Shown: positions 1-64,000 of the stretch, piece after piece | Layout of the letters: every line of letters starts with the position of its first letter | Position numbering within the stretch: the stretch's first letter is position 1 | Origin: Vulcanimicrobium alpinum | GTDB lineage: Bacteria > Vulcanimicrobiota > Vulcanimicrobiia > Vulcanimicrobiales > Vulcanimicrobiaceae | Reading direction: 5' to 3' | Assembly: GCF_027923555.1 (NCBI RefSeq) | Contig: NZ_AP025523.1 | Location: forward strand, 1,116,001 to 1,180,000 | DNA length: 64,000 nt | Notes under the pieces: model-generated | What the model saw: only the letters and a program-made list of their open reading frames with translations | The model's database searches: none | What the model was told of the DNA's origin: nothing | Program-made: the position numbers and the translations under genes

Positions 1-245
1 TCGCCCTGCACGCCGAACGCTGCGACGTGCTCGGCGTCGTCCATCCGCTCGACGCGGATCGTCGCTTTGTAGGAAACGGAGACCGGCCCCACCTTCACCG
101 CGACCTTCGCGCGGTACGTCGCGGGGTCGACCACCTCGGTGATCTCCGCGTTCGGAATGCACGTCGCCACCTTCGGGATGTCCTGGAGCAGCGTCCACAC
201 CCGTTCGATCGGCGCGTCGACGGTGAACGAGTCGGCGATGATCAC
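1..245 (-). CDS. coxG: CoxG-like SRPBCC protein (3' part cut by window edge)
   Basis: Only the N-terminal 81 codons are in the window. The GTG start at 245 overlaps the TGA of the upstream XdhC-like gene by four bases (GTGA). The translation begins VIIADSFTVDAPIERVWTLL and continues with DIPKVATCIPNAE, the typical opening of the CoxG/SRPBCC family, where a similar D-x-x-x-V-x-x-C-x-P stretch follows the first helix. CoxG proteins are small, membrane-associated lipid-binding-fold proteins encoded with CO dehydrogenases; they help couple the enzyme to the membrane or assist maturation. Here it is the last visible gene of the minus-strand accessory operon coxD-coxE-xdhC-xdhC-coxG. The family call is firm from motif and context; the exact role is inferred. 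Confidence 0.82.
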   Translation of the reverse strand, partial: MIIADSFTVDAPIERVWTLLQDIPKVATCIPNAEITEVVDPATYRAKVAVKVGPVSVSYKATIRVERMDDAEHVAAFGVQG

Positions 246-1033
246 GAGGCGACCGTCGTGCGCGCGTTGTGCACCGGGAGCGTTCCGTCGGCGAGCCGGC
301 CGCCGCGGCGGCCTTCGCGCAGCGCGATGATTTCGGCGGCGATCGAGATGGCGGTCTCCTCGGGGGTGCGCGCGCCGATGTCGAGGCCGATCGGGGCGCT
401 GATACGGGCGAGGTCGGCGTCGCCGGTCCCGGCGCGGCGCAGTTCGTCGATCCGGGCGGCGTGGGTGCGGCGGCTCCCCATCGCACCGATGTAACCGGCG
501 TCGGTGCGCAGCGCGACTTGGAGCAGCGGGATGTCGAACTTCACGTCGTGGGTGAGCACGATCAGCGCGGTGCGGGGGTCGACCTTCGCGTTCGCGAGCC
601 ACTCGTCGGGCCAGGCGACGACGACGTCGTCGGCGTCGGGGATGCGCGCCTTGGTTGCGAAGATCGGACGCGCGTCGACGACGGTGACGGCGTAGCCGAG
701 GTACTTGCCGACGCGGGCGACGGCGCGCGAGAAATCGATCGCGCCGAAGACGTACATCGCCGGCTTCGGCGCGTAGGCGGCGATGAACAGCCGCACCTCG
801 ACGCCGACCGGCTCGCCGTCTTCACCGAACGTGCGCAGCGCGGTTTTGCCGACCGCCAGCAGCGCGCGCGCCTCGCCCGCGGCCGCGACATTGAGCCCTT
901 CGCTTCCGAGGTCGCCGGCGATCTCGTCCTCGAAGACCAGCAGTTTCGCGCCGGCGTGCGCGCCGTCGAGCCGCGTCACCAGCGCGACCGGCACGTCGCC
1001 GTGCAGCGCCGCCCGCAATCTTTCGAAGATCAC
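242..1033 (-). CDS. XdhC family protein, C-terminal Rossmann part
   Basis: A 263-residue protein of the XdhC/CoxI family, which handles molybdenum cofactor maturation and insertion into xanthine dehydrogenase-type enzymes. The N-terminal third (about 1-95) resembles a second, short XdhC domain. From about residue 100 comes the Rossmann-type half, with MYVFGAIDFSRAV as the glycine-poor dinucleotide loop and the family motif YIGAMGSRRTHAARI near 180-195, followed by PIGLDIGARTPEETAISIAAEI. The start overlaps the stop of the preceding 104-residue XdhC piece by four bases (ATGA, 1030-1033), and the end overlaps coxG. Together the two pieces equal one usual XdhC protein of about 370 residues. The normal Rossmann signature GAGHV is replaced by FGAID, so nucleotide binding may be altered. 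Confidence 0.85.
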   Translation of the reverse strand: MIFERLRAALHGDVPVALVTRLDGAHAGAKLLVFEDEIAGDLGSEGLNVAAAGEARALLAVGKTALRTFGEDGEPVGVEVRLFIAAYAPKPAMYVFGAIDFSRAVARVGKYLGYAVTVVDARPIFATKARIPDADDVVVAWPDEWLANAKVDPRTALIVLTHDVKFDIPLLQVALRTDAGYIGAMGSRRTHAARIDELRRAGTGDADLARISAPIGLDIGARTPEETAISIAAEIIALREGRRGGRLADGTLPVHNARTTVAS

Positions 1034-1344
1034 CAGTCGAGCCGCTCCACGAAGACGTGGATCGTCCCGCCGCAGGTGAGCCCCACGGAGATCGCCTCTT
1101 CATCGCTGATCCCGTAGGTCACCAGGCGCGGCCGCCCGGTCGCGATCGCGTCCTGCGCCTCCTCGTACACGGCCGATTCGACGCAGCCGCCGCTCACCGA
1201 GCCCGCGACGTCGCCGCGTTCGTTCACGGCGAGCGCGGCGCCGGGATCGCGCGGCGCCGACTGTTCGACGCCGACGACGGTCGCGACGGCGACCCGCTGT
1301 CCTTCGCTGCGCCAGCGATCGATCGTGTCCACAATGTCGATCAT
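1030..1344 (-). CDS. XdhC/CoxI N-terminal domain protein
   Basis: A 104-residue protein containing only the N-terminal XdhC_CoxI domain. The key family motifs are visible: ATVVGVEQSAPRDPGAALAV near the start, GSVSGGCVE around residue 48-56 and LTCGGTIHVFVE close to the end; the Cys in SGGCVE and the CGG are the conserved features. Family members sulfurate or deliver molybdenum cofactor to hydroxylases such as CO or xanthine dehydrogenase. The gene lies between coxE and the longer XdhC gene and overlaps both by four bases, so the two XdhC halves are co-translated. The ATG (1342-1344) is set by the ATGA overlap with the coxE stop. Confidence 0.85.
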   Translation of the reverse strand: MIDIVDTIDRWRSEGQRVAVATVVGVEQSAPRDPGAALAVNERGDVAGSVSGGCVESAVYEEAQDAIATGRPRLVTYGISDEEAISVGLTCGGTIHVFVERLDW

Positions 1345-2486
1345 GCCGAAAGTCCTTCGATCGCGTCCGCGACCGCATCGAGTGTGCGCAAGTTATGACC
1401 GGAGACGAACGCGTCGAGATGCGGGAGCGCCGCCGCCATCCCGCGCGCGAGCGGCTCGTACGCCGGATGGCGTTTGTGCGGGTTCACCCACACGATCCGC
1501 CGCGTCAGACGGCGCAGGCGGCGCATCTCGGTTTCAAGCCGTTCGGGATCGTCGCGTTCCCACCCGTCGGAGAGGATGACGACCGTCCCGCCGCGCGCCG
1601 CGCCGCGTTGCGCGTAGCGCTGGTTGAACGCGTGCAGCGCTGCGCCGATGCGCGTTCCGCCGCCGTAGTCGCGCACCGTCGCGCCGATCGCCGCCATGAG
1701 CCGGTCGTCCGAGGCGCGCCGCAGGAGCGGCGTGAGATCGGTCAGCTGCGTCGCGAATGCGAACGCCCGAACCCGCGGGCGCGCTTGAGCGGTGACGCGC
1801 GCGTAGTGCAGCAGCGCGCGGGCGAACGGTCCCATCGATCCGGAGACGTCCAGCAGAAAGACCAGCGGACGCACCGTCGTGCGGCGCGCTGTCGCACGGC
1901 GGCGGATCAGTTCGCCGGCGGTGCGCGACGCGCCGCGCAGCGTGCCGCGGAAGTCGAACCGGTCGCCGTGCGGGTGCCGGCGGCGCCGGCGTGAGGCGCG
2001 CCGCTCCGACGCGATCCGCACCCGCCGCATCAGCCGGAGCATCGCCGCGCGCTCGGCATCGTCGAGTTCGTCGAACGGCCGCTCCGAAAGCTCCTCGTCG
2101 CGCGCGGCGAGGATCCATTGGATCGGCGCGCGCTCGGCCTCGCGCTCGCGGGCCTGCTCGCTCGACGGCGGCGGCGGGAGCGACTCGCGCTGCGGGCGGT
2201 CGCGGCGTTCGCGCGGCGGCGCATTGACGGCGCGCACCAGCCGGTGCAGCGCGTCGGCGTCGTCGATTGCGCCGAAGAACTCGACGAACGCCGCATCGAA
2301 TGCGTCCGCGTCGTCGACCGCCGGCAGCATCGCTGCGCGCGCGCGATGGTAGAGCGCGCGCATCGACGACGGGGGCATCAAGTGCAGGACCTCGGCGAAC
2401 GTCTGCGCGCGGCGCGTCCCGGCTGCGACGCCGCGGGCGCGCAGCGCCGCGTCGAAACGGGCGGCGACGGCCGCGATCTCGCTCAC
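1341..2486 (-). CDS. coxE: CoxE-like von Willebrand factor A domain protein
   Basis: A 381-residue VWA protein of the CoxE type. The C-terminal half carries the MIDAS metal site DVSGSM at about 213-218, followed by [20 protein letters not shown] and [14 protein letters not shown], and later [12 protein letters not shown]. The N-terminal half is a helical region with an Arg/Pro-rich, low-complexity linker at 90-175. CoxE works with the MoxR ATPase CoxD in maturing the CuMo or Mo active site of CO dehydrogenase-like enzymes. The GTG start at 2486 overlaps the coxD stop by four bases. The open frame extends upstream to 3167 but that part runs antisense-frame through coxD, so the GTG is the sensible start. 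Confidence 0.87.
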
Positions 2487-3370
2487 GCGACCCCGTCGGC
2501 GCGCACGGCCGCGACGATCGCTTCGGCCGCCGCCCGCGCCGTTTCGATATCTTCGGGATACTTCAGCACGGCGCCGAGCGAGCGCTGGAACGAGGCGTGA
2601 TCGAGGCGGTCGGCGCCGAGCAACTGCAGGGTCTGCGTCCAGTCGAGCGATTCCGCGATCCCGGGCGGCTTGCGCAGATCGCGCTCGCGCAGCGCCGCCG
2701 CGGCGCGCGCGACGTCGGCGGCGAGCGCCGGGGGAGCCTCCGGGACGCGCATCCGCAGGATCGCGATCTCGCGGGAGATCGTCGGGTGCGCGATCCAGTG
2801 GTAAAAACAGCGCCGCTTGAGCGCGTCGTGCAGGTCGCGGGTACGGTTCGACGTCAGCACCACGATCGGCCGGTGGCGCGCGGCGATCGTCCCGCGCTCG
2901 GGGATCGAGATCGCGAAATCGGAGAGAAACTCGAGCAGAAAGGCTTCGAATTCGTCGTCGGCGCGGTCGATCTCGTCGATCAGCAGCACGATCCCGCGCT
3001 CCCGGGGCGCACCGAGCGCGGCGAGCAGCGGCCGGCGGATGAGAAAGTCGTCGGCGTACAGGTCGGGGGTCCGCTCGTGCGCGGCCTCGGCGGCGCGGAT
3101 CGCCAGCAGCTGCTTCCCGTAATTCCAGTCGTAGGCGGCGGACGCCAAATCGAGACCTTCGTAGCATTGCAATCGCAGCAGTTGCGCGTCATGCACCGCC
3201 GCCAGCGCGCGCGCCGCATCGGTTTTACCGACGCCGGCGTCGCCCTCGAGCAGCACGGCGCGTTCCAGGCTGACGGCGCAGGCCAGCGCGGTGGCGAGGC
3301 CGTCATCGGCGACGTAGCCGGCGTCCAGCAAGCGCTCGCGGAGATCGTCGACGTCGACGGGCTGCGGCAT
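2483..3370 (-). CDS. coxD: CoxD-like MoxR family AAA+ ATPase
   Basis: A 295-residue MoxR-type AAA+ ATPase. The Walker A GDAGVGKT is at 43-50, Walker B LLIDEID at 129-135 and the sensor-1 region [10 protein letters not shown] at 171-180, followed by the arginine-rich [11 protein letters not shown] typical of this family. CoxD family proteins partially unfold or remodel the apo-hydroxylase so that the active-site metal cluster can be completed, acting with the VWA partner CoxE encoded next. This is the first gene of the minus-strand operon and lies back-to-back with coxS across a 132-base gap that must hold both promoters. The ATG start at 3370 gives a standard family length. Confidence 0.88.
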
Positions 3371-3461
3371 GGCATTCGGCGATTCGCAGGAGAGCGCGCA
3401 GACCCTGGACCGGCTTTCCTACTTTCCGGTCAGAAATCGGCAAGGAGATTCGTCTCGTCCA

Positions 3462-3476
3462 CCGGTAGCGTACCGG
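3462..3476. promoter_or_regulatory. palindrome in the coxD/coxS divergent promoter gap
   Basis: The perfect inverted repeat CCGGTA-GCG-TACCGG lies 27 bases before the coxS start, in the 132-base gap between divergent coxD and coxS. A looser pair, ACCGG at 3409-3413 and CCGGT at 3426-3430, uses the same half-site. This is a plausible operator for a regulator controlling both arms; no regulator gene is adjacent. The coxS ribosome-binding site GGAGAGG is at 3491-3497. Confidence 0.4.
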
Positions 3477-3502
3477 CCCGCGTACTCAACGGAGAGGGTT
3501 GC

Positions 3503-4078
3503 ATGCAGATCGATCTCACCGTCAACGGGAAGCGCACGTCGCTTGATGCCGAGCCGCGGCTGCTGCTCGTGCACGCGTTGCGCGACCGCCTCGGACTGAC
3601 GGGAACCCATGTCGGTTGCGATACTTCGAGCTGCGGCGCGTGCACCGTGCTGCTCGACGGCGTTTCGGTGAAGAGCTGCACGATGTTCGCCGTTCAGGCG
3701 AGCGGACACGACGTCACGACGATCGAGGGGATCGGCGACGCCGACGAACTCCATCCGATGCAGGAAGCGTTCTGGACGGCGCACGGCCTGCAGTGCGGGT
3801 ACTGCACCACCGGAATGATCGTGAGCGCCGTCGACCTGCTGCAGCGCAATCCCGATCCGAGCGACGACGAGATTCGCGCCGGGCTCGAAGGGAATCTCTG
3901 CCGCTGCACCGGCTACGAGAACATCGTCAAAGCCGTGCGCGCCGCCGGAAAAGCGATGCGCGAGAACGCGCCGCGCTCGAGCGTCCGCGACCTGATGTCG
4001 ATCCACCCGCCCGCAGAGGAACCGCCGCCCTCGGGTGAAGTGATCATTCCGCCGCAACTGCAGGGAGCGAGCACCTAA
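3503..4078 (+). CDS. coxS: CoxS-type [2Fe-2S] subunit of a molybdenum hydroxylase
   Basis: The iron-sulfur small subunit, 191 residues. The plant-type [2Fe-2S] site uses Cys39, Cys44, Cys47 and Cys59 ([16 protein letters not shown]); the second, helical-domain cluster uses Cys98, Cys101, Cys133 and Cys135 ([10 protein letters not shown] and [16 protein letters not shown]). Both are complete. It passes electrons from the Mo site in CoxL to the FAD of CoxM. The ATG at 3503 has GGAGAGG seven bases upstream and gives the normal N-terminus [12 protein letters not shown]-terminal tail of about 30 residues beyond the usual end is Pro/Glu-rich. The stop overlaps the coxL ATG by one base (TAATG). The gene order S-L-M differs from the M-S-L order of form I operons. 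Confidence 0.92.
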
Positions 4079-6450
4079 TGGCGTTCACCACGATGGTCGG
4101 CGCGCGCATCCGCCGCCGCGAAGACCCCCGGCTGATCACCGGCCGCGCCACTTACGTCGACGACGTGAAGCAAGTCGGCACCGTGTACGCGGCGTTCGTG
4201 CGCAGCCCGTACGGTCACGCGAAGATCCGTGCGATCGATCTCGCACCGGCGCTCGCGCACCCCGACGTACTCGCGGCATACACCGGTGAGGACCTGCACC
4301 ACGCGCACGGCCTCAAGTCGTCGCTCCCGGTCGCGCACAAAATGGCGGATCTGAAGACGCCGCCGCACTACATCCTCGCCGTCGACGAAGTGCGCATGGT
4401 CGGCGAAGCGGTCGCCGTCGTCGTTGCGAACACCGCCTATGCGGCGCGCGACGCCGCCGAACTCGTCGCCGTCGACTATGACGAACTGCCGGCGGTGGTC
4501 GATCCGCTCAAAGCCCTCGAGGGCGCGCCGTACGTCCACGAATCGCTTGGCACCAACGTCGCGTTCCGGATGCCGTTCAGCGCCGGCGATCCCGACAAGG
4601 CGTTCGCCGAGGCTGATCAAATCGTCAAGCAGCGCATCGTCAATCAGCGCGTCGCGCCCGTGCCGATCGAGCCGCGATCGATGGTCGCGAACTGGGACGA
4701 AGGGCGCCAGCAGTTGACGCTGCACTCCTCGACGCAGATCCCGCATCTGCTGCGCACCCAGCTCTCGGTCGTGCTCGGGATCTCCGAGAATCACGTGCGC
4801 ACGATCGCACCCGACGTCGGCGGCGGCTTCGGCGCGAAGCTCAACGTGTACGCGGAAGAAGCCGTGGTGAGCTGGGTTGCGATGCAGCTCGAACGTCCGG
4901 TGAAGTACGTCGAGACCCGCTCCGAGAGCTTCCAGGCGATGATCCACGGACGCGATCAGGTCGACGATCTCGAGATCGCGTGCACCAAGGACGGGACGAT
5001 CACCGGCCTGCGGCTGCGGATCGTCGGCAACCTCGGCGCCTACCATCAGCTCCTCACGCCCGTCGTCCCGACGCTGACCCTGCTGATGGCGCCCGGCTGC
5101 TACCGCATCGAAAACATCAGCGCCGAAGTGATCGGCGTCTTCACCAACACGATGTCGACCGACGCCTACCGCGGCGCCGGCCGGCCCGAAGCGACGTTTT
5201 TCATCGAACGCGCGGTCGATCTCGTGGCGCAGCGGCTCGGCCTCGATCCGGCCGAGGTGCGGCGGAAGAACTTCATCGCGAACACCGCGTTCCCGCACAC
5301 GACGTCGACCGGACTCACTTACGATTCCGGCGATTACGAGACGACGATGGACAAGGCGCTGGCGATCGTCGACTACGCCGGCTTGCGCGCGCAGCAGGCG
5401 GAACTCCGCAAGCAGGGACGGCTGATGGGGATCGGGCTCTCGACGTACGTCGAGGTGTGCGGGATGGGGCCGTCGGCGGCGATGCCCGCGGCCGGCTGGG
5501 ATTCCGCGACGATCCGCGTCGAGCCGACCGGGAGCATCACCGTGCTCACCGGCGTCTCGCCACACGGCCAAGGGCAAGAGACGACGTTCGCGCAGATCGT
5601 CGCCGACGAACTCGGCGTTCCGATCGACACGATCAACGTGATCCACGGCGACACCGACAAGGTGCAGTACGGCGTGGGGACGTTCGGATCGCGCGGCACG
5701 GCCGTCGGCGGTGCCGCGCTCAAGCTCGCGATCGAGACGATCCAGGCGAAGGCGGTGAAGATCGCCGCGCACCAGTGGGAAGCGAACCCCGACGACGTCG
5801 AGTATCGCGACGGGAAGATCCAGGTGAAGGGCGACCCGTCGAAGTCGATGTCGACCGCAGAAGCGGGGTTCCTCGCGTTCATGGGCGACAAGCTCCCGCC
5901 CGGTCTCGAACCGGGACTCGATGCGACGCGCCGGTTCGAACCGCCCAATTTCGTCTTTCCGTTCGGGACGCACGTCTGCGTCGTCGAGGTCGATGCGAAG
6001 TCCGGCGAGGTGAAGGTCGTGAAATACCTCGCGGTCGACGACTGCGGACGTCTGCTCAATCCGATGATCGTCGAAGGGCAGGTCCACGGCGGGATCGCGC
6101 AAGGACTCTCGCAGGCGCTCTTCGAGGAAGTCATCTACGACGAGGGCGGGCAGCTGCTCACCGGCACGTTGATGGACTATGCGATCCCGCATGCCGAACA
6201 GGTGCCGCACTACGATCTCGACCACACCGTCACCGGGACGACCGTGAACCCGCTCGGGATCAAGGGCGTCGGCGAAGCCGGGACGATCGGCTCGACGCCG
6301 GCCGTCGTCAACGCGGTGATCGACGCGCTCGCGCCGTACGGTGTCGTGCACATCGACATGCCGCTGCGGCCGGAGAAGATCTGGACCGCGATCCACGCCG
6401 CGAAAACGAACGGGGCGGCCAACGGCGCCGCGAACGGAGCAGCGCGATGA
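4078..6450 (+). CDS. coxL: CoxL-like molybdenum hydroxylase large subunit (form II type)
   Basis: The catalytic large subunit, 790 residues, of the xanthine oxidase/aerobic CO dehydrogenase family. The active-site loop reads AYRGAGR at 363-369. That is the form II signature; form I enzymes, the biochemically proven CO dehydrogenases, have AYxCSFR with the copper-binding Cys, which is absent here. Other family features are DVGGGFGAK near 245, GQGQETTFAQIVADELG near 500 and the catalytic Glu733 in GVGEAGTIG. The physiological substrate of form II enzymes is uncertain: some oxidise CO slowly, while others act on purines, aldehydes or heterocycles. The C-terminus ends in a short Ala/Asn/Gly repeat (NGAANGAANGAAR). 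It overlaps coxM by four bases. Confidence 0.9.
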   Translation: MAFTTMVGARIRRREDPRLITGRATYVDDVKQVGTVYAAFVRSPYGHAKIRAIDLAPALAHPDVLAAYTGEDLHHAHGLKSSLPVAHKMADLKTPPHYILAVDEVRMVGEAVAVVVANTAYAARDAAELVAVDYDELPAVVDPLKALEGAPYVHESLGTNVAFRMPFSAGDPDKAFAEADQIVKQRIVNQRVAPVPIEPRSMVANWDEGRQQLTLHSSTQIPHLLRTQLSVVLGISENHVRTIAPDVGGGFGAKLNVYAEEAVVSWVAMQLERPVKYVETRSESFQAMIHGRDQVDDLEIACTKDGTITGLRLRIVGNLGAYHQLLTPVVPTLTLLMAPGCYRIENISAEVIGVFTNTMSTDAYRGAGRPEATFFIERAVDLVAQRLGLDPAEVRRKNFIANTAFPHTTSTGLTYDSGDYETTMDKALAIVDYAGLRAQQAELRKQGRLMGIGLSTYVEVCGMGPSAAMPAAGWDSATIRVEPTGSITVLTGVSPHGQGQETTFAQIVADELGVPIDTINVIHGDTDKVQYGVGTFGSRGTAVGGAALKLAIETIQAKAVKIAAHQWEANPDDVEYRDGKIQVKGDPSKSMSTAEAGFLAFMGDKLPPGLEPGLDATRRFEPPNFVFPFGTHVCVVEVDAKSGEVKVVKYLAVDDCGRLLNPMIVEGQVHGGIAQGLSQALFEEVIYDEGGQLLTGTLMDYAIPHAEQVPHYDLDHTVTGTTVNPLGIKGVGEAGTIGSTPAVVNAVIDALAPYGVVHIDMPLRPEKIWTAIHAAKTNGAANGAANGAAR

Positions 6451-7298
6451 TCCCTGCAACCTTCGACTACCTGCGCGCGTCGTCGGTCGCCGACGCGATC
6501 CGGCTCCTGGGGGAACACGGCGACGACGCCAAACTGCTCGCCGGCGGCCACAGCCTCATCCCGATGATGAAGCTGCGTTTGGCAACGCCCGCGACGCTGA
6601 TCGACATCACCGGGATCGGTGGGCTCGACGGGATCGCTGCCGACGGCGGCACGATCGCGATCGGCGCGCTGACGAAACATGCTGCGCTCGCATCGAGCAG
6701 CATGCTCCGGGCGCAGGCGCCGGTGCTCTGGGACGCCGCCAACGATCTCGGCGATCCGCAGGTGCGCAACCGCGGCACGATCGGCGGCGCATCGGCGCAC
6801 GGCGATCCGTCGGCGGACTATCCGGCGGTCCTCCTCGCGCTCGACGCGACGTTAACGCTCGCCGACGCCAAGGGCGAACGCACGTTGCGCGCGCGCGAGT
6901 TCTTCCGCGGGATGTTCGACACGGCGCTCGACCCGCGCGAACTGCTCACGAAGATCGCGTTTGCCGCGGCGCCGAAGTCGGCATACGTGAAGTTCCACCA
7001 CCCGGCGTCGCATTACGCGGTCGTCGGAGCCGCCGTCGCGCTGACAATGAACGGCGGGCGGATCGGCTCGGCGCGCGTCGCGATCACCGGGATCGGCGAC
7101 GCCGCGTTCCGCGCCGAGGGCGTCGAACGCGCGCTCGCCGGCGTCGATCCCGGGGATGCGGCCGCAATCGAGGCCGCGTGCGCGAACGCCGCGCAGGGCG
7201 TCGAGGCGCGCTCCGATACGTTCGCGTCAGCGCACTACCGCAGCGCGATGGCCGACGTCTTCACCGCCCGCGCCGTCGCCAAAGCCGCCGCGAGGTAG
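6447..7298 (+). CDS. coxM: CoxM-type FAD-binding subunit
   Basis: The medium flavoprotein subunit, 283 residues. FAD-binding motifs are AGGHS at 32-36 and TIGG at 111-114 followed by ASAHGDPSADYP, both diagnostic for the CO dehydrogenase/xanthine dehydrogenase FAD domain. The C-terminal CO_deh_flav_C domain follows from about residue 175. It accepts electrons from the CoxS clusters and hands them to the respiratory chain. The ATG overlaps the coxL stop (ATGA). It closes the S-L-M operon; about 25 bases after the stop comes a long inverted repeat that may end transcription. Confidence 0.92.
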   Translation: MIPATFDYLRASSVADAIRLLGEHGDDAKLLAGGHSLIPMMKLRLATPATLIDITGIGGLDGIAADGGTIAIGALTKHAALASSSMLRAQAPVLWDAANDLGDPQVRNRGTIGGASAHGDPSADYPAVLLALDATLTLADAKGERTLRAREFFRGMFDTALDPRELLTKIAFAAAPKSAYVKFHHPASHYAVVGAAVALTMNGGRIGSARVAITGIGDAAFRAEGVERALAGVDPGDAAAIEAACANAAQGVEARSDTFASAHYRSAMADVFTARAVAKAAAR

Positions 7299-7323
7299 GG
7301 TACGCCGTCACGCCGAGCCTCGC

Positions 7324-7420
7324 GTCACGCTGAGCTTGTCGAAGCGCGGCCCCGATCGGGCACGAAGGCGAAGACCTGCGTGCGTGAATTGCGGCGGCGC
7401 TTCGACAAGCTCAGCGTGAC
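7324..7420. repeat. 24-bp perfect inverted repeat (dispersed repeat family)
   Basis: Arms at 7324-7347 and 7397-7420 are exact reverse complements (core CTTCGACAAGCTCAGCGTGA) separated by 49 bases. The element sits between the convergent ends of coxM and the dctP gene. Single or degenerate copies of the same sequence occur at 18502-18523, 19448-19470, 36591-36614 and 39987-40009. There is no T-run, so any terminator role would be Rho-type or structural. Confidence 0.85.
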
Positions 7421-7426
7421 ATGGAC

Positions 7427-8441
7427 TCAGCCGAGTTTGCCGCTGTATTTTTCCAGCAGGGTCCAGGCGCTCGGGCCGAATTCTTCCTTCCAGCGGCTGT
7501 AGAACGGTCCGAGTTTCGCGCGGAACGACGACGGGTCGACCTTGTTGATCGTCAGCACCTCTTTCGCGAGCTTCTGCGCGAGGGAGTCGTTCATCGCTTC
7601 GACGTCGGCACGCTGCTGCTGCACGTATTTCTTGAAGCCCGCGAGCGCGATCTTCTGCAAGTCGGGCGGGATCTTGTTCCAGGAATCGGGGTTGCCGATC
7701 ATCCAGAAGCCCGACCACATGTGATTCGTGAGGCTGAGGTATTTCTGCACTTCGAAGAGCCGTGACGTCTCGATCACCGTCAGAGGATTTTCCTGACCGT
7801 CGACGATCTTCGTCTGCAGGGAGGTGTAGACTTCGTTGAAGTTCATCGGCGTCGGCGCCGCGCCGAGCGACTTGAACAGGTCGGTCGGCAGCTTCGCCGC
7901 CGGAGTGCGGATCTTGAATCCGTCGAGATCGGCGACCGTCTGGATCGGCTTCGAACTCGACGTGACCTCGCGCATCCCGTTGAGGAACACGTGGTCGTAC
8001 ACAGAAGCCCTTTGCGGTGAGCTCTTTGCGCGCGTGCGCGCCGAGTTCGCCGTCGAAGGCCGCGAACGCGTCTTGTGAATCCTTGAACGCGAACCCGACG
8101 CCGAAGATCGCCGCCAATGGCACGACGTTGCCGAGCACGCCGCCGTCGGCCATCATGAAGTCGAGCGCGCCGGAGCGGATTTGGGCAAGCATCTGCGACG
8201 CGCCGCCGAGCTGGTTGTTGGGAAAGTCGCGGATCTCGAGCTTTCCGCCGCTGTCTTTGAGGATCTCGGCGAAGATCTGGTTCGCGCGCACGTTGGTCGG
8301 GTTGAGCGCCGCGTTGTCGGTGCCCATCTTGAGCGAGAACTGCGGCGCGGCGGACGCGCGGCGCGGGACGATCGCGATCGACGCGAAACCCGCCGCTGCG
8401 GTTGCGACGAAACGCCGTCGCGACACTCCGGATGCGGTCAT
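7427..8441 (-). pseudogene. TRAP transporter solute-binding protein (DctP family), frameshifted
   Basis: Two adjacent frames together make a normal DctP protein of about 337 residues. The first runs from ATG 8441 (preceded by AGGAGGG) with a twin-arginine signal SRRRFVATAAAGFASIAIV and then FSLKMGTDNAALNPTNVRANQIFAEILK. The second begins with VYDHVFLNGMREVTSS near 8002 and ends at 7427 with WTLLEKYSGKLG. The break is at about 7999-8004 and needs removal of one base or addition of two. DctP proteins bind small organic acids or sugars in the periplasm. No DctQ or DctM membrane subunits are in the window, so it is an orphan here. It is the last gene of the GntR-transketolase-SDR operon. The break may be a sequencing error; the rest looks well conserved. 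Confidence 0.8.
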
Positions 8442-8474
8442 GTGGGATGCCCTCCTTTCGATCCGTGGATCGAG

Positions 8475-9209
8475 TCAGTCGATGTGGGACCCGCCGTTGA
8501 TGTCGAGGACCTCGCCGGTGATGTAACCGGCCCGCTCCGCGCACAGAAACGCGATTGCGAACGCGACGTCGTCGGCGGTGCCGAGACGGCCGATCGGGAT
8601 CTCGGCGCGAAGCGTTGCGCGCTTCTCGTCGTCGAGCAGACCGCCGGTGATGTCGGTGTCGATGAGACGCGGCGTTACCGCGTTGCAGGTGATGGTGTGC
8701 GGCGCCATCTCACGCGCCGTCGCTTTGGTGAAGCCGAGGATCGCCGCTTTGGCGGCGGAGTAATGCGAACCGCCGAAAAGTCCCGCCGCCGCGCAACGCG
8801 CTCACCGACGAGAGGTTCACGATCCGGCCGTAGCGCGCGGGGATCATCGCGCGCAGCGCCGTCTGCGTCGCGATGAACGTGCCGTCGACGTGCACCGCGA
8901 ACATCGCGCGCCATTCGGCGTCGCCGATCTCCATGAGCCGCGTCGGCTTCGAGTAACCGGCGTTGTTGACCAGCACGTCGACGCGCCCGAAGCGGGCGAG
9001 CACCGCGTCGAACGCGCGCTCGACCGCGGCGCGGTCGGTGACGTCGCAGGTCTGCGCGAACGCGCCGATCGCCCCCGCGCGCGCCCGCACCCCTGCCTCG
9101 TCGCGATCGAGCAGCGCAACCTCGAAACCGTCGGCTTTGAGCGTGCGTGCCGTTGCGGCGCCGATCCGCGCTCCGACCCGGCGCCGGTGATGACCGCGAC
9201 GCGGCTCAC
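8475..9209 (-). pseudogene. short-chain dehydrogenase/reductase, two frameshifts
   Basis: Read across three frames this is a normal SDR of about 245 residues. It starts at GTG 9209 (GTGA overlap with the transketolase C-subunit stop) with VSRVAVITGAGS, the NAD(P)-binding loop, then shifts frame at about 9168-9178 (one base missing) into RIGAATARTLKADGFEVALLDRD. It continues to VLVNNAG (the NNAG motif) and NLSSVSAL, and shifts again at about 8782-8794 (one base too many) to GGSHYSAAKAAILGFTKA, which holds the catalytic Tyr-x-x-x-Lys. The end is GEVLDINGGSHID. All catalytic motifs survive and the two shifts cancel, which suggests sequence error more than decay. It is probably a polyol or sugar-acid dehydrogenase of the transketolase operon; the substrate is unknown. 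Confidence 0.82.
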
Positions 9210-10222
9210 GCGAGCGCGGTCCGAATCGTCTTGGCGATCCCCTCGCCGTCGAGCCCGTAGTTCTTGTAGAGATGCGTCGGCGGGCCGAGGATCGAGAACG
9301 CGTCCTGCATCCCGATCCGCGTCAGCCGCGTCGCCGTGCCGACTTCGGCCATTACCTCGGCGACGGCGCTCCCGAGACCGCCGATCACGTTGTGCTCCTC
9401 TGCCGTGAAGACGTGCCGCGTCTCGAGACACGCGCCGCGCACGGCGTCGGCATCGAGCGGCTTGAGCGAGTACGCGTCGACGACGCGCAGCGCAATCCCC
9501 TCGGCTTCGAGCAGCCTTGCCGCCTGGAGTGCGAAGTCAACGCAGATCCCGGTCGCGAACACCGTCGCGTCGGTGCCGTCGCGCAGGCGGTGGGAGCCGC
9601 CGATGCGGTACTCCGGGATCGGCGCGTCGTATACCGGCGTCTCGCGGCCGCGCCCGAGCCGGAAGTAGATCGGGCCCGGATGATCGACGGTCGCGACGAG
9701 CGCCTGGCGCAACGCCACCGCGTCGATCGGCGCGAGGATCGTGAGGTTGGCGAACGAGCGGATCGCGCCGATGTCTTCGGTCGCGTGATGCGAGCTGCCG
9801 TAGAATCCCATTGTGAGCCCCGAGTGCGTGCTCAGAAAACGCACCGGCAGCTTCGTGTAGCAGACGTCGAGCCGGATCTGATCGGCGGCGAGCAGCGCGA
9901 GAAAGCAGGCGTAGCCCGAGACGTACGGGAGCATCCCGGCGGACGCCATCCCGGCCGCCGCGCCGACCATGTTCCGTTCGGAGATTCCGAAGTTGTAGTA
10001 GCGCTCGGGGAACGCGCGGCCGAAATCGATCACGCGCGTCGGACGGCCGAGATCGGCCGTGAGCACGACGATGTCGTCGCGCCGGCGCGCGAGCTCGATC
10101 AGCACCTCGCCGGAGACGAGCTGTTTGGAGAGCGCGAGGCTCCCGACCATGTCCCACGAGCGCTCGTCGAACTCGGCGGTGACGGTCGACTCGAGCAGCG
10201 GACGCGTGTCGGCAGTCGTCAT
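9206..10222 (-). CDS. transketolase, C-terminal subunit (pyrimidine and C domains)
   Basis: A 338-residue protein with the pyrimidine-binding and C-terminal domains of transketolase, the second half of a two-subunit enzyme. The catalytic glutamate that activates thiamine diphosphate is Glu82 in YYNFGISERNMVGAAAGMA. Further family features are SGYACFLALLAADQIR and HSGLTMGFYGSSHHATEDIG. The ATG at 10222 overlaps the N-subunit stop by four bases and skips a weaker in-frame extension to 10288. Split transketolases are often part of specialised catabolic operons, for instance for sulfosugars or branched-chain pentoses, instead of the central pentose phosphate pathway. The GntR, SDR and TRAP genes around it agree with such a role, but the substrate cannot be read from the sequence. 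Confidence 0.9.
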   Translation of the reverse strand: MTTADTRPLLESTVTAEFDERSWDMVGSLALSKQLVSGEVLIELARRRDDIVVLTADLGRPTRVIDFGRAFPERYYNFGISERNMVGAAAGMASAGMLPYVSGYACFLALLAADQIRLDVCYTKLPVRFLSTHSGLTMGFYGSSHHATEDIGAIRSFANLTILAPIDAVALRQALVATVDHPGPIYFRLGRGRETPVYDAPIPEYRIGGSHRLRDGTDATVFATGICVDFALQAARLLEAEGIALRVVDAYSLKPLDADAVRGACLETRHVFTAEEHNVIGGLGSAVAEVMAEVGTATRLTRIGMQDAFSILGPPTHLYKNYGLDGEGIAKTIRTALA

Positions 10223-11067
10223 GCTTCCAGCTCCTTCATCGCGCGTTCGTAGTCGCGCGGCCCGAGGTATCCGAGATGCCATTGCCACGCGTGCTCCATG
10301 AAGGAGACGCCCTTGCCCGCGATCGTGTCGGCGAGCACGACGACCGGCTTGTCGTGCCAGCCGTTCAGCGCGTCGTCGAGCGCCGCGGTGACCGCCTGAA
10401 GATCGTGACCGTCGCGCAGGTGAACGACGTCCCAGCCGAACGCGCGGTATTTCGCGTCGAGCGGTTCCATGTCGAGGATCGCATCGCAGCGATCGTCCGA
10501 CTCGACCTCATTGCGGTCGACGATCGCGACAAGGTTCGACAGTTTGCGATAGCCGGCCGAGGCGGCGGCCTCCCAGATCTGTCCTTCGCCCTGCTCGCCG
10601 TCGCCCAGCATGCAGACGACGCGCGCCGGCGACTTGCGCAGGCGCAGCGCCAGCGCCATCCCCACCGAGACCGAAAGATTGTGTCCGATCGAGCCCGATG
10701 AGAAATCCGCGCCCTTCACTTTGCGCATGTCGGGATGGTCGCCGAGGGGACTTCCGAGCCGCGTGTACGTGTCGAGATCGGACGCCGGAAAAAATCCGAG
10801 GTCCGCAAGGATCGGATACACCGCGATCGCTGCGTGGCCTTTGCCCATCGTGAACCGGTCGCGATCCGCCCACTGCGGCGCGTTCGGCCGCACGCGCAGC
10901 AGCTTGTAATAGAGCGCGACCAGGAGTTCCGCGATCGAAAACGCCGACCCGTAGTGACCGCTCCCCGCGATCTCCGTGAGCCGGACGACTTCCGTGCGGA
11001 CCATGCGCGCTTTCTCGGCGAGCGTCGCGCGCTCGTCCGTCGAGAGCGATAATGTCGTCGTCGTCAT
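10219..11067 (-). CDS. transketolase, N-terminal subunit (thiamine diphosphate domain)
   Basis: A 282-residue protein carrying the pyrophosphate-binding domain of thiamine diphosphate. The metal/ThDP motif runs from GDGEQGEGQIWEAA (GDG at 155-157) to the Asn in IVDRNEVESDD near 186-192. GSGHYGSAFSIAELLVALYY at about 35-54 and GSIGHNLSVSVGMA near 125 are typical transketolase N-half motifs. It pairs with the next gene to form a heterotetrameric transketolase. The ATG at 11067 overlaps the GntR stop by four bases (ATGA), so regulator and enzyme are translationally coupled. Confidence 0.9.
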   Translation of the reverse strand: MTTTTLSLSTDERATLAEKARMVRTEVVRLTEIAGSGHYGSAFSIAELLVALYYKLLRVRPNAPQWADRDRFTMGKGHAAIAVYPILADLGFFPASDLDTYTRLGSPLGDHPDMRKVKGADFSSGSIGHNLSVSVGMALALRLRKSPARVVCMLGDGEQGEGQIWEAAASAGYRKLSNLVAIVDRNEVESDDRCDAILDMEPLDAKYRAFGWDVVHLRDGHDLQAVTAALDDALNGWHDKPVVVLADTIAGKGVSFMEHAWQWHLGYLGPRDYERAMKELEA

Positions 11068-11816
11068 GAGTTCCTCGTCTCGTGTTCGGCGTGGATGCTG
11101 GGAGCCGCGGACCAATAGGTCTTCTCGAACCAGCGCAGGTGGCGCAGCATGAGCTGCTCGGCTTCGTGGGGATCGGAACGCCGGATCGCGTCGGCGATCG
11201 CGCGATGGTCCTCGGCGTTGCGGGCCCGCGGCTCCGGCGCGACGACCGTGCGATCGCGGATGAGCCCCCACAGCGGCTGCCGCATCGCGGCGTGGACGTC
11301 TTCGAGCGTCCGAGCCGCGATCGCGTTGTGCGACGCGCGCGCGATCCCGGTGTGAAACCGCTCGTCGGCGTGCGGCGAGTAGGCGTCGCGCGCCGCGTCG
11401 GCGATCAGCGCGTCGGCGGCGGAGACGATCGCGTCGATCTCCGGCTTCGCGGCGCGCTTCGCGGCCAGGCCGGCCGCGAGCGGCTCCAGCGCGATGCGGA
11501 CCTCGATGATCTCCTCGGGGCTGACCGCGGAGAAGACGGGCGCGACCTTCGGCGAGGTGAACGTGACGAAGACGCCGCCCCCGCGGCGGGCTTCGACGAC
11601 GCCCATCAGCTCGAGCGCGGAGAGCGCCTCGCGCACGGGTGCCCGACTGACCCCGAATCGCTCGATGAGCACCCGCTCCGGCGGGAGGCGCTCGCCGATC
11701 CGGCACCGGCCCTCCTCGATGAGCCGGACGATCTCGCGGGCGATCAGGACGTAGAGCTTCTCCGAGCGGATCGCCCCGATCCCGGAGTGCTTGTCTACTT
11801 GTGGTACTTGTGACAC
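11064..11816 (-). CDS. GntR family transcriptional regulator, FadR (FCD) subfamily
   Basis: A 250-residue regulator with an N-terminal winged helix-turn-helix (about 20-88: YVLIAREIVRLIEEGRCRIGERLPPERVLIERFGVSRAPVREALSALELMGVVEARRGGG is the classic GntR pattern, here split by position) and a C-terminal all-helical FCD ligand domain (about 100-230, with a metal-binding HTGIARASHN and H-R-A-I-A-D region). The GTG start at 11816 lies inside a cluster of short direct repeats that may be its own operator. It leads the operon with the split transketolase, SDR and dctP and most likely represses it until a sugar-acid or similar catabolite binds. Confidence 0.88.
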   Translation of the reverse strand: MSQVPQVDKHSGIGAIRSEKLYVLIAREIVRLIEEGRCRIGERLPPERVLIERFGVSRAPVREALSALELMGVVEARRGGGVFVTFTSPKVAPVFSAVSPEEIIEVRIALEPLAAGLAAKRAAKPEIDAIVSAADALIADAARDAYSPHADERFHTGIARASHNAIAARTLEDVHAAMRQPLWGLIRDRTVVAPEPRARNAEDHRAIADAIRRSDPHEAEQLMLRHLRWFEKTYWSAAPSIHAEHETRNS

Positions 11817-11826
11817 TTGCCTGACA
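11791..11826. promoter_or_regulatory. CTTGT-type direct repeats at the GntR start, possible operator
   Basis: Four near-direct repeats of CTTG(T) occur at 8-9 base spacing (CTTGTCTA, CTTGTGGTA, CTTGTGACA, CTTGCCTGA), starting at 11790. They are flanked by TTGTC at 11791 and GACAA at 11822, which form an inverted pair. They overlap the GTG start of the GntR gene. Such short repeats at the regulator's own start fit an autoregulatory site; this is inference. Confidence 0.3.
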
Positions 11827-11860
11827 ACTTTAGTCGCAGGTAGAGGAATTCTCTCGCGGA

Positions 11861-12210
11861 TCAGCGCCGTTGATCCGGGATCGCTTCCGACTCCGGGCCG
11901 TCGAGCGGCAGCACGAGCGAGACCGCTTTGCCGGGATTCTTCTCGAGGGTCACCTTGCTCCGGTGCTCACCGGCTCGCTTTGCGAACGCGCCGGCGATCG
12001 GCGTCGCCGCTGCGTCGTAGACGTTGAGCGGGTCGAGTCCGAACAGCACTTCGACCGTGCGCAGGATCGACGTTTGGCTGTAGTGCGTTTGGTCGACGAA
12101 GCCGCGCCGGATGTGCGGTCCGATCGCGAGCGCGGGCTTGCGATGCGAGTCTACGTGGTCGCCGGTCCCTTGCGCGTCGTCGCAGGTGACCTCATCGTTC
12201 GCCAGCGTAG
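11861..12210 (-). pseudogene. C-terminal remnant of a phosphoesterase/phospholipase C-type enzyme
   Basis: The minus strand encodes an uninterrupted stretch of about 115 residues that matches the C-terminal part of the phosphoesterase family (PF04185-like). It contains DDAQGTGDHVDSHRKPALAIG, with the metal-site DDxQxxxDHVDxHR pattern, then GPHIRRGFVDQTHYSQTSIL and VLFGLDPLNVYDAAATPIAGAF. The frame is closed by a TAA just upstream (about 12217), and the large N-terminal part of the enzyme (several hundred residues) is missing; the ABC-F leader follows directly. There is no convincing start codon at the truncation. It is therefore a gene fragment, left by a deletion or rearrangement at about 12210. 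Confidence 0.72.
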
Positions 12211-12255
12211 GCCGGAGAGTTTAGCGTGCGGTGAACGTTCGGCCGCCGAGCGCCC

Positions 12256-12284
12256 TTGACCGCGGAGCGGCTTCGTGATAGCGT
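12256..12284 (+). promoter_or_regulatory. candidate promoter of the ABC-F leader
   Basis: TTGACC at 12256-12261 and TAGCGT at 12279-12284 are separated by 17 bases. The predicted transcript would start near 12291, about 230 bases before the ABC-F start codon, and would include the terminator hairpin at 12361-12388. The rest of the gap 12211-12521 holds no convincing gene. Confidence 0.4.
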
Positions 12285-12360
12285 CGCGGCAACAACTTTC
12301 TGCCGGCAACGGCGGTCCGTCCGTATGGGTTCGCGGGCTCCGGCCCGCCGCTCACGCGAA

Positions 12361-12388
12361 AGCCCTCGCCGACGCGAGGGCTTTTTTT
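12361..12388 (+). terminator. intrinsic terminator inside the ABC-F leader (attenuator-like)
   Basis: A perfect 9-bp stem, AGCCCTCGC at 12361-12369 and GCGAGGGCT at 12374-12382 with loop CGAC, is followed by seven T residues (12382-12388). It points toward the ABC-F gene and lies about 70 bases after the putative transcript start. Just before it are two alternative pairings: TTCGCG 12330-12335 with CGCGAA 12355-12360, and GGGCT 12335-12339 with AGCCC 12361-12365. The second would open the terminator. Confidence 0.75.
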
Positions 12389-12521
12389 GTCTGCCGCGCG
12401 TCGTATCGCGGCGACGTGATCGATGATGTCGAAGGGCCGCCCGCATCGCGACGGCGTAGCGGCTCCGCGGAACTCGCGAGGGGCCGCGTTCGAGGCGAGC
12501 GCGAACGAGGCTCGCCGCCCC

Positions 12522-14336
12522 ATGGAACTCCTGCGCTTCTCCGGCCTCGCGCGTCACTACGGCGCGCACGAGGTCTTCAGCGATCTCGCCGGCGTCATGC
12601 GCGACGGCGACAAGATCGGCCTGGTCGGCCCCAACGGCGCCGGGAAATCGTCGCTCGTCCGACTGCTCGTCGGCCGCGACGAACCCGACGGCGGGACGAT
12701 CGCGCGCGCCCGCGAGCGGCGCCTCGGTTATCTCGCGCAGGACGCCGCCGAGAGCGGGCCGGCGACGCTCCGCGCCGCGTTCGACGAAGCGCTTGCGCGC
12801 GGCGACGCCGCCGAGTGGGAGATGCGTGCGACGCTCAACCGGTTCGATTTCGCCGAAAGCGACCTCGACCGTCCGCTGCGCGAGTTCTCCGGCGGTCAGC
12901 GTACCCGCGCGCTGCTCGCGCGCACCCTGCTCGAATCGCCGGATTGGCTCGTCCTCGACGAGCCGACCAACCATCTCGATCTCGATACGGTGCGCTGGCT
13001 CGAAACATTCGTCGCGCGCGATCCGCGCGCGTTCGTCATCGTCTCGCACGATCGCTATTTTCTCGAGACCGTCGCCGGACGGATCTGGGAACTCGATCGC
13101 GGAGAACTCGCCGAGTACGACGTGGAGCCCGGGCGGGCGTACAGCGACTACCTCGAACAGCGCGAGACGCGTCGCGAACAGCAGCGGCGCGACTTCGAGG
13201 CGTTTCAGACCGAGCGCAAGCGCCAGAAAGCCGTCATCGACGAGCTCCGCACGCACGGCTCGCACAACTACAGCCACGTGCGCAGCCGCGAGAAGGCGTT
13301 CGCGAAGATGGGCGCGGTCGAGGCGCCGCGCAGCGAGAAGCGCGCGATCTCCGTCGCGCTGCGCGCGGCGCGACGCGCGACCGGCGGCCCCGCGGTCGAC
13401 GTGCTCGGCGTTGCGAAGGCGTACGACCGTCCGCTGTTCTCGGGGCTCACGGCGCACTTCGTGCGCGGCGACCGCGTCGCGATCGTGGGGCCGAACGGCG
13501 CCGGGAAGTCGACGTTTCTGCGGATCATCAGCGGCGAGCTACAGCCCGATCGCGGCAGCGTTCGTTACGGGACGGGTCTGCGCACCGCGGCGTACTCGCA
13601 AAGTTCCGTCGACGATCTCCCGGCCGGACGGACTGCCGCCGAAGCCGTGATGCAGATGGGGGTCACCGACGAAGAAGCGCGCTCGCTGCTCGGACGGCTC
13701 AACCTCGGCGGCGATGCCGGCGACAAGCCGGTCGAGGCGTTCTCCGGCGGCGAGCGGCGGCGCATCATGCTGGCACGGCTGATGGCGCAGCGCGCCGACT
13801 GCCTCTTCCTCGACGAGCCGACGAACGATCTCGACATCCCGAGCCGCGAAGCGCTCGAAGACGTGCTCGCCTCGTACGAGGGTGCGCTCTTCGTGGTTTC
13901 GCACGACCGCTATCTGCTCAAACGGCTCGCGGAACGCGTCGTCGCCATCCGCGACGGCGCGGCGACGGTGTTCGACGGCGATTACGCGTCGTACGAACGC
14001 GCGCAGCATCAGGGGCGGGCCGGGACCGATGCACCGCGCGCGGCGGTTCCCGCGAAAGCGGAACCGGTCGAACTCGACCGCCGCGCGGCGCACGAGGCGA
14101 AGCTGGAACTGGGCCGACGCAAGCGCGCCGTCGCGGACGCTGAAAAGCGCGTCGCCGATCTCGACCGCAAGAAAGCAGAACTGGAGCTGGAATTCGCGGC
14201 CCCGGGCCTCTACGACGATCCCGACGAGGTCGTCCGCCTGCAGCGCGAGATGGACCGCGTCAACGCTGAAAGCGGCGCGGCGATGGAGGCCTGGGAACTC
14301 GCCGTCGAGTCGCTCGACGGCTTCACATCCTGCTGA
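12522..14336 (+). CDS. ABC-F family ATP-binding protein
   Basis: A 604-residue ABC-F protein with two ATPase domains and no membrane segment. Domain 1 has Walker A GPNGAGKS at 36-43, signature FSGGQ at 122-126 and LDEPTNHLD ending at 153. Domain 2 has GPNGAGKS at 323-330, FSGGE at about 407-411 and LDEPTNDLD near 430. The charged inter-domain linker (about 205-270) is the part that reaches into the ribosome, and a coiled coil (about 530-600) follows domain 2, as in Uup-like members. ABC-F proteins act on ribosomes, either in housekeeping translation or in antibiotic resistance. The ATG at 12522 gives the normal N-terminus MELLRFSGLARHYG; upstream in-frame codons to 12423 lack domain similarity. 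The leader carries a terminator, which suggests transcription attenuation. Confidence 0.92.
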   Translation: MELLRFSGLARHYGAHEVFSDLAGVMRDGDKIGLVGPNGAGKSSLVRLLVGRDEPDGGTIARARERRLGYLAQDAAESGPATLRAAFDEALARGDAAEWEMRATLNRFDFAESDLDRPLREFSGGQRTRALLARTLLESPDWLVLDEPTNHLDLDTVRWLETFVARDPRAFVIVSHDRYFLETVAGRIWELDRGELAEYDVEPGRAYSDYLEQRETRREQQRRDFEAFQTERKRQKAVIDELRTHGSHNYSHVRSREKAFAKMGAVEAPRSEKRAISVALRAARRATGGPAVDVLGVAKAYDRPLFSGLTAHFVRGDRVAIVGPNGAGKSTFLRIISGELQPDRGSVRYGTGLRTAAYSQSSVDDLPAGRTAAEAVMQMGVTDEEARSLLGRLNLGGDAGDKPVEAFSGGERRRIMLARLMAQRADCLFLDEPTNDLDIPSREALEDVLASYEGALFVVSHDRYLLKRLAERVVAIRDGAATVFDGDYASYERAQHQGRAGTDAPRAAVPAKAEPVELDRRAAHEAKLELGRRKRAVADAEKRVADLDRKKAELELEFAAPGLYDDPDEVVRLQREMDRVNAESGAAMEAWELAVESLDGFTSC

Positions 14337-14387
14337 GCCGGCGTGACCTGACACCGGAACCGTTGCGGGCGGGTTGAAGGCAGAACT

Positions 14388-17300
14388 GTGGTGGAGACGT
14401 TTCATCCGCTGGTCGCCGAGTGGTTTGCCGCCCGGCTCGGCGAGCCGACCGAACCGCAAGTCCACGGCTGGCCATTGATCCGCGCCGGCCGCGACGTGCT
14501 GATCTCGGCGCCGACCGGCTCGGGGAAGACCCTGGCGGCGTTCTCGATCTGCCTCGACGGCCTCGTCCGCCGCGCCGCCGCCGGCGAACTCCCCGACGAG
14601 ACGCTGGTCGTTTACGTCTCGCCGCTCAAAGCGCTCACGAACGACGTCCGCAAGAATCTTGAATCGCCGCTGGCGGAACTGCTCGCGCTGGCCGCGCAGC
14701 GCGAGACCCCGCTGGCAAGGATCCGCACCGCGACGCGCACCGGGGACACGCCGCAAGCCGAACGCGCGCGCATGCTGCGCACGCCGCCGCATGTGCTCGT
14801 CACCACGCCGGAGTCGCTCTTCATCCTGCTCACGGCGGAAAAGTCGCGCGCACTCTTCGCGCACGTCGAAACCGTGATCGTCGACGAGATCCACGCGATG
14901 GCCGCGGACAAGCGCGGTTCCCACCTCGCGCTCACCCTCGCGCGCCTCGACGAGCTCGTCACCCGCGAAGGCGGCCGCGCACCGCAGCGCATCGGCCTCT
15001 CTGCGACGGTTCGCCCGCTCGAAACCGTTGCGCAATTCCTCAGCCCGAATCCCGAGATCGTCGACGTCGGTCATCGCCGCGCGATGACGCTGGCGGTCGA
15101 GGTGCCGCGCTACGAGCTCGGCCCGGTCGCGTCGACGGAGCTGTGGGCCGAAACCTACGACCGCATCGCCGACTTGGTGCGCGCGCATCGCACGACGCTG
15201 ATCTTCGTGAGCACGCGCCGCATGAGCGAGCGGATCGCGTTTGCGCTCGCCTCGCGTCTGGGTGAAGGCGCCGTCCTCCCGCACCACGGCAGCCTCTCGC
15301 GCGAGCTGCGGTTCGACGCCGAGAACCGGTTGAAGAACGGCGAGCTGCGCGCGGTCGTCGCGACGGCCTCGCTCGAGCTCGGGATCGATATCGGATCGGT
15401 CGATCTCGTCGTGCAGATCGGCTCGCCGCGTGCGATCGCGGTCGCACTGCAGCGGGTCGGCCGGTCCGGGCATTGGGTCGGCGCGAAACCGGAAGGCCGC
15501 TTCTTCCCGACGACGCGCGACGAGCTGCTCGAATGCGCTGCGCTGGTTCGCGCGATCGGCAGCGGCGCGATGGACGCGCTGCGCATCCCCGATGCGCCGC
15601 TGGACATCCTCGCCCAGCAGATCGTCGCCGCCTGCGCCGCCGGCGAGTGGGAGGTCGACGCGCTCTTCGCCGCGGTGCGCCGCGCGTATCCGTACCGCTC
15701 GCTGACGCGTAAGGACTTCGACGACGTCGTGACCATGCTCGCCGACGGTCTGGCGACCTCGCGCGGACGCAGCGGCGCGTACCTCCACCTCGACCGCGTC
15801 AACGGGATCGTGCGCGCACGCCGCGGCGCGCGGATGGCGGCGATCACGTCGGGCGGCGCGATCCCCGAGACCGCCAACTACAACGTCGTCGTCGAACCCG
15901 ACGGCCACGTCGTGGGAACCGTCGACGAAGACTTCGCCGTCGAGAGCATGGCCGGCGACATCTTTCTGCTCGGCACGACCTCGTGGCAGATCCGGCGCGT
16001 GGAGAGCGGCGTCGTGCGCGTTGTCGACGCGCAGGGCGCGCCGCCGTCGATCCCGTTCTGGAACGGCGAGTCGCCGGGCCGCACCCGCGAGCTCTCGCGT
16101 GAAGTCGCCGCCCTGCGCGAAGCGATCGACGAACGTGACGACGACGCCGCGATCGCGCTGCTCGAATCCGAGTGCGGCCTCGATCGCGCCGGCGCCGAGC
16201 AATGCGTCGCGTACCTGCGCGCCGGGCGGCTGATCCTGGGAACGGTGCCGACGCAGCGGACGCTGGTCGCCGAGCGATTCTTCGACGAAGCGGGTGGGAT
16301 GCAGCTGATCCTGCACACGCCGTTCGGCGCGCGGATCAATCGCGCGTGGGGGCTGGCGCTGCGCAAGAAGTTCTGCCGCTCCTTCAACGTCGAACTGCAG
16401 GCGGCGGCGACCGACAACGGGATCTGCCTCTCGCTCACCGAGCAGCACGCGTTTCCGCTCGACGTCGTCTTCGAATACGTCAAGTCGGCCGGGGTCGAAT
16501 ACACGCTCACGCAGGCGCTGCTCGACGCGCCGATGTTCGGCGCACGGTGGCGCTGGAACGCGACGCGCGCGCTCGCGATCCTGCGCATGCGGGGCGGGAA
16601 GAAGGTCGCGCCGCAGCTGCAGCGGATGCGCGCCGAGGACCTGATGGCCGCGGTGTTTCCCGACCAAGTCGCGTGCGCGGAGAACTTGAGCGGTCCGATC
16701 TGCATCCCCGATCACGTCCTCGTCCGCGAGACGATCGATAACTGTCTGCACGAGGCGATGGATCTCGACGGGCTCACGGAGGTGCTGCAGGGGATCGAGA
16801 GCGGCGCGATCCGCACGGTCGCGGTCGACACGCCGGAGCCCTCGCCGTTCTGTCACGAGATCCTCAACGCGAACCCGTACGCATACCTCGACGATGCTCC
16901 GCTCGAGGAGCGGCGCGCGCGCGCCGTGACCCTGCGCCGCACGCTCCGCACCGATCCCGAAGCCGGTGCCGGGATTCTCGATCCCGCGGCGATCGCGGAG
17001 GTCGTCGAGTCGTCGCATCCGCTGGTGCGCGATGCCGACGAACTCCACGACGCGCTGGCGACGCTCGTAATCGTCCCGCCGAATCCGGAGTGGACCGGCT
17101 GGTACGACGAACTCGTCGCCCAGCGCCGCGCGACGACGCTCGATACCGGCGGCGCAGCGTTCTGGACCAGCGCCGAGCGGCTTGCCGTCGCGCGCCTCGC
17201 GTATCCCGACGCGGCGTGCGCGCCGGAGATCGCGGCGATCGCCGCGGCGCCGCTGCCTCCGACGCGTGAAGAGGCGTTCGCCGAGATCGTGCGCGGCTGG

Positions 17301-18494
17301 CTCGAGTCGAGCGGCCCGACCACGATTCCGGAGCTGTGCAGCCGGTTCGCCGTCGATGCCGCGGCGGTCGAAGCGGCGTTGCTGCGCATTGAATCCGAAG
17401 GCCAAGTGCTGCGCGGACGGTTCCGCGGCGGCGACGTCGAGGAGTGGTGCAATCGACGCGTGCTCGCGCGCATCCATCGCCTCACGCTGGGGATGCTGCG
17501 GCGCGAGATCGAGCCGGTCACCACCGCTGACTACGTGCGCTTCGTCCACCGCTGGCAGCACGTCGCGCCCGGATCGCGTCTGCACGGCGTCGACGGGACG
17601 ATGCACGTGATCGTGCAGCTCGAAGGCTACGAGATCCCGGCGGCCGCGTGGGAGGCGTCGATCCTGCCGGCGCGCGTCGCGGGGTACAAGCGCGAGTACC
17701 TCGATCAGTTATGCTACGCCGGCGACGTGATGTGGGGAAGGCTCTCGCCGCATCCGGCGCTGGCGCCCGGCGAGTCGCCGGCGGAGCGGCGCCGCCGCAT
17801 CCGGCCGACGAAGCTTGCGCCGATCGCGCTGTTCGCGCGCGAAGACGCCGAGTCGCTCGTCGTGCGCGACGCGCACGACGATGCGGCGCTCTCGCACGCC
17901 GCGCGCGAGGTGCTCGACGCGATCGCCAGGCGCGGCGCACCGTTCTTCGCCGACATCGTGCGCGAAACGAAACGGCTGCCGAGCGAAGTGGAAGAAGCGC
18001 TCTGGCAGCTCGTCGCCGCGGGGCTCGTCACCGCCGACGGATTCGATGCGCTGCGGTCGCTGATCGACGCGAAGCGCCGGCTCGGCGACAAAGGGCTGCG
18101 CGCGCGCCCGCGCTCCTCGAGCGGTCGCTGGACGCTGCTGTCCTCCGAAACGGAACGGATCGAGCCCGAGACGTTCGCGCGGCGCCTGCTCGCGCGGTGG
18201 GGCGTCGTGTTCCGCGACATCGTCAAGCGCGAGACGCTCGCGCCGCCGTGGCGCGAGGTCCTCGTCGCGCTGCGCCGGATGGAAGCGCGCGGCGAGATCC
18301 GCGGCGGCCGTTTCATCACCGGCTACGCCGGCGAACAGTTCGCGCTCCCCGACGCGATCGAAGCGCTCCGCGCCGCACGCCGCAGCGCGACCGACGCCGA
18401 CGTCGTCGACGTCTCCGACTACGATCCGCTGAAGATCGCTGCCTCGCTCCTCCCCGGCGCCCCGCCCCGCCCCCTCGCCGTCGCATCACGCTGA
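14388..18494 (+). CDS. lhr: Lhr-type ATP-dependent helicase, full length
   Basis: A 1368-residue superfamily 2 helicase of the Lhr family with both the Lhr core and the long C-terminal extension (normal actinobacterial/proteobacterial length is about 1400-1540). Motif I APTGSGKT is at 41-48, motif II DEIH at 166-169, motif III LSATVRP near 205, and motifs V-VI [36 protein letters not shown] near 325-365 (split by position). The C-terminal part includes winged-helix modules and the DUF1998/Lhr-CTD region linked to DNA glycosylase-like and mismatch-binding functions. It probably acts in DNA repair after replication stress, as shown for mycobacterial Lhr. The GTG at 14388 is chosen as the first start after the ABC-F stop. 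Confidence 0.93.
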   Translation: [1368 protein letters not shown]

Positions 18495-18501
18495 ACACGC
18501 T

Positions 18502-18523
18502 GTCACGCTGAGTTCAGGGTGAC
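18502..18523. repeat. degenerate copy of the dispersed repeat, fold-back form
   Basis: GTCACGCTGA-GT-TCAGGGTGAC forms a short hairpin between the lhr stop and the phosphotransferase start. Each half matches an end of the CTTCGACAAGCTCAGSGTGAC repeat, as if two copies had fused head to head with the middle deleted. Confidence 0.6.
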
Positions 18524-18524
18524 A

Positions 18525-19438
18525 ATGTCGAGCCGGCTGCAGTGGACGCCTGAGATCACCGTATCCGCCGAGCTTGCGCGCGGACTCGTTGCGGCGCAGT
18601 TTCCCGCGCTCGCTCACGCACCGCTCGCGCCGTTCGGAAACGGCTGGGACAATACGGCGTTTCTCGTCGGCGACGTCGTCTTTCGCTTTCCTCGCCGCAC
18701 GATCGCCGTGCCGCTGCTCGAACGCGAGATCGCGATCCTCCCGTTGCTCGCACCGTTGCTGCCGGCCGCGATCCCAGTCCCGAGCTACACGGGCGTCGCA
18801 AGTGACGCGTACCCTGGCCCTTCGCCGGGTATGACCGGATCGCCGGAACGACGCTGTGCCGCGCGAGCGTGACGGGCGCCGCGCTCCCCGCGCAGCTCGG
18901 CGCGTTTCTTCGCGCCTTGCACGCGATCGATCCGGGCTCGCCGATCGCTGCGCGGCTTCCGACCGATGCGATCGGCCGCCTCGATCACCGCAAGCGATTC
19001 CCCATGGCCGTCGAGCGGCTGCGCAGCCTGCACGACACGGGACGGATCGACGATCCCGCACCGCTGATCGCGTCGCTTGCGTCGATTGCGCCGCAGCCGG
19101 GCGAAGGCGCGCTGCACGTCGTTCACGGCGATCTCTACGCGCGACACCTCGTCGTCGACGACGGCGGGGCGCTGCGCGGGGTGATCGATTGGGGGGATCT
19201 GCACCTCGGCGATCCTGCTCTCGATCTCGCCGCCGCCGAGATGCTCTTCGAGCCCGCACAACGCGCCGAGTTCGACATCGGGTACGGGTCTGTCGATGCG
19301 CGCTCGCGCGAACGCGCGCGCTGGCGCGGGATCTATCACGCGGCGATGACGGCCGACTACGGGCTGCGCATCGACGACGAGCCGCTCGCCGCGGCGAGCC
19401 TCGCGGCGCTCCGGCGGCTGCGTCGCTTGCCGGTGTGA
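18525..19438 (+). pseudogene. aminoglycoside phosphotransferase-like kinase (APH/choline kinase fold), frameshifted
   Basis: Two frames combine into a phosphotransferase of about 304 residues. The first part (ATG 18525 to about 18814) has FGNGWDNTAFLVGDVVFRFP, the nucleotide-binding lobe, and LEREIAILPLLAPLLPAAIP. One base is missing after 18814; shifting there continues as WPFAGYDRIAGTTLCRAS and then the catalytic loop VVHGDLYARHLVVDDGG and the metal motif GVIDWGD. All core motifs are intact. The family phosphorylates aminoglycosides, macrolides, homoserine, methylthioribose and other small substrates, so no substrate should be assumed. As with other broken genes here, the single-base gap may be a sequence error. 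Confidence 0.8.
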
Positions 19439-19447
19439 TTGCGGCGG

Positions 19448-19470
19448 CCCTTCGACGAGTTCAGGGTGAC
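19448..19470. repeat. copy of the dispersed intergenic repeat
   Basis: CCCTTCGACGAGTTCAGGGTGAC lies ten bases after the phosphotransferase stop. It matches the 7397-7420 arm with substitutions at three inner positions and a GGG variant at the end. Confidence 0.7.
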
Positions 19471-19515
19471 GGGGTAGGATGGGAACCCGCGCGGCGGACG
19501 CGAACGCGTGCGCCG

Positions 19516-20514
19516 ATGCATACCGTGCGGCTCGGCCGAACCGGCCTGAAGATCTCCGAGATTTGCCTGGGCACGATGACCTTCGGCCTGCAGACCGATC
19601 GCGAGGAAGCGTTCGGGATCATGGACGTCGCCGCCGAGGCCGGGATCGATTTCATCGACGTCGCCGACGTCTACCCCGTCGGCGGGACGCTGGAGACGGT
19701 CGGCCGCACGGAAGAGATCGTCGGCGCGTGGCTGGCGGGGAAGCGCGACCGTTTCGTCGTCGCGACCAAGGCGTACAACCCGATGGGCCCCGGCCCCAAC
19801 GATACCGGCCTCTCGCGACGGCACGTCATCGCCGCCTGCGACGCGTCGCTGCGGCGCCTGCAGACCGACTACATCGACCTCTACTACACCCACCGCTGGG
19901 ACGCGCAGACGCCGATCGACGAGACGCTCGGCGCGCTCGACGACCTGCGCCGCGCCGGGAAGATCCGCTACGCCGGGTGCAGCAACATCGCGGCTTGGCA
20001 GATGATGGAGGCGCTGTGGACCGCCGACCGCGCCGGAACGGTGCGCTACGATGCCGTCCAGCCGCGCTACAACCTGCTCTACCGCGCGATCGAGAACGAA
20101 CTGCTTCCCGCCGCGCGCGAGTACGGCGTCGGCAGCGTCGTCTTCAACCCGCTCGCCGGCGGGATGCTCACCGGCAAGTACAAGCGCGGCGAAGCGCCGC
20201 GCCAAGGGACGCGCTTCGCACTCGGCACCGCCGCCGCGCTCTATCAGGCGCGCTACTGGCAGGACGAGCAGATCGACGTGGTCACGCGGCTCGCCGCCGA
20301 CCTGGCGTCGCGGGGCAAATCGATCACGCACGTCGCGCTCAAGTGGGTCCTCGAGCAGCCCTACGTGACCGCCGCGATCGTCGGTGCCAGCAGGGCCGAG
20401 CAACTGCGCGATTCGCTGCGCGCGCTCGACCTGACGCTCGACGAGCGCGACCGCCGCGCCTGCGACGACGCCTGGTACGCGCTCCCGCGGCGCCGTCCCG
20501 AGGACGAACGCTGA
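19516..20514 (+). CDS. aldo/keto reductase
   Basis: A 332-residue NADPH-dependent aldo/keto reductase with a TIM-barrel fold. The catalytic tetrad is visible: Asp48 and Tyr53 in FIDVADVYPVGG, Lys85 in VATKAYNP and His126 in LYYTHRWDAQTP. The N-terminus MHTVRLGRTGLKISEICLGT and the C-terminal AIVGASRAEQLRDSL (the cofactor-binding region) are typical. The GAF-like GPGPNDTGLSRRHV segment places it with the YhdN/tas-type AKRs, which reduce assorted aldehydes and ketones. The upstream in-frame extension to 19479 is Arg-rich and unlike the family, so the ATG at 19516 is used. Confidence 0.9.
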   Translation: MHTVRLGRTGLKISEICLGTMTFGLQTDREEAFGIMDVAAEAGIDFIDVADVYPVGGTLETVGRTEEIVGAWLAGKRDRFVVATKAYNPMGPGPNDTGLSRRHVIAACDASLRRLQTDYIDLYYTHRWDAQTPIDETLGALDDLRRAGKIRYAGCSNIAAWQMMEALWTADRAGTVRYDAVQPRYNLLYRAIENELLPAAREYGVGSVVFNPLAGGMLTGKYKRGEAPRQGTRFALGTAAALYQARYWQDEQIDVVTRLAADLASRGKSITHVALKWVLEQPYVTAAIVGASRAEQLRDSLRALDLTLDERDRRACDDAWYALPRRRPEDER

Positions 20515-20527
20515 ACGGCGGCCGACC

Positions 20528-21241
20528 GTGACCTGGCTGCACGTCGCCGCGGGCGCGTTCGTCCTGGCGATCACGCCGGCGGCGCTCTTCGTCCCGCTCG
20601 GCGGCCGCTGGCATCGCCGCATCGGCGCGGCGTTCGCGATCGCGATGGGGATCGTGCTCATCAGTGCGCTCTTCATGTGGCAGCCGAAGGGTCACGTCTT
20701 TCTCTTCGCGCTCGTGTTCGTCAGCGCGTACCTGATCTACAACGGCGTGCGCGTCGTCGAACGCCGCCGGCGCCGTGCGCGCGATCCGCTCGACGACGGC
20801 GTCGACGCCGCCTCCGCGGCCGTCGCTGCGCTCAGCGGCGTGTGGCTGTTCGGGCTCGCTGCGACCGCCGCGACCGACGAGATGCGCAGCCTCGTTCCGG
20901 TGCTCTACGGCTTGGGTGCGATCGCGATCGCGTTCGCGCTCAATGACGTGCACGGCCTGATCCGCGGGCGTCGCCAGCGCATCGGCTGGCTGCTCGCGCA
21001 CCTCAGCGCGATGCTCTCCGCCTACGTGTCGGGCGTGACGGCGTTCGTCGTCATCAACGCGCACCACGTCCCGATGCTGCTGCGCTGGAGCGTTCCGATC
21101 GGCCTGGGGACGCTGGTGATCACCGCGTACTCGATCCGCTACCGGCTCGCGGCCGCGAAGGCGAACCGGCGCTACCGCGCGCGCGCGCCTTCGATCTCGG
21201 CGAGCGTCCCGGGCGAGATCCAGATCGACGTGGTGCGCTGA
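20528..21241 (+). CDS. multi-pass membrane protein (DUF2306-like)
   Basis: A 237-residue protein with about six to seven hydrophobic segments (for example 2-25, 33-50, 56-72, 98-117, 122-141, 153-178 and 188-206). The opening LHVAAGAFVLAITPAALFVPLGGRWHRRIG resembles DUF2306-type predicted membrane proteins, in which His-Arg pairs border the first helix. No enzymatic motif is visible and I cannot assign a function. It starts with GTG 13 bases after the aldo/keto reductase and is probably co-transcribed. Its 3' end overlaps the convergent DJ-1 gene by 70 bases. Confidence 0.7.
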   Translation: MTWLHVAAGAFVLAITPAALFVPLGGRWHRRIGAAFAIAMGIVLISALFMWQPKGHVFLFALVFVSAYLIYNGVRVVERRRRRARDPLDDGVDAASAAVAALSGVWLFGLAATAATDEMRSLVPVLYGLGAIAIAFALNDVHGLIRGRRQRIGWLLAHLSAMLSAYVSGVTAFVVINAHHVPMLLRWSVPIGLGTLVITAYSIRYRLAAAKANRRYRARAPSISASVPGEIQIDVVR

Positions 21242-21807
21242 TATTCGAGCACCCGGGCGATCGACTGCGCGAGCGGTGCTCCGAAGAAGCGTTCCACCAG
21301 CCAAAGCGCCAGATCGATCCCGTGGGTGACGCCGCCGGACGTCACGAGGTCGCCGTCGTCGACGACGTGGGCGTCGACGATCGTGGCGCCGGTCGCCCGC
21401 AGATCGCCCATCGCGCCCCGGTGCGTCGTCGCCGGACGGTTTCCCAGCACGCCCGCAGCCGCGACGGCCATCGCACCGGTGCAGACCGACGCGATCGTCG
21501 CGCCCGCCCGATGCGCCTCCGCGATCAACCGCGGGAGCTCGCCCCGCGCGATCTCGCTGCGTACGCCGCGCGCGTCGCCGCTCACCCAGCCGCCCCCGGG
21601 GACGATCAGGATCTGGGGCGCATCGCCGAGCGGTCCGCCGGCGGAGAACGGCAGACCGTAGCCGCCGAGGATGTCGCGCTCGCCGCTGACCGACGCGATC
21701 CGTACCGAGATCCCCGGGCGCTGCTGCGCGGCGCGCGCGAAGACCTCGAACGGTCCAACCAGATCGAGTTCGTCGACGCCATCGAAGGCTAGGATGGCGA
21801 TGGTCAC
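21172..21807 (-). CDS. DJ-1/PfpI superfamily protein (isonitrile hydratase-like)
   Basis: A 211-residue protein of the class I glutamine amidotransferase-like superfamily. The nucleophile-elbow motif is SVCTGAMAVAAAGVL, with the Cys at about residue 111; the opening TIAILAFDGVDELDLVGPFEVFARA and LIVPGGGWVSG match the isonitrile hydratase/ThiJ-PfpI branch. A His in the following ATTHRGAMGDL may complete the site. The start is GTG 21807. The C-terminal 20 or so residues run into the convergent membrane-protein gene on the other strand. Members of this branch can be hydratases, chaperone-like or glyoxalase-like, so the reaction is left open. Confidence 0.85.
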   Translation of the reverse strand: MTIAILAFDGVDELDLVGPFEVFARAAQQRPGISVRIASVSGERDILGGYGLPFSAGGPLGDAPQILIVPGGGWVSGDARGVRSEIARGELPRLIAEAHRAGATIASVCTGAMAVAAAGVLGNRPATTHRGAMGDLRATGATIVDAHVVDDGDLVTSGGVTHGIDLALWLVERFFGAPLAQSIARVLEYQRTTSIWISPGTLAEIEGARAR

Positions 21808-21858
21808 GGGCGCCTGTCTGCGCTGGTGCGGAACGGTTGTCCTGGCACCTCCGGGCAC

Positions 21859-21886
21859 AAAAAGGCCCGGGACGATGTCCCGGGCC
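21859..21886 (-). terminator. intrinsic terminator of the zinc-ribbon gene
   Basis: On the minus strand, GGCCCGGGAC and GTCCCGGGCC form a perfect 10-bp stem (21864-21873 with 21877-21886) followed by five T residues (21863-21859). It lies 30 bases beyond the stop of the zinc-ribbon protein gene. Confidence 0.9.
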
Positions 21887-21916
21887 TCGCTGCCGGTGGT
21901 GGGGCCGGCGGTTGGG

Positions 21917-22255
21917 TTAGCGGTAGGACTGGCGCTGCGAGAAGCAGTCGCGGCAGTAGACCGGCTTGTCGCCCCGCGGCTGGAACGGCACTTCGGCAAC
22001 TTTGCCGCAGCCGCTGCAGGTCGCCTGGAACATCTCACGCGCCGGACGGCTGCCGCCGTATCCGCCGCCCGAGTAGGACGAGCCGCCTCCGCCGCCGCCG
22101 GATCCGGCGCGCTGGCTCTTGCGAGCGGCGCGGCAGTCGGGGCAACGGTTGGGCTTGTTCGTGAAGCCCTTCGCAGCAAAGAACTCTTGTTCTCCGGCCG
22201 AGAAGGTGAAGGGGGCATTGCAGTCGGTGCAATTCAGCTGTTCGTCAGTGTACAT
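21917..22255 (-). CDS. zinc-ribbon protein with Gly/Ser linker
   Basis: A 112-residue protein with two zinc-binding modules. The N-terminal one uses Cys9/Cys12 (NCTDCNAPF) and Cys38/Cys41 (RCPDCRAARK), matching the small 'probable zinc-ribbon' domain PF13451. A glycine/serine-rich linker (51-70) follows, then a second pair, Cys80/Cys83 (CSGCGKVAEVPF) and Cys101/Cys104 (YCRDCFSQR). This architecture is common in many phyla, often next to cold-shock genes, and is thought to bind nucleic acid or ribosomes, but no function is proven. It has its own promoter, a structured leader of about 135 bases and a strong terminator, so it is a monocistronic, probably highly expressed gene. Confidence 0.88.
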   Translation of the reverse strand: MYTDEQLNCTDCNAPFTFSAGEQEFFAAKGFTNKPNRCPDCRAARKSQRAGSGGGGGGSSYSGGGYGGSRPAREMFQATCSGCGKVAEVPFQPRGDKPVYCRDCFSQRQSYR

Positions 22256-22354
22256 CGATGGATAGACTCCGGCGTCGGGGGTGTGAAGACGTGCGATGTA
22301 CCTGCTCAGAAGAACGCGATGAGCGCCAGACCACGGGACATGACTCGTACTCTC

Positions 22355-22388
22355 AGCCGGACGAAAGACGCCTCGTGTTCGTCCGGCT
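22355..22388 (-). promoter_or_regulatory. perfect hairpin at the 5' end of the zinc-ribbon mRNA
   Basis: AGCCGGACGAA (22355-22365) and TTCGTCCGGCT (22378-22388) are exact reverse complements with a 12-base loop. There is no T-run, so it is not an intrinsic terminator. It falls immediately downstream of the predicted transcription start, making it the first element of a leader of about 135 bases. A 5' stabiliser, thermosensor or protein-binding element is possible. Confidence 0.6.
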
Positions 22389-22396
22389 CGACCACC

Positions 22397-22425
22397 ATAA
22401 CACATTCCGCGACAAAAGGGTGCAA
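22397..22425 (-). promoter_or_regulatory. promoter of the zinc-ribbon gene
   Basis: On the minus strand TTGCAC (22425-22420) and TGTTAT (22402-22397) lie 17 bases apart, a good sigma-70-type match. Transcription would begin near 22390, directly at the leader hairpin. Confidence 0.6.
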
Positions 22426-22461
22426 ACGCATCCCATGCCTGCGGAAGGGGGCGGTTCCTTG

Positions 22462-22551
22462 CTAGTGCTTCTCCTCCCTGTCGAAGAGGTAGTCCCAGGT
22501 GAAGCCGGCTGCGACGCCGACCATGCCGAATACGATTGCCGAGGTGATCAT
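22462..22551 (-). CDS. possible small single-pass membrane protein (29 aa)
   Basis: A 29-codon frame from ATG 22551 reads [20 protein letters not shown] followed by a charged tail [10 protein letters not shown] Shine-Dalgarno-like AGGGA lies upstream, and a hydrophobic helix plus charged end is typical of small membrane proteins. A longer in-frame ATG exists at 22686 but that extension is Arg-rich and unconvincing. Nothing else was seen in the 454-base gap 22256-22709 except the zinc-ribbon leader elements and the start of infA. Confidence 0.3.
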
Positions 22552-22709
22552 TCCGGTCCCTACGACCGGGCCCGCCGCCGAGGAGTTCCTTTGCAGGCGG
22601 CGCCGTGCGCGGCGGAGCGGAGCACCACGGCAGCCGGGCGGCGAATCCAACTGCCTCGGCGAACGCGTCCCAAGCACACGAACCATTCCACCCCATAGAA
22701 GGAGTCCGT

Positions 22710-23000
22710 ATTCCCCCTCCGCGCCGACGGCGGGGCGGCGGCAAGAAACGCCGCGAGCCCCTGACCCCCGTCCAAAAAGAAGACACTCTGAGCCTGGTCG
22801 GCCGCGTCGTCGAGACGTTCCCCAGTTCGACGTTCAAAGTCGAATTGGAAAACGGTCACACGATCCTGGCGAGTCTGGCCGGTCGCCTGCGGCGATTCCG
22901 CATCCGCATCACGCCCGGTGACGACGTCGACGTCGAGCTCTCGCCGTACGATCTCACCCGCGGCCGCATCACCTATCGCCGTCAGGGCCGTAACGCCTAA
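22710..23000 (+). CDS. infA: translation initiation factor IF-1 homologue with apparent AUU start
   Basis: The C-terminal 72 residues are a full IF-1 OB-fold domain: [37 protein letters not shown], and the strongly conserved ending [17 protein letters not shown]-1 binds the ribosomal A site and supports IF-2 and IF-3 in start selection. There is no in-frame ATG, GTG or TTG near the domain; the nearest is GTG 22605, 35 codons further up. A strong Shine-Dalgarno AGAAGGAG at 22697-22704 sits five bases before an in-frame ATT at 22710. That start gives 96 residues with a basic N-terminal extension ([17 protein letters not shown]). The gene is not in the usual secY-adk-map-infA-rpsM cluster, so it could be a second, divergent IF-1. 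A lost start by sequence error is the main alternative. Confidence 0.82.
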
Positions 23001-23060
23001 CACACCGCGTTTTCCCTGAACGGAACTTTTTCCGCATTGCGCGAACGTTCGTATTCCAAG

Positions 23061-23567
23061 ATGCGAACGTCGCGCGCCTTGGTGCTGACCGTTCTGTTCG
23101 TCGTTGCGATCGGTGCGGCATGGTGGTTCACTCACCGTGCGTCCTCGACCGTGGGCGACACGATCACGGTGTATTACACGAAAGCCGACGGGACGACGCT
23201 CGCGCCGTGGCAGGTCACGCTTGGCCCGGCACGCGACCGGGCGAGCGTCGCATTCTATGCCGCGACCCAAACCGTCGCCGGACCGCCGTCGAATATCGAA
23301 GCGGTGCGCTTCCCGCCGGGAACGCGCGTGCGGGCCGTCGACGTTACCGATGCAATAGCGGACGTCGATCTCTCGCGCGAAGTCGCCGGTTCGTCGCCCG
23401 AAGGCAGTTTTGCCGAAGCGGCGGAGTTCAAAGCACTCGTGTGGACCCTCACGCAGCCTGCGCTCGGCGTCACGTCGGTGAAGGTGCGCGTGGACGGTGT
23501 TCGCGTCGCGACGCTTCCCGGAGGTCACCTGGAACTCGATGGCCCGCTCACGCGATCGTCGTTCTAG
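23061..23567 (+). CDS. GerMN domain protein, membrane anchored
   Basis: A 168-residue protein with an N-terminal membrane anchor (ALVLTVLFVVAIGAAWWF, about 5-22) and one GerMN domain. The domain is recognised by DTITVYYTKADGTTLAPWQV, FPPGTRVRAVDVTDAIADVD and the ending VWTLTQPALGVTSVKVRVDG. GerMN domains occur in the Bacillus spore germination protein GerM and in envelope proteins of non-sporulating high-GC bacteria, where they probably bind peptidoglycan or partner lipoproteins. The 3' end overlaps the amidase gene by 29 bases, so both are likely translated as a unit. The ATG 23061 is used; a TTG at 23037 would add eight residues. Confidence 0.78.
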   Translation: MRTSRALVLTVLFVVAIGAAWWFTHRASSTVGDTITVYYTKADGTTLAPWQVTLGPARDRASVAFYAATQTVAGPPSNIEAVRFPPGTRVRAVDVTDAIADVDLSREVAGSSPEGSFAEAAEFKALVWTLTQPALGVTSVKVRVDGVRVATLPGGHLELDGPLTRSSF

Positions 23568-25479
23568 CCTTCCCGTCTTCGCAGCGCTGCTGCTGGCGGC
23601 GTTCGCCGCCTGCGCGCTGCCTGCGCGCGCCCAGGAACGCGCGCCGCTGCTGTGGTTTCAGGGAACGCGCCTCATCTTCGAACACGCCGTCGCGCAGAAC
23701 GGCGATCTCGCCGTCGCTGCCCGCGATCCCGGGACGGTGCGCTTCCTCGAACGGCTCGGCGCGCACGTCTCGTACCAGCCGCAGCAGCGCTACGTCGTCG
23801 TCACCGCGCAGGATCGCCGCACGATCGTCTTTACGCTCGGCGATCCGTCGTATCTGATCGCCGGCGTGCGCGCGCGCGCGCCGTTTGCGCCGTTCGACGA
23901 CAACGGCGATGCGGTGCTTCCGTTCTACGCGCTGGCCCGGGCGCTCTACGTCGAGCCGGTCGCCGACGCCGGCGGCGAGACGGTGCTGCAGCCGCGCATC
24001 GGCGCGCTCGACGTGCGCAGCGACGGCGGCCGCACGATCGTGACGGTGCGCGGCGCGATGCCGCTGCTGGCGACGACCAACGCCGACACGCCGGACCGCG
24101 TGCAGATCTCGTTCACCGGGCAGGGCGCGTCGGTCGCGCCCTCGCGCGGCGGCCCCGGCTCGCAGCTCGCCGGGATCGACGTCGCCGTGAACGGCTCGCC
24201 GCGCGTGCCGACGACGACGCTGACGCTCTCCGGCGCGCCCGGTACGACGCACCGCGTCGTCCCCGGCGCGTCGCCGACGACCTACGCGGTGGTCTTCGAA
24301 GGGGGCGCCGTCGCGCAGAACCCTGCGGTTCCGCCGCCGCCGTTCCCCGGTCCGGCGGACTCGCCGCCGCCGACGCCGCAGCCGGGGCCGACGATCGTCG
24401 CGCCGATCGTCGCCGGCCGCGCCACCGTCACCGATCTCACCATCGGTCCGGGGAGCGACGACACGCTCGCGGTGCGCGTCGCGCTCAGCGGCGCCGTGCG
24501 CTACGAATGGCATCGCCTGCTCGATCACCGCTGGTACGTCGATCTCGCCAATACGACGCTCAGCGGCCCCGGGCGCGACGAGCGGCCGTCGTTCGGGAGC
24601 GTCCAGTCGGTGCGCGTACGGCAGATCGGGACGACCGATGCACCCGCGGTCCGCATCGCGTTCACGATGACCGGCGATCAGCGCGTCGACGTGCAACCGT
24701 CCGATAACGGCCTCGCGATCGCGGTGGCGAACGCGCCGTCGCCGGATCTCGCGCGCACCGGGGTCGGCGCGACCGGCGGTCCGCCGGTGGCGCAGAGCGC
24801 GGCGACGCCGGATCCGGCTTCCAGCGACGCGCCGTGGAAGTTCGCGCCCGGCAACGGCTCGCGCATCATCGTGCTCGATCCCGGTCACGGCGGCTCGGAC
24901 ACGGGGACCGCGCACAACAACCTGGTCGAGAAGGACCTGACGCTCGACATCGCGCGCCGTCTGCGCGCGCTGCTGACCGCGCAGGGCTGGACGGTGCGGA
25001 TGACGCGCGATTCGGACATCGACCCGGTCAGTCAGGACAATCTGAGCAAGATGCGCGCCGACGGACTGGCCAATCCCGACGACCGCGCGTATCTGCAGAC
25101 GCGCTGCGACACCGCGAACAACGTGAACGCGCGGCTGTTCATCAGCATCCACATCAACAGCGCGCCGTTCGCCGGCGCGAAAGGGACGACGTTCTATTGG
25201 TACAAGCCGCAGGACGCCGCGTTCGCTCAGGCGCTCGAGCGCAGCGTGATCCCGCTCGCGGGGACGCAAGACGACGGCACGCGGCACGAGAACTTCTACG
25301 TGGTGCGTCACACGACGATGCCCTCGGTGCTGATCGAAACGGCGTTCGTCACCAATCCCGACGACGTCGCGCTGCTGCGTTCGCCGTCGTTCCTGCAGAA
25401 CGTCGCCCAGGGGATCGCCAACGGGGTGAAAGCATACGCCGGCGCGCCGGGCGCACAGCCGCTGAGCCTGCGGCAGTGA
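23539..25479 (+). CDS. N-acetylmuramoyl-L-alanine amidase with AMIN-type domain
   Basis: A 646-residue secreted cell-wall hydrolase. The signal peptide covers about 1-32 (SLPVFAALLLAAFAACALPARA). Next comes a copper amine oxidase N-terminal-like region (about 37-160), a Pro-rich stretch near 270, and an AMIN domain (about 295-400, VRVALSGAVRYEWHRLLDHR) that targets peptidoglycan. The C-terminal Amidase_3 catalytic domain has zinc ligands His450 (DPGHGG), Glu464 (VEKDLTLDIA) and His538 (SIHIN) and the catalytic Glu600 (IETAF). It cleaves the amide bond between muramic acid and the stem peptide, usually at division. It overlaps the GerMN gene and is followed 14 bases later by murI. Confidence 0.92.
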   Translation: MARSRDRRSSLPVFAALLLAAFAACALPARAQERAPLLWFQGTRLIFEHAVAQNGDLAVAARDPGTVRFLERLGAHVSYQPQQRYVVVTAQDRRTIVFTLGDPSYLIAGVRARAPFAPFDDNGDAVLPFYALARALYVEPVADAGGETVLQPRIGALDVRSDGGRTIVTVRGAMPLLATTNADTPDRVQISFTGQGASVAPSRGGPGSQLAGIDVAVNGSPRVPTTTLTLSGAPGTTHRVVPGASPTTYAVVFEGGAVAQNPAVPPPPFPGPADSPPPTPQPGPTIVAPIVAGRATVTDLTIGPGSDDTLAVRVALSGAVRYEWHRLLDHRWYVDLANTTLSGPGRDERPSFGSVQSVRVRQIGTTDAPAVRIAFTMTGDQRVDVQPSDNGLAIAVANAPSPDLARTGVGATGGPPVAQSAATPDPASSDAPWKFAPGNGSRIIVLDPGHGGSDTGTAHNNLVEKDLTLDIARRLRALLTAQGWTVRMTRDSDIDPVSQDNLSKMRADGLANPDDRAYLQTRCDTANNVNARLFISIHINSAPFAGAKGTTFYWYKPQDAAFAQALERSVIPLAGTQDDGTRHENFYVVRHTTMPSVLIETAFVTNPDDVALLRSPSFLQNVAQGIANGVKAYAGAPGAQPLSLRQ

Positions 25480-25493
25480 GCGCGGCGTAGCGC

Positions 25494-26273
25494 GTGCTCG
25501 GGCTTTACGACTCCGGCCTCGGCGGCTTGACGGTTCTCGCGGCGCTGCGCGCGGCGGGGATCGATCAGGACGTCGTCTACTTCGCCGATCAGGCGCACGT
25601 GCCGTACGGAGACAAGACCGACGCGCAGATCCACGGCTATCTCGGCGAGAACCTCGCGCTGCTGCGCGATCACGGCGTCGACGCCGTCGTCACGGCGTGC
25701 AACACGAGCTGCGCCGTCGCGGGCAAGCTCGGCTGGCCGGCGACGACGCTGCCGGTGCTCGATCTCATCGCCACAGCCGGGGCGTCACTCGCGCAGACGC
25801 CGCACCGGCGGATCGCGGTCGTCGCGACGGCTGCGACGGTGCGCAGCGGCGCGTACGCGCGCGCGATCGCGGCCCACGCGCCGCACGTCGAGGTCGTCGA
25901 ACGCGCAGCGCCGGCGCTGGTGCCGCTGGTCGAAGCCGGCGCCGCTGAGAGCGATGACGCACGCGCCGCCGTCTTCGCGGTCGCCGCGACGCTTCCGGAG
26001 GTCGACGCGATCGTCTACGGCTGCACCCACTACCCGCTGCTCGACCGCTGGTTCGCCGATGCGCTCGGCGCGGCCGTGATCCGAATCGATCCGGCGCAGG
26101 CGCAAGCGGAGGCCGCGCGCGCGCTCGTCGCGCGGCTCGGGCTCACACCGGGCGCGGGGACGACGACCTACTACACCAACGGCGATCCCGCGGCGTTCGA
26201 TGCCGGCGTGCGGCGCCTCGGCGGCGGCGCCGGCCGCGTCCTCTCGCTCATCGCACCGTACGCGTCGCGCTGA
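25494..26273 (+). CDS. murI: glutamate racemase
   Basis: A 259-residue cofactor-independent racemase that makes D-glutamate for peptidoglycan. The two catalytic cysteines are Cys69 in TACNTSCA and Cys177 in YGCTHYPLL; Asp6 in YDSGLGGLTVL and the DKT near 40-42 complete the usual site. The length is normal. The GTG start at 25494 follows the amidase stop by 14 bases, forming a GerMN-amidase-murI envelope operon. The convergent NYN-domain gene ends four bases downstream. Confidence 0.95.
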   Translation: MLGLYDSGLGGLTVLAALRAAGIDQDVVYFADQAHVPYGDKTDAQIHGYLGENLALLRDHGVDAVVTACNTSCAVAGKLGWPATTLPVLDLIATAGASLAQTPHRRIAVVATAATVRSGAYARAIAAHAPHVEVVERAAPALVPLVEAGAAESDDARAAVFAVAATLPEVDAIVYGCTHYPLLDRWFADALGAAVIRIDPAQAQAEAARALVARLGLTPGAGTTTYYTNGDPAAFDAGVRRLGGGAGRVLSLIAPYASR

Positions 26274-26277
26274 GCCC

Positions 26278-27180
26278 TCAGCCGGACGCGTCCGTCGCGT
26301 GCGCGTTGCCGTTCGCATGCACCGCCGCGGCGTCGGCGGCCGTTTCCGGTGCGAAAGCGTCTCCGTTGGTCTCGCCGTCGTCGCCCGGCGCACCGCCGGC
26401 CGCGAGCGCGCGCAGCGCGTCGACGAACTGCTCGCGCAGCGGGATCCGCTCGTGCGGTTCGATCGTGCGGCCGAGCGCCGTGTTCAGCGCTTTCATCAGG
26501 CGCAGGTTCACGTCGGGCGGAAGGCGCCGCACGCGGTCCCACGTCTCGACGATCGTCGGGAGACGTTCCTCGATCGCCGGCGCGAGCGTCGCCGCGATCT
26601 CGGCGATCTGTTCGCCGGTTGCCGGCGGCGCGGCCGCGCGCTCCGTCGTCAGCGCGATCCACGGCGCGACCACACCTTCGGCCCATTCGTGACAGACGTC
26701 GGCTTCGAAGCGCAGCTTCTCCGACTGGGTGCGGTGGACATCGATCCCGAGCAGATGCAGACGCACGCCGAATGCCTGCGCCGTCTGCACGCCGACGAGG
26801 ATGTCTTCGTCGCCCGAGACCAGGATCGCGGCGTCGATCGCGCGATTGCGCGCTAGCTCGGAGAGATCGTGGACGATCAGCGCGTCGACGCCTTTCTGCT
26901 CGCCGTAGGCGTTGACGGTCCCCAGCCGCAGCTTCACGTCGCTGGTCGCCGCGACGCGCGCCTGTTCCGCCGTCCGGCCCGCCAGCGGCGCGCCGTCGTA
27001 CCAGTAGATGCGGATCAGGCGCGCGCCGCCGCCGTCGAGCGCGGCGACCTCGCGCTTGAGTTCGCGCACGACCGCCTCGACGTTGAGGCTGAGGCGGATC
27101 CGCGGATGGTTCGTGCCGTAGCGCGCCGCGCAGGCGAGCGCGTAGAGATAGACGGCATCGACGAAAACCGCAACGTTCAT
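26278..27180 (-). CDS. NYN domain (LabA/DUF88-like) putative RNase
   Basis: A 300-residue protein with an N-terminal NYN domain (about 1-160), a PIN-like nuclease fold. The acidic metal-binding residues are Asp8 (VAVFVDAVYLY), Asp99 (EQKGVDALIVHDL) and Asp124/Asp126 (VSGDEDILVGV). The segment IYWYDGAPLAG is the typical second strand. The C-terminal part (170-265) is helical and ends in an Ala/Asp/Asn-rich tail of low complexity. Family members are single-strand RNA nucleases with roles in RNA turnover or silencing; the target is unknown. Confidence 0.82.
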   Translation of the reverse strand: MNVAVFVDAVYLYALACAARYGTNHPRIRLSLNVEAVVRELKREVAALDGGGARLIRIYWYDGAPLAGRTAEQARVAATSDVKLRLGTVNAYGEQKGVDALIVHDLSELARNRAIDAAILVSGDEDILVGVQTAQAFGVRLHLLGIDVHRTQSEKLRFEADVCHEWAEGVVAPWIALTTERAAAPPATGEQIAEIAATLAPAIEERLPTIVETWDRVRRLPPDVNLRLMKALNTALGRTIEPHERIPLREQFVDALRALAAGGAPGDDGETNGDAFAPETAADAAAVHANGNAHATDASG

Positions 27181-27210
27181 CAGGTGTTTCCTAGCGCGCC
27201 GCGCGCGCGG

Positions 27211-27831
27211 TCAAACGACGTGAAAAAAGCGAAAGAACACTAACGTCGTCACCAGCGCGAGCAGCGTGCCGGCCACCACTTGGAGGACGGTGTGCGCGCG
27301 CAGGTACACCCGGGACCAGCCGACGATCGGGATGAGGGCGTAGAACGGAGCAGGCTTTTCGCCGTAGAGCACGGTGAGCGCGACCAGGGGAGCGGTGATC
27401 CCCAGAGCGTGCGTCGAGATCTTCCAGTACCGCGTGATCCATTGGACGACCAGCGCGCTCGCCGCGTAGCCGGCCATCGAAGCCGTCATAATGACCGGCG
27501 CGCGGATGAGCCACAGATCGAGCGCCCCTGCCGCGTAGAAGATCACGAACGCGATGAAGACGCGCTCGCGTTCCTCGCGGATCGACATGTCGAGATCGGA
27601 GATCCGGTCGGTCGCGTAGAGGTAGAAGATGAACAACATCGGCCCGATCGAGGTGAAGAACGCGCTGTTGAAGAGCAGCACCCAGAAATCGGTCGGGCCG
27701 TTCGAGCGCGCCCCGGCGAGGATCACGAAGAGCGCGAGCGAGGTGAGAAACGGGTTGCAGACCGTGGAGAAGATCCGGGCGACGTCGGTCCAGACACGCT
27801 TGCGGACGCGGATCGGGGTAGGGGCCTGCAC
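27211..27831 (-). CDS. PAP2-like membrane phosphatase family protein
   Basis: A 206-residue membrane protein with about five to six hydrophobic segments. The end carries a PAP2-type motif, YLRAHTVLQVVAGTLLALV, where R-x-H-x(3)-Q-V-x-A-G resembles the third conserved motif of type 2 phosphatidic acid phosphatases (SR-x(5)-H-x(3)-D). The aspartate of the full motif is replaced by Gln and the first motif (K-x(6)-RP) is not clear, so catalytic activity is doubtful. It starts 39 bases from divergent dxs. The start GTG 27831 is chosen because GAAGG precedes it by eight bases; another GTG at 27864 would leave only six bases to dxs. A role in undecaprenyl or isoprenyl phosphate recycling is only suggested by the neighbour. 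Confidence 0.7.
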   Translation of the reverse strand: MQAPTPIRVRKRVWTDVARIFSTVCNPFLTSLALFVILAGARSNGPTDFWVLLFNSAFFTSIGPMLFIFYLYATDRISDLDMSIREERERVFIAFVIFYAAGALDLWLIRAPVIMTASMAGYAASALVVQWITRYWKISTHALGITAPLVALTVLYGEKPAPFYALIPIVGWSRVYLRAHTVLQVVAGTLLALVTTLVFFRFFHVV

Positions 27832-27870
27832 GGGGACGGGCCTTCGGCTGCTGTCGTCGAACACCCCCGG

Positions 27871-29757
<1,887 letters not shown>

Positions 29758-29820
29758 AACAGGGATTTTCGCGGACCGGCGCCAAGCCCCGGCGGTTCTT
29801 TTGAAGGAGTCCCTCGTATC

Positions 29821-30216
29821 GTGCTTCCCGCGCTGCTAGCCGCCGCGACGACAGCGGCGCCCGCCGCCGCCGACGTCGCGGCCCACGCCTCGGCCGCCCC
29901 CGCCGCCCGGGCGACGACGCTCCCGGTCTCGCTGCCGCCGCAGGTCTTCGACACCACGCCGCACTCGTGGCTGGCGAGCCACGCCGGCTGGCTGACGCAC
30001 ACGCTGGCGGCGTTCTTCGTCATCTTCGGCGTCCTGCTGGTCGTGCTGCTGGCGATCCAGACGACCAAACAGGAAGGCTTGAGCGGCACGCTCGGCGGCC
30101 GGGTCGAGTCGTCGACGCGGCGCCTCGGACTCGATCAGCAGATCGCCCGCGTCACGCAGTTCGTCGCCGTCGCGTTCGTCGTCGTCGCGACGATCGTCTC
30201 ACTGACCGGGATTTAG
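29821..30216 (+). CDS. secG: SecG-like preprotein translocase subunit with long N-terminal extension
   Basis: A 131-residue protein whose second half is SecG: a hydrophobic helix TLAAFFVIFGVLLVVLLAIQ (about 61-80), the conserved KQEGLSGTLGG loop and a second helix VAVAFVVVATIVSLTGI at the end. SecG is the small accessory subunit of the SecYEG channel. SecG is usually about 75 residues with helix 1 near the start; here about 55 Ala/Pro-rich residues precede it, beginning with a signal-like hydrophobic stretch. GTG 29821 has a strong GAAGGAG ribosome-binding site, so the extension seems real. The next gene starts four bases after the stop. Confidence 0.85.
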   Translation: MLPALLAAATTAAPAAADVAAHASAAPAARATTLPVSLPPQVFDTTPHSWLASHAGWLTHTLAAFFVIFGVLLVVLLAIQTTKQEGLSGTLGGRVESSTRRLGLDQQIARVTQFVAVAFVVVATIVSLTGI

Positions 30217-30219
30217 CAC

Positions 30220-32313
<2,094 letters not shown>

Positions 32314-32320
32314 AGAAAAG

Positions 32321-32354
32321 AGACGGGGAGCGATGCGGACATCGCTCCCCGTCT
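32321..32354. terminator. bidirectional terminator between oppF-type gene and histone-like gene
   Basis: A perfect 15-bp stem (32321-32335 with 32340-32354, loop CGGA) follows the OppF stop by seven bases. On the minus strand it is followed by CTTTTCTCT, so it ends the convergent histone-like gene well; on the plus strand no clear T-run follows. Confidence 0.85.
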
Positions 32355-32374
32355 GCTCTTCGAGAAGATGCTGC

Positions 32375-32797
32375 TTACGCGGCTTTCTTCTTGCGTCCGC
32401 CGGCCTTCTTGCGAGCGCCGCCGGTTTTCTTCTTGCGTCCGCCGGCGGCTTTCTTGCGGGTTCCGGCGGCTTTCTTCTTGCGTCCGCCGGCGGCTTTCTT
32501 GCGGGTTCCGGCGGCTTTCTTTTTGCGTCCGCCGGCCTTCTTGCGAGCGCCGGTGGCTTTCTTCCGCGTTCCCGCGGCTTTCTTGCGAGTGGCCTTCTTG
32601 CGGGTGCCGCCGGCCTTCTTGGCGGCCTTCTTGCGTCCGCCGGTTGCGGCTTTCTTGCGGCCGGCGGTCTTTTTGCGGCCGCCGGCGGCCTTCTTACGGC
32701 CGGCGGTTTTCTTGCGAGCGGCGCTCTTCTTGCGACCGCGACGCGGCGCGGGTGCCGCGTCTGCCGACGCCTCGCCGTTCATCATTTCCGAGTCCAT
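32375..32797 (-). CDS. histone H1-like Lys/Ala-rich repeat protein
   Basis: A 140-residue, extremely basic protein. After an acidic start (MDSEMMNGEASADAAPAPR) it consists of short repeats such as GGRKKKAAGTRKKAA and AGRKKAAG, close to histone H1 C-terminal tails and to bacterial AlgP/Hc2-like proteins. Such proteins bind DNA without sequence preference and compact the nucleoid. It has its own promoter and a shared terminator and is divergent from topA, so a chromatin protein and the main DNA-relaxing enzyme share one 227-base regulatory gap. Repeat number is likely to vary between strains because the DNA itself is repetitive. Confidence 0.85.
   Translation of the reverse strand: MDSEMMNGEASADAAPAPRRGRKKSAARKKTAGRKKAAGGRKKTAGRKKAATGGRKKAAKKAGGTRKKATRKKAAGTRKKATGARKKAGGRKKKAAGTRKKAAGGRKKKAAGTRKKAAGGRKKKTGGARKKAGGRKKKAA
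32380..32720. repeat. degenerate tandem repeats coding for the Lys/Ala-rich tail
   Basis: Units built from TTTCTTGCG(T/G)(C/T)CCGCCGG and GGTTCCGGCGGC recur at multiples of three, for example two near-identical 45-base units between about 32415 and 32525. Codon usage inside is uniform (AAG, GCC, CGC), which helps slippage or recombination. Confidence 0.75.
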
Positions 32798-32872
32798 TCA
32801 ACCTCCTCGTCCGCGCGGACGGAGTGTCGTAACGGTGTGAGCGTCGACTTCGGTGTCGACGCATTTAGTCGC

Positions 32873-32901
32873 AGAATACAATCATTTGCGTTTTCGCGCA
32901 A
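32873..32901 (-). promoter_or_regulatory. promoter of the histone-like gene
   Basis: On the minus strand TTGCGC (32901-32896) and TATTCT (32878-32873) are 17 bases apart. Downstream in the leader is a perfect palindrome GCGTCGAC-TTCGGT-GTCGACGC (32841-32862), a possible operator or mRNA hairpin. Confidence 0.5.
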
Positions 32902-32946
32902 CTCTTTGGTCAAAATGACGGTTACCTGCGCCCGCCCGCGAGGACG

Positions 32947-32976
32947 TTGGTGCGGCTTGACGTCCGGGTTTATACT
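32947..32976 (+). promoter_or_regulatory. promoter of topA
   Basis: TTGGTG at 32947-32952 and TATACT at 32971-32976 lie 18 bases apart. The predicted start near 32983 gives a leader of about 42 bases with GGGAG at 33013-33017 as ribosome-binding site. Confidence 0.5.
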
Positions 32977-33024
32977 GTGGCCCGAAGCTCGTTGCGGCGA
33001 GCTCGCACCCTCGGGAGACCCTCC

Positions 33025-35199
33025 GTGGCGAAGCCGCTGATCATCGTCGAGTCGCCGACGAAAGCAAAAACCATCAAGAAATTCTTACCGCCGCGTTACG
33101 TTGTAAAGGCGTCGGTCGGGCACGTCCGCGACTTGCCGAAGTCGACGCTGGGCGTCGACGTCCTCAACGATTTCTCGCCGCGGTACCTGACTATCAAAGG
33201 AAAGGGCGACGTCATCAAGGACCTCAAGGCCGCCGTCAAATCGGCGTCCGGCCAGGTCTATCTCGCGACCGACCCCGATCGCGAAGGCGAGGCGATCGCG
33301 TGGCATCTCGCCGAGCTGCTCAAACTCCAAGACCCGATGCGGATCGAGCTCCACGAGATCACCAAGGACGCGGCGCTCGCGGCGATCAAGGACCCGCACC
33401 CCATCGACATGCCGCGCGTCAACGCGCAGCAGGCCCGGCGCATCCTCGACCGCCTCGTCGGCTACAAGATCTCGCCGCTGTTGTGGGCGAAAGTCCGCGG
33501 CGGCCTCTCGGCGGGGCGCGTGCAATCCGTCGCGGTCCGGCTCATCGTCGATCGCGAACGCGAGATCCGCGCGTTCGTTCCGCGCGAGTATTGGTCGATC
33601 ACCGCTCAGCTCGCGGCGCACGAATCGCCGATCGTCTTCGGCGCCGACCTGCATCAGATCGACGGCCAGAAGGCCGAGATCGTCAACGGCGAGCAGGCCG
33701 AAGCGATCATGGCCGCGCTCGATGGCGCCGCGTTTCGCGTCGCGTCGGTCAAGACGCGCGAGACCAAGCGGAATCCGGCGGCGCCGTTCACCACCTCGAC
33801 GCTCCAGCAGGAGGCGTCACGGAAGCTGAAGTTCCGCGTGCGCAAGACGATGCAGATCGCGCAGGCGCTGTACGAAGGCGTCGATCTGGGCGGATCCGAG
33901 GGGACGCAGGGGCTCATCACCTACATGCGCACCGACTCGACGCGCATCGCCGACTCCGCGCGGGAAGCGGCGCGCGAGTTCGTCGTCGCCCGCTTCGGCG
34001 AGAGCTTCTACGGCGGCGGACGCCAGTTCAAGATCAAAGAGGGCGCCCAGGACGCGCACGAAGCGATCCGTCCGACCGCCGCGATGCGCACCCCCGACTC
34101 GCTCGCCGGCGTCCTCAAGCGCGACGAACTGCGGCTCTATCAGCTGATCTGGGAGCGCTTCATCGCCTCCCAGATGGCGCCCGCCGTGTTCGATCAGACG
34201 ACCGTCGATATCGCGGCCGCGCAGCGGTTCACGTTCCGCGCCACCGGGAGCGTCCTCAGGTTCGCCGGCTACACCGCGGTGTACGAGGAAGGGACCGACG
34301 ATGCGGCGGCCCCGGCCGACGGCGCCCCGGCACAGAACGGAAAGGCCGCGAAGAAGCAGCCGATCCTGCCGAAGCTCAGCGAGTCCGAAGACCTCGACGT
34401 GAAGTCGATCGAGCCCAAGCAGCACTTCACCGAACCGCCGCCGCGCTTCACCGAAGCGACGCTGGTGCGCGCGCTCGAGGAGAACGGGATCGGGCGTCCG
34501 TCGACATACAGCGCGATCGTCGAGACGATCCAGGCGCGCGGATACGTCGAGCAGGTCGAACGCCGCTTCCATCCCACCGAGATCGGCGAGTCGGTGAACG
34601 ATCTGCTCGCCGAACACTTCAAGGACATCGTCGATCTCAAATTCACCGCGTCGATGGAAGCGAAGCTCGACGAATTGGCGGAGGCCGGCGGCGACTGGGA
34701 ATCGACGGCGCGCGTCCTCGCGGACTTCTACGGCCCGTTCTCGCTCGAGCTCGAAGAGGCTGAGCGGAAGCTCCCGAAGTTCGAACAGCGCGACGAGCCG
34801 ACCGACGAGGTGTGCGTGAACTGCGGGAAGCCGATGGTGATCAAGACCGGGCGCTTCGGGAAGTTCATGTCGTGCACGGGCTATCCCGAGTGCAAAACGA
34901 CCAAACCGATCCTCAAAGACTCGGGCGCGATTTGCCCCAAGGACGGCGGGATGATCGCCGAACGCAAGTCGCGCAAGGGCCGAACGTTCTTCGGCTGCGC
35001 CAACTACCCGGCGTGCGACTTCGTGTCGTGGGACCGGGTCGCGAAGGAGCGCTGCGCGGTCTGCGGCGACTACGTCACCGAGAAGCCGAAACGCGGCGGT
35101 GCCGTCACGTACATCTGCCACACGGATCGCACCCACGCAACCGGCCTCGGGACCGCCGACGACGCCGACGAGGCGGAGGCCGAGACGGCGCCGGCATGA
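33025..35199 (+). CDS. topA: DNA topoisomerase I (type IA)
   Basis: A 724-residue type IA topoisomerase, which relaxes negative supercoils. The TOPRIM domain opens with Glu9 (LIIVESPTKAKTI) and has the acidic pair Asp83/Asp85 in ATDPDREGEAIAWH. The catalytic tyrosine is Tyr300 in GLITYMRTDSTRI. The C-terminus holds three zinc-finger modules: CVNCGKPM...CTGYPEC, CPKDGG...CANYPAC and CAVCGDY...C/H, the last one with only three clear cysteines. The GTG at 33025 has GGGAG seven bases upstream; the longer frame from 32947 includes the promoter and is rejected. It is followed by trmFO, a linkage seen in many Gram-positives. Confidence 0.96.
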   Translation: MAKPLIIVESPTKAKTIKKFLPPRYVVKASVGHVRDLPKSTLGVDVLNDFSPRYLTIKGKGDVIKDLKAAVKSASGQVYLATDPDREGEAIAWHLAELLKLQDPMRIELHEITKDAALAAIKDPHPIDMPRVNAQQARRILDRLVGYKISPLLWAKVRGGLSAGRVQSVAVRLIVDREREIRAFVPREYWSITAQLAAHESPIVFGADLHQIDGQKAEIVNGEQAEAIMAALDGAAFRVASVKTRETKRNPAAPFTTSTLQQEASRKLKFRVRKTMQIAQALYEGVDLGGSEGTQGLITYMRTDSTRIADSAREAAREFVVARFGESFYGGGRQFKIKEGAQDAHEAIRPTAAMRTPDSLAGVLKRDELRLYQLIWERFIASQMAPAVFDQTTVDIAAAQRFTFRATGSVLRFAGYTAVYEEGTDDAAAPADGAPAQNGKAAKKQPILPKLSESEDLDVKSIEPKQHFTEPPPRFTEATLVRALEENGIGRPSTYSAIVETIQARGYVEQVERRFHPTEIGESVNDLLAEHFKDIVDLKFTASMEAKLDELAEAGGDWESTARVLADFYGPFSLELEEAERKLPKFEQRDEPTDEVCVNCGKPMVIKTGRFGKFMSCTGYPECKTTKPILKDSGAICPKDGGMIAERKSRKGRTFFGCANYPACDFVSWDRVAKERCAVCGDYVTEKPKRGGAVTYICHTDRTHATGLGTADDADEAEAETAPA

Positions 35200-35223
35200 T
35201 GCGGCGCGCGTTCGGAGTGCAGC

Positions 35224-36582
35224 GTGGCTGATCCCGACGTCGTCGTCATCGGCGGCGGTCTGGCGGGCAGCGAGGCCGCCTGGCAGGCCGCGCGCCGCGG
35301 TGTGAACGTAACCTTGTACGAGATGCGTCCGCACAAGTCGGGTCCGGCGCACCACACCGGGATGCTCGCGGAACTGGTCTGTTCGAACTCGATGCGCGGC
35401 GCTGCGCTCGAGAACGCGGTCGGCCTGCTCAAGGAAGAACTGGCGCGGCTCGACTCGCTGATCGTGACGTCGGCGCGCGCGGCGGCGGTGCCGGCGGGCG
35501 GCGCGCTGGCGGTCGAACGCGAGCGGTTCGGCGCGCTGGTCGAGTCGCGGCTGCGCGCGCTCCCCAACCTCACGATCGCGCGCGAAGAGGTCGCGGCGAT
35601 CCCGTCCGGCGCGCTCGCGATCGTCGCCTGCGGTCCGCTTCCCTCCGAGCCGCTAGCGGCGACGATCGACGCGCTCGTCGGCGGGAGGCTGCACTACTAC
35701 GACGCGGCGGCGCCGATCGTCGCGCTCGACTCGCTCGACCTCGAGGCGATGTACCGCAAGTCGCGTTACGACAAGGGCGACGGCGACGACTACCTCAACA
35801 TCCCGCTCGACCGCGAGACCTACCTGCAGTTCGTCGCCGACCTGCGGACGCTGCCGAAACACGAGCCCAAAGGGTTCGAACGCGACGCCGCGAGCGGCGA
35901 CGTGCCGTACTTCGAAGGCTGCCTGCCGATCGAGGAACTCGCGGCGCGCGGCGACGACACGCTGCGCTTCGGTCCGCTCAAACCGGTCGGGCTGCGCGAT
36001 CCGCGGACCGGCAAAGCGCCCTACGCCGTCGTGCAGCTGCGCAAGGAGAACGCCGACGGCACCGCACTCAACCTGGTCGGATTCCAAACGCGGCTGACGT
36101 GGCCGGCGCAGAAAGAAGCGTTCGGCAAACTCCCCGGCCTCGCCGGCGCCGAGTGGCTGCGCTTGGGCGTGATGCATCGCAACACGTTCATCGACAGCCC
36201 GCGGCTGCTGACCGCCGACCTGCGGTTGCGGACGGATCCGCGCATCTTCTTCGCCGGACAGATCACCGGCGCGGAAGGCTACGTCGAGGCGGCGGCATGC
36301 GGTGCGATCGCCGGGATCGCCGCGGCGCGCGACCTGCTCGGCGACGCGCCGGTCGCGGTTCCCGCCGAGACGGCGCTCGGGGCGGTGATCGCGCACCTGC
36401 AGAACACCGAGAGCCCCGATTTCCAGCCCGCGAACGTGACGTGGACGTTCTTCTCGCCGCTCGACGAAACGATCCGCGACAAACGTCTGCGCCGCGGCAG
36501 GCTCGCCGAACGCGCGCTCGCTCGCCTCGACGCGTTCGCCGCCGAAGTCGCTCCGCGCAACCCGGCGCTCGTAGCGCACTGA
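35224..36582 (+). CDS. trmFO: methylenetetrahydrofolate-tRNA-(uracil-5-)-methyltransferase TrmFO
   Basis: A 452-residue FAD enzyme that makes 5-methyluridine at position 54 of tRNA with methylenetetrahydrofolate as carbon donor. The dinucleotide-binding motif VVIGGGLAGSEAAW is at 7-20. Catalytic cysteines match Cys53 (ELVCSNSMRG) and Cys233 (YFEGCLPIEE). GQITGAEGYVEAAACG near the C-terminus is also typical. The GTG start is 24 bases after topA. The closest homologue by fold is GidA/MnmG, but the CSNS and EGCLPIEE motifs are specific for TrmFO. Confidence 0.95.
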   Translation: MADPDVVVIGGGLAGSEAAWQAARRGVNVTLYEMRPHKSGPAHHTGMLAELVCSNSMRGAALENAVGLLKEELARLDSLIVTSARAAAVPAGGALAVERERFGALVESRLRALPNLTIAREEVAAIPSGALAIVACGPLPSEPLAATIDALVGGRLHYYDAAAPIVALDSLDLEAMYRKSRYDKGDGDDYLNIPLDRETYLQFVADLRTLPKHEPKGFERDAASGDVPYFEGCLPIEELAARGDDTLRFGPLKPVGLRDPRTGKAPYAVVQLRKENADGTALNLVGFQTRLTWPAQKEAFGKLPGLAGAEWLRLGVMHRNTFIDSPRLLTADLRLRTDPRIFFAGQITGAEGYVEAAACGAIAGIAAARDLLGDAPVAVPAETALGAVIAHLQNTESPDFQPANVTWTFFSPLDETIRDKRLRRGRLAERALARLDAFAAEVAPRNPALVAH

Positions 36583-36590
36583 GCAGGGCT

Positions 36591-36614
36591 GGGCTTCGAC
36601 GAGCTCAGCGCGAC
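36591..36614. repeat. copy of the dispersed intergenic repeat
   Basis: GGGCTTCGACGAGCTCAGCGCGAC lies between trmFO and hslV in the 70-base gap. It matches the 7397-7420 arm except at three positions. Confidence 0.7.
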
Positions 36615-36652
36615 ATGCAACCATGCGGGCGGGGGCGTGGTAGAGGCTCCAG

Positions 36653-37183
36653 ATGCGTATTCGATCGACGACGATCTGCGCCGTCCGGCGGGACGGGAAG
36701 ATCGCGATGGCGGGCGACGGTCAAGTCACCGTCGACAAGACCGTGATGAAGCACGGGGCGCGCAAGGTGCGTGCGATCGCCGACGGCAAGGTGCTCGCCG
36801 GTTTCGCCGGGAGCGCGGCCGACGGGATCACGCTGCTCGAGAAGTTCGAAGGGAAGATGAGCGCGTACAAAGACAACGTCGTGCGCGCCGCGGTCGAGCT
36901 GGCAAAAGACTGGCGTCAGGATCGCGCGCTTCGCCGGCTCGAAGCGCTGCTGATCGTGGGGACGCCCGAGCACCTCTTCGTGCTGAGCGGTACCGGCGAC
37001 GTGATCGAGCCCGACGAAGGCGTCGCGGCGATCGGGAGCGGCGGGCCGTACGCGCAGGCAGCGGCGATGGCGCTGCTCGGACACTCGTCGCTCGATGCGG
37101 CGGCGATCGCGCAGGAAGCGTTGCGGATCGCGGGGCGCATCGACATCTACACCAACGACAACGTCGAAGTGCTCTCGCTCTGA
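36653..37183 (+). CDS. hslV: ATP-dependent protease, proteolytic subunit HslV
   Basis: A 176-residue proteasome-type peptidase. The N-terminus reads [20 protein letters not shown]; processing after Ser5 would expose the catalytic Thr6, with the TTI start and GDGQVT (22-27) typical of HslV. It forms two hexamer rings capped by HslU. The ATG gives the normal five-residue propeptide. It is 14 bases ahead of hslU. Confidence 0.95.
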
Positions 37184-37197
37184 TCGGTTCACCGCCC

Positions 37198-38634
<1,437 letters not shown>

Positions 38635-38640
38635 CGCAGG

Positions 38641-39438
38641 CTATGACGGACGGAGGGCGCCGGCGATCAGCACGACGGTGCCCAGCCCGTTGTTGAGCGC
38701 GTGGATCGCGACGCAGACGGTGAGATTGCCGGTCGCCGCGTAGCAGAGTGCGTTGATGAAACCGATCGCCGCGAGCGACGGGAAGAGCACCGCATCGAGG
38801 TGGACGCCGCCGAAGACGAGCGCGCTGAGCGCGGCGGCCGCGACGACGCCGAGCGGCCGCGCGAGCGCGCCGAACAACAGGCCGCGGAAGACGGTCTCCT
38901 CGACGATCGGCGCGATCACGACCATCGTCAGCACGCTGAGCAGGATGCTCGCCGTCGCGAGCGCCGGGCTGAGCGACGTGACCCCGAAATGCTCGAACCC
39001 GCTCTGCACGTGCTCCGTCTGATGCGTCGCGACCAGCTGCGCGAAGGTGCCGGCCTTCACCAGGACGAGCGCCGCGATTCCCAGTGCCAGCGCGCGCACG
39101 TCGCGAGCGCGCAGCGGGCGGAACGCGTGCGTCCGCAACCGGCGCAGCCGCGCGAAGGCGAACCAGCCGACGAGAGCGTACGCCGCCGCATCAGCGGCCG
39201 CCGGGAGCAGATGGCCCGGCGCGAGCGAGGGTTCGCGCCCGAGCGCGAGGACGGTGCCGACGATCAGCGCGACCGTCGTCAGCAGCTCAGCGCCATACAG
39301 CAGCACGACCGCCGCGGTCGCCGAGAGGAGGCCGCTCCACACCGGGACCGCGACGCGCTCGCGTGCGGGTTCCGCGATCGGCGCCGGCTGACCGTCGACC
39401 GACACCGCGAGCGGAGCGGGCGCCTGGACGCGCATCAT
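38641..39438 (-). CDS. CPBP family intramembrane metalloprotease
   Basis: A 265-residue integral membrane protein with about seven to eight hydrophobic segments. The family motifs are complete: Glu180-Glu181 and Arg185 in EETVFRG, His213 in FGGVHLD and His246 with Asn249/Asn250 in IHALNNG. CPBP (CAAX/Rce1-like) proteases in bacteria cleave within membranes and are linked to bacteriocin immunity, stress or signalling. The N-terminal 30 residues are Pro/Ala-rich and cytosolic. It is monocistronic and convergent with hslU. Confidence 0.88.
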   Translation of the reverse strand: MMRVQAPAPLAVSVDGQPAPIAEPARERVAVPVWSGLLSATAAVVLLYGAELLTTVALIVGTVLALGREPSLAPGHLLPAAADAAAYALVGWFAFARLRRLRTHAFRPLRARDVRALALGIAALVLVKAGTFAQLVATHQTEHVQSGFEHFGVTSLSPALATASILLSVLTMVVIAPIVEETVFRGLLFGALARPLGVVAAAALSALVFGGVHLDAVLFPSLAAIGFINALCYAATGNLTVCVAIHALNNGLGTVVLIAGALRPS

Positions 39439-39639
39439 TCCCTGATCCTACCCGCGAGGTGCTTACGGAACACATACGCACGGACGGCCGTTTCGGGTAC
39501 ACGGTAACGGGTTGCCGCGTGCGGCAGTCGAAATGCCGTATGCGTTCGGGCGGATCGAGGAGTTCCGCGGTCCGCGCGCGCATCATCCGCCATCATTTCC
39601 CGCACGTCGCTGCGGGTTGCCACGATCGGAGCGTGCATC

Positions 39640-39912
39640 ATCACTCACGACGAGAACTCATCCGTCTCGCGCGGTCAGGTCATCAAGCGGCTTGCCGCCG
39701 TTCCCGCGATCGCGATCGGCGTCGCTGCGGTCGGCACCGCCGCCGAAGCGGCCGACAACAAGAAGCAGTTCAAGTACCAGGACAAGCCCGGCAAGGGCGG
39801 CGCCAAGTGCTCGACCTGCTCGCTCTTCAAACCGCCTCACGGCTGCCAAGTCGTGACCGGGAAGATCAGCCCCAACGGCTGGTGCGTCGCCTACGCGAAG
39901 AAGGCGAAGTAG
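39640..39912 (+). CDS. high-potential iron-sulfur protein (HiPIP) with Tat-like signal
   Basis: The 3' part encodes a HiPIP: cysteines in KCSTCSLFKPPHGC and GWCVAY are spaced C-x2-C-x8-C-x12-C, and CQVVTGKISPNGWCVAY fits the family pattern C-x6-[LIVM]-x3-G-[YW]-C-x2-[FYW] exactly. Mature HiPIPs are small periplasmic electron carriers. The preceding VSRGQVIKRLAAVPAIAIG and GTAAEA resemble a Tat signal, but the twin arginine reads Arg-Gly. No in-frame ATG, GTG or TTG lies upstream within about 100 bases; the frame before the signal has ATC at 39640 with GGAG eight bases before it. Either the start is AUC or a base is wrong. The 200-base gap upstream holds no other gene. Confidence 0.75.
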   Translation: MTHDENSSVSRGQVIKRLAAVPAIAIGVAAVGTAAEAADNKKQFKYQDKPGKGGAKCSTCSLFKPPHGCQVVTGKISPNGWCVAYAKKAK

Positions 39913-39937
39913 CGCGCGTCGCTGCGCGCATCGAAGA

Positions 39938-39969
39938 CGGGCCGCCCCTCGGGCGGCCCGTTTTTCTTT
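39938..39969 (+). terminator. intrinsic terminator of the HiPIP gene
   Basis: CGGGCCGCC (39938-39946) and GGCGGCCCG (39952-39960) form a perfect 9-bp stem followed by TTTTTCTTT. It lies 25 bases after the HiPIP stop and supports that this reading frame is a real gene. Confidence 0.92.
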
Positions 39970-39986
39970 GCCGCCGCCGTGACGGA

Positions 39987-40009
39987 GTCACCCTGAGCTT
40001 GTCGAAGGG
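39987..40009. repeat. copy of the dispersed intergenic repeat
   Basis: GTCACCCTGAGCTTGTCGAAGGG, in the orientation of the 7324-7347 arm, lies between the HiPIP terminator and the def promoter. Confidence 0.75.
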
Positions 40010-40090
40010 TCGCCGCCCGGCTTGCCGGATCCCTCCTCGCCCCAGGATTCGGAGAGCGTCCGGGATGAAGCCGGAGCGTTCCGGACGGGT

Positions 40091-40096
40091 TATACT
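40091..40096 (+). promoter_or_regulatory. -10 element of the def operon
   Basis: TATACT, a near-consensus -10 box, lies 12 bases before the def ATG. No convincing -35 box is seen at 16-18 bases. Transcription would start at about 40103, giving a very short leader or a leaderless-like mRNA. Confidence 0.35.
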
Positions 40097-40108
40097 AGAG
40101 GAACCGCC

Positions 40109-40639
40109 ATGGCCTATATCCGCGAGATCATCACCGAGGGGCATCCGACGCTGCGCAAGGTCGCCAAGAAGGTCGACCCGGCCGAGATCGCCGACCCGAT
40201 GTTCCAGCAGCTTCTCGACGACATGTTCGAGACGATGTACGATGCGCCGGGGATCGGGCTCGCCGCGCCGCAGATCGGGATCTCGAAGCGGATCTTCACC
40301 GTCGACCTGCAGGACGACGAACCCGCCCACGGCCCGCTGGTGGTGATCAACCCGAAGTTCACGGTGAGCGAGGGGGAGATTGAGGCGACCGAAGGCTGCC
40401 TCTCGGTTCCGGGTATGGTCGGCGAGGTGACGCGCTTTTCGCGGGTGGTGTGCACCGGCCTCGACCGCCACGGCAAGAAGATCGCGCTGGAAGGCGAGGG
40501 TCTCTTCGGCCGCTGCCTGCAGCACGAGATGGACCATCTCAACGGCGTCCTCTACATCGATACGGCGAAGAACATCCGTCCGGCCGTCACCGAAGAAGAA
40601 GTGGCGGAGGCCGAAGCGGTCGCCGCCGGCGCTCGCTGA
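40109..40639 (+). CDS. def: peptide deformylase
   Basis: A 176-residue metalloenzyme that removes the formyl group from nascent proteins. All three motifs are present: GIGLAAPQ at 48-55, EGCLS at 95-99 (metal ligand Cys97) and QHEMDH at 138-143 (ligands His139 and His143, catalytic Glu140). The C-terminal Glu/Ala-rich tail is slightly long. The ATG is preceded by AGAGGAA. Its stop overlaps the fmt start by four bases, so deformylase and formyltransferase are coupled. Confidence 0.96.
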   Translation: MAYIREIITEGHPTLRKVAKKVDPAEIADPMFQQLLDDMFETMYDAPGIGLAAPQIGISKRIFTVDLQDDEPAHGPLVVINPKFTVSEGEIEATEGCLSVPGMVGEVTRFSRVVCTGLDRHGKKIALEGEGLFGRCLQHEMDHLNGVLYIDTAKNIRPAVTEEEVAEAEAVAAGAR

Positions 40640-41625
40640 AGCTCCTCGTCTTCGGGACCAGCGCGTTCGCGGTCCCGATCCTCGACGCGGTTGCGGAACG
40701 TCACGACGTCGTCGGCGTCGTCACGCAGCCGGATCGCCCCGCCGGACGCGGCCACCGGCTCGTCGCAACGCCCGCCAAGCGTGCCGCCGGCGTGCGCGGA
40801 CTGCGTGTCTTCACCCCCGAACGTCTGCGGCCGTTCGTCGACGAAGCGCGGTCGCTCGGCGCCGGCGCGTTCGTCGTCGCATCGTACGGCAAGATCGTCC
40901 CGCAAGCGCTGCTCGACACGGTCCCGATCGCGTTCAACGTGCATCCGTCGCTGCTGCCGCTCTACCGCGGCGCGACGCCGCTGCAGTCGGCGCTGCGCGA
41001 CGGACGCGCGGAGACGGGCGTGACGATCATCGCGATGGATGCGGGGATGGACACCGGCGACATCCTGCTGCAGGAACGCACCACCGTCGCCGCGGCGGAG
41101 ACGTACGGCGAACTGCACGACCGGCTCGCCCTGCGCGGCGCGGCGCTCGTGCTCGATGCGATCGAGCGCTGGGAGCGCGGCACGCTGGAGCGTACGCCGC
41201 AGGGAGCCTTGGGGATCCCCGGCGCGGAGATCGACGCGACGCTGACGCGTCCGCTCGGCAAAGACGATCTCCTGATCGATTGGTCGGCGCCGCCGCAACG
41301 GATCGTCGATCTCGTGCGATCGCTTTCGCCCGAACCGTCGGCGCGCACGCGCGACGCGGCCGGCGAGCCGCTCAAAGTCGCGCGCGTCCACGTCGAGCCG
41401 CGCGTCGAAGGCGCGGTCCCGGAGGCGGCGCTCGACCTCGCGGACGGCCGGCGCATCGTCGTTGAGACGGCCCCAGGCACGAATGCGCGCGCGGTGCTCG
41501 ATGCGGGCGACGCGCGGATCGTCTTCGACAGCGTCACGCCCGCCGGGAAGGGTCCGCTCGATGCGGCGCGTTTCGCGCAGTTCATCGTCCAGTCGCAGCG
41601 CAGCGCGGCGGCGCGCGCGCGGTGA
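40636..41625 (+). CDS. fmt: methionyl-tRNA formyltransferase with CUG start
   Basis: A 329-residue enzyme that formylates initiator Met-tRNA. The active-site stretch NVHPSLLPLYRGATP is at 101-115, with Asn101 and His103, and the catalytic Asp lies in AMDAGMDTGDIL. The C-terminal Fmt_C domain follows from about 200. The family N-terminus is MKLLVFGTSAFAVPIL, and the codon in the Met position here is CTG at 40636-40638. It overlaps the def TGA in the form CTGA, exactly where other junctions of this operon have ATGA or GTGA. The next upstream in-frame usual start is far inside def (40450). A CUG start is therefore the most likely reading. Confidence 0.93.
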   Translation: MKLLVFGTSAFAVPILDAVAERHDVVGVVTQPDRPAGRGHRLVATPAKRAAGVRGLRVFTPERLRPFVDEARSLGAGAFVVASYGKIVPQALLDTVPIAFNVHPSLLPLYRGATPLQSALRDGRAETGVTIIAMDAGMDTGDILLQERTTVAAAETYGELHDRLALRGAALVLDAIERWERGTLERTPQGALGIPGAEIDATLTRPLGKDDLLIDWSAPPQRIVDLVRSLSPEPSARTRDAAGEPLKVARVHVEPRVEGAVPEAALDLADGRRIVVETAPGTNARAVLDAGDARIVFDSVTPAGKGPLDAARFAQFIVQSQRSAAARAR

Positions 41626-42938
41626 GCGCGCCGGCGATCACGGCGCGCGAAGTCGCGCTGCAGGTCTGCCGCGACGTCTTCGGGCCGCATCCGCGCGGCG
41701 CACGCGAAGCGCTCGACTACCGTCTGCGCAAGGCGACGCTCGACGCACGCGATCGCGCCTTCGCGACCGAGCTCGCATACGGCGCGATCAAGATGCGCCG
41801 CTATCTCGATTTCGAACTCGAGCCGTTCGTCGGCGAACGCGCGAAAACGCTCCCGCAGCCGATCGCCGAGATCTTGCGCTTGGGGACGTATCAACTGCGC
41901 GCGATGCACGGCGTCGAGGCGTACGCCGCCGTCTCCGAGAGCGTCGGCCTGGCCCGCAAATACGGGCATAAAGGGACCGCGGGACTGGTCAACGCCGTGC
42001 TGCGCCGCGTCGCCGACGCGCCGCCGCGCGACGCCGATCTCGCGACCGCCGCCTCGCTCCCGACCTGGGTCGTCGCGCATTGGCGCGAGCGCTTCGGCGA
42101 GGAACGCCTGCCGGCGATCCTGGCGGGCGTCAATGCGCCGCCCGCCGTCGCGCTCGCCGTCGATCTGCGCAACGCCGATCGCGGCGAGGCGCAGAACGCG
42201 CTCGCCGGCGCAGGGGTCGTCGCTGCGCCGAGCCCGCTCGCCCGCGACGTGCTCGTCCTCGCGCCCGATGCGTCGGCGGCCGACATCGAGCACCTCGCGC
42301 AGCACCGCTGGCACCTGCACGCCGAAGCCGCCGCGCTTCCGGTCGATCTGCTCGATCCGCAGCCGGGCGAGCGGGTCGTCGAACTGTGCTGCGGGCGCGG
42401 GAACAAGACCCTGCAGATCGTCAGCCGCACGGGCGACGCGGGGACCGTCCTCGCCGTCGACAGCGACGCGCGCAAGACCGCCGAACTCGCGAAGCGCCTC
42501 GCCGCCGCCGGCGCCGTCTCCGTCGCGGTCGTCACCGCCGACGCGACCGCGATGCAGGCCGAGGCAGACGCCGACGCCGTGCTCCTCGACGCGCCGTGTT
42601 CGGGCCTCGGGATCCTCGGCCGCCAGCCCGAGGCGCGCTGGCGCAAAACCCCCGACGATCCCGTCCGTATGGCGCTGCTGCAGGCCCGGCTCATCGCGAC
42701 GGCGGCGCGCAGCGTGAAGCCCGGCGGGCGGCTCGTCTACGCGGTCTGTTCGACGGACCGGCGAGAAGGAGAAGACGTGATCGCACAGTTTCTCGCCGCG
42801 CACGCGGCGTTCGCGCGCGCCGCGCTCCCGGCGCGCTACGCGCCCGCGTCGACGGCCGCCGGCGACGTGCTCGTCCCGCCCGGGATCGACGGGCGCGACG
42901 GCTTTTTCATCGCCGTGCTCTCGCGCGCGATCCCGTGA
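41622..42938 (+). CDS. rsmB: 16S rRNA (cytosine-967-C5)-methyltransferase RsmB
   Basis: A 438-residue RNA methyltransferase. The N-terminal NusB-like RNA-binding domain spans about 5-135, followed by the Rossmann methyltransferase with the AdoMet loop VVELCCGRGNKTLQI. The two catalytic cysteines are Cys326 in DAPCSGLG and Cys376 in YAVCSTD. It methylates C967 of 16S rRNA. The GTG overlaps the fmt stop (GTGA), and the end overlaps the first FHA gene in the same way. The def-fmt-rsmB order is widespread. Confidence 0.94.
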   Translation: MSAPAITAREVALQVCRDVFGPHPRGAREALDYRLRKATLDARDRAFATELAYGAIKMRRYLDFELEPFVGERAKTLPQPIAEILRLGTYQLRAMHGVEAYAAVSESVGLARKYGHKGTAGLVNAVLRRVADAPPRDADLATAASLPTWVVAHWRERFGEERLPAILAGVNAPPAVALAVDLRNADRGEAQNALAGAGVVAAPSPLARDVLVLAPDASAADIEHLAQHRWHLHAEAAALPVDLLDPQPGERVVELCCGRGNKTLQIVSRTGDAGTVLAVDSDARKTAELAKRLAAAGAVSVAVVTADATAMQAEADADAVLLDAPCSGLGILGRQPEARWRKTPDDPVRMALLQARLIATAARSVKPGGRLVYAVCSTDRREGEDVIAQFLAAHAAFARAALPARYAPASTAAGDVLVPPGIDGRDGFFIAVLSRAIP

Positions 42939-43543
42939 ACGTCTTCGCCCGGATCGAGTCCGCGTGCGCGCGCGTCGTCGAAGACGCGTTCGCCCGGGTC
43001 TTTCCGAGCGCGCTCGATCCGGCGCAGATCGGACGCCGGCTGATCGCGACGGCGCAGGCGAATGCCAGCGACACGTACCTCGTGCGCGTCCACCCGACCG
43101 ACTACGCGCGGCTCGGCCCCGATCGCGACTTTCTCGAGGGCCGTTGGAGTGCGATGCTGCGCGAAGCGGTCCCCGACCGCACGACGGCGCGCGTGGTGCT
43201 CGACGAAGACCCCGACATCGTCGCCGGTTCGCTCGCGATCGAAGCGGTGGTCGACGAGCGGATGCAGACGCTCGCGTTCGAACGCGCCGACGGCACGCAG
43301 ATCGCCCTTTTCGACGGCTTGTCGATCGGACGCTCCGGCGACAACGACGTCGTGCTGCGCGACGCGCGCGTCTCGCGGCGGCACGCGCACGTCGCCGCCG
43401 ACGCGAGCGGCTGGAGCATCGTCGATGACGATTCGTCCAACGGCGTCTTCGTCGACGGCGCGCAGGTGCGCCGCGCGCGGCTCGACCGCGGCAGCGTGGT
43501 GACGATCGGCGAGACGCTGCTGCGGGTGGTGGACGCGGGATGA
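42935..43543 (+). CDS. FhaA-like protein: DUF3662 plus FHA domain
   Basis: A 202-residue protein. The N-terminal DUF3662 domain (about 1-115; MNVFARIESACARVVEDAFARVF) is followed by a C-terminal FHA domain (about 128-200) with IGRSGDNDVVLRDARVSRRHA and DDSSNGVFVDG, the phosphothreonine-binding loops. In Actinobacteria FhaA links Ser/Thr kinase signalling to peptidoglycan synthesis via MviN and PbpA. The linker between domains is much shorter than in mycobacterial FhaA. It is translationally coupled to rsmB and to the next FHA gene by GTGA and ATGA overlaps. Confidence 0.88.
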   Translation: MNVFARIESACARVVEDAFARVFPSALDPAQIGRRLIATAQANASDTYLVRVHPTDYARLGPDRDFLEGRWSAMLREAVPDRTTARVVLDEDPDIVAGSLAIEAVVDERMQTLAFERADGTQIALFDGLSIGRSGDNDVVLRDARVSRRHAHVAADASGWSIVDDDSSNGVFVDGAQVRRARLDRGSVVTIGETLLRVVDAG

Positions 43544-43956
43544 CCGATCCGCGCCTGGTGACGCTCGGGCTGTCGTGCGCGTATCTCGCCTACGTCGTCG
43601 TGATGCGCGACCGGCGCGGTCCGCCGCCGGCGCGTGCGATCGAGGCGTCGATTCCGACGCGGATCGAGTTGACCGTGTTTCATGCGGGAACGATCAAGAC
43701 ATCCCGCTTCGGCAGGCGTATCCTGGTAGGGCGGGCACCGAGCGCCGATCTGCGGCTCGACGATCCGCAAGTCAGCCGGCTCCACGCAAGGATCGAGATG
43801 CGCGATGACGGAGTGTATGTGGACGATCTCGGGAGCCGCAACGGGACGCTCGTCGACGGGAGACCGGTGACGGCGCCGCGGCGGCTCGAGGTCGACGATG
43901 AGGTGACCGTGGGAACGGCAGCGTTGGTGTTCCGAGGAGTCGGTGCATGGAGATAG
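43540..43956 (+). CDS. FhaB/FipA-like membrane-anchored FHA protein
   Basis: A 138-residue protein with a short N-terminal membrane segment (LVTLGLSCAYLAYVVVM, about 6-22) and one FHA domain (about 58-135). The phosphothreonine-binding elements are VGRAPSADLRLDDPQVSRLHA and LGSRNGTLVDG. This is the FhaB layout known from the actinobacterial cell-division cluster. The start overlaps the preceding stop (ATGA) and the end overlaps the PP2C-like gene by 10 bases. Confidence 0.9.
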   Translation: MTDPRLVTLGLSCAYLAYVVVMRDRRGPPPARAIEASIPTRIELTVFHAGTIKTSRFGRRILVGRAPSADLRLDDPQVSRLHARIEMRDDGVYVDDLGSRNGTLVDGRPVTAPRRLEVDDEVTVGTAALVFRGVGAWR

Positions 43957-44747
43957 CGGTCGGTTCACGTCCGGGCGCGCCGCAGCGCGGTGACGACGAA
44001 GCCTACGTTGCCGAGATCGTCGCGCCGGGCGTCGTCCTGCTCGCCGTCGCGCACGGGTTCGGACGGATTCGCGAGCGGCCCGCGCCGGCAGTCGCCGCGC
44101 AAGCCGTGCGCGACAGCCTCAAACGCCGCGTGCGCAGCGAACGCCGCGACCCGCGCGCCGCGCTCTCGGCGGCGTTTGCGACCGCAAACGCGCGCGTCTA
44201 CGCCCACTCCGGCAGTACTGAAGACTACGTTGCGTCGGGGACGTCGCTCACCGCCGCGCTGATCGTCGGCGATCACGCCTTCGTCGCGCACGTCGGCGGG
44301 ACGCGCGCCTACCTGGGCCGCGAGGGGACGCTCGCGACGCTCACCGTCGACGATGCGCTCGGCGAGGGGACGCTGCGCCTGATCACCCGCACGCTGGGGA
44401 CGCAGCCGACGCTCGAACCGTCGCTCGCGCACGTCCGGCTGATGCACGGGGATGCGCTCGTCCTCTCGAGCGGCGCGCTGCACGAACTGCTCGCCGACGA
44501 CGAGATCGCCGATGCGCTGCGCGCCTCCGCGTCGTCGGAAGACGTCACGGCGCGGCTGCTCGCGATCGCGGGGATCCGCGGTGACGGCGCCGGCACGGTG
44601 ATCGTCGGGCGCGCCTTTCACGAATCGGCGCCCGACGCGAACGCGCGCCGTCCGCAGGTGCGAGAAGCCGCGATCGCGCTCGCGGCGATGATCGCGGCGA
44701 CGATCGTCGCGATCTTCATGCTGCACGCATTGTTCGCCGCCGCGTGA
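43947..44747 (+). CDS. PP2C-like membrane protein lacking metal-binding aspartates (probable pseudophosphatase)
   Basis: A 266-residue protein with a PP2C-like domain (about 1-220) and a C-terminal membrane helix (AAIALAAMIAATIVAIFMLHALF). It occupies the place of pstP in the fhaA-fhaB-pstP-rodA order. However, the acidic residues that hold the two metals in PP2C are largely replaced: the DGxGG motif reads AHGFGR, the VGDSR motif reads VGGTRAY and the SDG motif reads SSGALHEL; only the RGDDEAY near the start keeps acidic residues, and GTS (88-90) is kept. Catalysis as a metal-dependent phosphatase is thus unlikely. It may act as a phosphoprotein sensor or scaffold on the FHA proteins. The fold call rests on pattern and context. 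Confidence 0.75.
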   Translation: MEIAVGSRPGAPQRGDDEAYVAEIVAPGVVLLAVAHGFGRIRERPAPAVAAQAVRDSLKRRVRSERRDPRAALSAAFATANARVYAHSGSTEDYVASGTSLTAALIVGDHAFVAHVGGTRAYLGREGTLATLTVDDALGEGTLRLITRTLGTQPTLEPSLAHVRLMHGDALVLSSGALHELLADDEIADALRASASSEDVTARLLAIAGIRGDGAGTVIVGRAFHESAPDANARRPQVREAAIALAAMIAATIVAIFMLHALFAAA

Positions 44748-46054
44748 GCGCGAGCGGCGCGCTCGCCCGGCTGCGGGCGTGCGGGCCGATGATCGTCGCG
44801 CTGGCGATCGCGGCCGTCACGCTGCGGCTCGCGCCGCCGCACGCGCTGGTCCCGGCGTGGCTTCCGGTCGCATTGGGCCTGCTGGCGCTGGCGTGGCCGG
44901 CGATCCGGCCCTCGTCGGTCACGCGCGACGACACGCTGCCGGCGCTGGCGATCGTGCTCTCGTCGATCGGCGTGGCGGTGGTCGCGCGGCTCGACCCCGC
45001 GCTCGCGCAAAAACAGATCGTGTGGCTGGCGTTTTCGCTGGTGCTCGCCGTCGCCGCCGGACCGGCGTTCGACCGCTTTCGCGTGCTCGCGGCATACAAG
45101 TACATCTGGATCCTGGCCGCGATTCTGCTGTTCGCCGCGCTCGCGCTGTTCGGTCAGGAAGTCAACGGCGCGCGGTTGTGGATCCGCCTGGGTTCGGTGC
45201 AGTTCGAGCCAGTCGAAGTGATCAAACTGCTCGTCGTCCTGTTCATGGCGTCGTATCTCGCCGAGACCGCCGACGTGATCGCGCATACGCGGCCGTGGTC
45301 GCTGCGCGCGAACGCGAAGTATCTCGGCCCGCTGTTCCTGGGCTGGGGCGTCTCGATGGGGATCCTCGTCTTCGAGCGCGATCTGGGGATGGCGACGTTG
45401 CTGCTGGCGACGTTCATCGCGATGCTCTACGTCGCGACGCGGCGCGTCGATCTGATCGTCGGCGCGACCGCGGTCTTCGGCGTCGCGGCGTTTTGGGCGG
45501 CGACGCATTACGCCTACGTCGAGCGGCGCATCGCGGTGTGGCGCGATCCGTTTCACGATCCGCTCGGCGCCGGCTATCAGGCCGTGCAGTCGCTGTTCTC
45601 GCTCGCGAACGGCGGGCTGTTCGGCACCGGCTACGGCCAGGGACGTCCCGACTACATCCCGAGCGTCGCGACCGATTACGCGTACGCGGCGTACGGCGAG
45701 GAGTGGGGCGCGCTCGGCTCGATCGTTCTGCTGGCGGTGTACCTGGCGCTGGTGCTGCGCGCGCTGCGCGTCGCGGGCCGCCAGCCCGATCTGTACGCGA
45801 AGCTCCTCGCGACGGGACTCGCCGCGGTGTTCGGGTTTCAGATCGTCATCATCGTCGGCGGGGTGCTCCACCTCTTCCCGCTCACCGGGATCACGCTGCC
45901 GTTCGTCTCGTACGGCGGCAGCTCGCTGGTGACGAACTTCCTGCTCGTCGCGCTGGTGTGGGCGATCTCCAGCGAACCGCGTCGTGCGGCCGACACCTAC
46001 GCCGGGGTGTCGTCCAGGGGGGAACCGGGTGGCTTGACGAGGGAAGGCGTATAG
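44744..46054 (+). CDS. FtsW/RodA/SpoVE family (SEDS) peptidoglycan glycosyltransferase
   Basis: A 436-residue polytopic membrane protein with about 11-12 segments. Family motifs: GARLWIRLG near 140, FERDLGMATLLLAT with the conserved Asp near 207, SVATDYAYAAYGEEWG near 306 (usual VxTDFIFAxxGEExG) and FPLTGITLPFVSYGGSS near 378. The usual FQPSE segment reads FEPVE. SEDS proteins polymerise glycan strands with a class B penicillin-binding protein. No PBP gene follows here. The GTG overlaps the PP2C-like stop (GTGA). RodA and FtsW roles cannot be separated from sequence alone; position favours the RodA/FtsW of the actinobacterial fha cluster. Confidence 0.92.
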   Translation: MSASGALARLRACGPMIVALAIAAVTLRLAPPHALVPAWLPVALGLLALAWPAIRPSSVTRDDTLPALAIVLSSIGVAVVARLDPALAQKQIVWLAFSLVLAVAAGPAFDRFRVLAAYKYIWILAAILLFAALALFGQEVNGARLWIRLGSVQFEPVEVIKLLVVLFMASYLAETADVIAHTRPWSLRANAKYLGPLFLGWGVSMGILVFERDLGMATLLLATFIAMLYVATRRVDLIVGATAVFGVAAFWAATHYAYVERRIAVWRDPFHDPLGAGYQAVQSLFSLANGGLFGTGYGQGRPDYIPSVATDYAYAAYGEEWGALGSIVLLAVYLALVLRALRVAGRQPDLYAKLLATGLAAVFGFQIVIIVGGVLHLFPLTGITLPFVSYGGSSLVTNFLLVALVWAISSEPRRAADTYAGVSSRGEPGGLTREGV

Positions 46055-46063
46055 GGAGCACGC

Positions 46064-46309
46064 TTGCAGTACCGTTCCGAGAAAGAGCTTCCCACCACGA
46101 TGAGCGAGCCCGAGACCGTCCAGCCGAACGAGCAGCCCGCAGAGCAGGAATACAACCGCCGCCGCGGTCCGCGCCGCACGTCCAGCGGCGAAGTCGCTGC
46201 CGATCGGCGGCAGAACGACCGCCGGACATCGGTGCCGGGCGTGAACGGCTTGCTCAAAGCGATCGTCTCGCTCGAGGAGGAGGCCTCCGAGACGCCTCCC
46301 GAGGCGTAA
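46064..46309 (+). CDS. small charged protein of unknown function
   Basis: An 81-residue, highly charged protein (start TTG 46064, with GGGAG six bases before). It is rich in Glu at both ends and Arg in the middle (YNRRRGPRRTSSGEVAADRR, RQNDRRTSVPG). The C-terminal GVNGLLKAIVSLEEEASE could form one amphipathic helix. No known domain is visible. A shorter form from ATG 46100 (69 residues) is possible but lacks a ribosome-binding site. It is nine bases after the FtsW/RodA gene and probably shares its mRNA. Confidence 0.55.
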   Translation: MQYRSEKELPTTMSEPETVQPNEQPAEQEYNRRRGPRRTSSGEVAADRRQNDRRTSVPGVNGLLKAIVSLEEEASETPPEA

Positions 46310-46310
46310 C

Positions 46311-46865
46311 CTACGCGGCGAGCTCGGTGACGAACAGCGACTCGACGATCGCGGCCATCGCGGGATCGATCGCTCGCAGCCGGGCGCGTGTCGCCCGCGG
46401 CCACGCCGAACTCGCGTCGTTGACTTCGACCCACGCCCGCATCGCCTCGGCGAAGTACTCGTCGAGCCCCGAGGCGGCGTAGGGCGTCACGAACCGCTCG
46501 GCGGCCGCGAACGCGCGCCGCACGCGCGGGTCGACGCCGCTCAAGTACAACCCGCCGCCGAGCGCGCAGTCGAGCGCGTGCGCGAACTCGTGCGCGACCG
46601 TCATCGCTGAGATCGAGCGCAGGTAGATCGTGCGCTCGTCGACGACGAACAGGCCTGCCGGCGGGACCGGCCACTCGTCGAGGCTCGCCGCGAGCCTGCG
46701 CAGCAGCGGCGAGCGCTCGCGGTAAGTCTGCGCCGCGCGCAGGTGGACGATCGCCGTCCCCGCACGCGCGGCGAGCCGAAGGGCGCCGGTTCCGAAGCGG
46801 TCGAGGACGGAGTCGATCGCGGCAGCCTCGGCGGGTGCGGCGTCGACCGCGGGACGGATGCACAT
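46311..46865 (-). CDS. putative zinc metallopeptidase (HExxH, ATLF-like)
   Basis: A 184-residue protein with the gluzincin motif HEFAHALD near 104-111 and a downstream Glu in LDEYFAEAMRAWVE that would be the third zinc ligand. The segment before it (GLFVVDERTIYLRSISAMTV) resembles the strand preceding the zinc helix in the anthrax lethal factor/Pro-Pro endopeptidase group. No signal peptide or membrane segment is seen, so it is probably cytoplasmic. The target is unknown. The ATG at 46865 is the first in frame. It is convergent with the preceding small gene (one base apart). Confidence 0.65.
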   Translation of the reverse strand: MCIRPAVDAAPAEAAAIDSVLDRFGTGALRLAARAGTAIVHLRAAQTYRERSPLLRRLAASLDEWPVPPAGLFVVDERTIYLRSISAMTVAHEFAHALDCALGGGLYLSGVDPRVRRAFAAAERFVTPYAASGLDEYFAEAMRAWVEVNDASSAWPRATRARLRAIDPAMAAIVESLFVTELAA

Positions 46866-46988
46866 CCGCCCGAGTCTAGAGAGACGAGGTGATCGCGATG
46901 CGGCGAAGAGATTGCCGAACCGCGCGCGGCGCCGGGCCGGTCGGTTGTATCGGAAGAGTTCGGGTGCGCGGCGGGGTAGCGTAAGCCA

Positions 46989-48557
46989 ATGGAGGCGATC
47001 ACCGCGCTGCTGCGGGTCGCGGCGCGCGCGGCGGGCGCGACGGCGGCACTCCTCGCGCGCGCCGGCGACGACGTCCCGGTCGCGGCCTGGGGCTGCGACG
47101 GCAGCGTCGCGTCCGCGCTGCTGCGCGCCGCGCATCGCGGCCCGCGCGGCGGCCGCTTGGCGCACACCCTGCCGCTGCGGCTGGCGGACGGCAGCGCGGG
47201 GGTGATGGTGCTCGTCGCGCCGGCGGCGGACGTCGACGCCGGCGAGATCGCCCCGCTGCTCCCGGAGATCGGCGCGCTCTGCGATCCGGCCGGAACGCCC
47301 GAGATCAGCGACTCGCTCAACATCCTCGCGGAGAGCGTCGAGGGTCTCGGCGACGCGACCGCGATCCTGCTGACGCCGCGCACGCCCGACGAGGCGACGC
47401 GCTTCACCTACGTCAACGCGGAGTTCTCGCGGCTCTTTGGGTACGGTGCGGAATTGATCGGCGACGATGCGGAGATCCTGTTGGGGCCACTGACCGATCG
47501 CGAAGCGATGGCGTCGCTGCGCGAGCAGATCGCCGCGCGGCGGGTCGCCCGCGCGTCGACGGTGCTGTACGGACGCGATCGCGCGCCGCATTGGGTCGAA
47601 CTCGTCTCGACGCCCGTCGAGCACGGTGCCGACGCGCTGCACCACGTCGTGGCGTATCGCGACGTCACGTCGCGCAAGACGATCGTCGACGCCCTCGCTG
47701 CCGAGCGGCAGAAACTGCAGACGACGCTCGCCGCGATCACCGACGCGGTGACGACGATCCTCGCCGACGGACGGATCGAATACGTCAACGAAGCCGCGGA
47801 ACGTCTGCTCGGCGTAAAGCTCGAAGAGCTCTACGGCATGCACGTCGCCGACGCGATCGAACTGGTCGACGCCGACGGGTCGGCGATCGAACTCGCCGCT
47901 CCGGCGAACGCGCGGGCACCGCGCCGCGGCGCGGGGCATCTGCGTGCTGCCGCGGGGATGATCGACGTCGCCTACGTCGCCTCGCCGATCGACGCCGAGG
48001 ACGGTGGGACCGTCATCGTGATGCGCGACGTCACGCACGAGAACCGGATCGCGATGCGGCTCTCGTTCGAGGCCGCGCACGATCCGCTGACCGGCCTTCC
48101 CAACCGCCGCGCGATCGTCGAGCGCCTGGAGGAGGCCGTCGCCGGCGCGCGCGAACGCGGCGAGCACCATTCGATCGCGTTCCTCGACCTCGACCGGTTC
48201 AAAGTCGTCAACGATCGCTTCGGTCACGCCGTCGGCGACCGGCTGCTGCGCGAGGTGGGGCGGATGATGGGCCGGATCGTTCGCAACGGGGATGTTCTCG
48301 CGCGCATCGGCGGCGACGAGTTCGCGCTGCTGCTCCCCAACTGCCGCGTCGAAGACGCGCTGCGCGTCGTCGAGAAGACGCGCGAAGCGGTCGAGGCGTA
48401 CCGCATCGAACACGAAGGGCAGGCGCTGGCGGTCGGCGTTTCGATCGGGGTGGCGGCGATCGACGCCGAAACCCGCAGCGCGGAAGCGGCGCTCGCAGCA
48501 GAGGATGCGGCGTGCTATCTCGCCAAGGCCGCCGGACGCAACGCGGTCTCCGGATGA
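46989..48557 (+). CDS. diguanylate cyclase with GAF-like and PAS sensor domains
   Basis: A 522-residue signalling protein. It begins with a degenerate GAF-like region (about 1-100), then two PAS domains (about 118-240, with FTYVNAEFSRLFGYG, and 245-355, with GRIEYVNEAAERLLG), and ends with a GGDEF domain (about 365-520). The active site GGDEF is intact at 441-445, and the inhibitory site RNGD at 432-435 is placed correctly for product feedback. It should make cyclic di-GMP in response to a small ligand or redox signal. No EAL domain or membrane segment is present. Its stop overlaps the next gene (ATGA), so the two are functionally linked. Confidence 0.93.
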   Translation: MEAITALLRVAARAAGATAALLARAGDDVPVAAWGCDGSVASALLRAAHRGPRGGRLAHTLPLRLADGSAGVMVLVAPAADVDAGEIAPLLPEIGALCDPAGTPEISDSLNILAESVEGLGDATAILLTPRTPDEATRFTYVNAEFSRLFGYGAELIGDDAEILLGPLTDREAMASLREQIAARRVARASTVLYGRDRAPHWVELVSTPVEHGADALHHVVAYRDVTSRKTIVDALAAERQKLQTTLAAITDAVTTILADGRIEYVNEAAERLLGVKLEELYGMHVADAIELVDADGSAIELAAPANARAPRRGAGHLRAAAGMIDVAYVASPIDAEDGGTVIVMRDVTHENRIAMRLSFEAAHDPLTGLPNRRAIVERLEEAVAGARERGEHHSIAFLDLDRFKVVNDRFGHAVGDRLLREVGRMMGRIVRNGDVLARIGGDEFALLLPNCRVEDALRVVEKTREAVEAYRIEHEGQALAVGVSIGVAAIDAETRSAEAALAAEDAACYLAKAAGRNAVSG

Positions 48558-49252
48558 GCGGCGAAGGCGCGATCCGTGCCCATCTCGCGACGCCCGAAGA
48601 GGAGCGCGGCGCGAAGTGGCGTCACCGGTTCTACGACTTGATCGACATCACGCCGCTGCGCGAACGCGATCCGCGCATCTTCACCGGCCCCGACGGTTTC
48701 CCGTATTACGCGCTCGACGTCCCCGGCGCCGGCGAACCCGGTACCATCCTCGTCACCGATCTGCTCGAACTCGCGACGGAGCGCGGTTTCGGGATCGCGA
48801 TCGCGCCCGAGGGCGAGAGCGCGGCATGGGTGTTCACGTACGGCGATCTCGTGACGCGGCGCGCGCTGGGTTCGTACGAGTTCCCGCGCGTCGGCGTCGT
48901 CGCGACGGAATCGCCGACGTTCCGCGCGGTGCTCAAGCAGACGCAGCGGATGGAGATCCTCGCGCCCGACGACGCGTTGCTCCCGTCTTACGTCCGGCCG
49001 CTGCTGCACCAGTACTTCACGCGCAACCTCGGAATCGCGCATCCCGGCGTGCTGACGCTCGCATCGCCGGATCAGGAACCGCGCGAACAGCTCGTGTTCC
49101 GGATCGCGCGGGACGACTTCGCCGACGACGACGCGTTCCAGCGTGCGATCGCCGGCGTGACCTGGTTTCTGCCGCGGCATCTCGTCGTCTCGATCCTGCC
49201 CTCCGAGGTCCTCGACGCGCTCAATGCCGCCTTCGTACCGCTTGCTGCCTAG
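48554..49252 (+). CDS. conserved protein of unknown function, coupled to the diguanylate cyclase
   Basis: A 232-residue soluble protein that I do not recognise. Visible features are an N-terminal charged helix (EEERGAKWRHRFYDLIDITP), an aromatic DGFPYYALDVPG segment, ILVTDLLELATERGFGIAIA, and a C-terminal half with HQYFTRNLGIAHPGV. There is no signal peptide, membrane helix or PilZ motif (RxxxR...DxSxxG). The start overlaps the cyclase stop by four bases (ATGA), so it could be a partner or output protein of that cyclase; this is inference from position only. Confidence 0.6.
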   Translation: MSGEGAIRAHLATPEEERGAKWRHRFYDLIDITPLRERDPRIFTGPDGFPYYALDVPGAGEPGTILVTDLLELATERGFGIAIAPEGESAAWVFTYGDLVTRRALGSYEFPRVGVVATESPTFRAVLKQTQRMEILAPDDALLPSYVRPLLHQYFTRNLGIAHPGVLTLASPDQEPREQLVFRIARDDFADDDAFQRAIAGVTWFLPRHLVVSILPSEVLDALNAAFVPLAA

Positions 49253-49359
49253 CGACCGCGCCCGTCCGCCCGCGCGCCGCGGGAACGGCACGCGAGTGCG
49301 CGAGTGTGAGGCTCCGCACTTCGCTCACGAAGCTGAGGGGCGCGGAGCGGCCGCGTTGC

Positions 49360-49393
49360 TTGACATCGTTGCGTTGCTGTGGTGGACTCCACC
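49360..49393 (+). promoter_or_regulatory. candidate promoter with palindrome upstream of the DMFase-like gene
   Basis: A consensus TTGACA lies at 49360-49365. Where the -10 box is expected there is the palindrome GGTGGA-C-TCCACC (49381-49393), which would place a repressor exactly over the -10 region. The -10 itself is poor. The remainder of the gap 49253-49429 holds nothing else I can name. Confidence 0.35.
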
Positions 49394-49429
49394 GTTGTGA
49401 TCGACTTCGCGACGGATCGCAGCGCGTAG

Positions 49430-50713
49430 GTGCTGCGCGCGTATCCTGCTGACCCGACGGTCGACGCGGGCGGGACGCTCGTTCTGCACGTCGCGACCGA
49501 TGCGCCGCGGTTCCGGGTGCAGATCGAACGGTGGAGCGACGGGTGCGAGCGCATTCTCGACGCCGGCCCCTTCGAAGGAGCGGACGCCGTCCCGGGAGCC
49601 GTCGGCGCCGATTGGGCCTGGCCGCGGATCGAGATCCCGTTGCCCGACGATCTTCGCGGCGGCGCATACATCGCCCGCTTCTCCGAAGATGGCGGGACGA
49701 CGGGGCGCGGCGCGCCGCGCGACGACACGCCCGACGCGCGCTGGGGGACCGCGCTCTTCGTCGTGCGCACGCGCCCGTCGGCGCGGGTCCTGGTGAATCT
49801 GCCGCTGTTCACCTATCACGCGTACAACACCGCGCACCTCGACCTCACCCGCCGCGACGCCGACGGGGCCTCGCTCGCAGGCGGCGCCGCCGCGGTCACG
49901 CTGCATCGTCCGGGCGGCGGGACGGGCGGACACGTCCACGACGAAACGGTCGCCGACGTCTACGATCGCACGACGCCGCGCCAGACCTTCGCGCACTGGG
50001 ACCTCTACGCGCTCGCGTGGTTCGCGCGCGAGGGGATCGCCGTCGACGTCTGCACCGATCTCGACCTGCATCGCGGAACCGCCGCGCTCGATCGCTACGC
50101 CGTCCTGTGCACCTTCGGCCACGACGCGTACTGGACGCGCGAGCAACGCGCGCGCGTCGAGGGCTGGATCGACGACGGCGGGCACGTCGCGTTCTGCGGC
50201 GCGGGGACGTGCCGCAGCCGCGTGCAGTACGACGAGGCGACCGCGACGCTCACCGCCGACGGCGCGTGGGCAGACGACGAGCGCGAAGACACGCTGACCG
50301 GCGCGACGGCGCGCAGCGGCGGCGTGAAGTGGCGCGGCACGCGGCCGCCGGCCGGCTACCGAATCGAGGACGCGTCACACTGGCTGCTGCGCGACGCGCA
50401 CGTGCGCGACGGCGATCTGGTCGGCGCGGGCGCGTATCTGATCGGGTACGCGTGCGACGGCGTCGACGACGCGCACGCCCCGCCGGGCCTGCGCGTGCTC
50501 GGCCGCGCGCCGTTCTCCGGCTGGAACGTCGCGGACGGCAGCGGCGCGATCGAGCCCGGCGGCCACGCCGCGATGGTCGCGTTCCCGCGCGGACGCGGGC
50601 ACGTGTTCAACGCCGGGACCGTCGACTGGGCGCGTGCGCTCGCCTGGGACGCGCGCGTGAAGGCGATCACGCGCTCGGTGCTGCGCCGCTTCTGCGAAAC
50701 CGGCGGCGCTTAA
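49430..50713 (+). CDS. N,N-dimethylformamidase beta subunit-like protein
   Basis: A 427-residue protein resembling the C-terminal domain of the large subunit of N,N-dimethylformamidase (PF20254 type). Visible elements are a beta-sandwich N-part (AGGTLVLHVATDAPRFRVQI), the linking VLVNLPLFTYHAYN and the glutaminase-like domain with CTFGHDAYWTREQRARVEGW and GGHVAFCGAGTCRSRV. Many bacteria carry stand-alone versions with unknown substrates, so amidohydrolase activity on DMF should not be assumed. The GTG start at 49430 follows an intergenic region with a consensus -35 box. It overlaps the convergent cysteine dioxygenase-like gene by four bases. Confidence 0.75.
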   Translation: MLRAYPADPTVDAGGTLVLHVATDAPRFRVQIERWSDGCERILDAGPFEGADAVPGAVGADWAWPRIEIPLPDDLRGGAYIARFSEDGGTTGRGAPRDDTPDARWGTALFVVRTRPSARVLVNLPLFTYHAYNTAHLDLTRRDADGASLAGGAAAVTLHRPGGGTGGHVHDETVADVYDRTTPRQTFAHWDLYALAWFAREGIAVDVCTDLDLHRGTAALDRYAVLCTFGHDAYWTREQRARVEGWIDDGGHVAFCGAGTCRSRVQYDEATATLTADGAWADDEREDTLTGATARSGGVKWRGTRPPAGYRIEDASHWLLRDAHVRDGDLVGAGAYLIGYACDGVDDAHAPPGLRVLGRAPFSGWNVADGSGAIEPGGHAAMVAFPRGRGHVFNAGTVDWARALAWDARVKAITRSVLRRFCETGGA

Positions 50714-51249
50714 CGCGCAGCCGGCAGCGAGTCGTAGTGCGAGGCGACGATGCGGAACGAGCCGTCTTCCTCGAACGCGCGGCACGCGTCGATCGGCTTG
50801 GCGTAGACGTGCAGGGTGACGGCCCGGCCGTCGTAGGCGCCGACGCGATGGATCGAGAGATGCCCGCTGCGCATGTCGATCTCGCCTTCGGCGAGCGCGC
50901 GCGCGCTGGTGCGCTGAAGGTCGTATCCGGCGTCGCGGTCGCGCAGGGCGGCACGGTAGTTCTCGCACGTGATCGAGCCGCGCTGCAGCACGAACGCGCA
51001 TTCGGAATCGGCGTGATCGTGAATCGGTGAGCGCGCGCCGCCGTCCCAGCAGATCGCGATGAGTTCGAAGGCGTCGCTACGGATGACCAGGTTGCGCGTG
51101 TAGCGCGTGGGCGCCCAGGTGAGATACGGCCTCAGCGTCCGCTCGTCGATGCGCACGCCGCGCAGGGCGTTCGCGACGCGAACCGGCTGCAGCACCGGTC
51201 CGAGTTCCCCGAGCGCGGCGACGAGATCGTCGATCGCATAGAGCTGCAT
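50710..51249 (-). CDS. cysteine dioxygenase-like cupin protein
   Basis: A 179-residue cupin of the cysteine dioxygenase type I family. The iron ligands correspond to His77 and His79 in SPIHDHADSECAF and His134 in LSIHRVGA. Cys84 sits where animal enzymes have the Cys of the Cys-Tyr cofactor, and a Tyr in LHVYAKPI could be its partner. The enzyme oxidises cysteine (or a related thiol such as 3-mercaptopropionate) to a sulfinic acid. The ATG at 51249 has GGAAG nearby. It is divergent from hutU with a 90-base gap. Confidence 0.82.
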   Translation of the reverse strand: MQLYAIDDLVAALGELGPVLQPVRVANALRGVRIDERTLRPYLTWAPTRYTRNLVIRSDAFELIAICWDGGARSPIHDHADSECAFVLQRGSITCENYRAALRDRDAGYDLQRTSARALAEGEIDMRSGHLSIHRVGAYDGRAVTLHVYAKPIDACRAFEEDGSFRIVASHYDSLPAAR

Positions 51250-51339
51250 GCCGGGAACTTCCACGCGACCGGCGGGGGTACTGCCGCCGGCGAGCCGTCC
51301 GTGAAGGGGCCGACGGCCCGCGGCCGGGAGTAGCCGGGG

Positions 51340-53004
51340 ATGATCCACGATCTCGCGCGCACGATCCGCGCTCCGCGCGGGCCGCTGCTCCGGGCCCGAA
51401 GCTGGCAGACCGAAGCGGCGCTGCGGATGCTGATGAACAACCTCGATCCGGAGGTCGCTGAACGCCCCGACGATCTGGTGGTCTACGGCGGGATCGGGAA
51501 AGCGGCGCGCGACTGGCCGTCGTTCGACCGGATCGTCGCCGAACTCGTACGGCTCCGCGACGACGAGACGCTCGCGATCCAGTCCGGGAAGCCGGTCGGC
51601 GTTTTCCGCTCGCATCCGGACGCGCCGCGCGTTCTGCTGGCGAACTCCAACCTCGTCCCGCATTGGGCGACGTGGGAGCATTTCCACGAACTCGATCGCA
51701 AAGGGCTGATGATGTACGGCCAAATGACGGCCGGCTCGTGGATCTACATCGGCTCGCAAGGGATCGTGCAGGGAACGTACGAGACGTTCGTCGAGATGGG
51801 CCGGCGGCACTACGGCGGCGATCTGGGCGGGCGCTGGATTCTCACCGCCGGCCTGGGCGGAATGGGCGGCGCGCAGCCGCTCGCGGCGACGATGGCGGGC
51901 GCATCGATGCTCGCGATCGAGTGCGACCCGGATCGCGTGGAGAAGCGGCTGCGCACGCGGTATCTGGATGCCTGCGCCGAGTCGCTGGACGCGGCGCTCG
52001 CGATGATCGCCGAAGCGACGCGCGCCAAGCGCGCGCTCTCGGTCGCCGTCGTCGGCAACGCGGCGGAGATCCTCCCCGAACTCGTGCGCCGCGGCGTGAA
52101 GCCCGACGCCGTGACCGACCAGACCTCGGCGCACGATCCGGTGAACGGATATCTTCCCGCCGGCTGGACGCTCGCGCGCTGGGCGGATCTGCGTGCGCGC
52201 GATCCCGCTGCGGTCGCCGACGCCGCGAAACGCTCGATGGCGTCGCACGTCGAAGCGATGCTCGCGTTTCACCGCGCCGGCGTCCCGACCTTCGATTACG
52301 GCAACAACCTGCGCCAGATGGCGTTCGACGCCGGCGTGCGCGACGCGTTCGAGTTTCCCGGCTTCGTCCCCGCGTACGTGCGGCCGCTGTTCTGCCGCGG
52401 CGTGGGGCCGTTCCGCTGGGTCGCGCTCTCCGGCGATCCCGCCGACATCGCGAAGACGGACGCGAAGGTGAAAGAACTGCTCCCGCACGACGCGCACCTG
52501 CATCGCTGGCTCGACATGGCGCACGAACGGATCGCGTTTCAGGGTCTGCCGGCGCGCATCTGCTGGATCGGTTTGGGCGACCGCGACCGCGTCGGCGCGG
52601 CGTTCAACGAGATGGTCGCGCGCGGGGAGGTGCAGGCGCCGATCGTCATCGGCCGCGATCATCTCGACAGCGGGAGCGTGGCGTCGCCAAACCGCGAAAC
52701 CGAAGCGATGCGCGACGGCTCCGACGCCGTCAGCGACTGGCCGCTGCTCAACGCGATGCTCAACGTCGCCGGCGGAGCGACGTGGGTCTCGATCCATCAC
52801 GGCGGCGGCGTCGGAATGGGATACTCGCAGCACGCCGGCGTGGTGATCGTCGCCGACGGCACCGAGGCGGCGGCGAGACGGATCGCGCGCGTGCTCTGGA
52901 ACGATCCCGCGAGCGGCGTCGCGCGCCACGCCGACGCCGGCTACGAGGACGCGCTCGCGGCCGCGCGCGCGCACGGTCTGCACCTGCCGATGCACGACGC
53001 GTGA
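51340..53004 (+). CDS. hutU: urocanate hydratase
   Basis: A 554-residue NAD-dependent enzyme that turns urocanate into imidazolonepropionate, the second step of histidine breakdown. The N-terminal [19 protein letters not shown] and [14 protein letters not shown] are typical. The tightly bound NAD sits at [14 protein letters not shown] (near 165), and the catalytic region has [21 protein letters not shown]. The length is normal. Its stop overlaps the hutH GTG (GTGA). Confidence 0.96.
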
Positions 53005-54551
53005 GCGCGCCGTCGCTCTTGCGTCCGCTGGTGACGATCGTGCCGGGGACGCTGCGCGCGGGCGAGATGCGCGCCGTCCTGCGCGCCGGCGCGGCGCTCG
53101 CGCTCGACCCGTCCGCGCGCGCCGGGGTCGATCGCGCCGCCGCGGTCGTCGCCGCGATCGCCGAGCGCGACGCGAGCGTGTACGGCGTCAACACCGGCTT
53201 CGGCAAGCTCGCGCACACGCGCGTTCCGCGCGAACGCCTCGCCGAACTGCAGCGCAACCTCGTCGTCTCGCACGCCTGCGGCGTCGGACCGCTGCTCACG
53301 CGCGAGATCGTCCGGCTGATCGTCGCGCTCAAGGTGAACTCGCTCGCACGCGGGCACTCCGGGATCCGCTGGAGCGTGATCGAGACGCTGCTCGCGTGCG
53401 TCGAGCGCGACGTGCTGCCCGCGATCCCGGGACAGGGGTCGGTCGGCGCATCGGGCGATCTCGCGCCGCTCGCCCACCTCGCGGCGGCGCTGATCGGGAT
53501 CGGTGACGCGATCGTCGACGGACGGCGGGTCGCGGCGCGCGAGGCGTTCGCCGCGGCCGGGATCGCGCCGGTCGAACTGCAGGCGAAAGAAGGGCTCGCG
53601 CTGCTCAACGGGACGCAGGTCTCGACGGCGCTCGCGCTCCACGGGCTGATGGGCGCCGAGGATCTGCTCGCGGCGTCGCTGGTCGCCGGCGCGCTCACGA
53701 TCGAAGCGGCGCTCGGGAGCGTCACACCGTTCGATCCGCGCATCCACGCGGTGCGCGGTCACGCCGCGCAGACCGATGTCGCCGCCGCGATGCGCCAACT
53801 CGTCGCCGGGACGGAGATCAACGAGTCGCATCGCGACTGCGGCCGCGTCCAAGATCCGTACTCGCTGCGCTGCATCCCGCAAGTGCTGGGCGCGTGTCTG
53901 CGGACGCTCCGCGAGAGCGCGGCGATCCTCGTCGACGAGGCCAACGCCGTCTCCGACAACCCGCTGGTGTTCCCCGACGAAGGCGAGGTGATCTCGGGCG
54001 GCAACTTTCACGCCGAACCGGTCGCCTTCGCCGCCGACGCGCTCGCGCTGGCGATCGCCGAGATCGGCAACTTGAGCGAACGGCGCACGGCGCTGCTCGT
54101 CGATCCCACGTTCAGTCAACTGCCGTCGTTTCTGGCAACCGATCCCGGCTTGGAGTCGGGCTACATGATCGCGCAGGTGACGGCCGCGGCGCTCGCGTCG
54201 GAGAACAAGCTGCTCGCGCATCCGGCGAGCGTCGACAGCATCCCGACGTCCGCAGGTCAGGAAGATCACGTCAGCATGGCGACCCACGCGGCGCGCCGGC
54301 TCGACGAGATGCTGCGCAACGGCGCGCACATCGTCGCAGTGGAACTGCTGGCGGCGGCGCGCGGGATCACGTTCCGCCGTCCGCTGCGAACGTCCGACGC
54401 GCTCGAAGCGGTGCTGCGCGAGATCGCGCCCGGCGGCGATCCGGGCGGCGACCGCTACCTGTCGCCCGAGATCGAACGCGTCGCGACGCTCGTCCGCGCC
54501 GGCCGTTTCACGCCCCTCGTCGCACACCTCTTCCCAACCACGTCAGGGTGA
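53001..54551 (+). CDS. hutH: histidine ammonia-lyase
   Basis: A 516-residue lyase that converts histidine to urocanate and ammonia. The self-formed MIO electrophile comes from Ala150-Ser151-Gly152 in [14 protein letters not shown], and the catalytic Tyr61 is in [29 protein letters not shown] and [10 protein letters not shown] are also conserved. The GTG start is fixed by the overlap with hutU. A tail of the dispersed repeat (TCAGGGTGAC) lies at its stop codon. Confidence 0.96.
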
Positions 54552-54557
54552 CGGGGG

Positions 54558-55790
54558 TTAGGCGACGGAGGGTTGCGGCGTGATGTCTTCGCCTGCGGCG
54601 ATCACGGCGGTGCAGAGGTTCGCGCCGAGCCAGTAGCTCAGCTCGTCGGGGGCGGCGACGTTCCAGAACGCGAGGTCGGCGCGCGCGCCGACGCGGAGCT
54701 CGCCGCGGTCGGCCAGACCGAGCGCGTGCGCGGCGTTGCGCGTCGTCGCCGCGAGCGCTTCCTGCGGCGAGAGGCCGAAGAGCACGCAGCCCAGATGCAT
54801 CGCCGTCGGAAGCGTCAGGACCGGCGAGGTGCCGGGATTGCAGTCGGTCGCGAGCGCGATCGGAACGCCGTGCGCGCGGAGCGACGCGACCGGCGGCTTC
54901 ACCGTCTCGCGCAGATAATGAAACGCACCGGGGAGCAGAACCGCGACGGTGCCCGACGCGGCCAGCGCCGCGACGCCGGCCTCATCGGTGTGTTCGAGGT
55001 GATCGGCGGAGAGCGCGCCGTGCGCGGCGGCGAGCGCGGCGGCGCCGGTATCGGCGATCTGGTCGGCGTGCACCTTCACCGGCAGCCCGCAGCGCTGCGC
55101 CGCGCCCAGGACGCGCGCCGTCTCGCGCGGCGAGAACGCGAGTGTGTCGCAGAAGACGTCGACCGCGTCGGCGAGCCGTTCGCGGGCGATCCGCGGCAGC
55201 ATCTCGTCGCAGACAAGATCGAGATAGGCGTCGCGGCGATCGGCGAACTCCGCCGGAACGACGTGCGCGCCGAGATAGGTCGTGCGCACCGTCGCGCCGA
55301 GCGCACCGAGCCGGCGCGCGACGCGCAGCATGCGCAGCTCGGTCTCGACGTCGAGACCGTAGCCGGATTTCACCTCGAGCGTCGTCGTGCCGGCGACGAT
55401 CATCGCGTGGACGCGGCGCGTCGCATCGCGCAGCAGCGTCGCGTCGTCGGCGCCGCGCGTCATCGCGACCGTGTAGGCGATCCCGCTCCCGCCCGAGGCA
55501 GCGGCGGCGTACGTTTCGCCGCCGATGCGGCGGACGAAATCGGCGAGCCGGTCGCCGCCGAAGACGACGTGCGTGTGCGGATCGACGAGCCCGGGCGTGA
55601 TCCATCGTCCGCTGACTTCGATCACCTCGGCCGCGAGCGCGCTCGCGTCGCCGGGGAGCGCGGCGCGCGCCCCGACCCAGGCGATCGTCTCGCCGCGCGT
55701 TGCGATCGCGCCGTCGCGAATCAGGGCTTCACCCGGCACCATCGTGGCGAGGTCCGCCCCGATCCAAAGCCGGTCGAAGCGCTCGCTCAC
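54558..55790 (-). CDS. hutI: imidazolonepropionase
   Basis: A 410-residue amidohydrolase that opens imidazolonepropionate to N-formimidoyl-L-glutamate. The metal site begins with DPHTHVVFGGDRLADF near 70-85, and VKVHADQIADTGAAALAAAHGALSADHLEH (split by position near 240-270) gives further ligands. ATDCNPGTSPVLTLPTAMHL near 320 is family specific. The GTG start is at 55790. It converges on hutU-hutH with only six bases between the stops, so the hut genes form two transcription units. Confidence 0.95.
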   Translation of the reverse strand: MSERFDRLWIGADLATMVPGEALIRDGAIATRGETIAWVGARAALPGDASALAAEVIEVSGRWITPGLVDPHTHVVFGGDRLADFVRRIGGETYAAAASGGSGIAYTVAMTRGADDATLLRDATRRVHAMIVAGTTTLEVKSGYGLDVETELRMLRVARRLGALGATVRTTYLGAHVVPAEFADRRDAYLDLVCDEMLPRIARERLADAVDVFCDTLAFSPRETARVLGAAQRCGLPVKVHADQIADTGAAALAAAHGALSADHLEHTDEAGVAALAASGTVAVLLPGAFHYLRETVKPPVASLRAHGVPIALATDCNPGTSPVLTLPTAMHLGCVLFGLSPQEALAATTRNAAHALGLADRGELRVGARADLAFWNVAAPDELSYWLGANLCTAVIAAGEDITPQPSVA

Positions 55791-55826
55791 CCGGGCGCCG
55801 TGACGGAGTCGCGCATGGCGCCCGCT

Positions 55827-57017
55827 CTACGACGGACGCGTTGCTCGCACCGTTTGCAGTGCGAGCGCGCCGAGAACGGCGGCGACGGCGACCAGCGCCG
55901 CGGTGACGAGCCAGGGCGCGCGTTCGGTGATCGGCCGCGCGTCACGGAAACTGCCGTTCGGGACCGTCGCCGCGGTGCCGGCGGCGGCGGCGCGCCACGG
56001 TTCGTGCGCGAGCTCCGCGGCGAGATCGTAGGCCGGCGCCGCCGCCGCGTCGTTCCCGGAGAGGAGCCGGTACGCGACGCCGGGTACCGCGGTGAAGACG
56101 ACGGCGCGTCCGCGGCGCAGCAGAACGGCGTGCACGCTCGCCAGCGGAGCGTCGTCGCCGTTGTCGACGACGACGCGCCAGCGCCGCGCGGTGCGCTCGG
56201 AAAACGGGAACGAGAGCTGCGCGCTGCCGTCGGCATAGCGCGCGATCGTCCCGTCGCCGGCCCGCGACCAGGTCGCGCCGTCATCGCCTGCTTCGACGTG
56301 CGCGGCGCGCGCGAACGTGCCGCGCGCACCGCTGAACGCGACCGCCGCAGGGCGGACCGCGCCGCCGGGGTCGATCGTGACGATCGTGCGGTGCGCCGCT
56401 GCATCTTCGTGCACGTGCGTGTCGGCGGCGACGGCGCGCGGCGCGGCGGCGTCGCGTTCGGTGCGGTCGACGGTCGCGCCTTCAATCGGGAACGCCGCAT
56501 GGCCGTCGAGAATCCGCACGCGCAGCCACCGCGAGCGCGTCGGAGAAAATGCGATGCTGCGGTTGCCGCGGCCGCCGTCCTGGGCGACGCGATAGACGAA
56601 CGCGTCGTTGCGCACGATCCGCCAGTGCCGGCGGTCGTCGCTCGCGTCGATCGCGACGGTCGTGAAGTACGTCGGCCGCCGCGCGTCGTCGATCGCGAGC
56701 GCGATCGTATCGACCGGCGCCGTGCCGTCGCCGAGGTCGAACACCGCCTGGGTGAAGCGCCCCGGGACGAAGCCGCGGTCGACCGCGCCCAGGACGCGCG
56801 GCGCTGAGGGCGCACGCTCGGGATCGAGTGCGAACGGAACCTCACCACCCTGCGCGTCGACGACGCGCAGCGACGGATAACCGCCGTCGGCATCGGGCGC
56901 GATCGCCTGCGGAAGCGCGACGCGCACGTAGCGCGTGACCGCGGCAGGCGCGATGACGACCGGCGTCACGGCGGTCCACGCCGTCCACGCCGTCCCCGCG
57001 TCGACGGCAGCGCTCAC
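55827..57017 (-). CDS. DUF3999 family protein
   Basis: A 396-residue protein of the DUF3999 type. Repeated galactose-binding-like beta-sandwich segments are suggested by TRYVRVALPQAIAPDADGGYP and SRWLRVRILDGHAAFP, and a single C-terminal membrane helix (APWLVTAALVAVAAVLGALAL) anchors it. DUF3999 genes are regularly found next to DUF2339 genes, as here. The function is unknown; an envelope role is suggested by the predicted topology. The GTG start overlaps the DUF2339 stop by four bases. There is no obvious signal peptide, although WTAVTPVVIAPAAV is weakly hydrophobic. Confidence 0.8.
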   Translation of the reverse strand: MSAAVDAGTAWTAWTAVTPVVIAPAAVTRYVRVALPQAIAPDADGGYPSLRVVDAQGGEVPFALDPERAPSAPRVLGAVDRGFVPGRFTQAVFDLGDGTAPVDTIALAIDDARRPTYFTTVAIDASDDRRHWRIVRNDAFVYRVAQDGGRGNRSIAFSPTRSRWLRVRILDGHAAFPIEGATVDRTERDAAAPRAVAADTHVHEDAAAHRTIVTIDPGGAVRPAAVAFSGARGTFARAAHVEAGDDGATWSRAGDGTIARYADGSAQLSFPFSERTARRWRVVVDNGDDAPLASVHAVLLRRGRAVVFTAVPGVAYRLLSGNDAAAAPAYDLAAELAHEPWRAAAAGTAATVPNGSFRDARPITERAPWLVTAALVAVAAVLGALALQTVRATRPS

Positions 57018-58732
57018 GCGTCACCGTCGGCGCTGCGGCGCGCCGTCGCGCGGGTGTACCAGGCCGACACGGCGACCAGGACGCCGCCGAGCACGACGAA
57101 CGATCCGACCCGGTAAGCCGCATCGACCGAGGCGAGATCGACCGCGAACACTTTGAGGATCGTGAGCGCGAACAGCGCCAGGCCCTGCCAGCGCGCCGTC
57201 GCGTTCCCGCTGCGCAGACCAAGCCCGAACAGCGCGGTAGCGTAGCACGTCCACAGCACCGAGAGCGCGAACTGCGCGTGGCTCGGCACCGCGACGTTCC
57301 AATTCGCGCCGCCGAGGAGATCGAGCACGAGGCGCGAGCATCCCGCGAGCGCCGTCACGTTGAAGGCGACCGCGGCCGCGTCGAGCCACGGCGGCGCGGG
57401 CGCGGCCTCCAGCACGATGGCGCGCGCGGCGAGCGCGCCCGCGATCCACAGCACGAAGGCGGTGATCAGCGGATTGAGGAGCGTCGTCGACGGCGCGTCG
57501 GTCAGCGCCGAGCCGATCAGCCACAGCGCCGTCAGCGCGAACAGCGTCAGGCCCGCCCAGGTGATGCGCCGGTCGCCGCCGCGCGTTCCGAGCGCGACGA
57601 GCAGCGCGGCTTCGAGGACGAACGCGTCGTCAAGCGAGAACGCTTTCAGCAGCGCGGGGAGCGCCGCGGTGGCGGCGGCGAGTCCGAGATAGCCGTACGT
57701 TACCGCGAGCGCGCGCGGCAGCATGCGCAGCCGTGCGACCGCGATCAGTGCTGCTGCGAACGCGAGCAGCGCGATCCCGAGCGCAAATCGCTCGCGATCG
57801 AAGATCGCCGCGAGCGCGCCGGCGAACGCGATCGCGTCGATCGCGATCAGCGCGGCGTACGCCGGGAGACGCGCCGCCGTCCGCAGCGCACCCATGGTAT
57901 AGGCGATCGCGAAGGTGAGCGTAAACGCGAGCGCGAGCGCGAGCCCGGCGAGCTGTTCGCGCGGGCCGCTCACCGGGAGGAACGCGGGCGTGTAGCACAG
58001 ATCGGCGGCGAGCGCGAGCGGCGCGATGGTGAAGAAGCCGTTGCGGACCGCGATCGTCAGCAGCCCCGCGGTGAGCACGAGCAGATAGCTCCCGAGCACG
58101 ACGCGGTCGGAAGGACCGCCGGCGAGCAGCGCCGGCGTGAGCGCGCCGCCGATCAGCGAGAGCACCGCGAGCCGCTCGGAGCGATGCGATGCCGCGAGCG
58201 CGCAGATCGCCGCCGTCACCGCGAGCATCGCGGCGAATGCCGCACCGCGCCCGACGTGGAGTTCCGGAAACACCGCGACCGACGCCCACAGCGAGAGGTA
58301 CACGATCCCGGCGCCCAGCGCGACGAGCCCTTCGTTTGCGAAGCGATACGCGCCGCGCAGGCCGCGCGCGCCCGCCGTCATCAGCGCGGCGCCGGCAAGA
58401 AGTCCCAGCACGATGCGCACCGGCGGCGCGATCCAGCCTTTGGTGAACGCCAGCTCGAGGAAGAACGCCGTGCCGAGCAGCACCAGCAGGACGCCCGCGA
58501 TCTGCAGGCCGCGGCCCGCAACCAGATTCTCCAGCGAGCGCTTCCGCGGCGGCACGTACGGCGGCGCCGCAGCGGCGGCTTCCGGCGGGGCGGCGACGGC
58601 GGCCGGCGCCGGCGATGCCGCCGCCTCGGGCGCGACCCCGGTGCGGGCGGCGTCGACGTCGATGCGCAGGCTTCGCACCTGCGCCTCGAGGACGAGGCGC
58701 GCGTCGAGCGCCTCGTAGGGACGGGGGTTCAT
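57014..58732 (-). CDS. DUF2339 family multi-pass membrane protein
   Basis: A 572-residue protein with about 16 or more membrane helices after a cytosolic Ala/Pro-rich N-terminus (1-75). The opening of the membrane part, RSLENLVAGRGLQIAGVLLVLLG, followed by FFLELAFTKGWIAPPVRIVLGLLAG, is the DUF2339 hallmark. The function is unknown. It pairs with the following DUF3999 gene by a GTGA overlap. The ATG at 58732 is preferred over an in-frame extension to 58855 that would cross into the divergent hutF promoter region. Confidence 0.85.
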   Translation of the reverse strand: MNPRPYEALDARLVLEAQVRSLRIDVDAARTGVAPEAAASPAPAAVAAPPEAAAAAPPYVPPRKRSLENLVAGRGLQIAGVLLVLLGTAFFLELAFTKGWIAPPVRIVLGLLAGAALMTAGARGLRGAYRFANEGLVALGAGIVYLSLWASVAVFPELHVGRGAAFAAMLAVTAAICALAASHRSERLAVLSLIGGALTPALLAGGPSDRVVLGSYLLVLTAGLLTIAVRNGFFTIAPLALAADLCYTPAFLPVSGPREQLAGLALALAFTLTFAIAYTMGALRTAARLPAYAALIAIDAIAFAGALAAIFDRERFALGIALLAFAAALIAVARLRMLPRALAVTYGYLGLAAATAALPALLKAFSLDDAFVLEAALLVALGTRGGDRRITWAGLTLFALTALWLIGSALTDAPSTTLLNPLITAFVLWIAGALAARAIVLEAAPAPPWLDAAAVAFNVTALAGCSRLVLDLLGGANWNVAVPSHAQFALSVLWTCYATALFGLGLRSGNATARWQGLALFALTILKVFAVDLASVDAAYRVGSFVVLGGVLVAVSAWYTRATARRSADGDA

Positions 58733-58864
58733 CGCTGCCGGCCTCCGTGGACGCGCGAAACGATCGGGAACTGCATACACCGAGCATAGCGATCCCGAAG
58801 CGCCGGCCGCGTCCGTAGTTCTACGCAGGCGGAGTTCACCGCGCGCGGCGCGCACCTTGCCGGG

Positions 58865-60172
58865 ATGCGGCTGTTCGCACAGACGGCGCTCCTCCCCAGC
58901 GGCTGGGCGCCCGACGTCGCGATCGAGATCGCGCCGGACGGGACGATCCTGAGCGCCGTTCCGGGATCGCGCGTTTCACCGGACGACGAGCGGATCGACG
59001 GCCCGCTGATCCCCGGGATCGCGAACCTGCACTCGCACGCGTTTCAGCGCGCGATGGCGGGAACCGCGGAGCGCCGCGTCCGCGGCGACGATGATTTCTG
59101 GTCGTGGCGCGATGCGATGTACGCGCTCGCGGCGACGCTCGATCCCGACGCGCTGCACGCGGCGGCGCTCGCCGTCTACCGCGCGATGCTCGCGGCCGGC
59201 TACACCGCGGTCGCGGAGTTCCACTATCTGCACCGCGATCCGCAGGGACGCTGGTACGCCGACCGTGCCGCGATGGCGCGCGCGCTCGTCGAAGCGGCGA
59301 AAAGCGCGGGGATCGCGATCTGTCTCCTGCCGGCGCTCTACGCGCAGGGCGACGCCGGCGGCGTGCCGCTTTCGCCGCGCCAGCAGCGGTTTGCCGCGAC
59401 GTCCGACGCCGTGCTCGGCATCGCCCGCGATCTGCGCTCGACGTACGCGCGCGACCCGGCGGTGACGATCGGCGTCTGCGCGCACTCGCTGCGCGCGGTG
59501 ACGCCCGGCGAACTGCGCGCACTCGTCGACGGATCACCGCGCGACGTCCCGGTGCACCTGCACGTCGCCGAACAGACGCGCGAAGTCGAGGCGGTGGAGG
59601 CGGCGCTCGGCGCGCGCCCCGCGGCGTGGCTGCTGGAGCACTTCGACGTCGACGCGCGCTGGTGTTTCATCCACGCGACGCATCTCGACGAACGCGAGCG
59701 CGACGGGCTCGCGCGCAGCGGCGCCGTCGCCGGCCTGTGTCCGACGACCGAGGCGAATCTCGGCGACGGGCTCTTTGCGCTCGCGCCGTACCTGCGTGCC
59801 GGAGGCGCGTTCGGGATCGGCTCCGACAGCAACGTCTCGATCGCGCCGGTCGAAGAACTGCGCTGGCTCGAGTACGGTCAGCGCCTGCTCCATCGCCGCC
59901 GCATCGTCGCAGCGACCGGCGACGGCGCGTCCGCCGGTGAGACGCTGTACCGCGGCGCGGCGGCGGGCGGCGCGCGCGCGTGCGGATTCGCCGCCGGGAC
60001 GATCGCGCCGCAGCAGCGCGCCGATTTCGTCGTCCTCGACGACGCGCAGCCGCCGCTGGCGGGCGCGCCCCCGCACGAACTGCTCGACCGCTACGTGTTC
60101 GCGGCCGACCGCGCCGCGCCGCGCGCCGTCATGAGCGGCGGCCGCTGGCGCGCGGGCGCGCCGTCAGCGTGA
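58865..60172 (+). CDS. hutF: formimidoylglutamate deiminase
   Basis: A 435-residue amidohydrolase that deiminates N-formimidoyl-L-glutamate to N-formyl-L-glutamate. The metal-binding His56 and His58 lie in GIANLHSHAFQRAMAG; VHLHVAEQTREVEA, FIHATHLDE and GIGSDSNVSIAPVEELRWLEY supply the rest of the site. The last two are typical for HutF. With HutH, HutU and HutI it gives the HutF branch of histidine breakdown; the partner N-formylglutamate deformylase (HutG) is not in the window. The first ATG (58865) gives the usual MRLFAQTALLPSGW. The 3' end overlaps the convergent nitronate monooxygenase gene by nine bases. Confidence 0.93.
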   Translation: MRLFAQTALLPSGWAPDVAIEIAPDGTILSAVPGSRVSPDDERIDGPLIPGIANLHSHAFQRAMAGTAERRVRGDDDFWSWRDAMYALAATLDPDALHAAALAVYRAMLAAGYTAVAEFHYLHRDPQGRWYADRAAMARALVEAAKSAGIAICLLPALYAQGDAGGVPLSPRQQRFAATSDAVLGIARDLRSTYARDPAVTIGVCAHSLRAVTPGELRALVDGSPRDVPVHLHVAEQTREVEAVEAALGARPAAWLLEHFDVDARWCFIHATHLDERERDGLARSGAVAGLCPTTEANLGDGLFALAPYLRAGGAFGIGSDSNVSIAPVEELRWLEYGQRLLHRRRIVAATGDGASAGETLYRGAAAGGARACGFAAGTIAPQQRADFVVLDDAQPPLAGAPPHELLDRYVFAADRAAPRAVMSGGRWRAGAPSA

Positions 60173-61231
60173 ATCCGCGAGCGTCGCGCGCGCCGCGGCG
60201 AGCGACTCGTGCGCGCCGGAGACGAGCCGGCGCACGATCTCGGCGGCGGGAAGCGCTCGCGAGAGCGCGACGGCCTGCCCCGCCCACATCGAGAGGAACT
60301 CCGTCCGCCCCGCGGCGGCTGCCGCGGCGCGGAGATCGCCGGTGAGCGCGTGCTGGAACGGATACGGAGCGATCGCGTCATCGCCGTCCATCTCGTCGAT
60401 GAAGCGGTTGCGCACGCCGCGCGCGTAGCGTCCCGAGAACGCGTTGGTCAGCACCGTGCGGCGCGCTGCGTCGGAGGCGAGTACCGCGCGCGCCGGCGCC
60501 GGCACCGCCGATTCGTCGGCGAGCAGAAACGCCGATCCCACCTGCGCCGCGGCGGCGCCCAGCGCGAGGACGGCGGCGACGCCGCGGCCGTCGCCGATCC
60601 CGCCCGCCGCCAGCACCGGGACGCGCACGGCGTCGACCGCTTGCGGAACCAGCGCGAGCGTCCCGGTCAGCGCGTCGTCGACCGCCGAACGGATCGTGCC
60701 GTGATGGCCGCCGGCCTCGAACCCTTGCATGCAGACCGCGTCGGCGCCGGCACGTTCGAGCGCGACCGCTTGATCGACGGTCTCCGCGGTGCCGAGCGTG
60801 AAGATTCCGAGCTCCCAGCAGCGCGCGAACACGGCCGCATCGGGGATTCCGAACGTGAAGCTGAACACTGCAGGACGTGCCGCGAACATTGCCTCGAGCT
60901 GGCCTTCCCAGGTGACGGAGGAGACGCGCGGCTGCGCCGGCTGGGCGATCCCGAGTTCTTCGCGATACGGCCGCAGGCGTTCGTTCGCGCGCGCCAGCTG
61001 CTCCGCCGACGCGCCCGGCGACGTGTCGACGAACAGGTTCACCGCGAACGGGCGATCGGTCAGCGCGCGCACGCGCGCGATCCGTTCGCGGATCATCTCC
61101 GGCGCATCGTAGCCGCCAGGGAGCGAGCCGAGGCCGCCGGCGTTCGCGACCGCCGCAACGAGTTCGGGCGAGGTGGCGCCCGCCATCGGCGCCTGCACGA
61201 TCGGAACGGTCAGAAACGGGAGGCGATGCAT
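60164..61231 (-). CDS. nitronate monooxygenase-like FMN enzyme
   Basis: A 355-residue TIM-barrel flavoprotein. The opening PIVQAPMAGATSPELVAAVANAGGLG is the 2-nitropropane dioxygenase family start. FMN contacts are in VCMQGFEAGGHHG (near 170-182, with the proposed catalytic His), VLAAGGIGDGRGVAAVLALGA and VGSAFLLADES. The C-terminal TEFLSMWAGQAVALSR is also conserved. Members detoxify propionate 3-nitronate or act as enoyl-type reductases, so the substrate is open. It is convergent with hutF. Confidence 0.88.
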   Translation of the reverse strand: MHRLPFLTVPIVQAPMAGATSPELVAAVANAGGLGSLPGGYDAPEMIRERIARVRALTDRPFAVNLFVDTSPGASAEQLARANERLRPYREELGIAQPAQPRVSSVTWEGQLEAMFAARPAVFSFTFGIPDAAVFARCWELGIFTLGTAETVDQAVALERAGADAVCMQGFEAGGHHGTIRSAVDDALTGTLALVPQAVDAVRVPVLAAGGIGDGRGVAAVLALGAAAAQVGSAFLLADESAVPAPARAVLASDAARRTVLTNAFSGRYARGVRNRFIDEMDGDDAIAPYPFQHALTGDLRAAAAAAGRTEFLSMWAGQAVALSRALPAAEIVRRLVSGAHESLAAARATLADSR

Positions 61232-61279
61232 GCGTTCAGGGTACGCCGCGCGCACCACCGCGTCTGCGACCGAGGTCGG

Positions 61280-62187
61280 TCAGTCTTCCGCCGGCGTCGC
61301 GAACCGTCCCAGCGCCCCGATCGACGGGATGAAATAGTACGCCCCCGTGAGCGGCGTCGTGTAGCGGGTGAGCGCGTCGCGGACGCCGATCCCCGCCATC
61401 TGCTCGAGCATGCGATGCATCCGCCATTGCTCGCGCGAAAACCCGACGAAGACGGTGCCGTGATCGGTCACCGTTCCGTACGGCACGTTGCGCCGGAAGA
61501 TCTTTTGCTCCTCGCCGTCGACGTTGACTTTGGTGCGCGCGACGTGCGAGTCGGGCGGCATCGCGTCGTCGTCGAACTCGATGCTGTCGGCCTTGGTGCG
61601 GCCGATGATGCGCTCTTGCGCGTCGACGGGAAGCGCGTGAAAGACGGCGCTGTCGTGAGGCCACTGCTGAAAGAGCAGCACGCTCCCGCCGGCGCCCGGC
61701 ATCTCGTCGGGGATCAGCGCGATCTCGGGTGCGTCGAGCAGCGACGGGTTCTCGGTGCCGTCTTCGAACCCGGTGAGATCGCGGCTGTGACGGTACGACC
61801 AGCCGGTCAGCTCGCGTTCGAGCCGCGCCGCCGGCGAGAGCGCCGATCGCCGCGGTCGCAAGATCAAAGACGACGTCGTACGACGCACCCGCGATCCACA
61901 GCCAGATGTCGGCTTGCGTTGCGGGCATCGTGTAGCCGTCCGCGCCGTGCATCGGCGCGTCGAAGCCGCGCACCTCGGCCGGCATGTCGTCGGGCGCGAG
62001 GGCGCGCCACAGTTCCGGCCGGAATCCGGCGACGAAGTTGACGCCGCCGACGGTGGTGCGCGGTTCGTGGATGTCGGCGACGATGCGCGCGACGTCCGGC
62101 GGCGCGACGCCGGCGGCGAGACGAAATTCGAGGTACGTGTGCGCCGCGTCGGCCCAGCGCGAAGATCCCCGTTTGCGGTGCGGCCAT
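61280..62187 (-). pseudogene. DyP-type heme peroxidase, two frameshifts
   Basis: Read through two single-base shifts this is a DyP peroxidase of about 302 residues. It begins MAAPQTGIFALG (ATG 62187), shifts at 62150-62156 (one base missing), continues ADAAHTYLEFRLAAGVAPP and later VGGVNFVAGFRPELW, and shifts back at 61841-61848 (one base too many) into LSPAARLERELTGWSYRHSR. The hallmark GFEDGTENPS (GxxDG, catalytic Asp-to-Glu variant before DG) and the proximal heme ligand region GTVFVGFSREQWRM and the ending GAYYFIPSIGALGRF are intact. No Tat signal is visible, so it is of the cytosolic or encapsulin-cargo type. The two shifts cancel, as in the SDR gene. Confidence 0.83.
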
Positions 62188-62289
62188 CAGCGGCCCATCG
62201 GTCCGAAAAGCACGCGCGTACGTTCCGTGCCGAGCCGACGGTGCCTTGCGCGGGGCGGCGCGCGCGCGGCGCGCGGCGAAGGCGCCGGG

Positions 62290-63435
62290 GTGAAGACCGA
62301 ACCCGCAGCATCGCAGGCGACCCGCGTCGTGCACGCGGCCGCCGGCGGACCCGACGCCCTGCGCGCGGTCTCGCCGCCGCTCTATCTTTCGACGACGTTC
62401 GAGCGCGACGAGCACTACGCGTTTCCCGGCGGCTTCGACTACGCCCGCGAAGCGAACCCCAACCGCACGATGCTCGAGGAGGCGCTCGCGCAGCTCGAAG
62501 GCGGTGTCGAGGCGGCGGCGTTCGCGAGCGGGATGGCGGCGGCGATGACGCTGTTTCAAGCGCTGCAGCCGGGCGATCGCGTCGTCGTCGCGCACGACAC
62601 GTACTACGGCGTGCGCGCGATGCTGAACGAGGTCTTCGTCCCGTGGGGGCTGCGCGTCGAGTACGTCGACGCATCCGATCCGCATGCGCTCGCGGCAGCG
62701 CTCGCGCGTCCGGCGCGTCTGATCTTTGTCGAAACGCCGTCGAACCCGATGCTGCGCGTGACCGATCTCGCCGCCGCGGCGCGGCTCGCGCACGACGCGG
62801 GCGCGCTGCTCGCCTGCGACAACACGATGGCGACGCCGGTCTTCCAGCAGCCGCTCGCGCTCGGCGCCGACATCGTGGTGCACGCGACGACGAAATATCT
62901 CGCCGGCAATCACGACGCGATGGGCGGCGCGCTCGTCACCGCGCGAGCCGATGCCTTCTGGGACGGGATCCGCCGGCGGCAGAAGCTCTGCGGCGCGATC
63001 CCGTCGCCGTTCGCGTCGTGGCTGACCCTGCGCGGGATCAGCACGCTCGTCCCGAGGATGCGCTGGCACGACGCGACGGCGCTCGCCATCGCGCACGCGC
63101 TCGCCGGAGATGCGCGCGTCGCCGAGGTGCTCCATCCCGGCCTGCGGTCGCACCCCGCGCACGCGGTCGCGGCGCGGCAGAGCAGCGGCACCGGCGGGGT
63201 CTTTTCGATCCGCGTCGCCGGCGGCCGCGACGCCGCGCTCCGCGTCGCCTCGCGGCTGCGGCTCTTTCGCCGCGCGACGAGCTTCGGCGGCGCCGAGAGC
63301 CTCGTCGAGCACCGTGCGACCGTCGAAGGCGCCGGCTCGCCGACGCCGCCCGATCTGCTGCGGCTCGCGATCGGCCTCGAGGCCGCCGACGACCTGATCG
63401 GCGACCTCGACCGTGCTTTGGAACCCCGGCGATGA
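62290..63435 (+). CDS. Cys/Met metabolism PLP-dependent enzyme (cystathionine gamma-synthase/lyase type)
   Basis: A 381-residue PLP enzyme of the trans-sulfuration group. The PLP lysine is Lys202 in HATTKYLAGNHDAMGG; FASGMAAAMTLFQ (phosphate-binding), DTYYGVRAML and FVETPSNPMLRVTDL are further family motifs. The family includes cystathionine gamma-synthase and lyases, O-acetylhomoserine sulfhydrylase and methionine gamma-lyase, and these cannot be separated safely from sequence. The GTG at 62290 gives the normal N-terminus (ATRVVHAAAGGPDALRAVSPPLYLSTTF, split by position). The stop overlaps an ATG of the STAS frame. Confidence 0.88.
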   Translation: MKTEPAASQATRVVHAAAGGPDALRAVSPPLYLSTTFERDEHYAFPGGFDYAREANPNRTMLEEALAQLEGGVEAAAFASGMAAAMTLFQALQPGDRVVVAHDTYYGVRAMLNEVFVPWGLRVEYVDASDPHALAAALARPARLIFVETPSNPMLRVTDLAAAARLAHDAGALLACDNTMATPVFQQPLALGADIVVHATTKYLAGNHDAMGGALVTARADAFWDGIRRRQKLCGAIPSPFASWLTLRGISTLVPRMRWHDATALAIAHALAGDARVAEVLHPGLRSHPAHAVAARQSSGTGGVFSIRVAGGRDAALRVASRLRLFRRATSFGGAESLVEHRATVEGAGSPTPPDLLRLAIGLEAADDLIGDLDRALEPRR

Positions 63436-63515
63436 ACGACGGTCGGGGAACGGACAGACGCGGGCCTGCTGGTGTGCTACGATGGATGCCCGTCAGCGAG
63501 CGTCGAGAGGCTCCC

Positions 63516-63812
63516 GTGGCACAGCAGGTTCCGGTGGTCCGCCTGATCGGCGAGTACGACGTCTACTCCGCGTCCGCTCTCGCCGAGATGCTGCAGCCGA
63601 TCACGGGCCGCGGGATCGTCGACCTCACTGCGGTCCGGTATCTCGACTCCGCCGGCCTCGCGCAGCTCGCACGGTTGGCGAACCGCGTCGGTCCGCACGC
63701 CGTCGTGCTGGTAGCGCCGAACCCGCAGATTCGCCGCGTGCTCGCGCTGGCGCGATTCGACCGGCTCTTCGTCGTGGTCGACGAACTCGACGACGCACGC
63801 CGAGTGCTGTGA
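63516..63812 (+). CDS. STAS domain protein (anti-sigma factor antagonist type)
   Basis: A 98-residue single-domain STAS protein. The core reads VVRLIGEYDVYSASALAEML, GIVDLTAVRYLDSAGLAQLA and VVLVAPNPQIRRVLALARFD; the Ser in LDSAGL is the usual phosphorylation site for a SpoIIAB/RsbW-type kinase. The GTG at 63516 is chosen because GAGAGG lies six bases before it; an alternative ATG at 63432 (ATGA overlap with the preceding gene) would add 28 residues that do not resemble STAS. No anti-sigma kinase or sigma factor is in the window. Confidence 0.82.
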   Translation: MAQQVPVVRLIGEYDVYSASALAEMLQPITGRGIVDLTAVRYLDSAGLAQLARLANRVGPHAVVLVAPNPQIRRVLALARFDRLFVVVDELDDARRVL

Positions 63813-63822
63813 GCGCACGCGC

Positions 63823-64000
63823 GTGAGCGCGCTGCGCGACGGGATCCACCTGCGGGCCTGCAACCTGTGCGAGGCGATCTGCGGGCTCGCGATCACGGTC
63901 GAGGGCGGCGCGGTCGTCGACCTGCGCGGCGATGCCGCAGATGTGTTCTCGAAGGGCCACATCTGCCCGAAGGGATCGGCGCTGATCGATCTGCACGCCG
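63823..64000 (+). CDS. molybdopterin oxidoreductase, N-terminal [4Fe-4S] domain (cut by window edge)
   Basis: The first 59 codons from GTG 63823 encode RACNLCEAICGLAITVEGG and later GHICPKGSALIDL. The cysteine pattern C-x2-C-x3-C-x27-C with CPKG is the N-terminal [4Fe-4S] domain of the formate dehydrogenase/nitrate reductase/assimilatory reductase group of Mo-bisPGD enzymes. The substrate cannot be told from this part. No Tat signal precedes it, so a cytoplasmic enzyme is likely. It starts ten bases after the STAS gene stop. Confidence 0.85.
   Translation, partial: MSALRDGIHLRACNLCEAICGLAITVEGGAVVDLRGDAADVFSKGHICPKGSALIDLHA

Follow-up and report, generated by a model that had tools for sequence, protein, structure and literature searches.

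Split transketolases are readily annotated as pentose phosphate enzymes, and the question raised by a minus-strand five-gene operon of Vulcanimicrobium alpinum is which pathway its transketolase pair in fact serves. The operon lies at 7427-11816 of the window, by which we mean the whole stretch of 64,000 nucleotides analyzed (contig NZ_AP025523.1), and encodes a GntR/FCD regulator, the subunits TktA and TktB, an SDR oxidoreductase, and a DctP protein; coordinates and Pfam domains confirmed the genes, order, and strand given by an earlier sequence-only reading (Table 1). The overlaps which that reading claimed for the first four genes were found at all three junctions, as ATGA between GntR and TktA and between TktA and TktB and as GTGA between TktB and SDR, and 33 bases separate the SDR gene from that of DctP, whose N terminus was judged by eye to be signal-like. 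DctQ, DctM, a kinase, and an aldolase, all noted previously as missing, are indeed not among the five genes. A repeat between the operon and a convergent flavoprotein gene may be a bidirectional terminator or a dispersed repeat; a scan for promoter and terminator patterns yielded nothing exceeding chance.

Table 1. Features of the transketolase operon and the adjoining repeat (window positions)
Feature	Position	Strand	Remarks
GntR-family regulator with FCD domain	11064..11816	-	Reads intact; Pfam GntR 66.5 bits, FCD 88.2 bits
TktA, transketolase ThDP-binding subunit	10219..11067	-	Reads intact; Pfam Transketolase_N 147 bits
TktB, transketolase pyrimidine and C-terminal domains	9206..10222	-	Reads intact; Pfam Transket_pyr 120 bits, Transketolase_C 95 bits
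SDR oxidoreductase	8475..9209	-	Two frame shifts; YxxxK motif retained in last piece
DctP-type TRAP solute-binding protein	7427..8441	-	One frame shift; Pfam DctP matches both pieces
Inverted repeat between operon and convergent flavoprotein gene	7324..7420	.	21-mer; exact inverted copies at 7324-7344 (-) and 7400-7420 (+)

The pair is identical to E. coli TktA at the ThDP and catalytic positions H26, H66, H100, D155, N185, H261, E411, F437, and H473, the catalytic Glu (E411) being retained in TktB. Of the E. coli residues R358, S385, H461, R520, and D469, which we take to have roles in substrate recognition, two are kept (H461 and R520): TktB carries P rather than S at 385 and Y rather than D at 469, and the letter at aligned position 358 is S in one alignment and Q in another but never R, with a K one position ahead. 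The same genome encodes two full-length transketolases and one further split transketolase, all of which retain the five residues. The sequence-only reading had singled out the possibility that the pair is the sole transketolase of the genome, and these three others rule it out; its proposal of a dedicated role outside the core pentose phosphate pathway is borne out by the three canonical enzymes, the three altered substrate-range sites, and membership of a specialized clade.

That clade carries natural substitutions at residues that engineers alter to broaden substrate range; in E. coli transketolase, mutations at R358, S385, D469, and R520 are described as raising activity on aromatic aldehydes (PMC7661550). 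Among 97 relatives' pairs, Y469 occurs in 30, none of which has R at aligned position 358, and D469 occurs in 62, of which 60 also have R358. The closest pairs (L116, L119, L120, L141, and L142) come from five genomes, probably of Pseudomonadota. Three of them (L116, L141, and L142) stand outside the residue table, and their TktBs were aligned separately, with the region of E. coli R358 falling in a gap and read by eye; on this reading, P385 and Y469 are present and R is absent from aligned position 358 in six of six TktBs, including that of the window, but L141 and L142 carry an R one position ahead.

The window pair falls inside a clade of similar pairs with SH-aLRT support of 99 to 100, in a tree built by a quick method with SH-aLRT as its only support measure, with the three marker positions excluded and without L116, L141, and L142. 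At E<=1e-80, the pair had no match in the other 148 of 149 searched genomes of the phylum, and neither the genus nor the family nor the phylum yielded a close copy; because the large genome searches scored no more than five first-look candidates per genome, misses are possible. We infer that the operon was probably borrowed from another phylum by horizontal transfer. The distribution also bears on whether the pair is simply an auxiliary transketolase of the pentose phosphate pathway or Calvin cycle, a role with which the intact ThDP and catalytic residues and the retained H461 and R520 would be compatible; this reading is disfavored as highly improbable, given the absence of matches across the phylum, the three canonical transketolases already in the genome, the altered substrate-range sites, and the SDR and transporter as partners.

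Such partners recur. The nearest members of the clade have a common small partner set of SDR and transporter: an SDR gene adjoins TktA-TktB in all five closest relatives, and the window SDR shares 46.9 to 49.4% identity with theirs over 243 positions, placing them in the same family. More widely, an SDR gene lies within 5 kb at 18 of 26 Y469 loci versus 3 of 27 others (44 of 97 omitted for short flanks) and within 1.5 kb at 9 of 30 versus 3 of 42 (25 omitted). Five of the six SDR queries behind these counts came from Y469 loci and the rows are related, so that p-values drawn from them are not independent tests. In two relatives, probably Alphaproteobacteria, the arrangement is LysR // SDR-TktA-TktB-DctP-DctQ-DctM, a cluster that includes neither a kinase nor an aldolase. 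The earlier suggestion that the route is incomplete or uses genes elsewhere therefore stands only in part: the window operon does lack DctQ and DctM, and its SDR and DctP genes are broken as well, but these two relatives possess the full TRAP system and still have neither enzyme, kinase or aldolase, encoded in their clusters. A Paenibacillus operon (GntR-MFS-TktA-TktB-SDR), considered as the closest layout, was set aside; its pair keeps R358, S385, and D469 and lies outside the Y469 clade. In open-licence literature, covered by titles and abstract openings, we found no description of an SDR-split-transketolase-TRAP module.

The genes neighboring the close relatives' pairs resemble sugar-acid or hydroxy-acid dehydrogenases and are accompanied by TRAP or MalK-type ABC transporters, and no operon gene points to the sulfosugar or apiose-type pathways named initially as examples, which are thus not supported. 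We consider there to be an even chance that the operon is a horizontally acquired hydroxy-carboxylate catabolic module for uptake, oxidation, and ketol transfer, now partly decayed. The gene set, synteny, changed pocket residues, phylogeny, and frame breaks are observations; the order of reactions, the substrate class, and the acceptor are, like the transfer between phyla, our inference. In the complete form of the two alphaproteobacterial genomes, an acid would be imported by the TRAP transporter and a hydroxyl oxidized by the SDR to give an alpha-hydroxy ketone; the two-subunit ThDP-dependent transketolase would then cleave the C-C bond next to the new ketone. An aldose phosphate from the pentose phosphate or Calvin pool would receive the two-carbon ketol, and the remainder would be set free as an aldehyde acid. 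With a C4 acid, 3-oxotetronate and glyceraldehyde 3-phosphate would yield xylulose 5-phosphate and glyoxylate. Because the acceptor already carries a phosphate, the transfer itself would supply it, and the cluster would need no kinase or aldolase. A point against this explanation is that phosphate binding need not have been lost, because H461 and R520 are retained and an R (L141 and L142) or a K (window) precedes aligned position 358.

The substrate can be guessed to be tetronate-like acids because genes resembling erythronate and threonate dehydrogenases occur in some relatives: a D-erythronate dehydrogenase scores above the NCBIfam cutoff in L119, and L-threonate-dehydrogenase-like genes lie near the pairs of L041, L119, and L120. 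In the tetronate pathway LtnD-OtnI-OtnK-OtnC, which these relatives thus recall, a kinase and a decarboxylase lead to DHAP (PMC12540250), whereas here there is a transketolase and the cluster is without a kinase; the combination of dehydrogenase, DUF1537 kinase, and OtnC is not present in the window operon. Separately, the L-threonate-dehydrogenase-like genes fall under the NCBIfam cutoff (309 and 331 bits versus 350), and none was labeled in the stretches of 20 and 18 kb that surround the alphaproteobacterial pair of modules, observations that run against our best explanation.

The full scheme would be a short polyhydroxy-acid route with no sugar kinase in its cluster: an acid is taken up and oxidized once to a 3-oxo ketol acid, and an altered-pocket transketolase places the ketol directly on a phosphorylated sugar, with glyoxylate or a different aldehyde acid as the other product. 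We give this scheme a low probability. Kinase routes exist in these genomes too, since a DUF1537 domain is present in four of four genomes searched and one relative (G265) has, at a distance of about 38 kb, a gene resembling LtnD, a DUF1537 kinase, and a gene resembling an aldolase (this one identified by eye). Both findings weaken any firm claim that tetronates are degraded without a kinase. The V. alpinum genome has one DUF1537-type kinase domain (C1:1552964), outside the operon.

Different chemistry could be drawn from the same parts. The SDR might make a 2-oxo acid (hydroxypyruvate-like) from an imported 2-hydroxy acid, which TktAB would decarboxylate, passing the ketol on; a C4 2-oxo acid would then require a three-carbon transfer, which is not typical of transketolase. 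For this reading, the split transketolase of Carboxydothermus hydrogenoformans (6yaj and 6yak), the closest solved structure for both window subunits, was assayed with a hydroxypyruvate donor (PMC7661550), and the product of L-threonate dehydrogenase, whose relatives lie near three pairs, is a 2-oxo acid (PMC12540250). The Carboxydothermus enzyme is described as the only transketolase of its genome, without any substrate-range substitution (PMC7661550). On balance, we regard the 2-oxo-acid chemistry as unlikely.

A desmolase-like reaction that cuts the side chain of a bulky ketol, whether steroid, terpenoid, or aromatic, as proposed for DesAB, appears less probable again. The closest relatives have transporters of the TRAP and MalK-type ABC kinds, which are usual for small hydrophilic solutes, and the five operon genes include none for steroids or terpenoids. 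Nevertheless, the changes at S385, D469, and 358 resemble engineered variants for bulky aldehydes, one Y469 cluster (L031) lies beside a P450, and the desEAB/desABCD genes combine an SDR and a two-subunit transketolase in one transcript or operon with a regulator, as in the window; the published operon figure shows a LysR gene, and Clostridium scindens has a putative transporter gene, desD (PMC5408610). This likeness is one of layout alone: desEAB is accompanied by LysR and a "melibiose transporter"-type protein, whereas the window has GntR and a TRAP receptor. DesAB is proposed to cut a non-sugar ketol, with cortisol as its known substrate, and identity among known DesA proteins is 75 to 82% (PMC5408610). 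A biosynthetic tailoring role like that of Rif15 of rifamycin is the least probable of all; Rif15a/Rif15b is, by description, also a two-subunit transketolase with overlapping genes, and it uses a non-sugar acceptor (PMC6002545), but it belongs to a biosynthetic cluster with a P450 partner, whereas the window operon has no biosynthetic gene among its five, and its solute-binding protein and FCD-type regulator fit uptake and catabolism.

The sulfoglycolytic transketolase SqwGH, which is split, is another comparable system. Its role in a dedicated catabolic pathway (PMC11659671) is like the one proposed here, although no sulfosugar gene is among the five of the operon. If the hydroxy-acid model is true, it could explain other "transketolase" pairs of the clade on plasmids and chromosomes and provide a kinase-free entry to central metabolism, as well as ready-made biocatalysts.

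In this genome, the regulator and TktAB are the sole operon genes reading intact, and the window thus holds no copy of the SDR-TktA-TktB module with all genes whole. The break in DctP (about 8003), implied by the earlier mention of a "repaired" protein, was found; the two in SDR (about 9165-9170 and about 8776-8785) were not mentioned there. Because the dehydrogenase and uptake-protein genes are broken, the operon resembles what is left of a small pathway dedicated to a hydroxy acid, and the window copy would itself record a move from one phylum to another and subsequent decay. The breaks could be sequencing errors in a fully working operon, as the intact SDRs of the five relatives might suggest, but the three cluster within about 1.2 kb and spare the adjoining TktA, TktB, and GntR, and the Vulcanimicrobium alpinus WC8-2 assembly, if it is the one analyzed here, is reported to have used NovaSeq and PacBio reads (PMC9758169); we doubt this explanation.

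The uptake protein fits an acid substrate. Ligands of TRAP DctP proteins are described as predominantly carboxylates (PMC4646407). The best solved match of the C-terminal piece of DctP is PDB 4oan by far (186 bits versus 113), and the R of its "KIRTP" aligns with an R in 4oan, a candidate counterpart of Arg-147 of SiaP, the arginine for carboxylate binding. We take 4oan to be a TRAP binding protein of Rhodopseudomonas palustris, with 2-acetolactate presumably its ligand. The transporter may have been swapped, possibly for one with another substrate, because the window DctP shares 39 to 49% identity with other DctPs of the same genome, whereas its C-terminal piece shares less (32 to 33%) with the DctPs of the complete modules. 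At the operon, DctP stands alone, in broken form; the genome has a single DctM match (C1:848660), which is fused to DctQ and lies beside another DctP.

The two-subunit transketolase TktA-TktB of the operon (the window pair) retained all nine of the ThDP-binding and catalytic residues checked by alignment to E. coli TktA, whose numbering is used here. Transketolase cuts ketols of the form HOCH2-CO-CH(OH)-R and transfers the two-carbon ketol unit, with the substrate phosphate held by R358, S385, H461, and R520. In the window pair, H461 and R520 are conserved, position 385 is P, position 469 is Y, and R is missing at aligned position 358; all five of R358, S385, H461, R520, and D469 are kept in a full-length and in the second split transketolase of the same genome, and equally in its other full-length enzyme. 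Among 97 other pairs, including that second split pair, residue 469 was D in 62, Y in 30, T in 2, F in 2, and G in 1. None of the 30 Y469 rows had R at aligned 358, as against 60 of the 62 D469 rows (the E. coli row and the two full-length rows of this genome excluded), the remaining two having K. The change at 358 is the least certain of the substrate-range changes, because one place earlier the window TktB has K and two putatively alphaproteobacterial pairs (L141 and L142) have R. Mutations at R358, S385, D469, and R520 of E. coli transketolase are reported to raise activity on aromatic aldehydes (PMC7661550, a split-transketolase study), and D469T and S385Y variants have been described (PMC10787763).

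A Pfam Transketolase_N search over the genome detected two full-length transketolases (467 and 457 bits), a second split transketolase at C1:2391273 (177 bits), the window pair (145 bits), and, with lower scores of 36, 22, and 19 bits, three further matches, one of which is an E1 of the 2-oxo-acid dehydrogenase type. The possibility that the window pair is the sole transketolase of the genome is thereby ruled out.

In all five closest relatives (L116/L041, from a Rubrivivax metagenome-assembled genome, L119, L120, L141, and L142), an SDR gene adjoins TktA-TktB; these SDRs share 46.9 to 49.4% identity with that of the window over 243 positions and have the YxxxK-motif stretch in common. The complete arrangement, in L141 and L142, runs LysR // SDR-TktA-TktB-DctP-DctQ-DctM (TktA, 71 to 74% identity; TktB, 63 to 65%; DctQ and SDR of L142 identified by BLAST only), with no kinase or aldolase between the transporter, dehydrogenase, and transketolase genes. 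In L119, GntR and D-erythronate dehydrogenase genes (351 bits; cutoff, 325) face an ABC transporter, and an L-threonate-dehydrogenase-like gene (309 bits, below the cutoff of 350) occurs with TktA, TktB, and the SDR, followed by a TAXI TRAP receptor and a fused TRAP permease. L120 has homologues of both dehydrogenases together with TktA, TktB, and the SDR, and 5' of TktA in L041 are an ABC transporter, an L-threonate-dehydrogenase-like gene (331 bits; cutoff, 350), a PhyH gene, and a weakly GarR-like gene (162 bits; cutoff, 397). Distant Y469 pairs lie in varied clusters with genes annotated as succinate-semialdehyde, shikimate, glycerol, and idonate dehydrogenases, enolase-superfamily proteins, aminotransferases, and, in one case (L031), a P450; at one such pair (L027), a gene annotated as D-erythronate dehydrogenase is about 9 kb away. 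In Sphingopyxis granuli (L031, 4721-10450), P450, SDR-like, TktA, TktB, SDR, and SMP-30-like genes form a row that is a candidate for a nonsugar substrate. A peroxidase-domain gene (catalase-peroxidase-like by size) and a PhyH gene are found near the complete module of L141 (12941-16117).

We suggest that an imported hydroxy acid would be converted by the SDR into a ketol of the HOCH2-CO-CH(OH)-R type, from which TktAB would transfer the two-carbon unit to an aldose phosphate; starting from a tetronate, the products would be glyoxylate and xylulose 5-phosphate. Such a scheme would account for the absence of kinase and aldolase genes from the cluster. Evidence against it is that kinase domains of the DUF1537 type occur elsewhere in all four genomes searched, and that no gene near the L141 and L142 modules was labeled as threonate type; a 2-oxo-acid reading and a desmolase-like reading of the pair are less likely alternatives. 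The system may work in a fashion similar to DesAB, Rif15, and SqwGH, a likeness by description that carries no claim of membership, and no earlier description of an SDR-split-transketolase-TRAP module was found in the open-licence literature searched.

In a tree of 101 rows, computed with the marker positions excluded, the window pair grouped with L119 and L120 (SH-aLRT support, 100) inside a clade of 33 rows (support, 99) comprising 31 Y469 and 2 F469 pairs; the split transketolases from its phylum (L003 and L009 to L012) fell elsewhere. Within this specialised clade, the actinomycetotal L042 and L043 have F469, L461, and E520, another type of pocket. TktB matches at an E value of 1e-60 or better were found in none of 10 congeners, none of 26 other family members, and 3 of 23 remaining relatives (37 to 39% identity), and at 1e-80 only the window genome itself matched among the 149 genomes searched across the phylum. 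With the best five or fewer candidates per genome scored, so that misses are possible, matches were present in at least 3 of 399 genomes of the family of the Rubrivivax genome G060 (1e-95; G060 included), at least 1 of 369 in the class (1e-100) and 1 of 399 in the order (1e-105) of the relative G265, in both cases G265 itself, and at least 2 of 385 in the class of the relative G063 (1e-105). TktB identity to the window was 60 to 65% in the five matching genomes. On these comparisons, transfer from Pseudomonadota (group names inferred) or from a common donor is the simplest reading.

The genome is a single contig of 3,508,363 bases (99.65% complete; window, C1:1116001-1180000), and the ATGA, ATGA, and GTGA overlaps that the sequence-only reading described for the first four genes are present as claimed.

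Genes of the window operon and the state of their reading frames
Gene	Position	Strand	Reading frame
GntR/FCD regulator	11064-11816	minus	reads through
TktA	10219-11067	minus	reads through
TktB	9206-10222	minus	reads through
SDR	8475-9209	minus	two frame breaks, about 9165-9170 and 8776-8785
DctP	7427-8441	minus	one frame break, about 8003

The breaks were concordant across three-frame translation, Pfam searches of the pieces, and a coding-frame scan, which also flagged other frame changes in the window; the flag at 1341-3370 represents two adjoining genes (CoxE-like and AAA). PMC9758169 describes the genome of Vulcanimicrobium alpinus WC8-2 as a NovaSeq and PacBio hybrid assembly; if this is the same genome, three sequencing errors in 1.2 kb are therefore unlikely, though possible. 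Taken as a pathway, the copy in the window probably does not work.

The C-terminal piece of the window DctP matched PDB entry 4oan best (186 bits; next, 113). A local replacement may have supplied the receptor, since its pieces share 39 to 49% identity with two other DctPs of the genome, compared with 32 to 33% between the C-terminal piece and the DctPs of complete modules. The second DctP (L121, 5263-10149; C1:1757262-1762148) adjoins 2-oxo-acid or acetoin dehydrogenase-like E1 and E2 genes and a BKACE gene, so that a DctP of this kind again lies beside a ThDP enzyme; the third (L130, 5987-10952; C1:846986-851951) accompanies two dehydrogenase genes and the genome's single DctM match, which is fused to DctQ. 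This one DctQM might have served the window DctP. TRAP DctP proteins mainly bind carboxylates via a conserved arginine (PMC4646407), and reported ligands include 2-acetolactate and pantoate/erythronate (PMC5812351).

Just upstream of the operon, a coding-like stretch on the minus strand (11861-12210), with a sole open reading frame of 62 amino acids and no Pfam match, is possibly a gene remnant. At 1341-7298, the plus strand carries CO dehydrogenase/xanthine dehydrogenase-type genes (molybdopterin and FAD subunits) and the minus strand the CoxE-like and AAA genes. A dispersed 21-base repeat forms an inverted pair at 7324-7420, between the operon and the convergent gene, and recurs at 36594-36614 and 39987-40007; the window contains four matches with two or fewer mismatches, compared with none in 100 shuffles.

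Follow-up and report, generated by a model that had tools for sequence, protein, structure and literature searches.

Catalysis by PP2C phosphatases requires a pair of metal ions, M1 and M2, held by conserved aspartates; in PstP numbering, M1 requires the equivalents of D38, D191 and D229, and M3 those of D118 and D191. TAB1 is a eukaryotic PPM pseudophosphatase whose metal ligands have been lost. In Actinobacteria, PstP is encoded in a conserved fhaA-fhaB-pstP-rodA-pbpA-pknA-pknB locus; many of these bacteria have no other annotated Ser/Thr phosphatase, and PstP is essential in mycobacteria (PMC6554272). Dead PPM domains are a known kind of protein, described already in RssB and PHLPP2. The PPM domain of Escherichia coli RssB lost its activity and became an adaptor, and RssB of Pseudomonas aeruginosa kept the activity (PMC12143880, PMC10705548). 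In PHLPP2 the metal ligands of the PPM fold are lost, and this ancient loss of activity is traceable on the tree (PMC12002173). An inactive PstP in an fha-pstP-rodA operon was not found in the literature searched, an absence that is weak evidence because that literature was open-access only; the initial annotation of the present sequence likewise knew of no described case. The words "inactive", "degenerate" and "catalytically" do not occur in a paper on the classification of bacterial PP2C (PMC12088040).

In this work we analyzed a 64,000-nucleotide stretch (the window) from the genome of Vulcanimicrobium alpinus, apparently strain WC8-2, which was the first representative of Eremiobacterota to be cultured (PMC9758169). 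The genome is a single contig of 3,508,363 bases and is 99.65% complete. The window contains an operon of overlapping genes in the order fhaA-fhaB-[PP2C]-rodA (Table 1), which is found in nearly all members of the genus and family with a complete locus. The PP2C-like gene is one ORF running from ATG to TGA; its first 10 bases are shared with the fhaB-like gene and its last four with rodA. Lying between fhaB and rodA, as pstP does, it is a positional orthologue of pstP, and the Pfam assignments of its neighbors (FhaA_N and FHA, FHA, FTSW_RODA_SPOVE) confirm the fha-pstP-rodA position originally proposed for it. The phosphothreonine-binding residues are kept in both FHA proteins (GR, SRRH and SSNG in the FhaA-like protein; GR, SRLH and SRNG in the FhaB-like one).

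Table 1. Features of the fha-PP2C-rodA operon and of the PP2C-fold protein, in window coordinates.
Feature	Position	Strand	Evidence or remark
fhaA-like gene	42935..43543	+	FhaA_N 1.3e-8 and FHA 8.8e-16 (Pfam)
fhaB-like gene	43540..43956	+	Hydrophobic N-terminus and FHA domain (FHA 3.4e-20)
Putative PstP-position PP2C-fold pseudophosphatase, 266 aa	43947..44747	+	Pfam, phmmer, AF2, Foldseek, profile alignment
His36 codon, replaces first metal Asp (PstP D38, ADG motif; reads AHG)	44052..44054	+	
Gly118 codon, replaces GDSR Asp (PstP D118; reads GGT)	44298..44300	+	
Gly176 codon, replaces TDG/SDG Asp (PstP D191)	44472..44474	+	
Asp213-Gly214-Ala215, site of lost DN motif (PstP D229)	44583..44591	+	Asp column deleted
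C-terminal transmembrane helix, residues 238-266	44658..44744	+	AF2 model, helix survey of relatives
rodA, GTG start	44744..46054	+	FTSW_RODA_SPOVE 1e-74

Compared with the actinobacterial system, the protein resembles PstP in its position between fhaB and rodA, in its PP2C fold, in having a cytoplasmic domain with one membrane helix, in its FHA neighbors and in the presence of a PASTA kinase in the genome. It differs from PstP in that the four metal aspartates are missing, the flap is shortened and there is no extracytoplasmic tail. The locus differs as well: pbpA-pknA-pknB do not follow within the window, and the PASTA kinase is encoded elsewhere in the genome. Moreover, PstP is essential in mycobacteria, whereas relatives of the present bacterium have lost the gene by deletion.

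Membership of the PP2C family was supported by several searches. The protein matches Pfam PP2C (1.1e-8, 35.6 bits; curated cut-off 20.3) and PP2C_2 (5.8e-6, 26.4 bits; curated cut-off 24), and among solved structures the nearest in sequence are those of Stp1 (2pk0, phmmer 4e-15) and PstP (1txo, 5e-11). An AlphaFold2 (AF2) model built from 36 orthologues reached a mean pLDDT of 88, and its top Foldseek matches in the PDB were tPphA (2j86, E 7e-17) and PstP (1txo, E 7e-16). The best matches were all PP2C, with target-normalised TM values of 0.74-0.86 for the bacterial PP2Cs among the top 14. Structure prediction and comparison with PstP thus agree with the N-terminal PP2C-like domain and single membrane helix of the initial annotation. 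In addition, the protein is 44-50% identical to intact orthologues of family f1 at the same locus, and a profile built from intact sequences alone matches it with E 7e-64, which points to shared ancestry with the intact PP2C of this locus in relatives.

The membrane helix occupies approximately the last 29 residues and nothing follows it, so that the layout of PstP is only partly matched. The helix is retained in most heavily eroded relatives too. As to the tail, PstP orthologues of families f2 and f3 (L015, L026, L027) carry about 70 extracytoplasmic residues after the helix, and in family f1 (L013, L016, L001) the tail is gone or reduced to a few residues, also in members with an intact phosphatase. 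Since it is already missing or very short in these intact f1 members, its loss preceded that of the active site.

The metal positions were taken from a profile alignment of 87 orthologues. All 23 intact orthologues have aspartate at each of the four. In the genus of the window, position 36 is histidine and position 176 is glycine in 10 out of 10 complete sequences, position 118 is glycine or alanine, and the column of the DN-motif aspartate is a gap. The aspartate of the NED motif is replaced by Glu18 in all 10 sequences, and R14, in the old phosphate-binding arginine region, is loosely kept (7/10). We discarded sequencing or assembly error as the source of these replacements because the same residues recur in the 10 independent complete sequences of the genus. 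The initial annotation had read the DG, GD and DG motifs as AHG, GGT and SSG. The first two readings stand; the third was one residue off in register, since LVLSSGAL aligns without gaps to LVLCTDGV, which places Gly176, and not a serine of SSG, at the metal position. The consequence is the same, as the aspartate is lost in either register. The fourth metal aspartate, that of the DN motif, was absent from that annotation; it is lost too, which makes the conclusion of inactivity stronger. With the M1/M2 aspartates gone, PP2C activity is therefore very unlikely. Judging by its residues, the protein is almost certainly no PP2C phosphatase, as every catalytic metal ligand is missing; it would be unable to bind the two catalytic metals and hence to dephosphorylate a substrate.

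It should be noted that the intact PstP orthologues of the class (L013-L036, L040, L133, L158) mostly read Q-R-x-N-x-D and not R-x-x-N-E-D. Their phosphate-binding arginine lies one residue nearer than that of PstP, and their flap region is shortened.

Might the protein nevertheless be an enzyme, with His36, Glu18 and other acidic residues binding metal and supporting phosphatase or other hydrolase activity? His36 and Glu18 are invariant in the genus and capable of binding metal, D169 and H115 are kept, and the first two residues could in principle hold one metal, which is a counterpoint to the non-catalytic reading preferred below. However, the equivalents of D38, D118, D191 and D229 are H, G, G and a gap, and H36 is replaced by glutamate in the sister genus g19. 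Other acidic residues at the metal positions, which the initial annotation regarded as evidence against inactivity, did not emerge: the genus alignment contains no conserved acidic residue near the lost positions. A residual enzyme of this kind is thus highly improbable. Two candidate ligand sets were rejected: His36 with Glu18 as compensating ligands cannot alone make the M1/M2 pair, and Asp213 as a shifted or substitute ligand varies between D, G and E within the genus.

To place the loss in the class, we searched 117 of its genomes with the profile and obtained a match in 93. The survey of the 87 orthologue loci, an analysis already proposed with the first reading of the sequence, revealed that 23 have all four metal aspartates and 55 have none. 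Two of the remaining loci keep three together with D118E, one keeps three together with D191S (L024), four retain D36 only, and two are fragments.

Toward the genus of the window the changes form a stepwise series: D118E only in g6 (L020, L136); loss of D118, D191 and D229 with D36 retained in g53 (L157); D36E in g19 (L012, L140); and D36H in the genus itself. A second inactive group of genera (e.g., L034, L037-L047, L120-L132, L141-L156) encodes a shorter protein that lacks the C-terminal motifs and also the arginine of GDSR. Finally, in at least four genomes (G029, G036, G019, G033) the gene has been cleanly deleted and the operon reads FhaA-FhaB-RodA, the FhaB frame being separated from the beginning of the RodA match by approximately 20-35 bases. 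Ten g24 genomes, including G033, gave no profile match, and it was in G033 that the clean deletion was read at the locus. The loss is common to many genera, graded, apparently repeated, and in some lineages ended by deletion of the gene.

Two distant genomes of the phylum carry rodA, a gene for an FHA protein and one for a Hanks kinase on one contig, a few kb apart (L109 in G055, L110 in G059). No PP2C was found in these two genomes, which are 62% and 75% complete, respectively; there too, a PASTA/FHA system may thus exist with no phosphatase of the PstP type.

The number of inactivations was estimated from two trees. The tree of the PP2C gene itself, which includes decayed sites and long branches, unites the two inactive groups (99/96). 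In the tree of concatenated RodA, FhaA and FhaB, the second group and the deletions form a clade (100/99) in which the four deletion genomes are nested on at least three branches, while the genus of the window, g53, g19 and g6 adjoin intact genera. The near inactive group thus sits among intact and nearly intact members. The penalty for constraining every inactive lineage to one clade is 22 log units (AU p = 0.034), and the minimum number of changes between intact and non-intact states on this tree is three. One shared loss for all inactive forms is therefore disfavored, as the neighbor-gene tree separates the groups, though the AU rejection is modest. The neighbor-gene tree suggests that there were probably two inactivations, with L024 as a third.

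We next consider selection on the gene. By a simple Nei-Gojobori estimate, the median pairwise dN/dS within the genus is 0.20 for the PP2C gene (nine sequences), 0.18 for RodA, 0.23 for FhaA and 0.13 for FhaB; these values measure constraint on the sequence and not which function is constrained. The ORF is open in all 11 genus members, and six residues (H36, R120, R148, D169, G176, A177) are invariant in 10 out of 10. Synonymous sites are near saturation between distant genera, so that only ratios of nonsynonymous change are informative there. The dN of the dead PP2C is about 1.1 times that of RodA in the genus, and the PP2C to RodA ratio of pN among the intact sister genera is about 1.4. Thus, in the genus of the window the PP2C gene is under purifying selection, and the dead form evolves no faster than the live one. 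Loss of the catalytic residues under persisting purifying selection is what would be expected of a pseudophosphatase, and it fits the suggestion of the initial annotation that the protein became a binding module.

The main rival to such a role is that the gene is a relic in slow decay, a dispensable phosphatase with no function of its own that survives only through its overlap with fhaB and rodA. The graded erosion across genera, the truncated forms in sister genera and the clean deletions, nested on at least three branches and leaving FhaB followed directly by RodA, all speak for decay and suit the sister genera well. The selection observed in the genus of the window is accommodated less well: dN/dS is low, the rate relative to RodA does not exceed that of the intact gene, all reading frames are open, and the replacement residues are themselves invariant. 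Besides, the overlap with the neighbors is no barrier to loss, since clean deletions exist. For the window protein we therefore regard slow decay as unlikely, although it deserves serious weight.

We consider that the protein is a pseudophosphatase of PstP type, kept as a binding module or adaptor anchored in the membrane, and assign this reading a probability of about 0.65. The computed observations behind it are the homology, the predicted fold, the loss of all four metal aspartates, the single anchor, the overlapping operon, the purifying selection, and the presence of kinases and FHA readers. On this view the protein would descend from PstP, a membrane-anchored PP2C phosphatase, and be catalytically dead, while its PP2C-fold domain in the cytoplasm would still bind a partner at the membrane; this would be why the gene is kept. 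The existence and identity of the partner we infer; FhaA, FhaB, RodA and the PASTA kinase are the likeliest candidates. Because the phosphate-binding arginine is only partly kept, a scaffold for protein-protein contacts is more probable than a trap for phosphopeptides. Such an adaptor or scaffold could tune cell-wall synthesis, as E. coli RssB acts after inactivation of its PPM domain, while the kinase/FHA circuit would operate without a PstP-type eraser. In sister genera the same gene would have decayed further and been deleted at least three times. These deletions imply that a non-catalytic role is specific to the lineage and dispensable for the operon; the adaptor role may also be weak, since genera in which the gene was cleanly deleted have the same kinases and FHA proteins.

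Among known systems, E. coli RssB offers a parallel, being an inactive bacterial domain of the PPM/PP2C fold that has active relatives and was retained as a protein-binding module. It differs in belonging to the RsbU/SpoIIE branch, in its fusion to a response regulator, in being soluble and in its C-terminally truncated domain, whereas the window protein is PstP-type, membrane-anchored and almost full-length, its ligands having been lost by point changes. TAB1 and PHLPP2 differ as eukaryotic multidomain proteins with unrelated partners.

To assess the signaling context, we searched 60 related genomes for kinases, as had been suggested together with the initial annotation. PASTA domains and Hanks kinases were both found in 60/60, including genomes with a dead or deleted PP2C. 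The window genome has six kinase matches; in its PASTA kinase (L112) the HRDVKPAN and DFG motifs are intact, and this kinase is encoded about 0.56 Mb from the operon (1.72 Mb versus 1.16 Mb on the contig). The FHA residues (GR, S-R/K-x-H, N-G) are retained in essentially all loci, also in those from which the PP2C gene is deleted. The alternative offered by the initial annotation, that phosphorylation has been lost, is contradicted by these results. In its full form it would mean that phosphorylation at the operon was given up and that both the FHA proteins and what remains of the PP2C are relics. Disappearance of the PstP-type phosphatase would be expected from it, but persistence of the kinases and of the pThr-binding residues, also where the gene is deleted, and the strong constraint on FhaB are against it, leaving it barely credible. 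Loss of kinases or of FHA function was accordingly rejected.

A broader proposal is that the PASTA-kinase/FHA circuit repeatedly shed its PstP-type eraser in one family, the dead enzyme serving here as a membrane-bound regulator of RodA or the FHA proteins and pThr being cleared by other phosphatases or by turnover and dilution; we put this forward only tentatively. Intact, partly eroded, dead-but-kept and deleted versions coexist in one conserved operon in which PASTA kinases and FHA readers persist, and this family of soil bacteria is a natural experiment in living without PstP. It makes a non-catalytic role of a PstP-type protein at RodA, and the resetting of the pThr signal without a dedicated PP2C, testable; as the host appears to be a cultured strain, both the protein and the strain are obtainable.

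Dephosphorylation may have passed to another phosphatase, so that PstP was released from this task and what became of its gene was incidental. SpoIIE/RsbU-type PP2C genes are numerous (60/60 relatives; 16 matches in the window genome) and could dephosphorylate some targets, and a separate PP2C gene of PP2C_2 type lies within a vWA-PP2C-kinase triad in the window genome and one other. However, SpoIIE-type enzymes are abundant also where PstP is intact and so do not track its loss, and the separate gene was found in only two out of 11 genus members by a search with PF00481 and the profile of intact orthologues; replacement by such a second gene was rejected on this count. The genome search with PF13672 misses the window gene, although its hmmscan score is above the cut-off. 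A takeover is possible but on the whole doubtful, and it is compatible with retention of the pseudophosphatase as a binding module rather than exclusive of it.

The SpoIIE/RsbU-type PP2C genes are strongly expanded, with up to 23 in G028. The triad, which we take to be TerY-P-like, is located at C1:340000-345000 in the window genome (L111) and is also present in G006 (L072). Its PP2C is the only other PP2C_2-type phosphatase in the window genome, and its metal aspartates look intact (VSDGAG, IGDGAI, LTDGL, TDDD).
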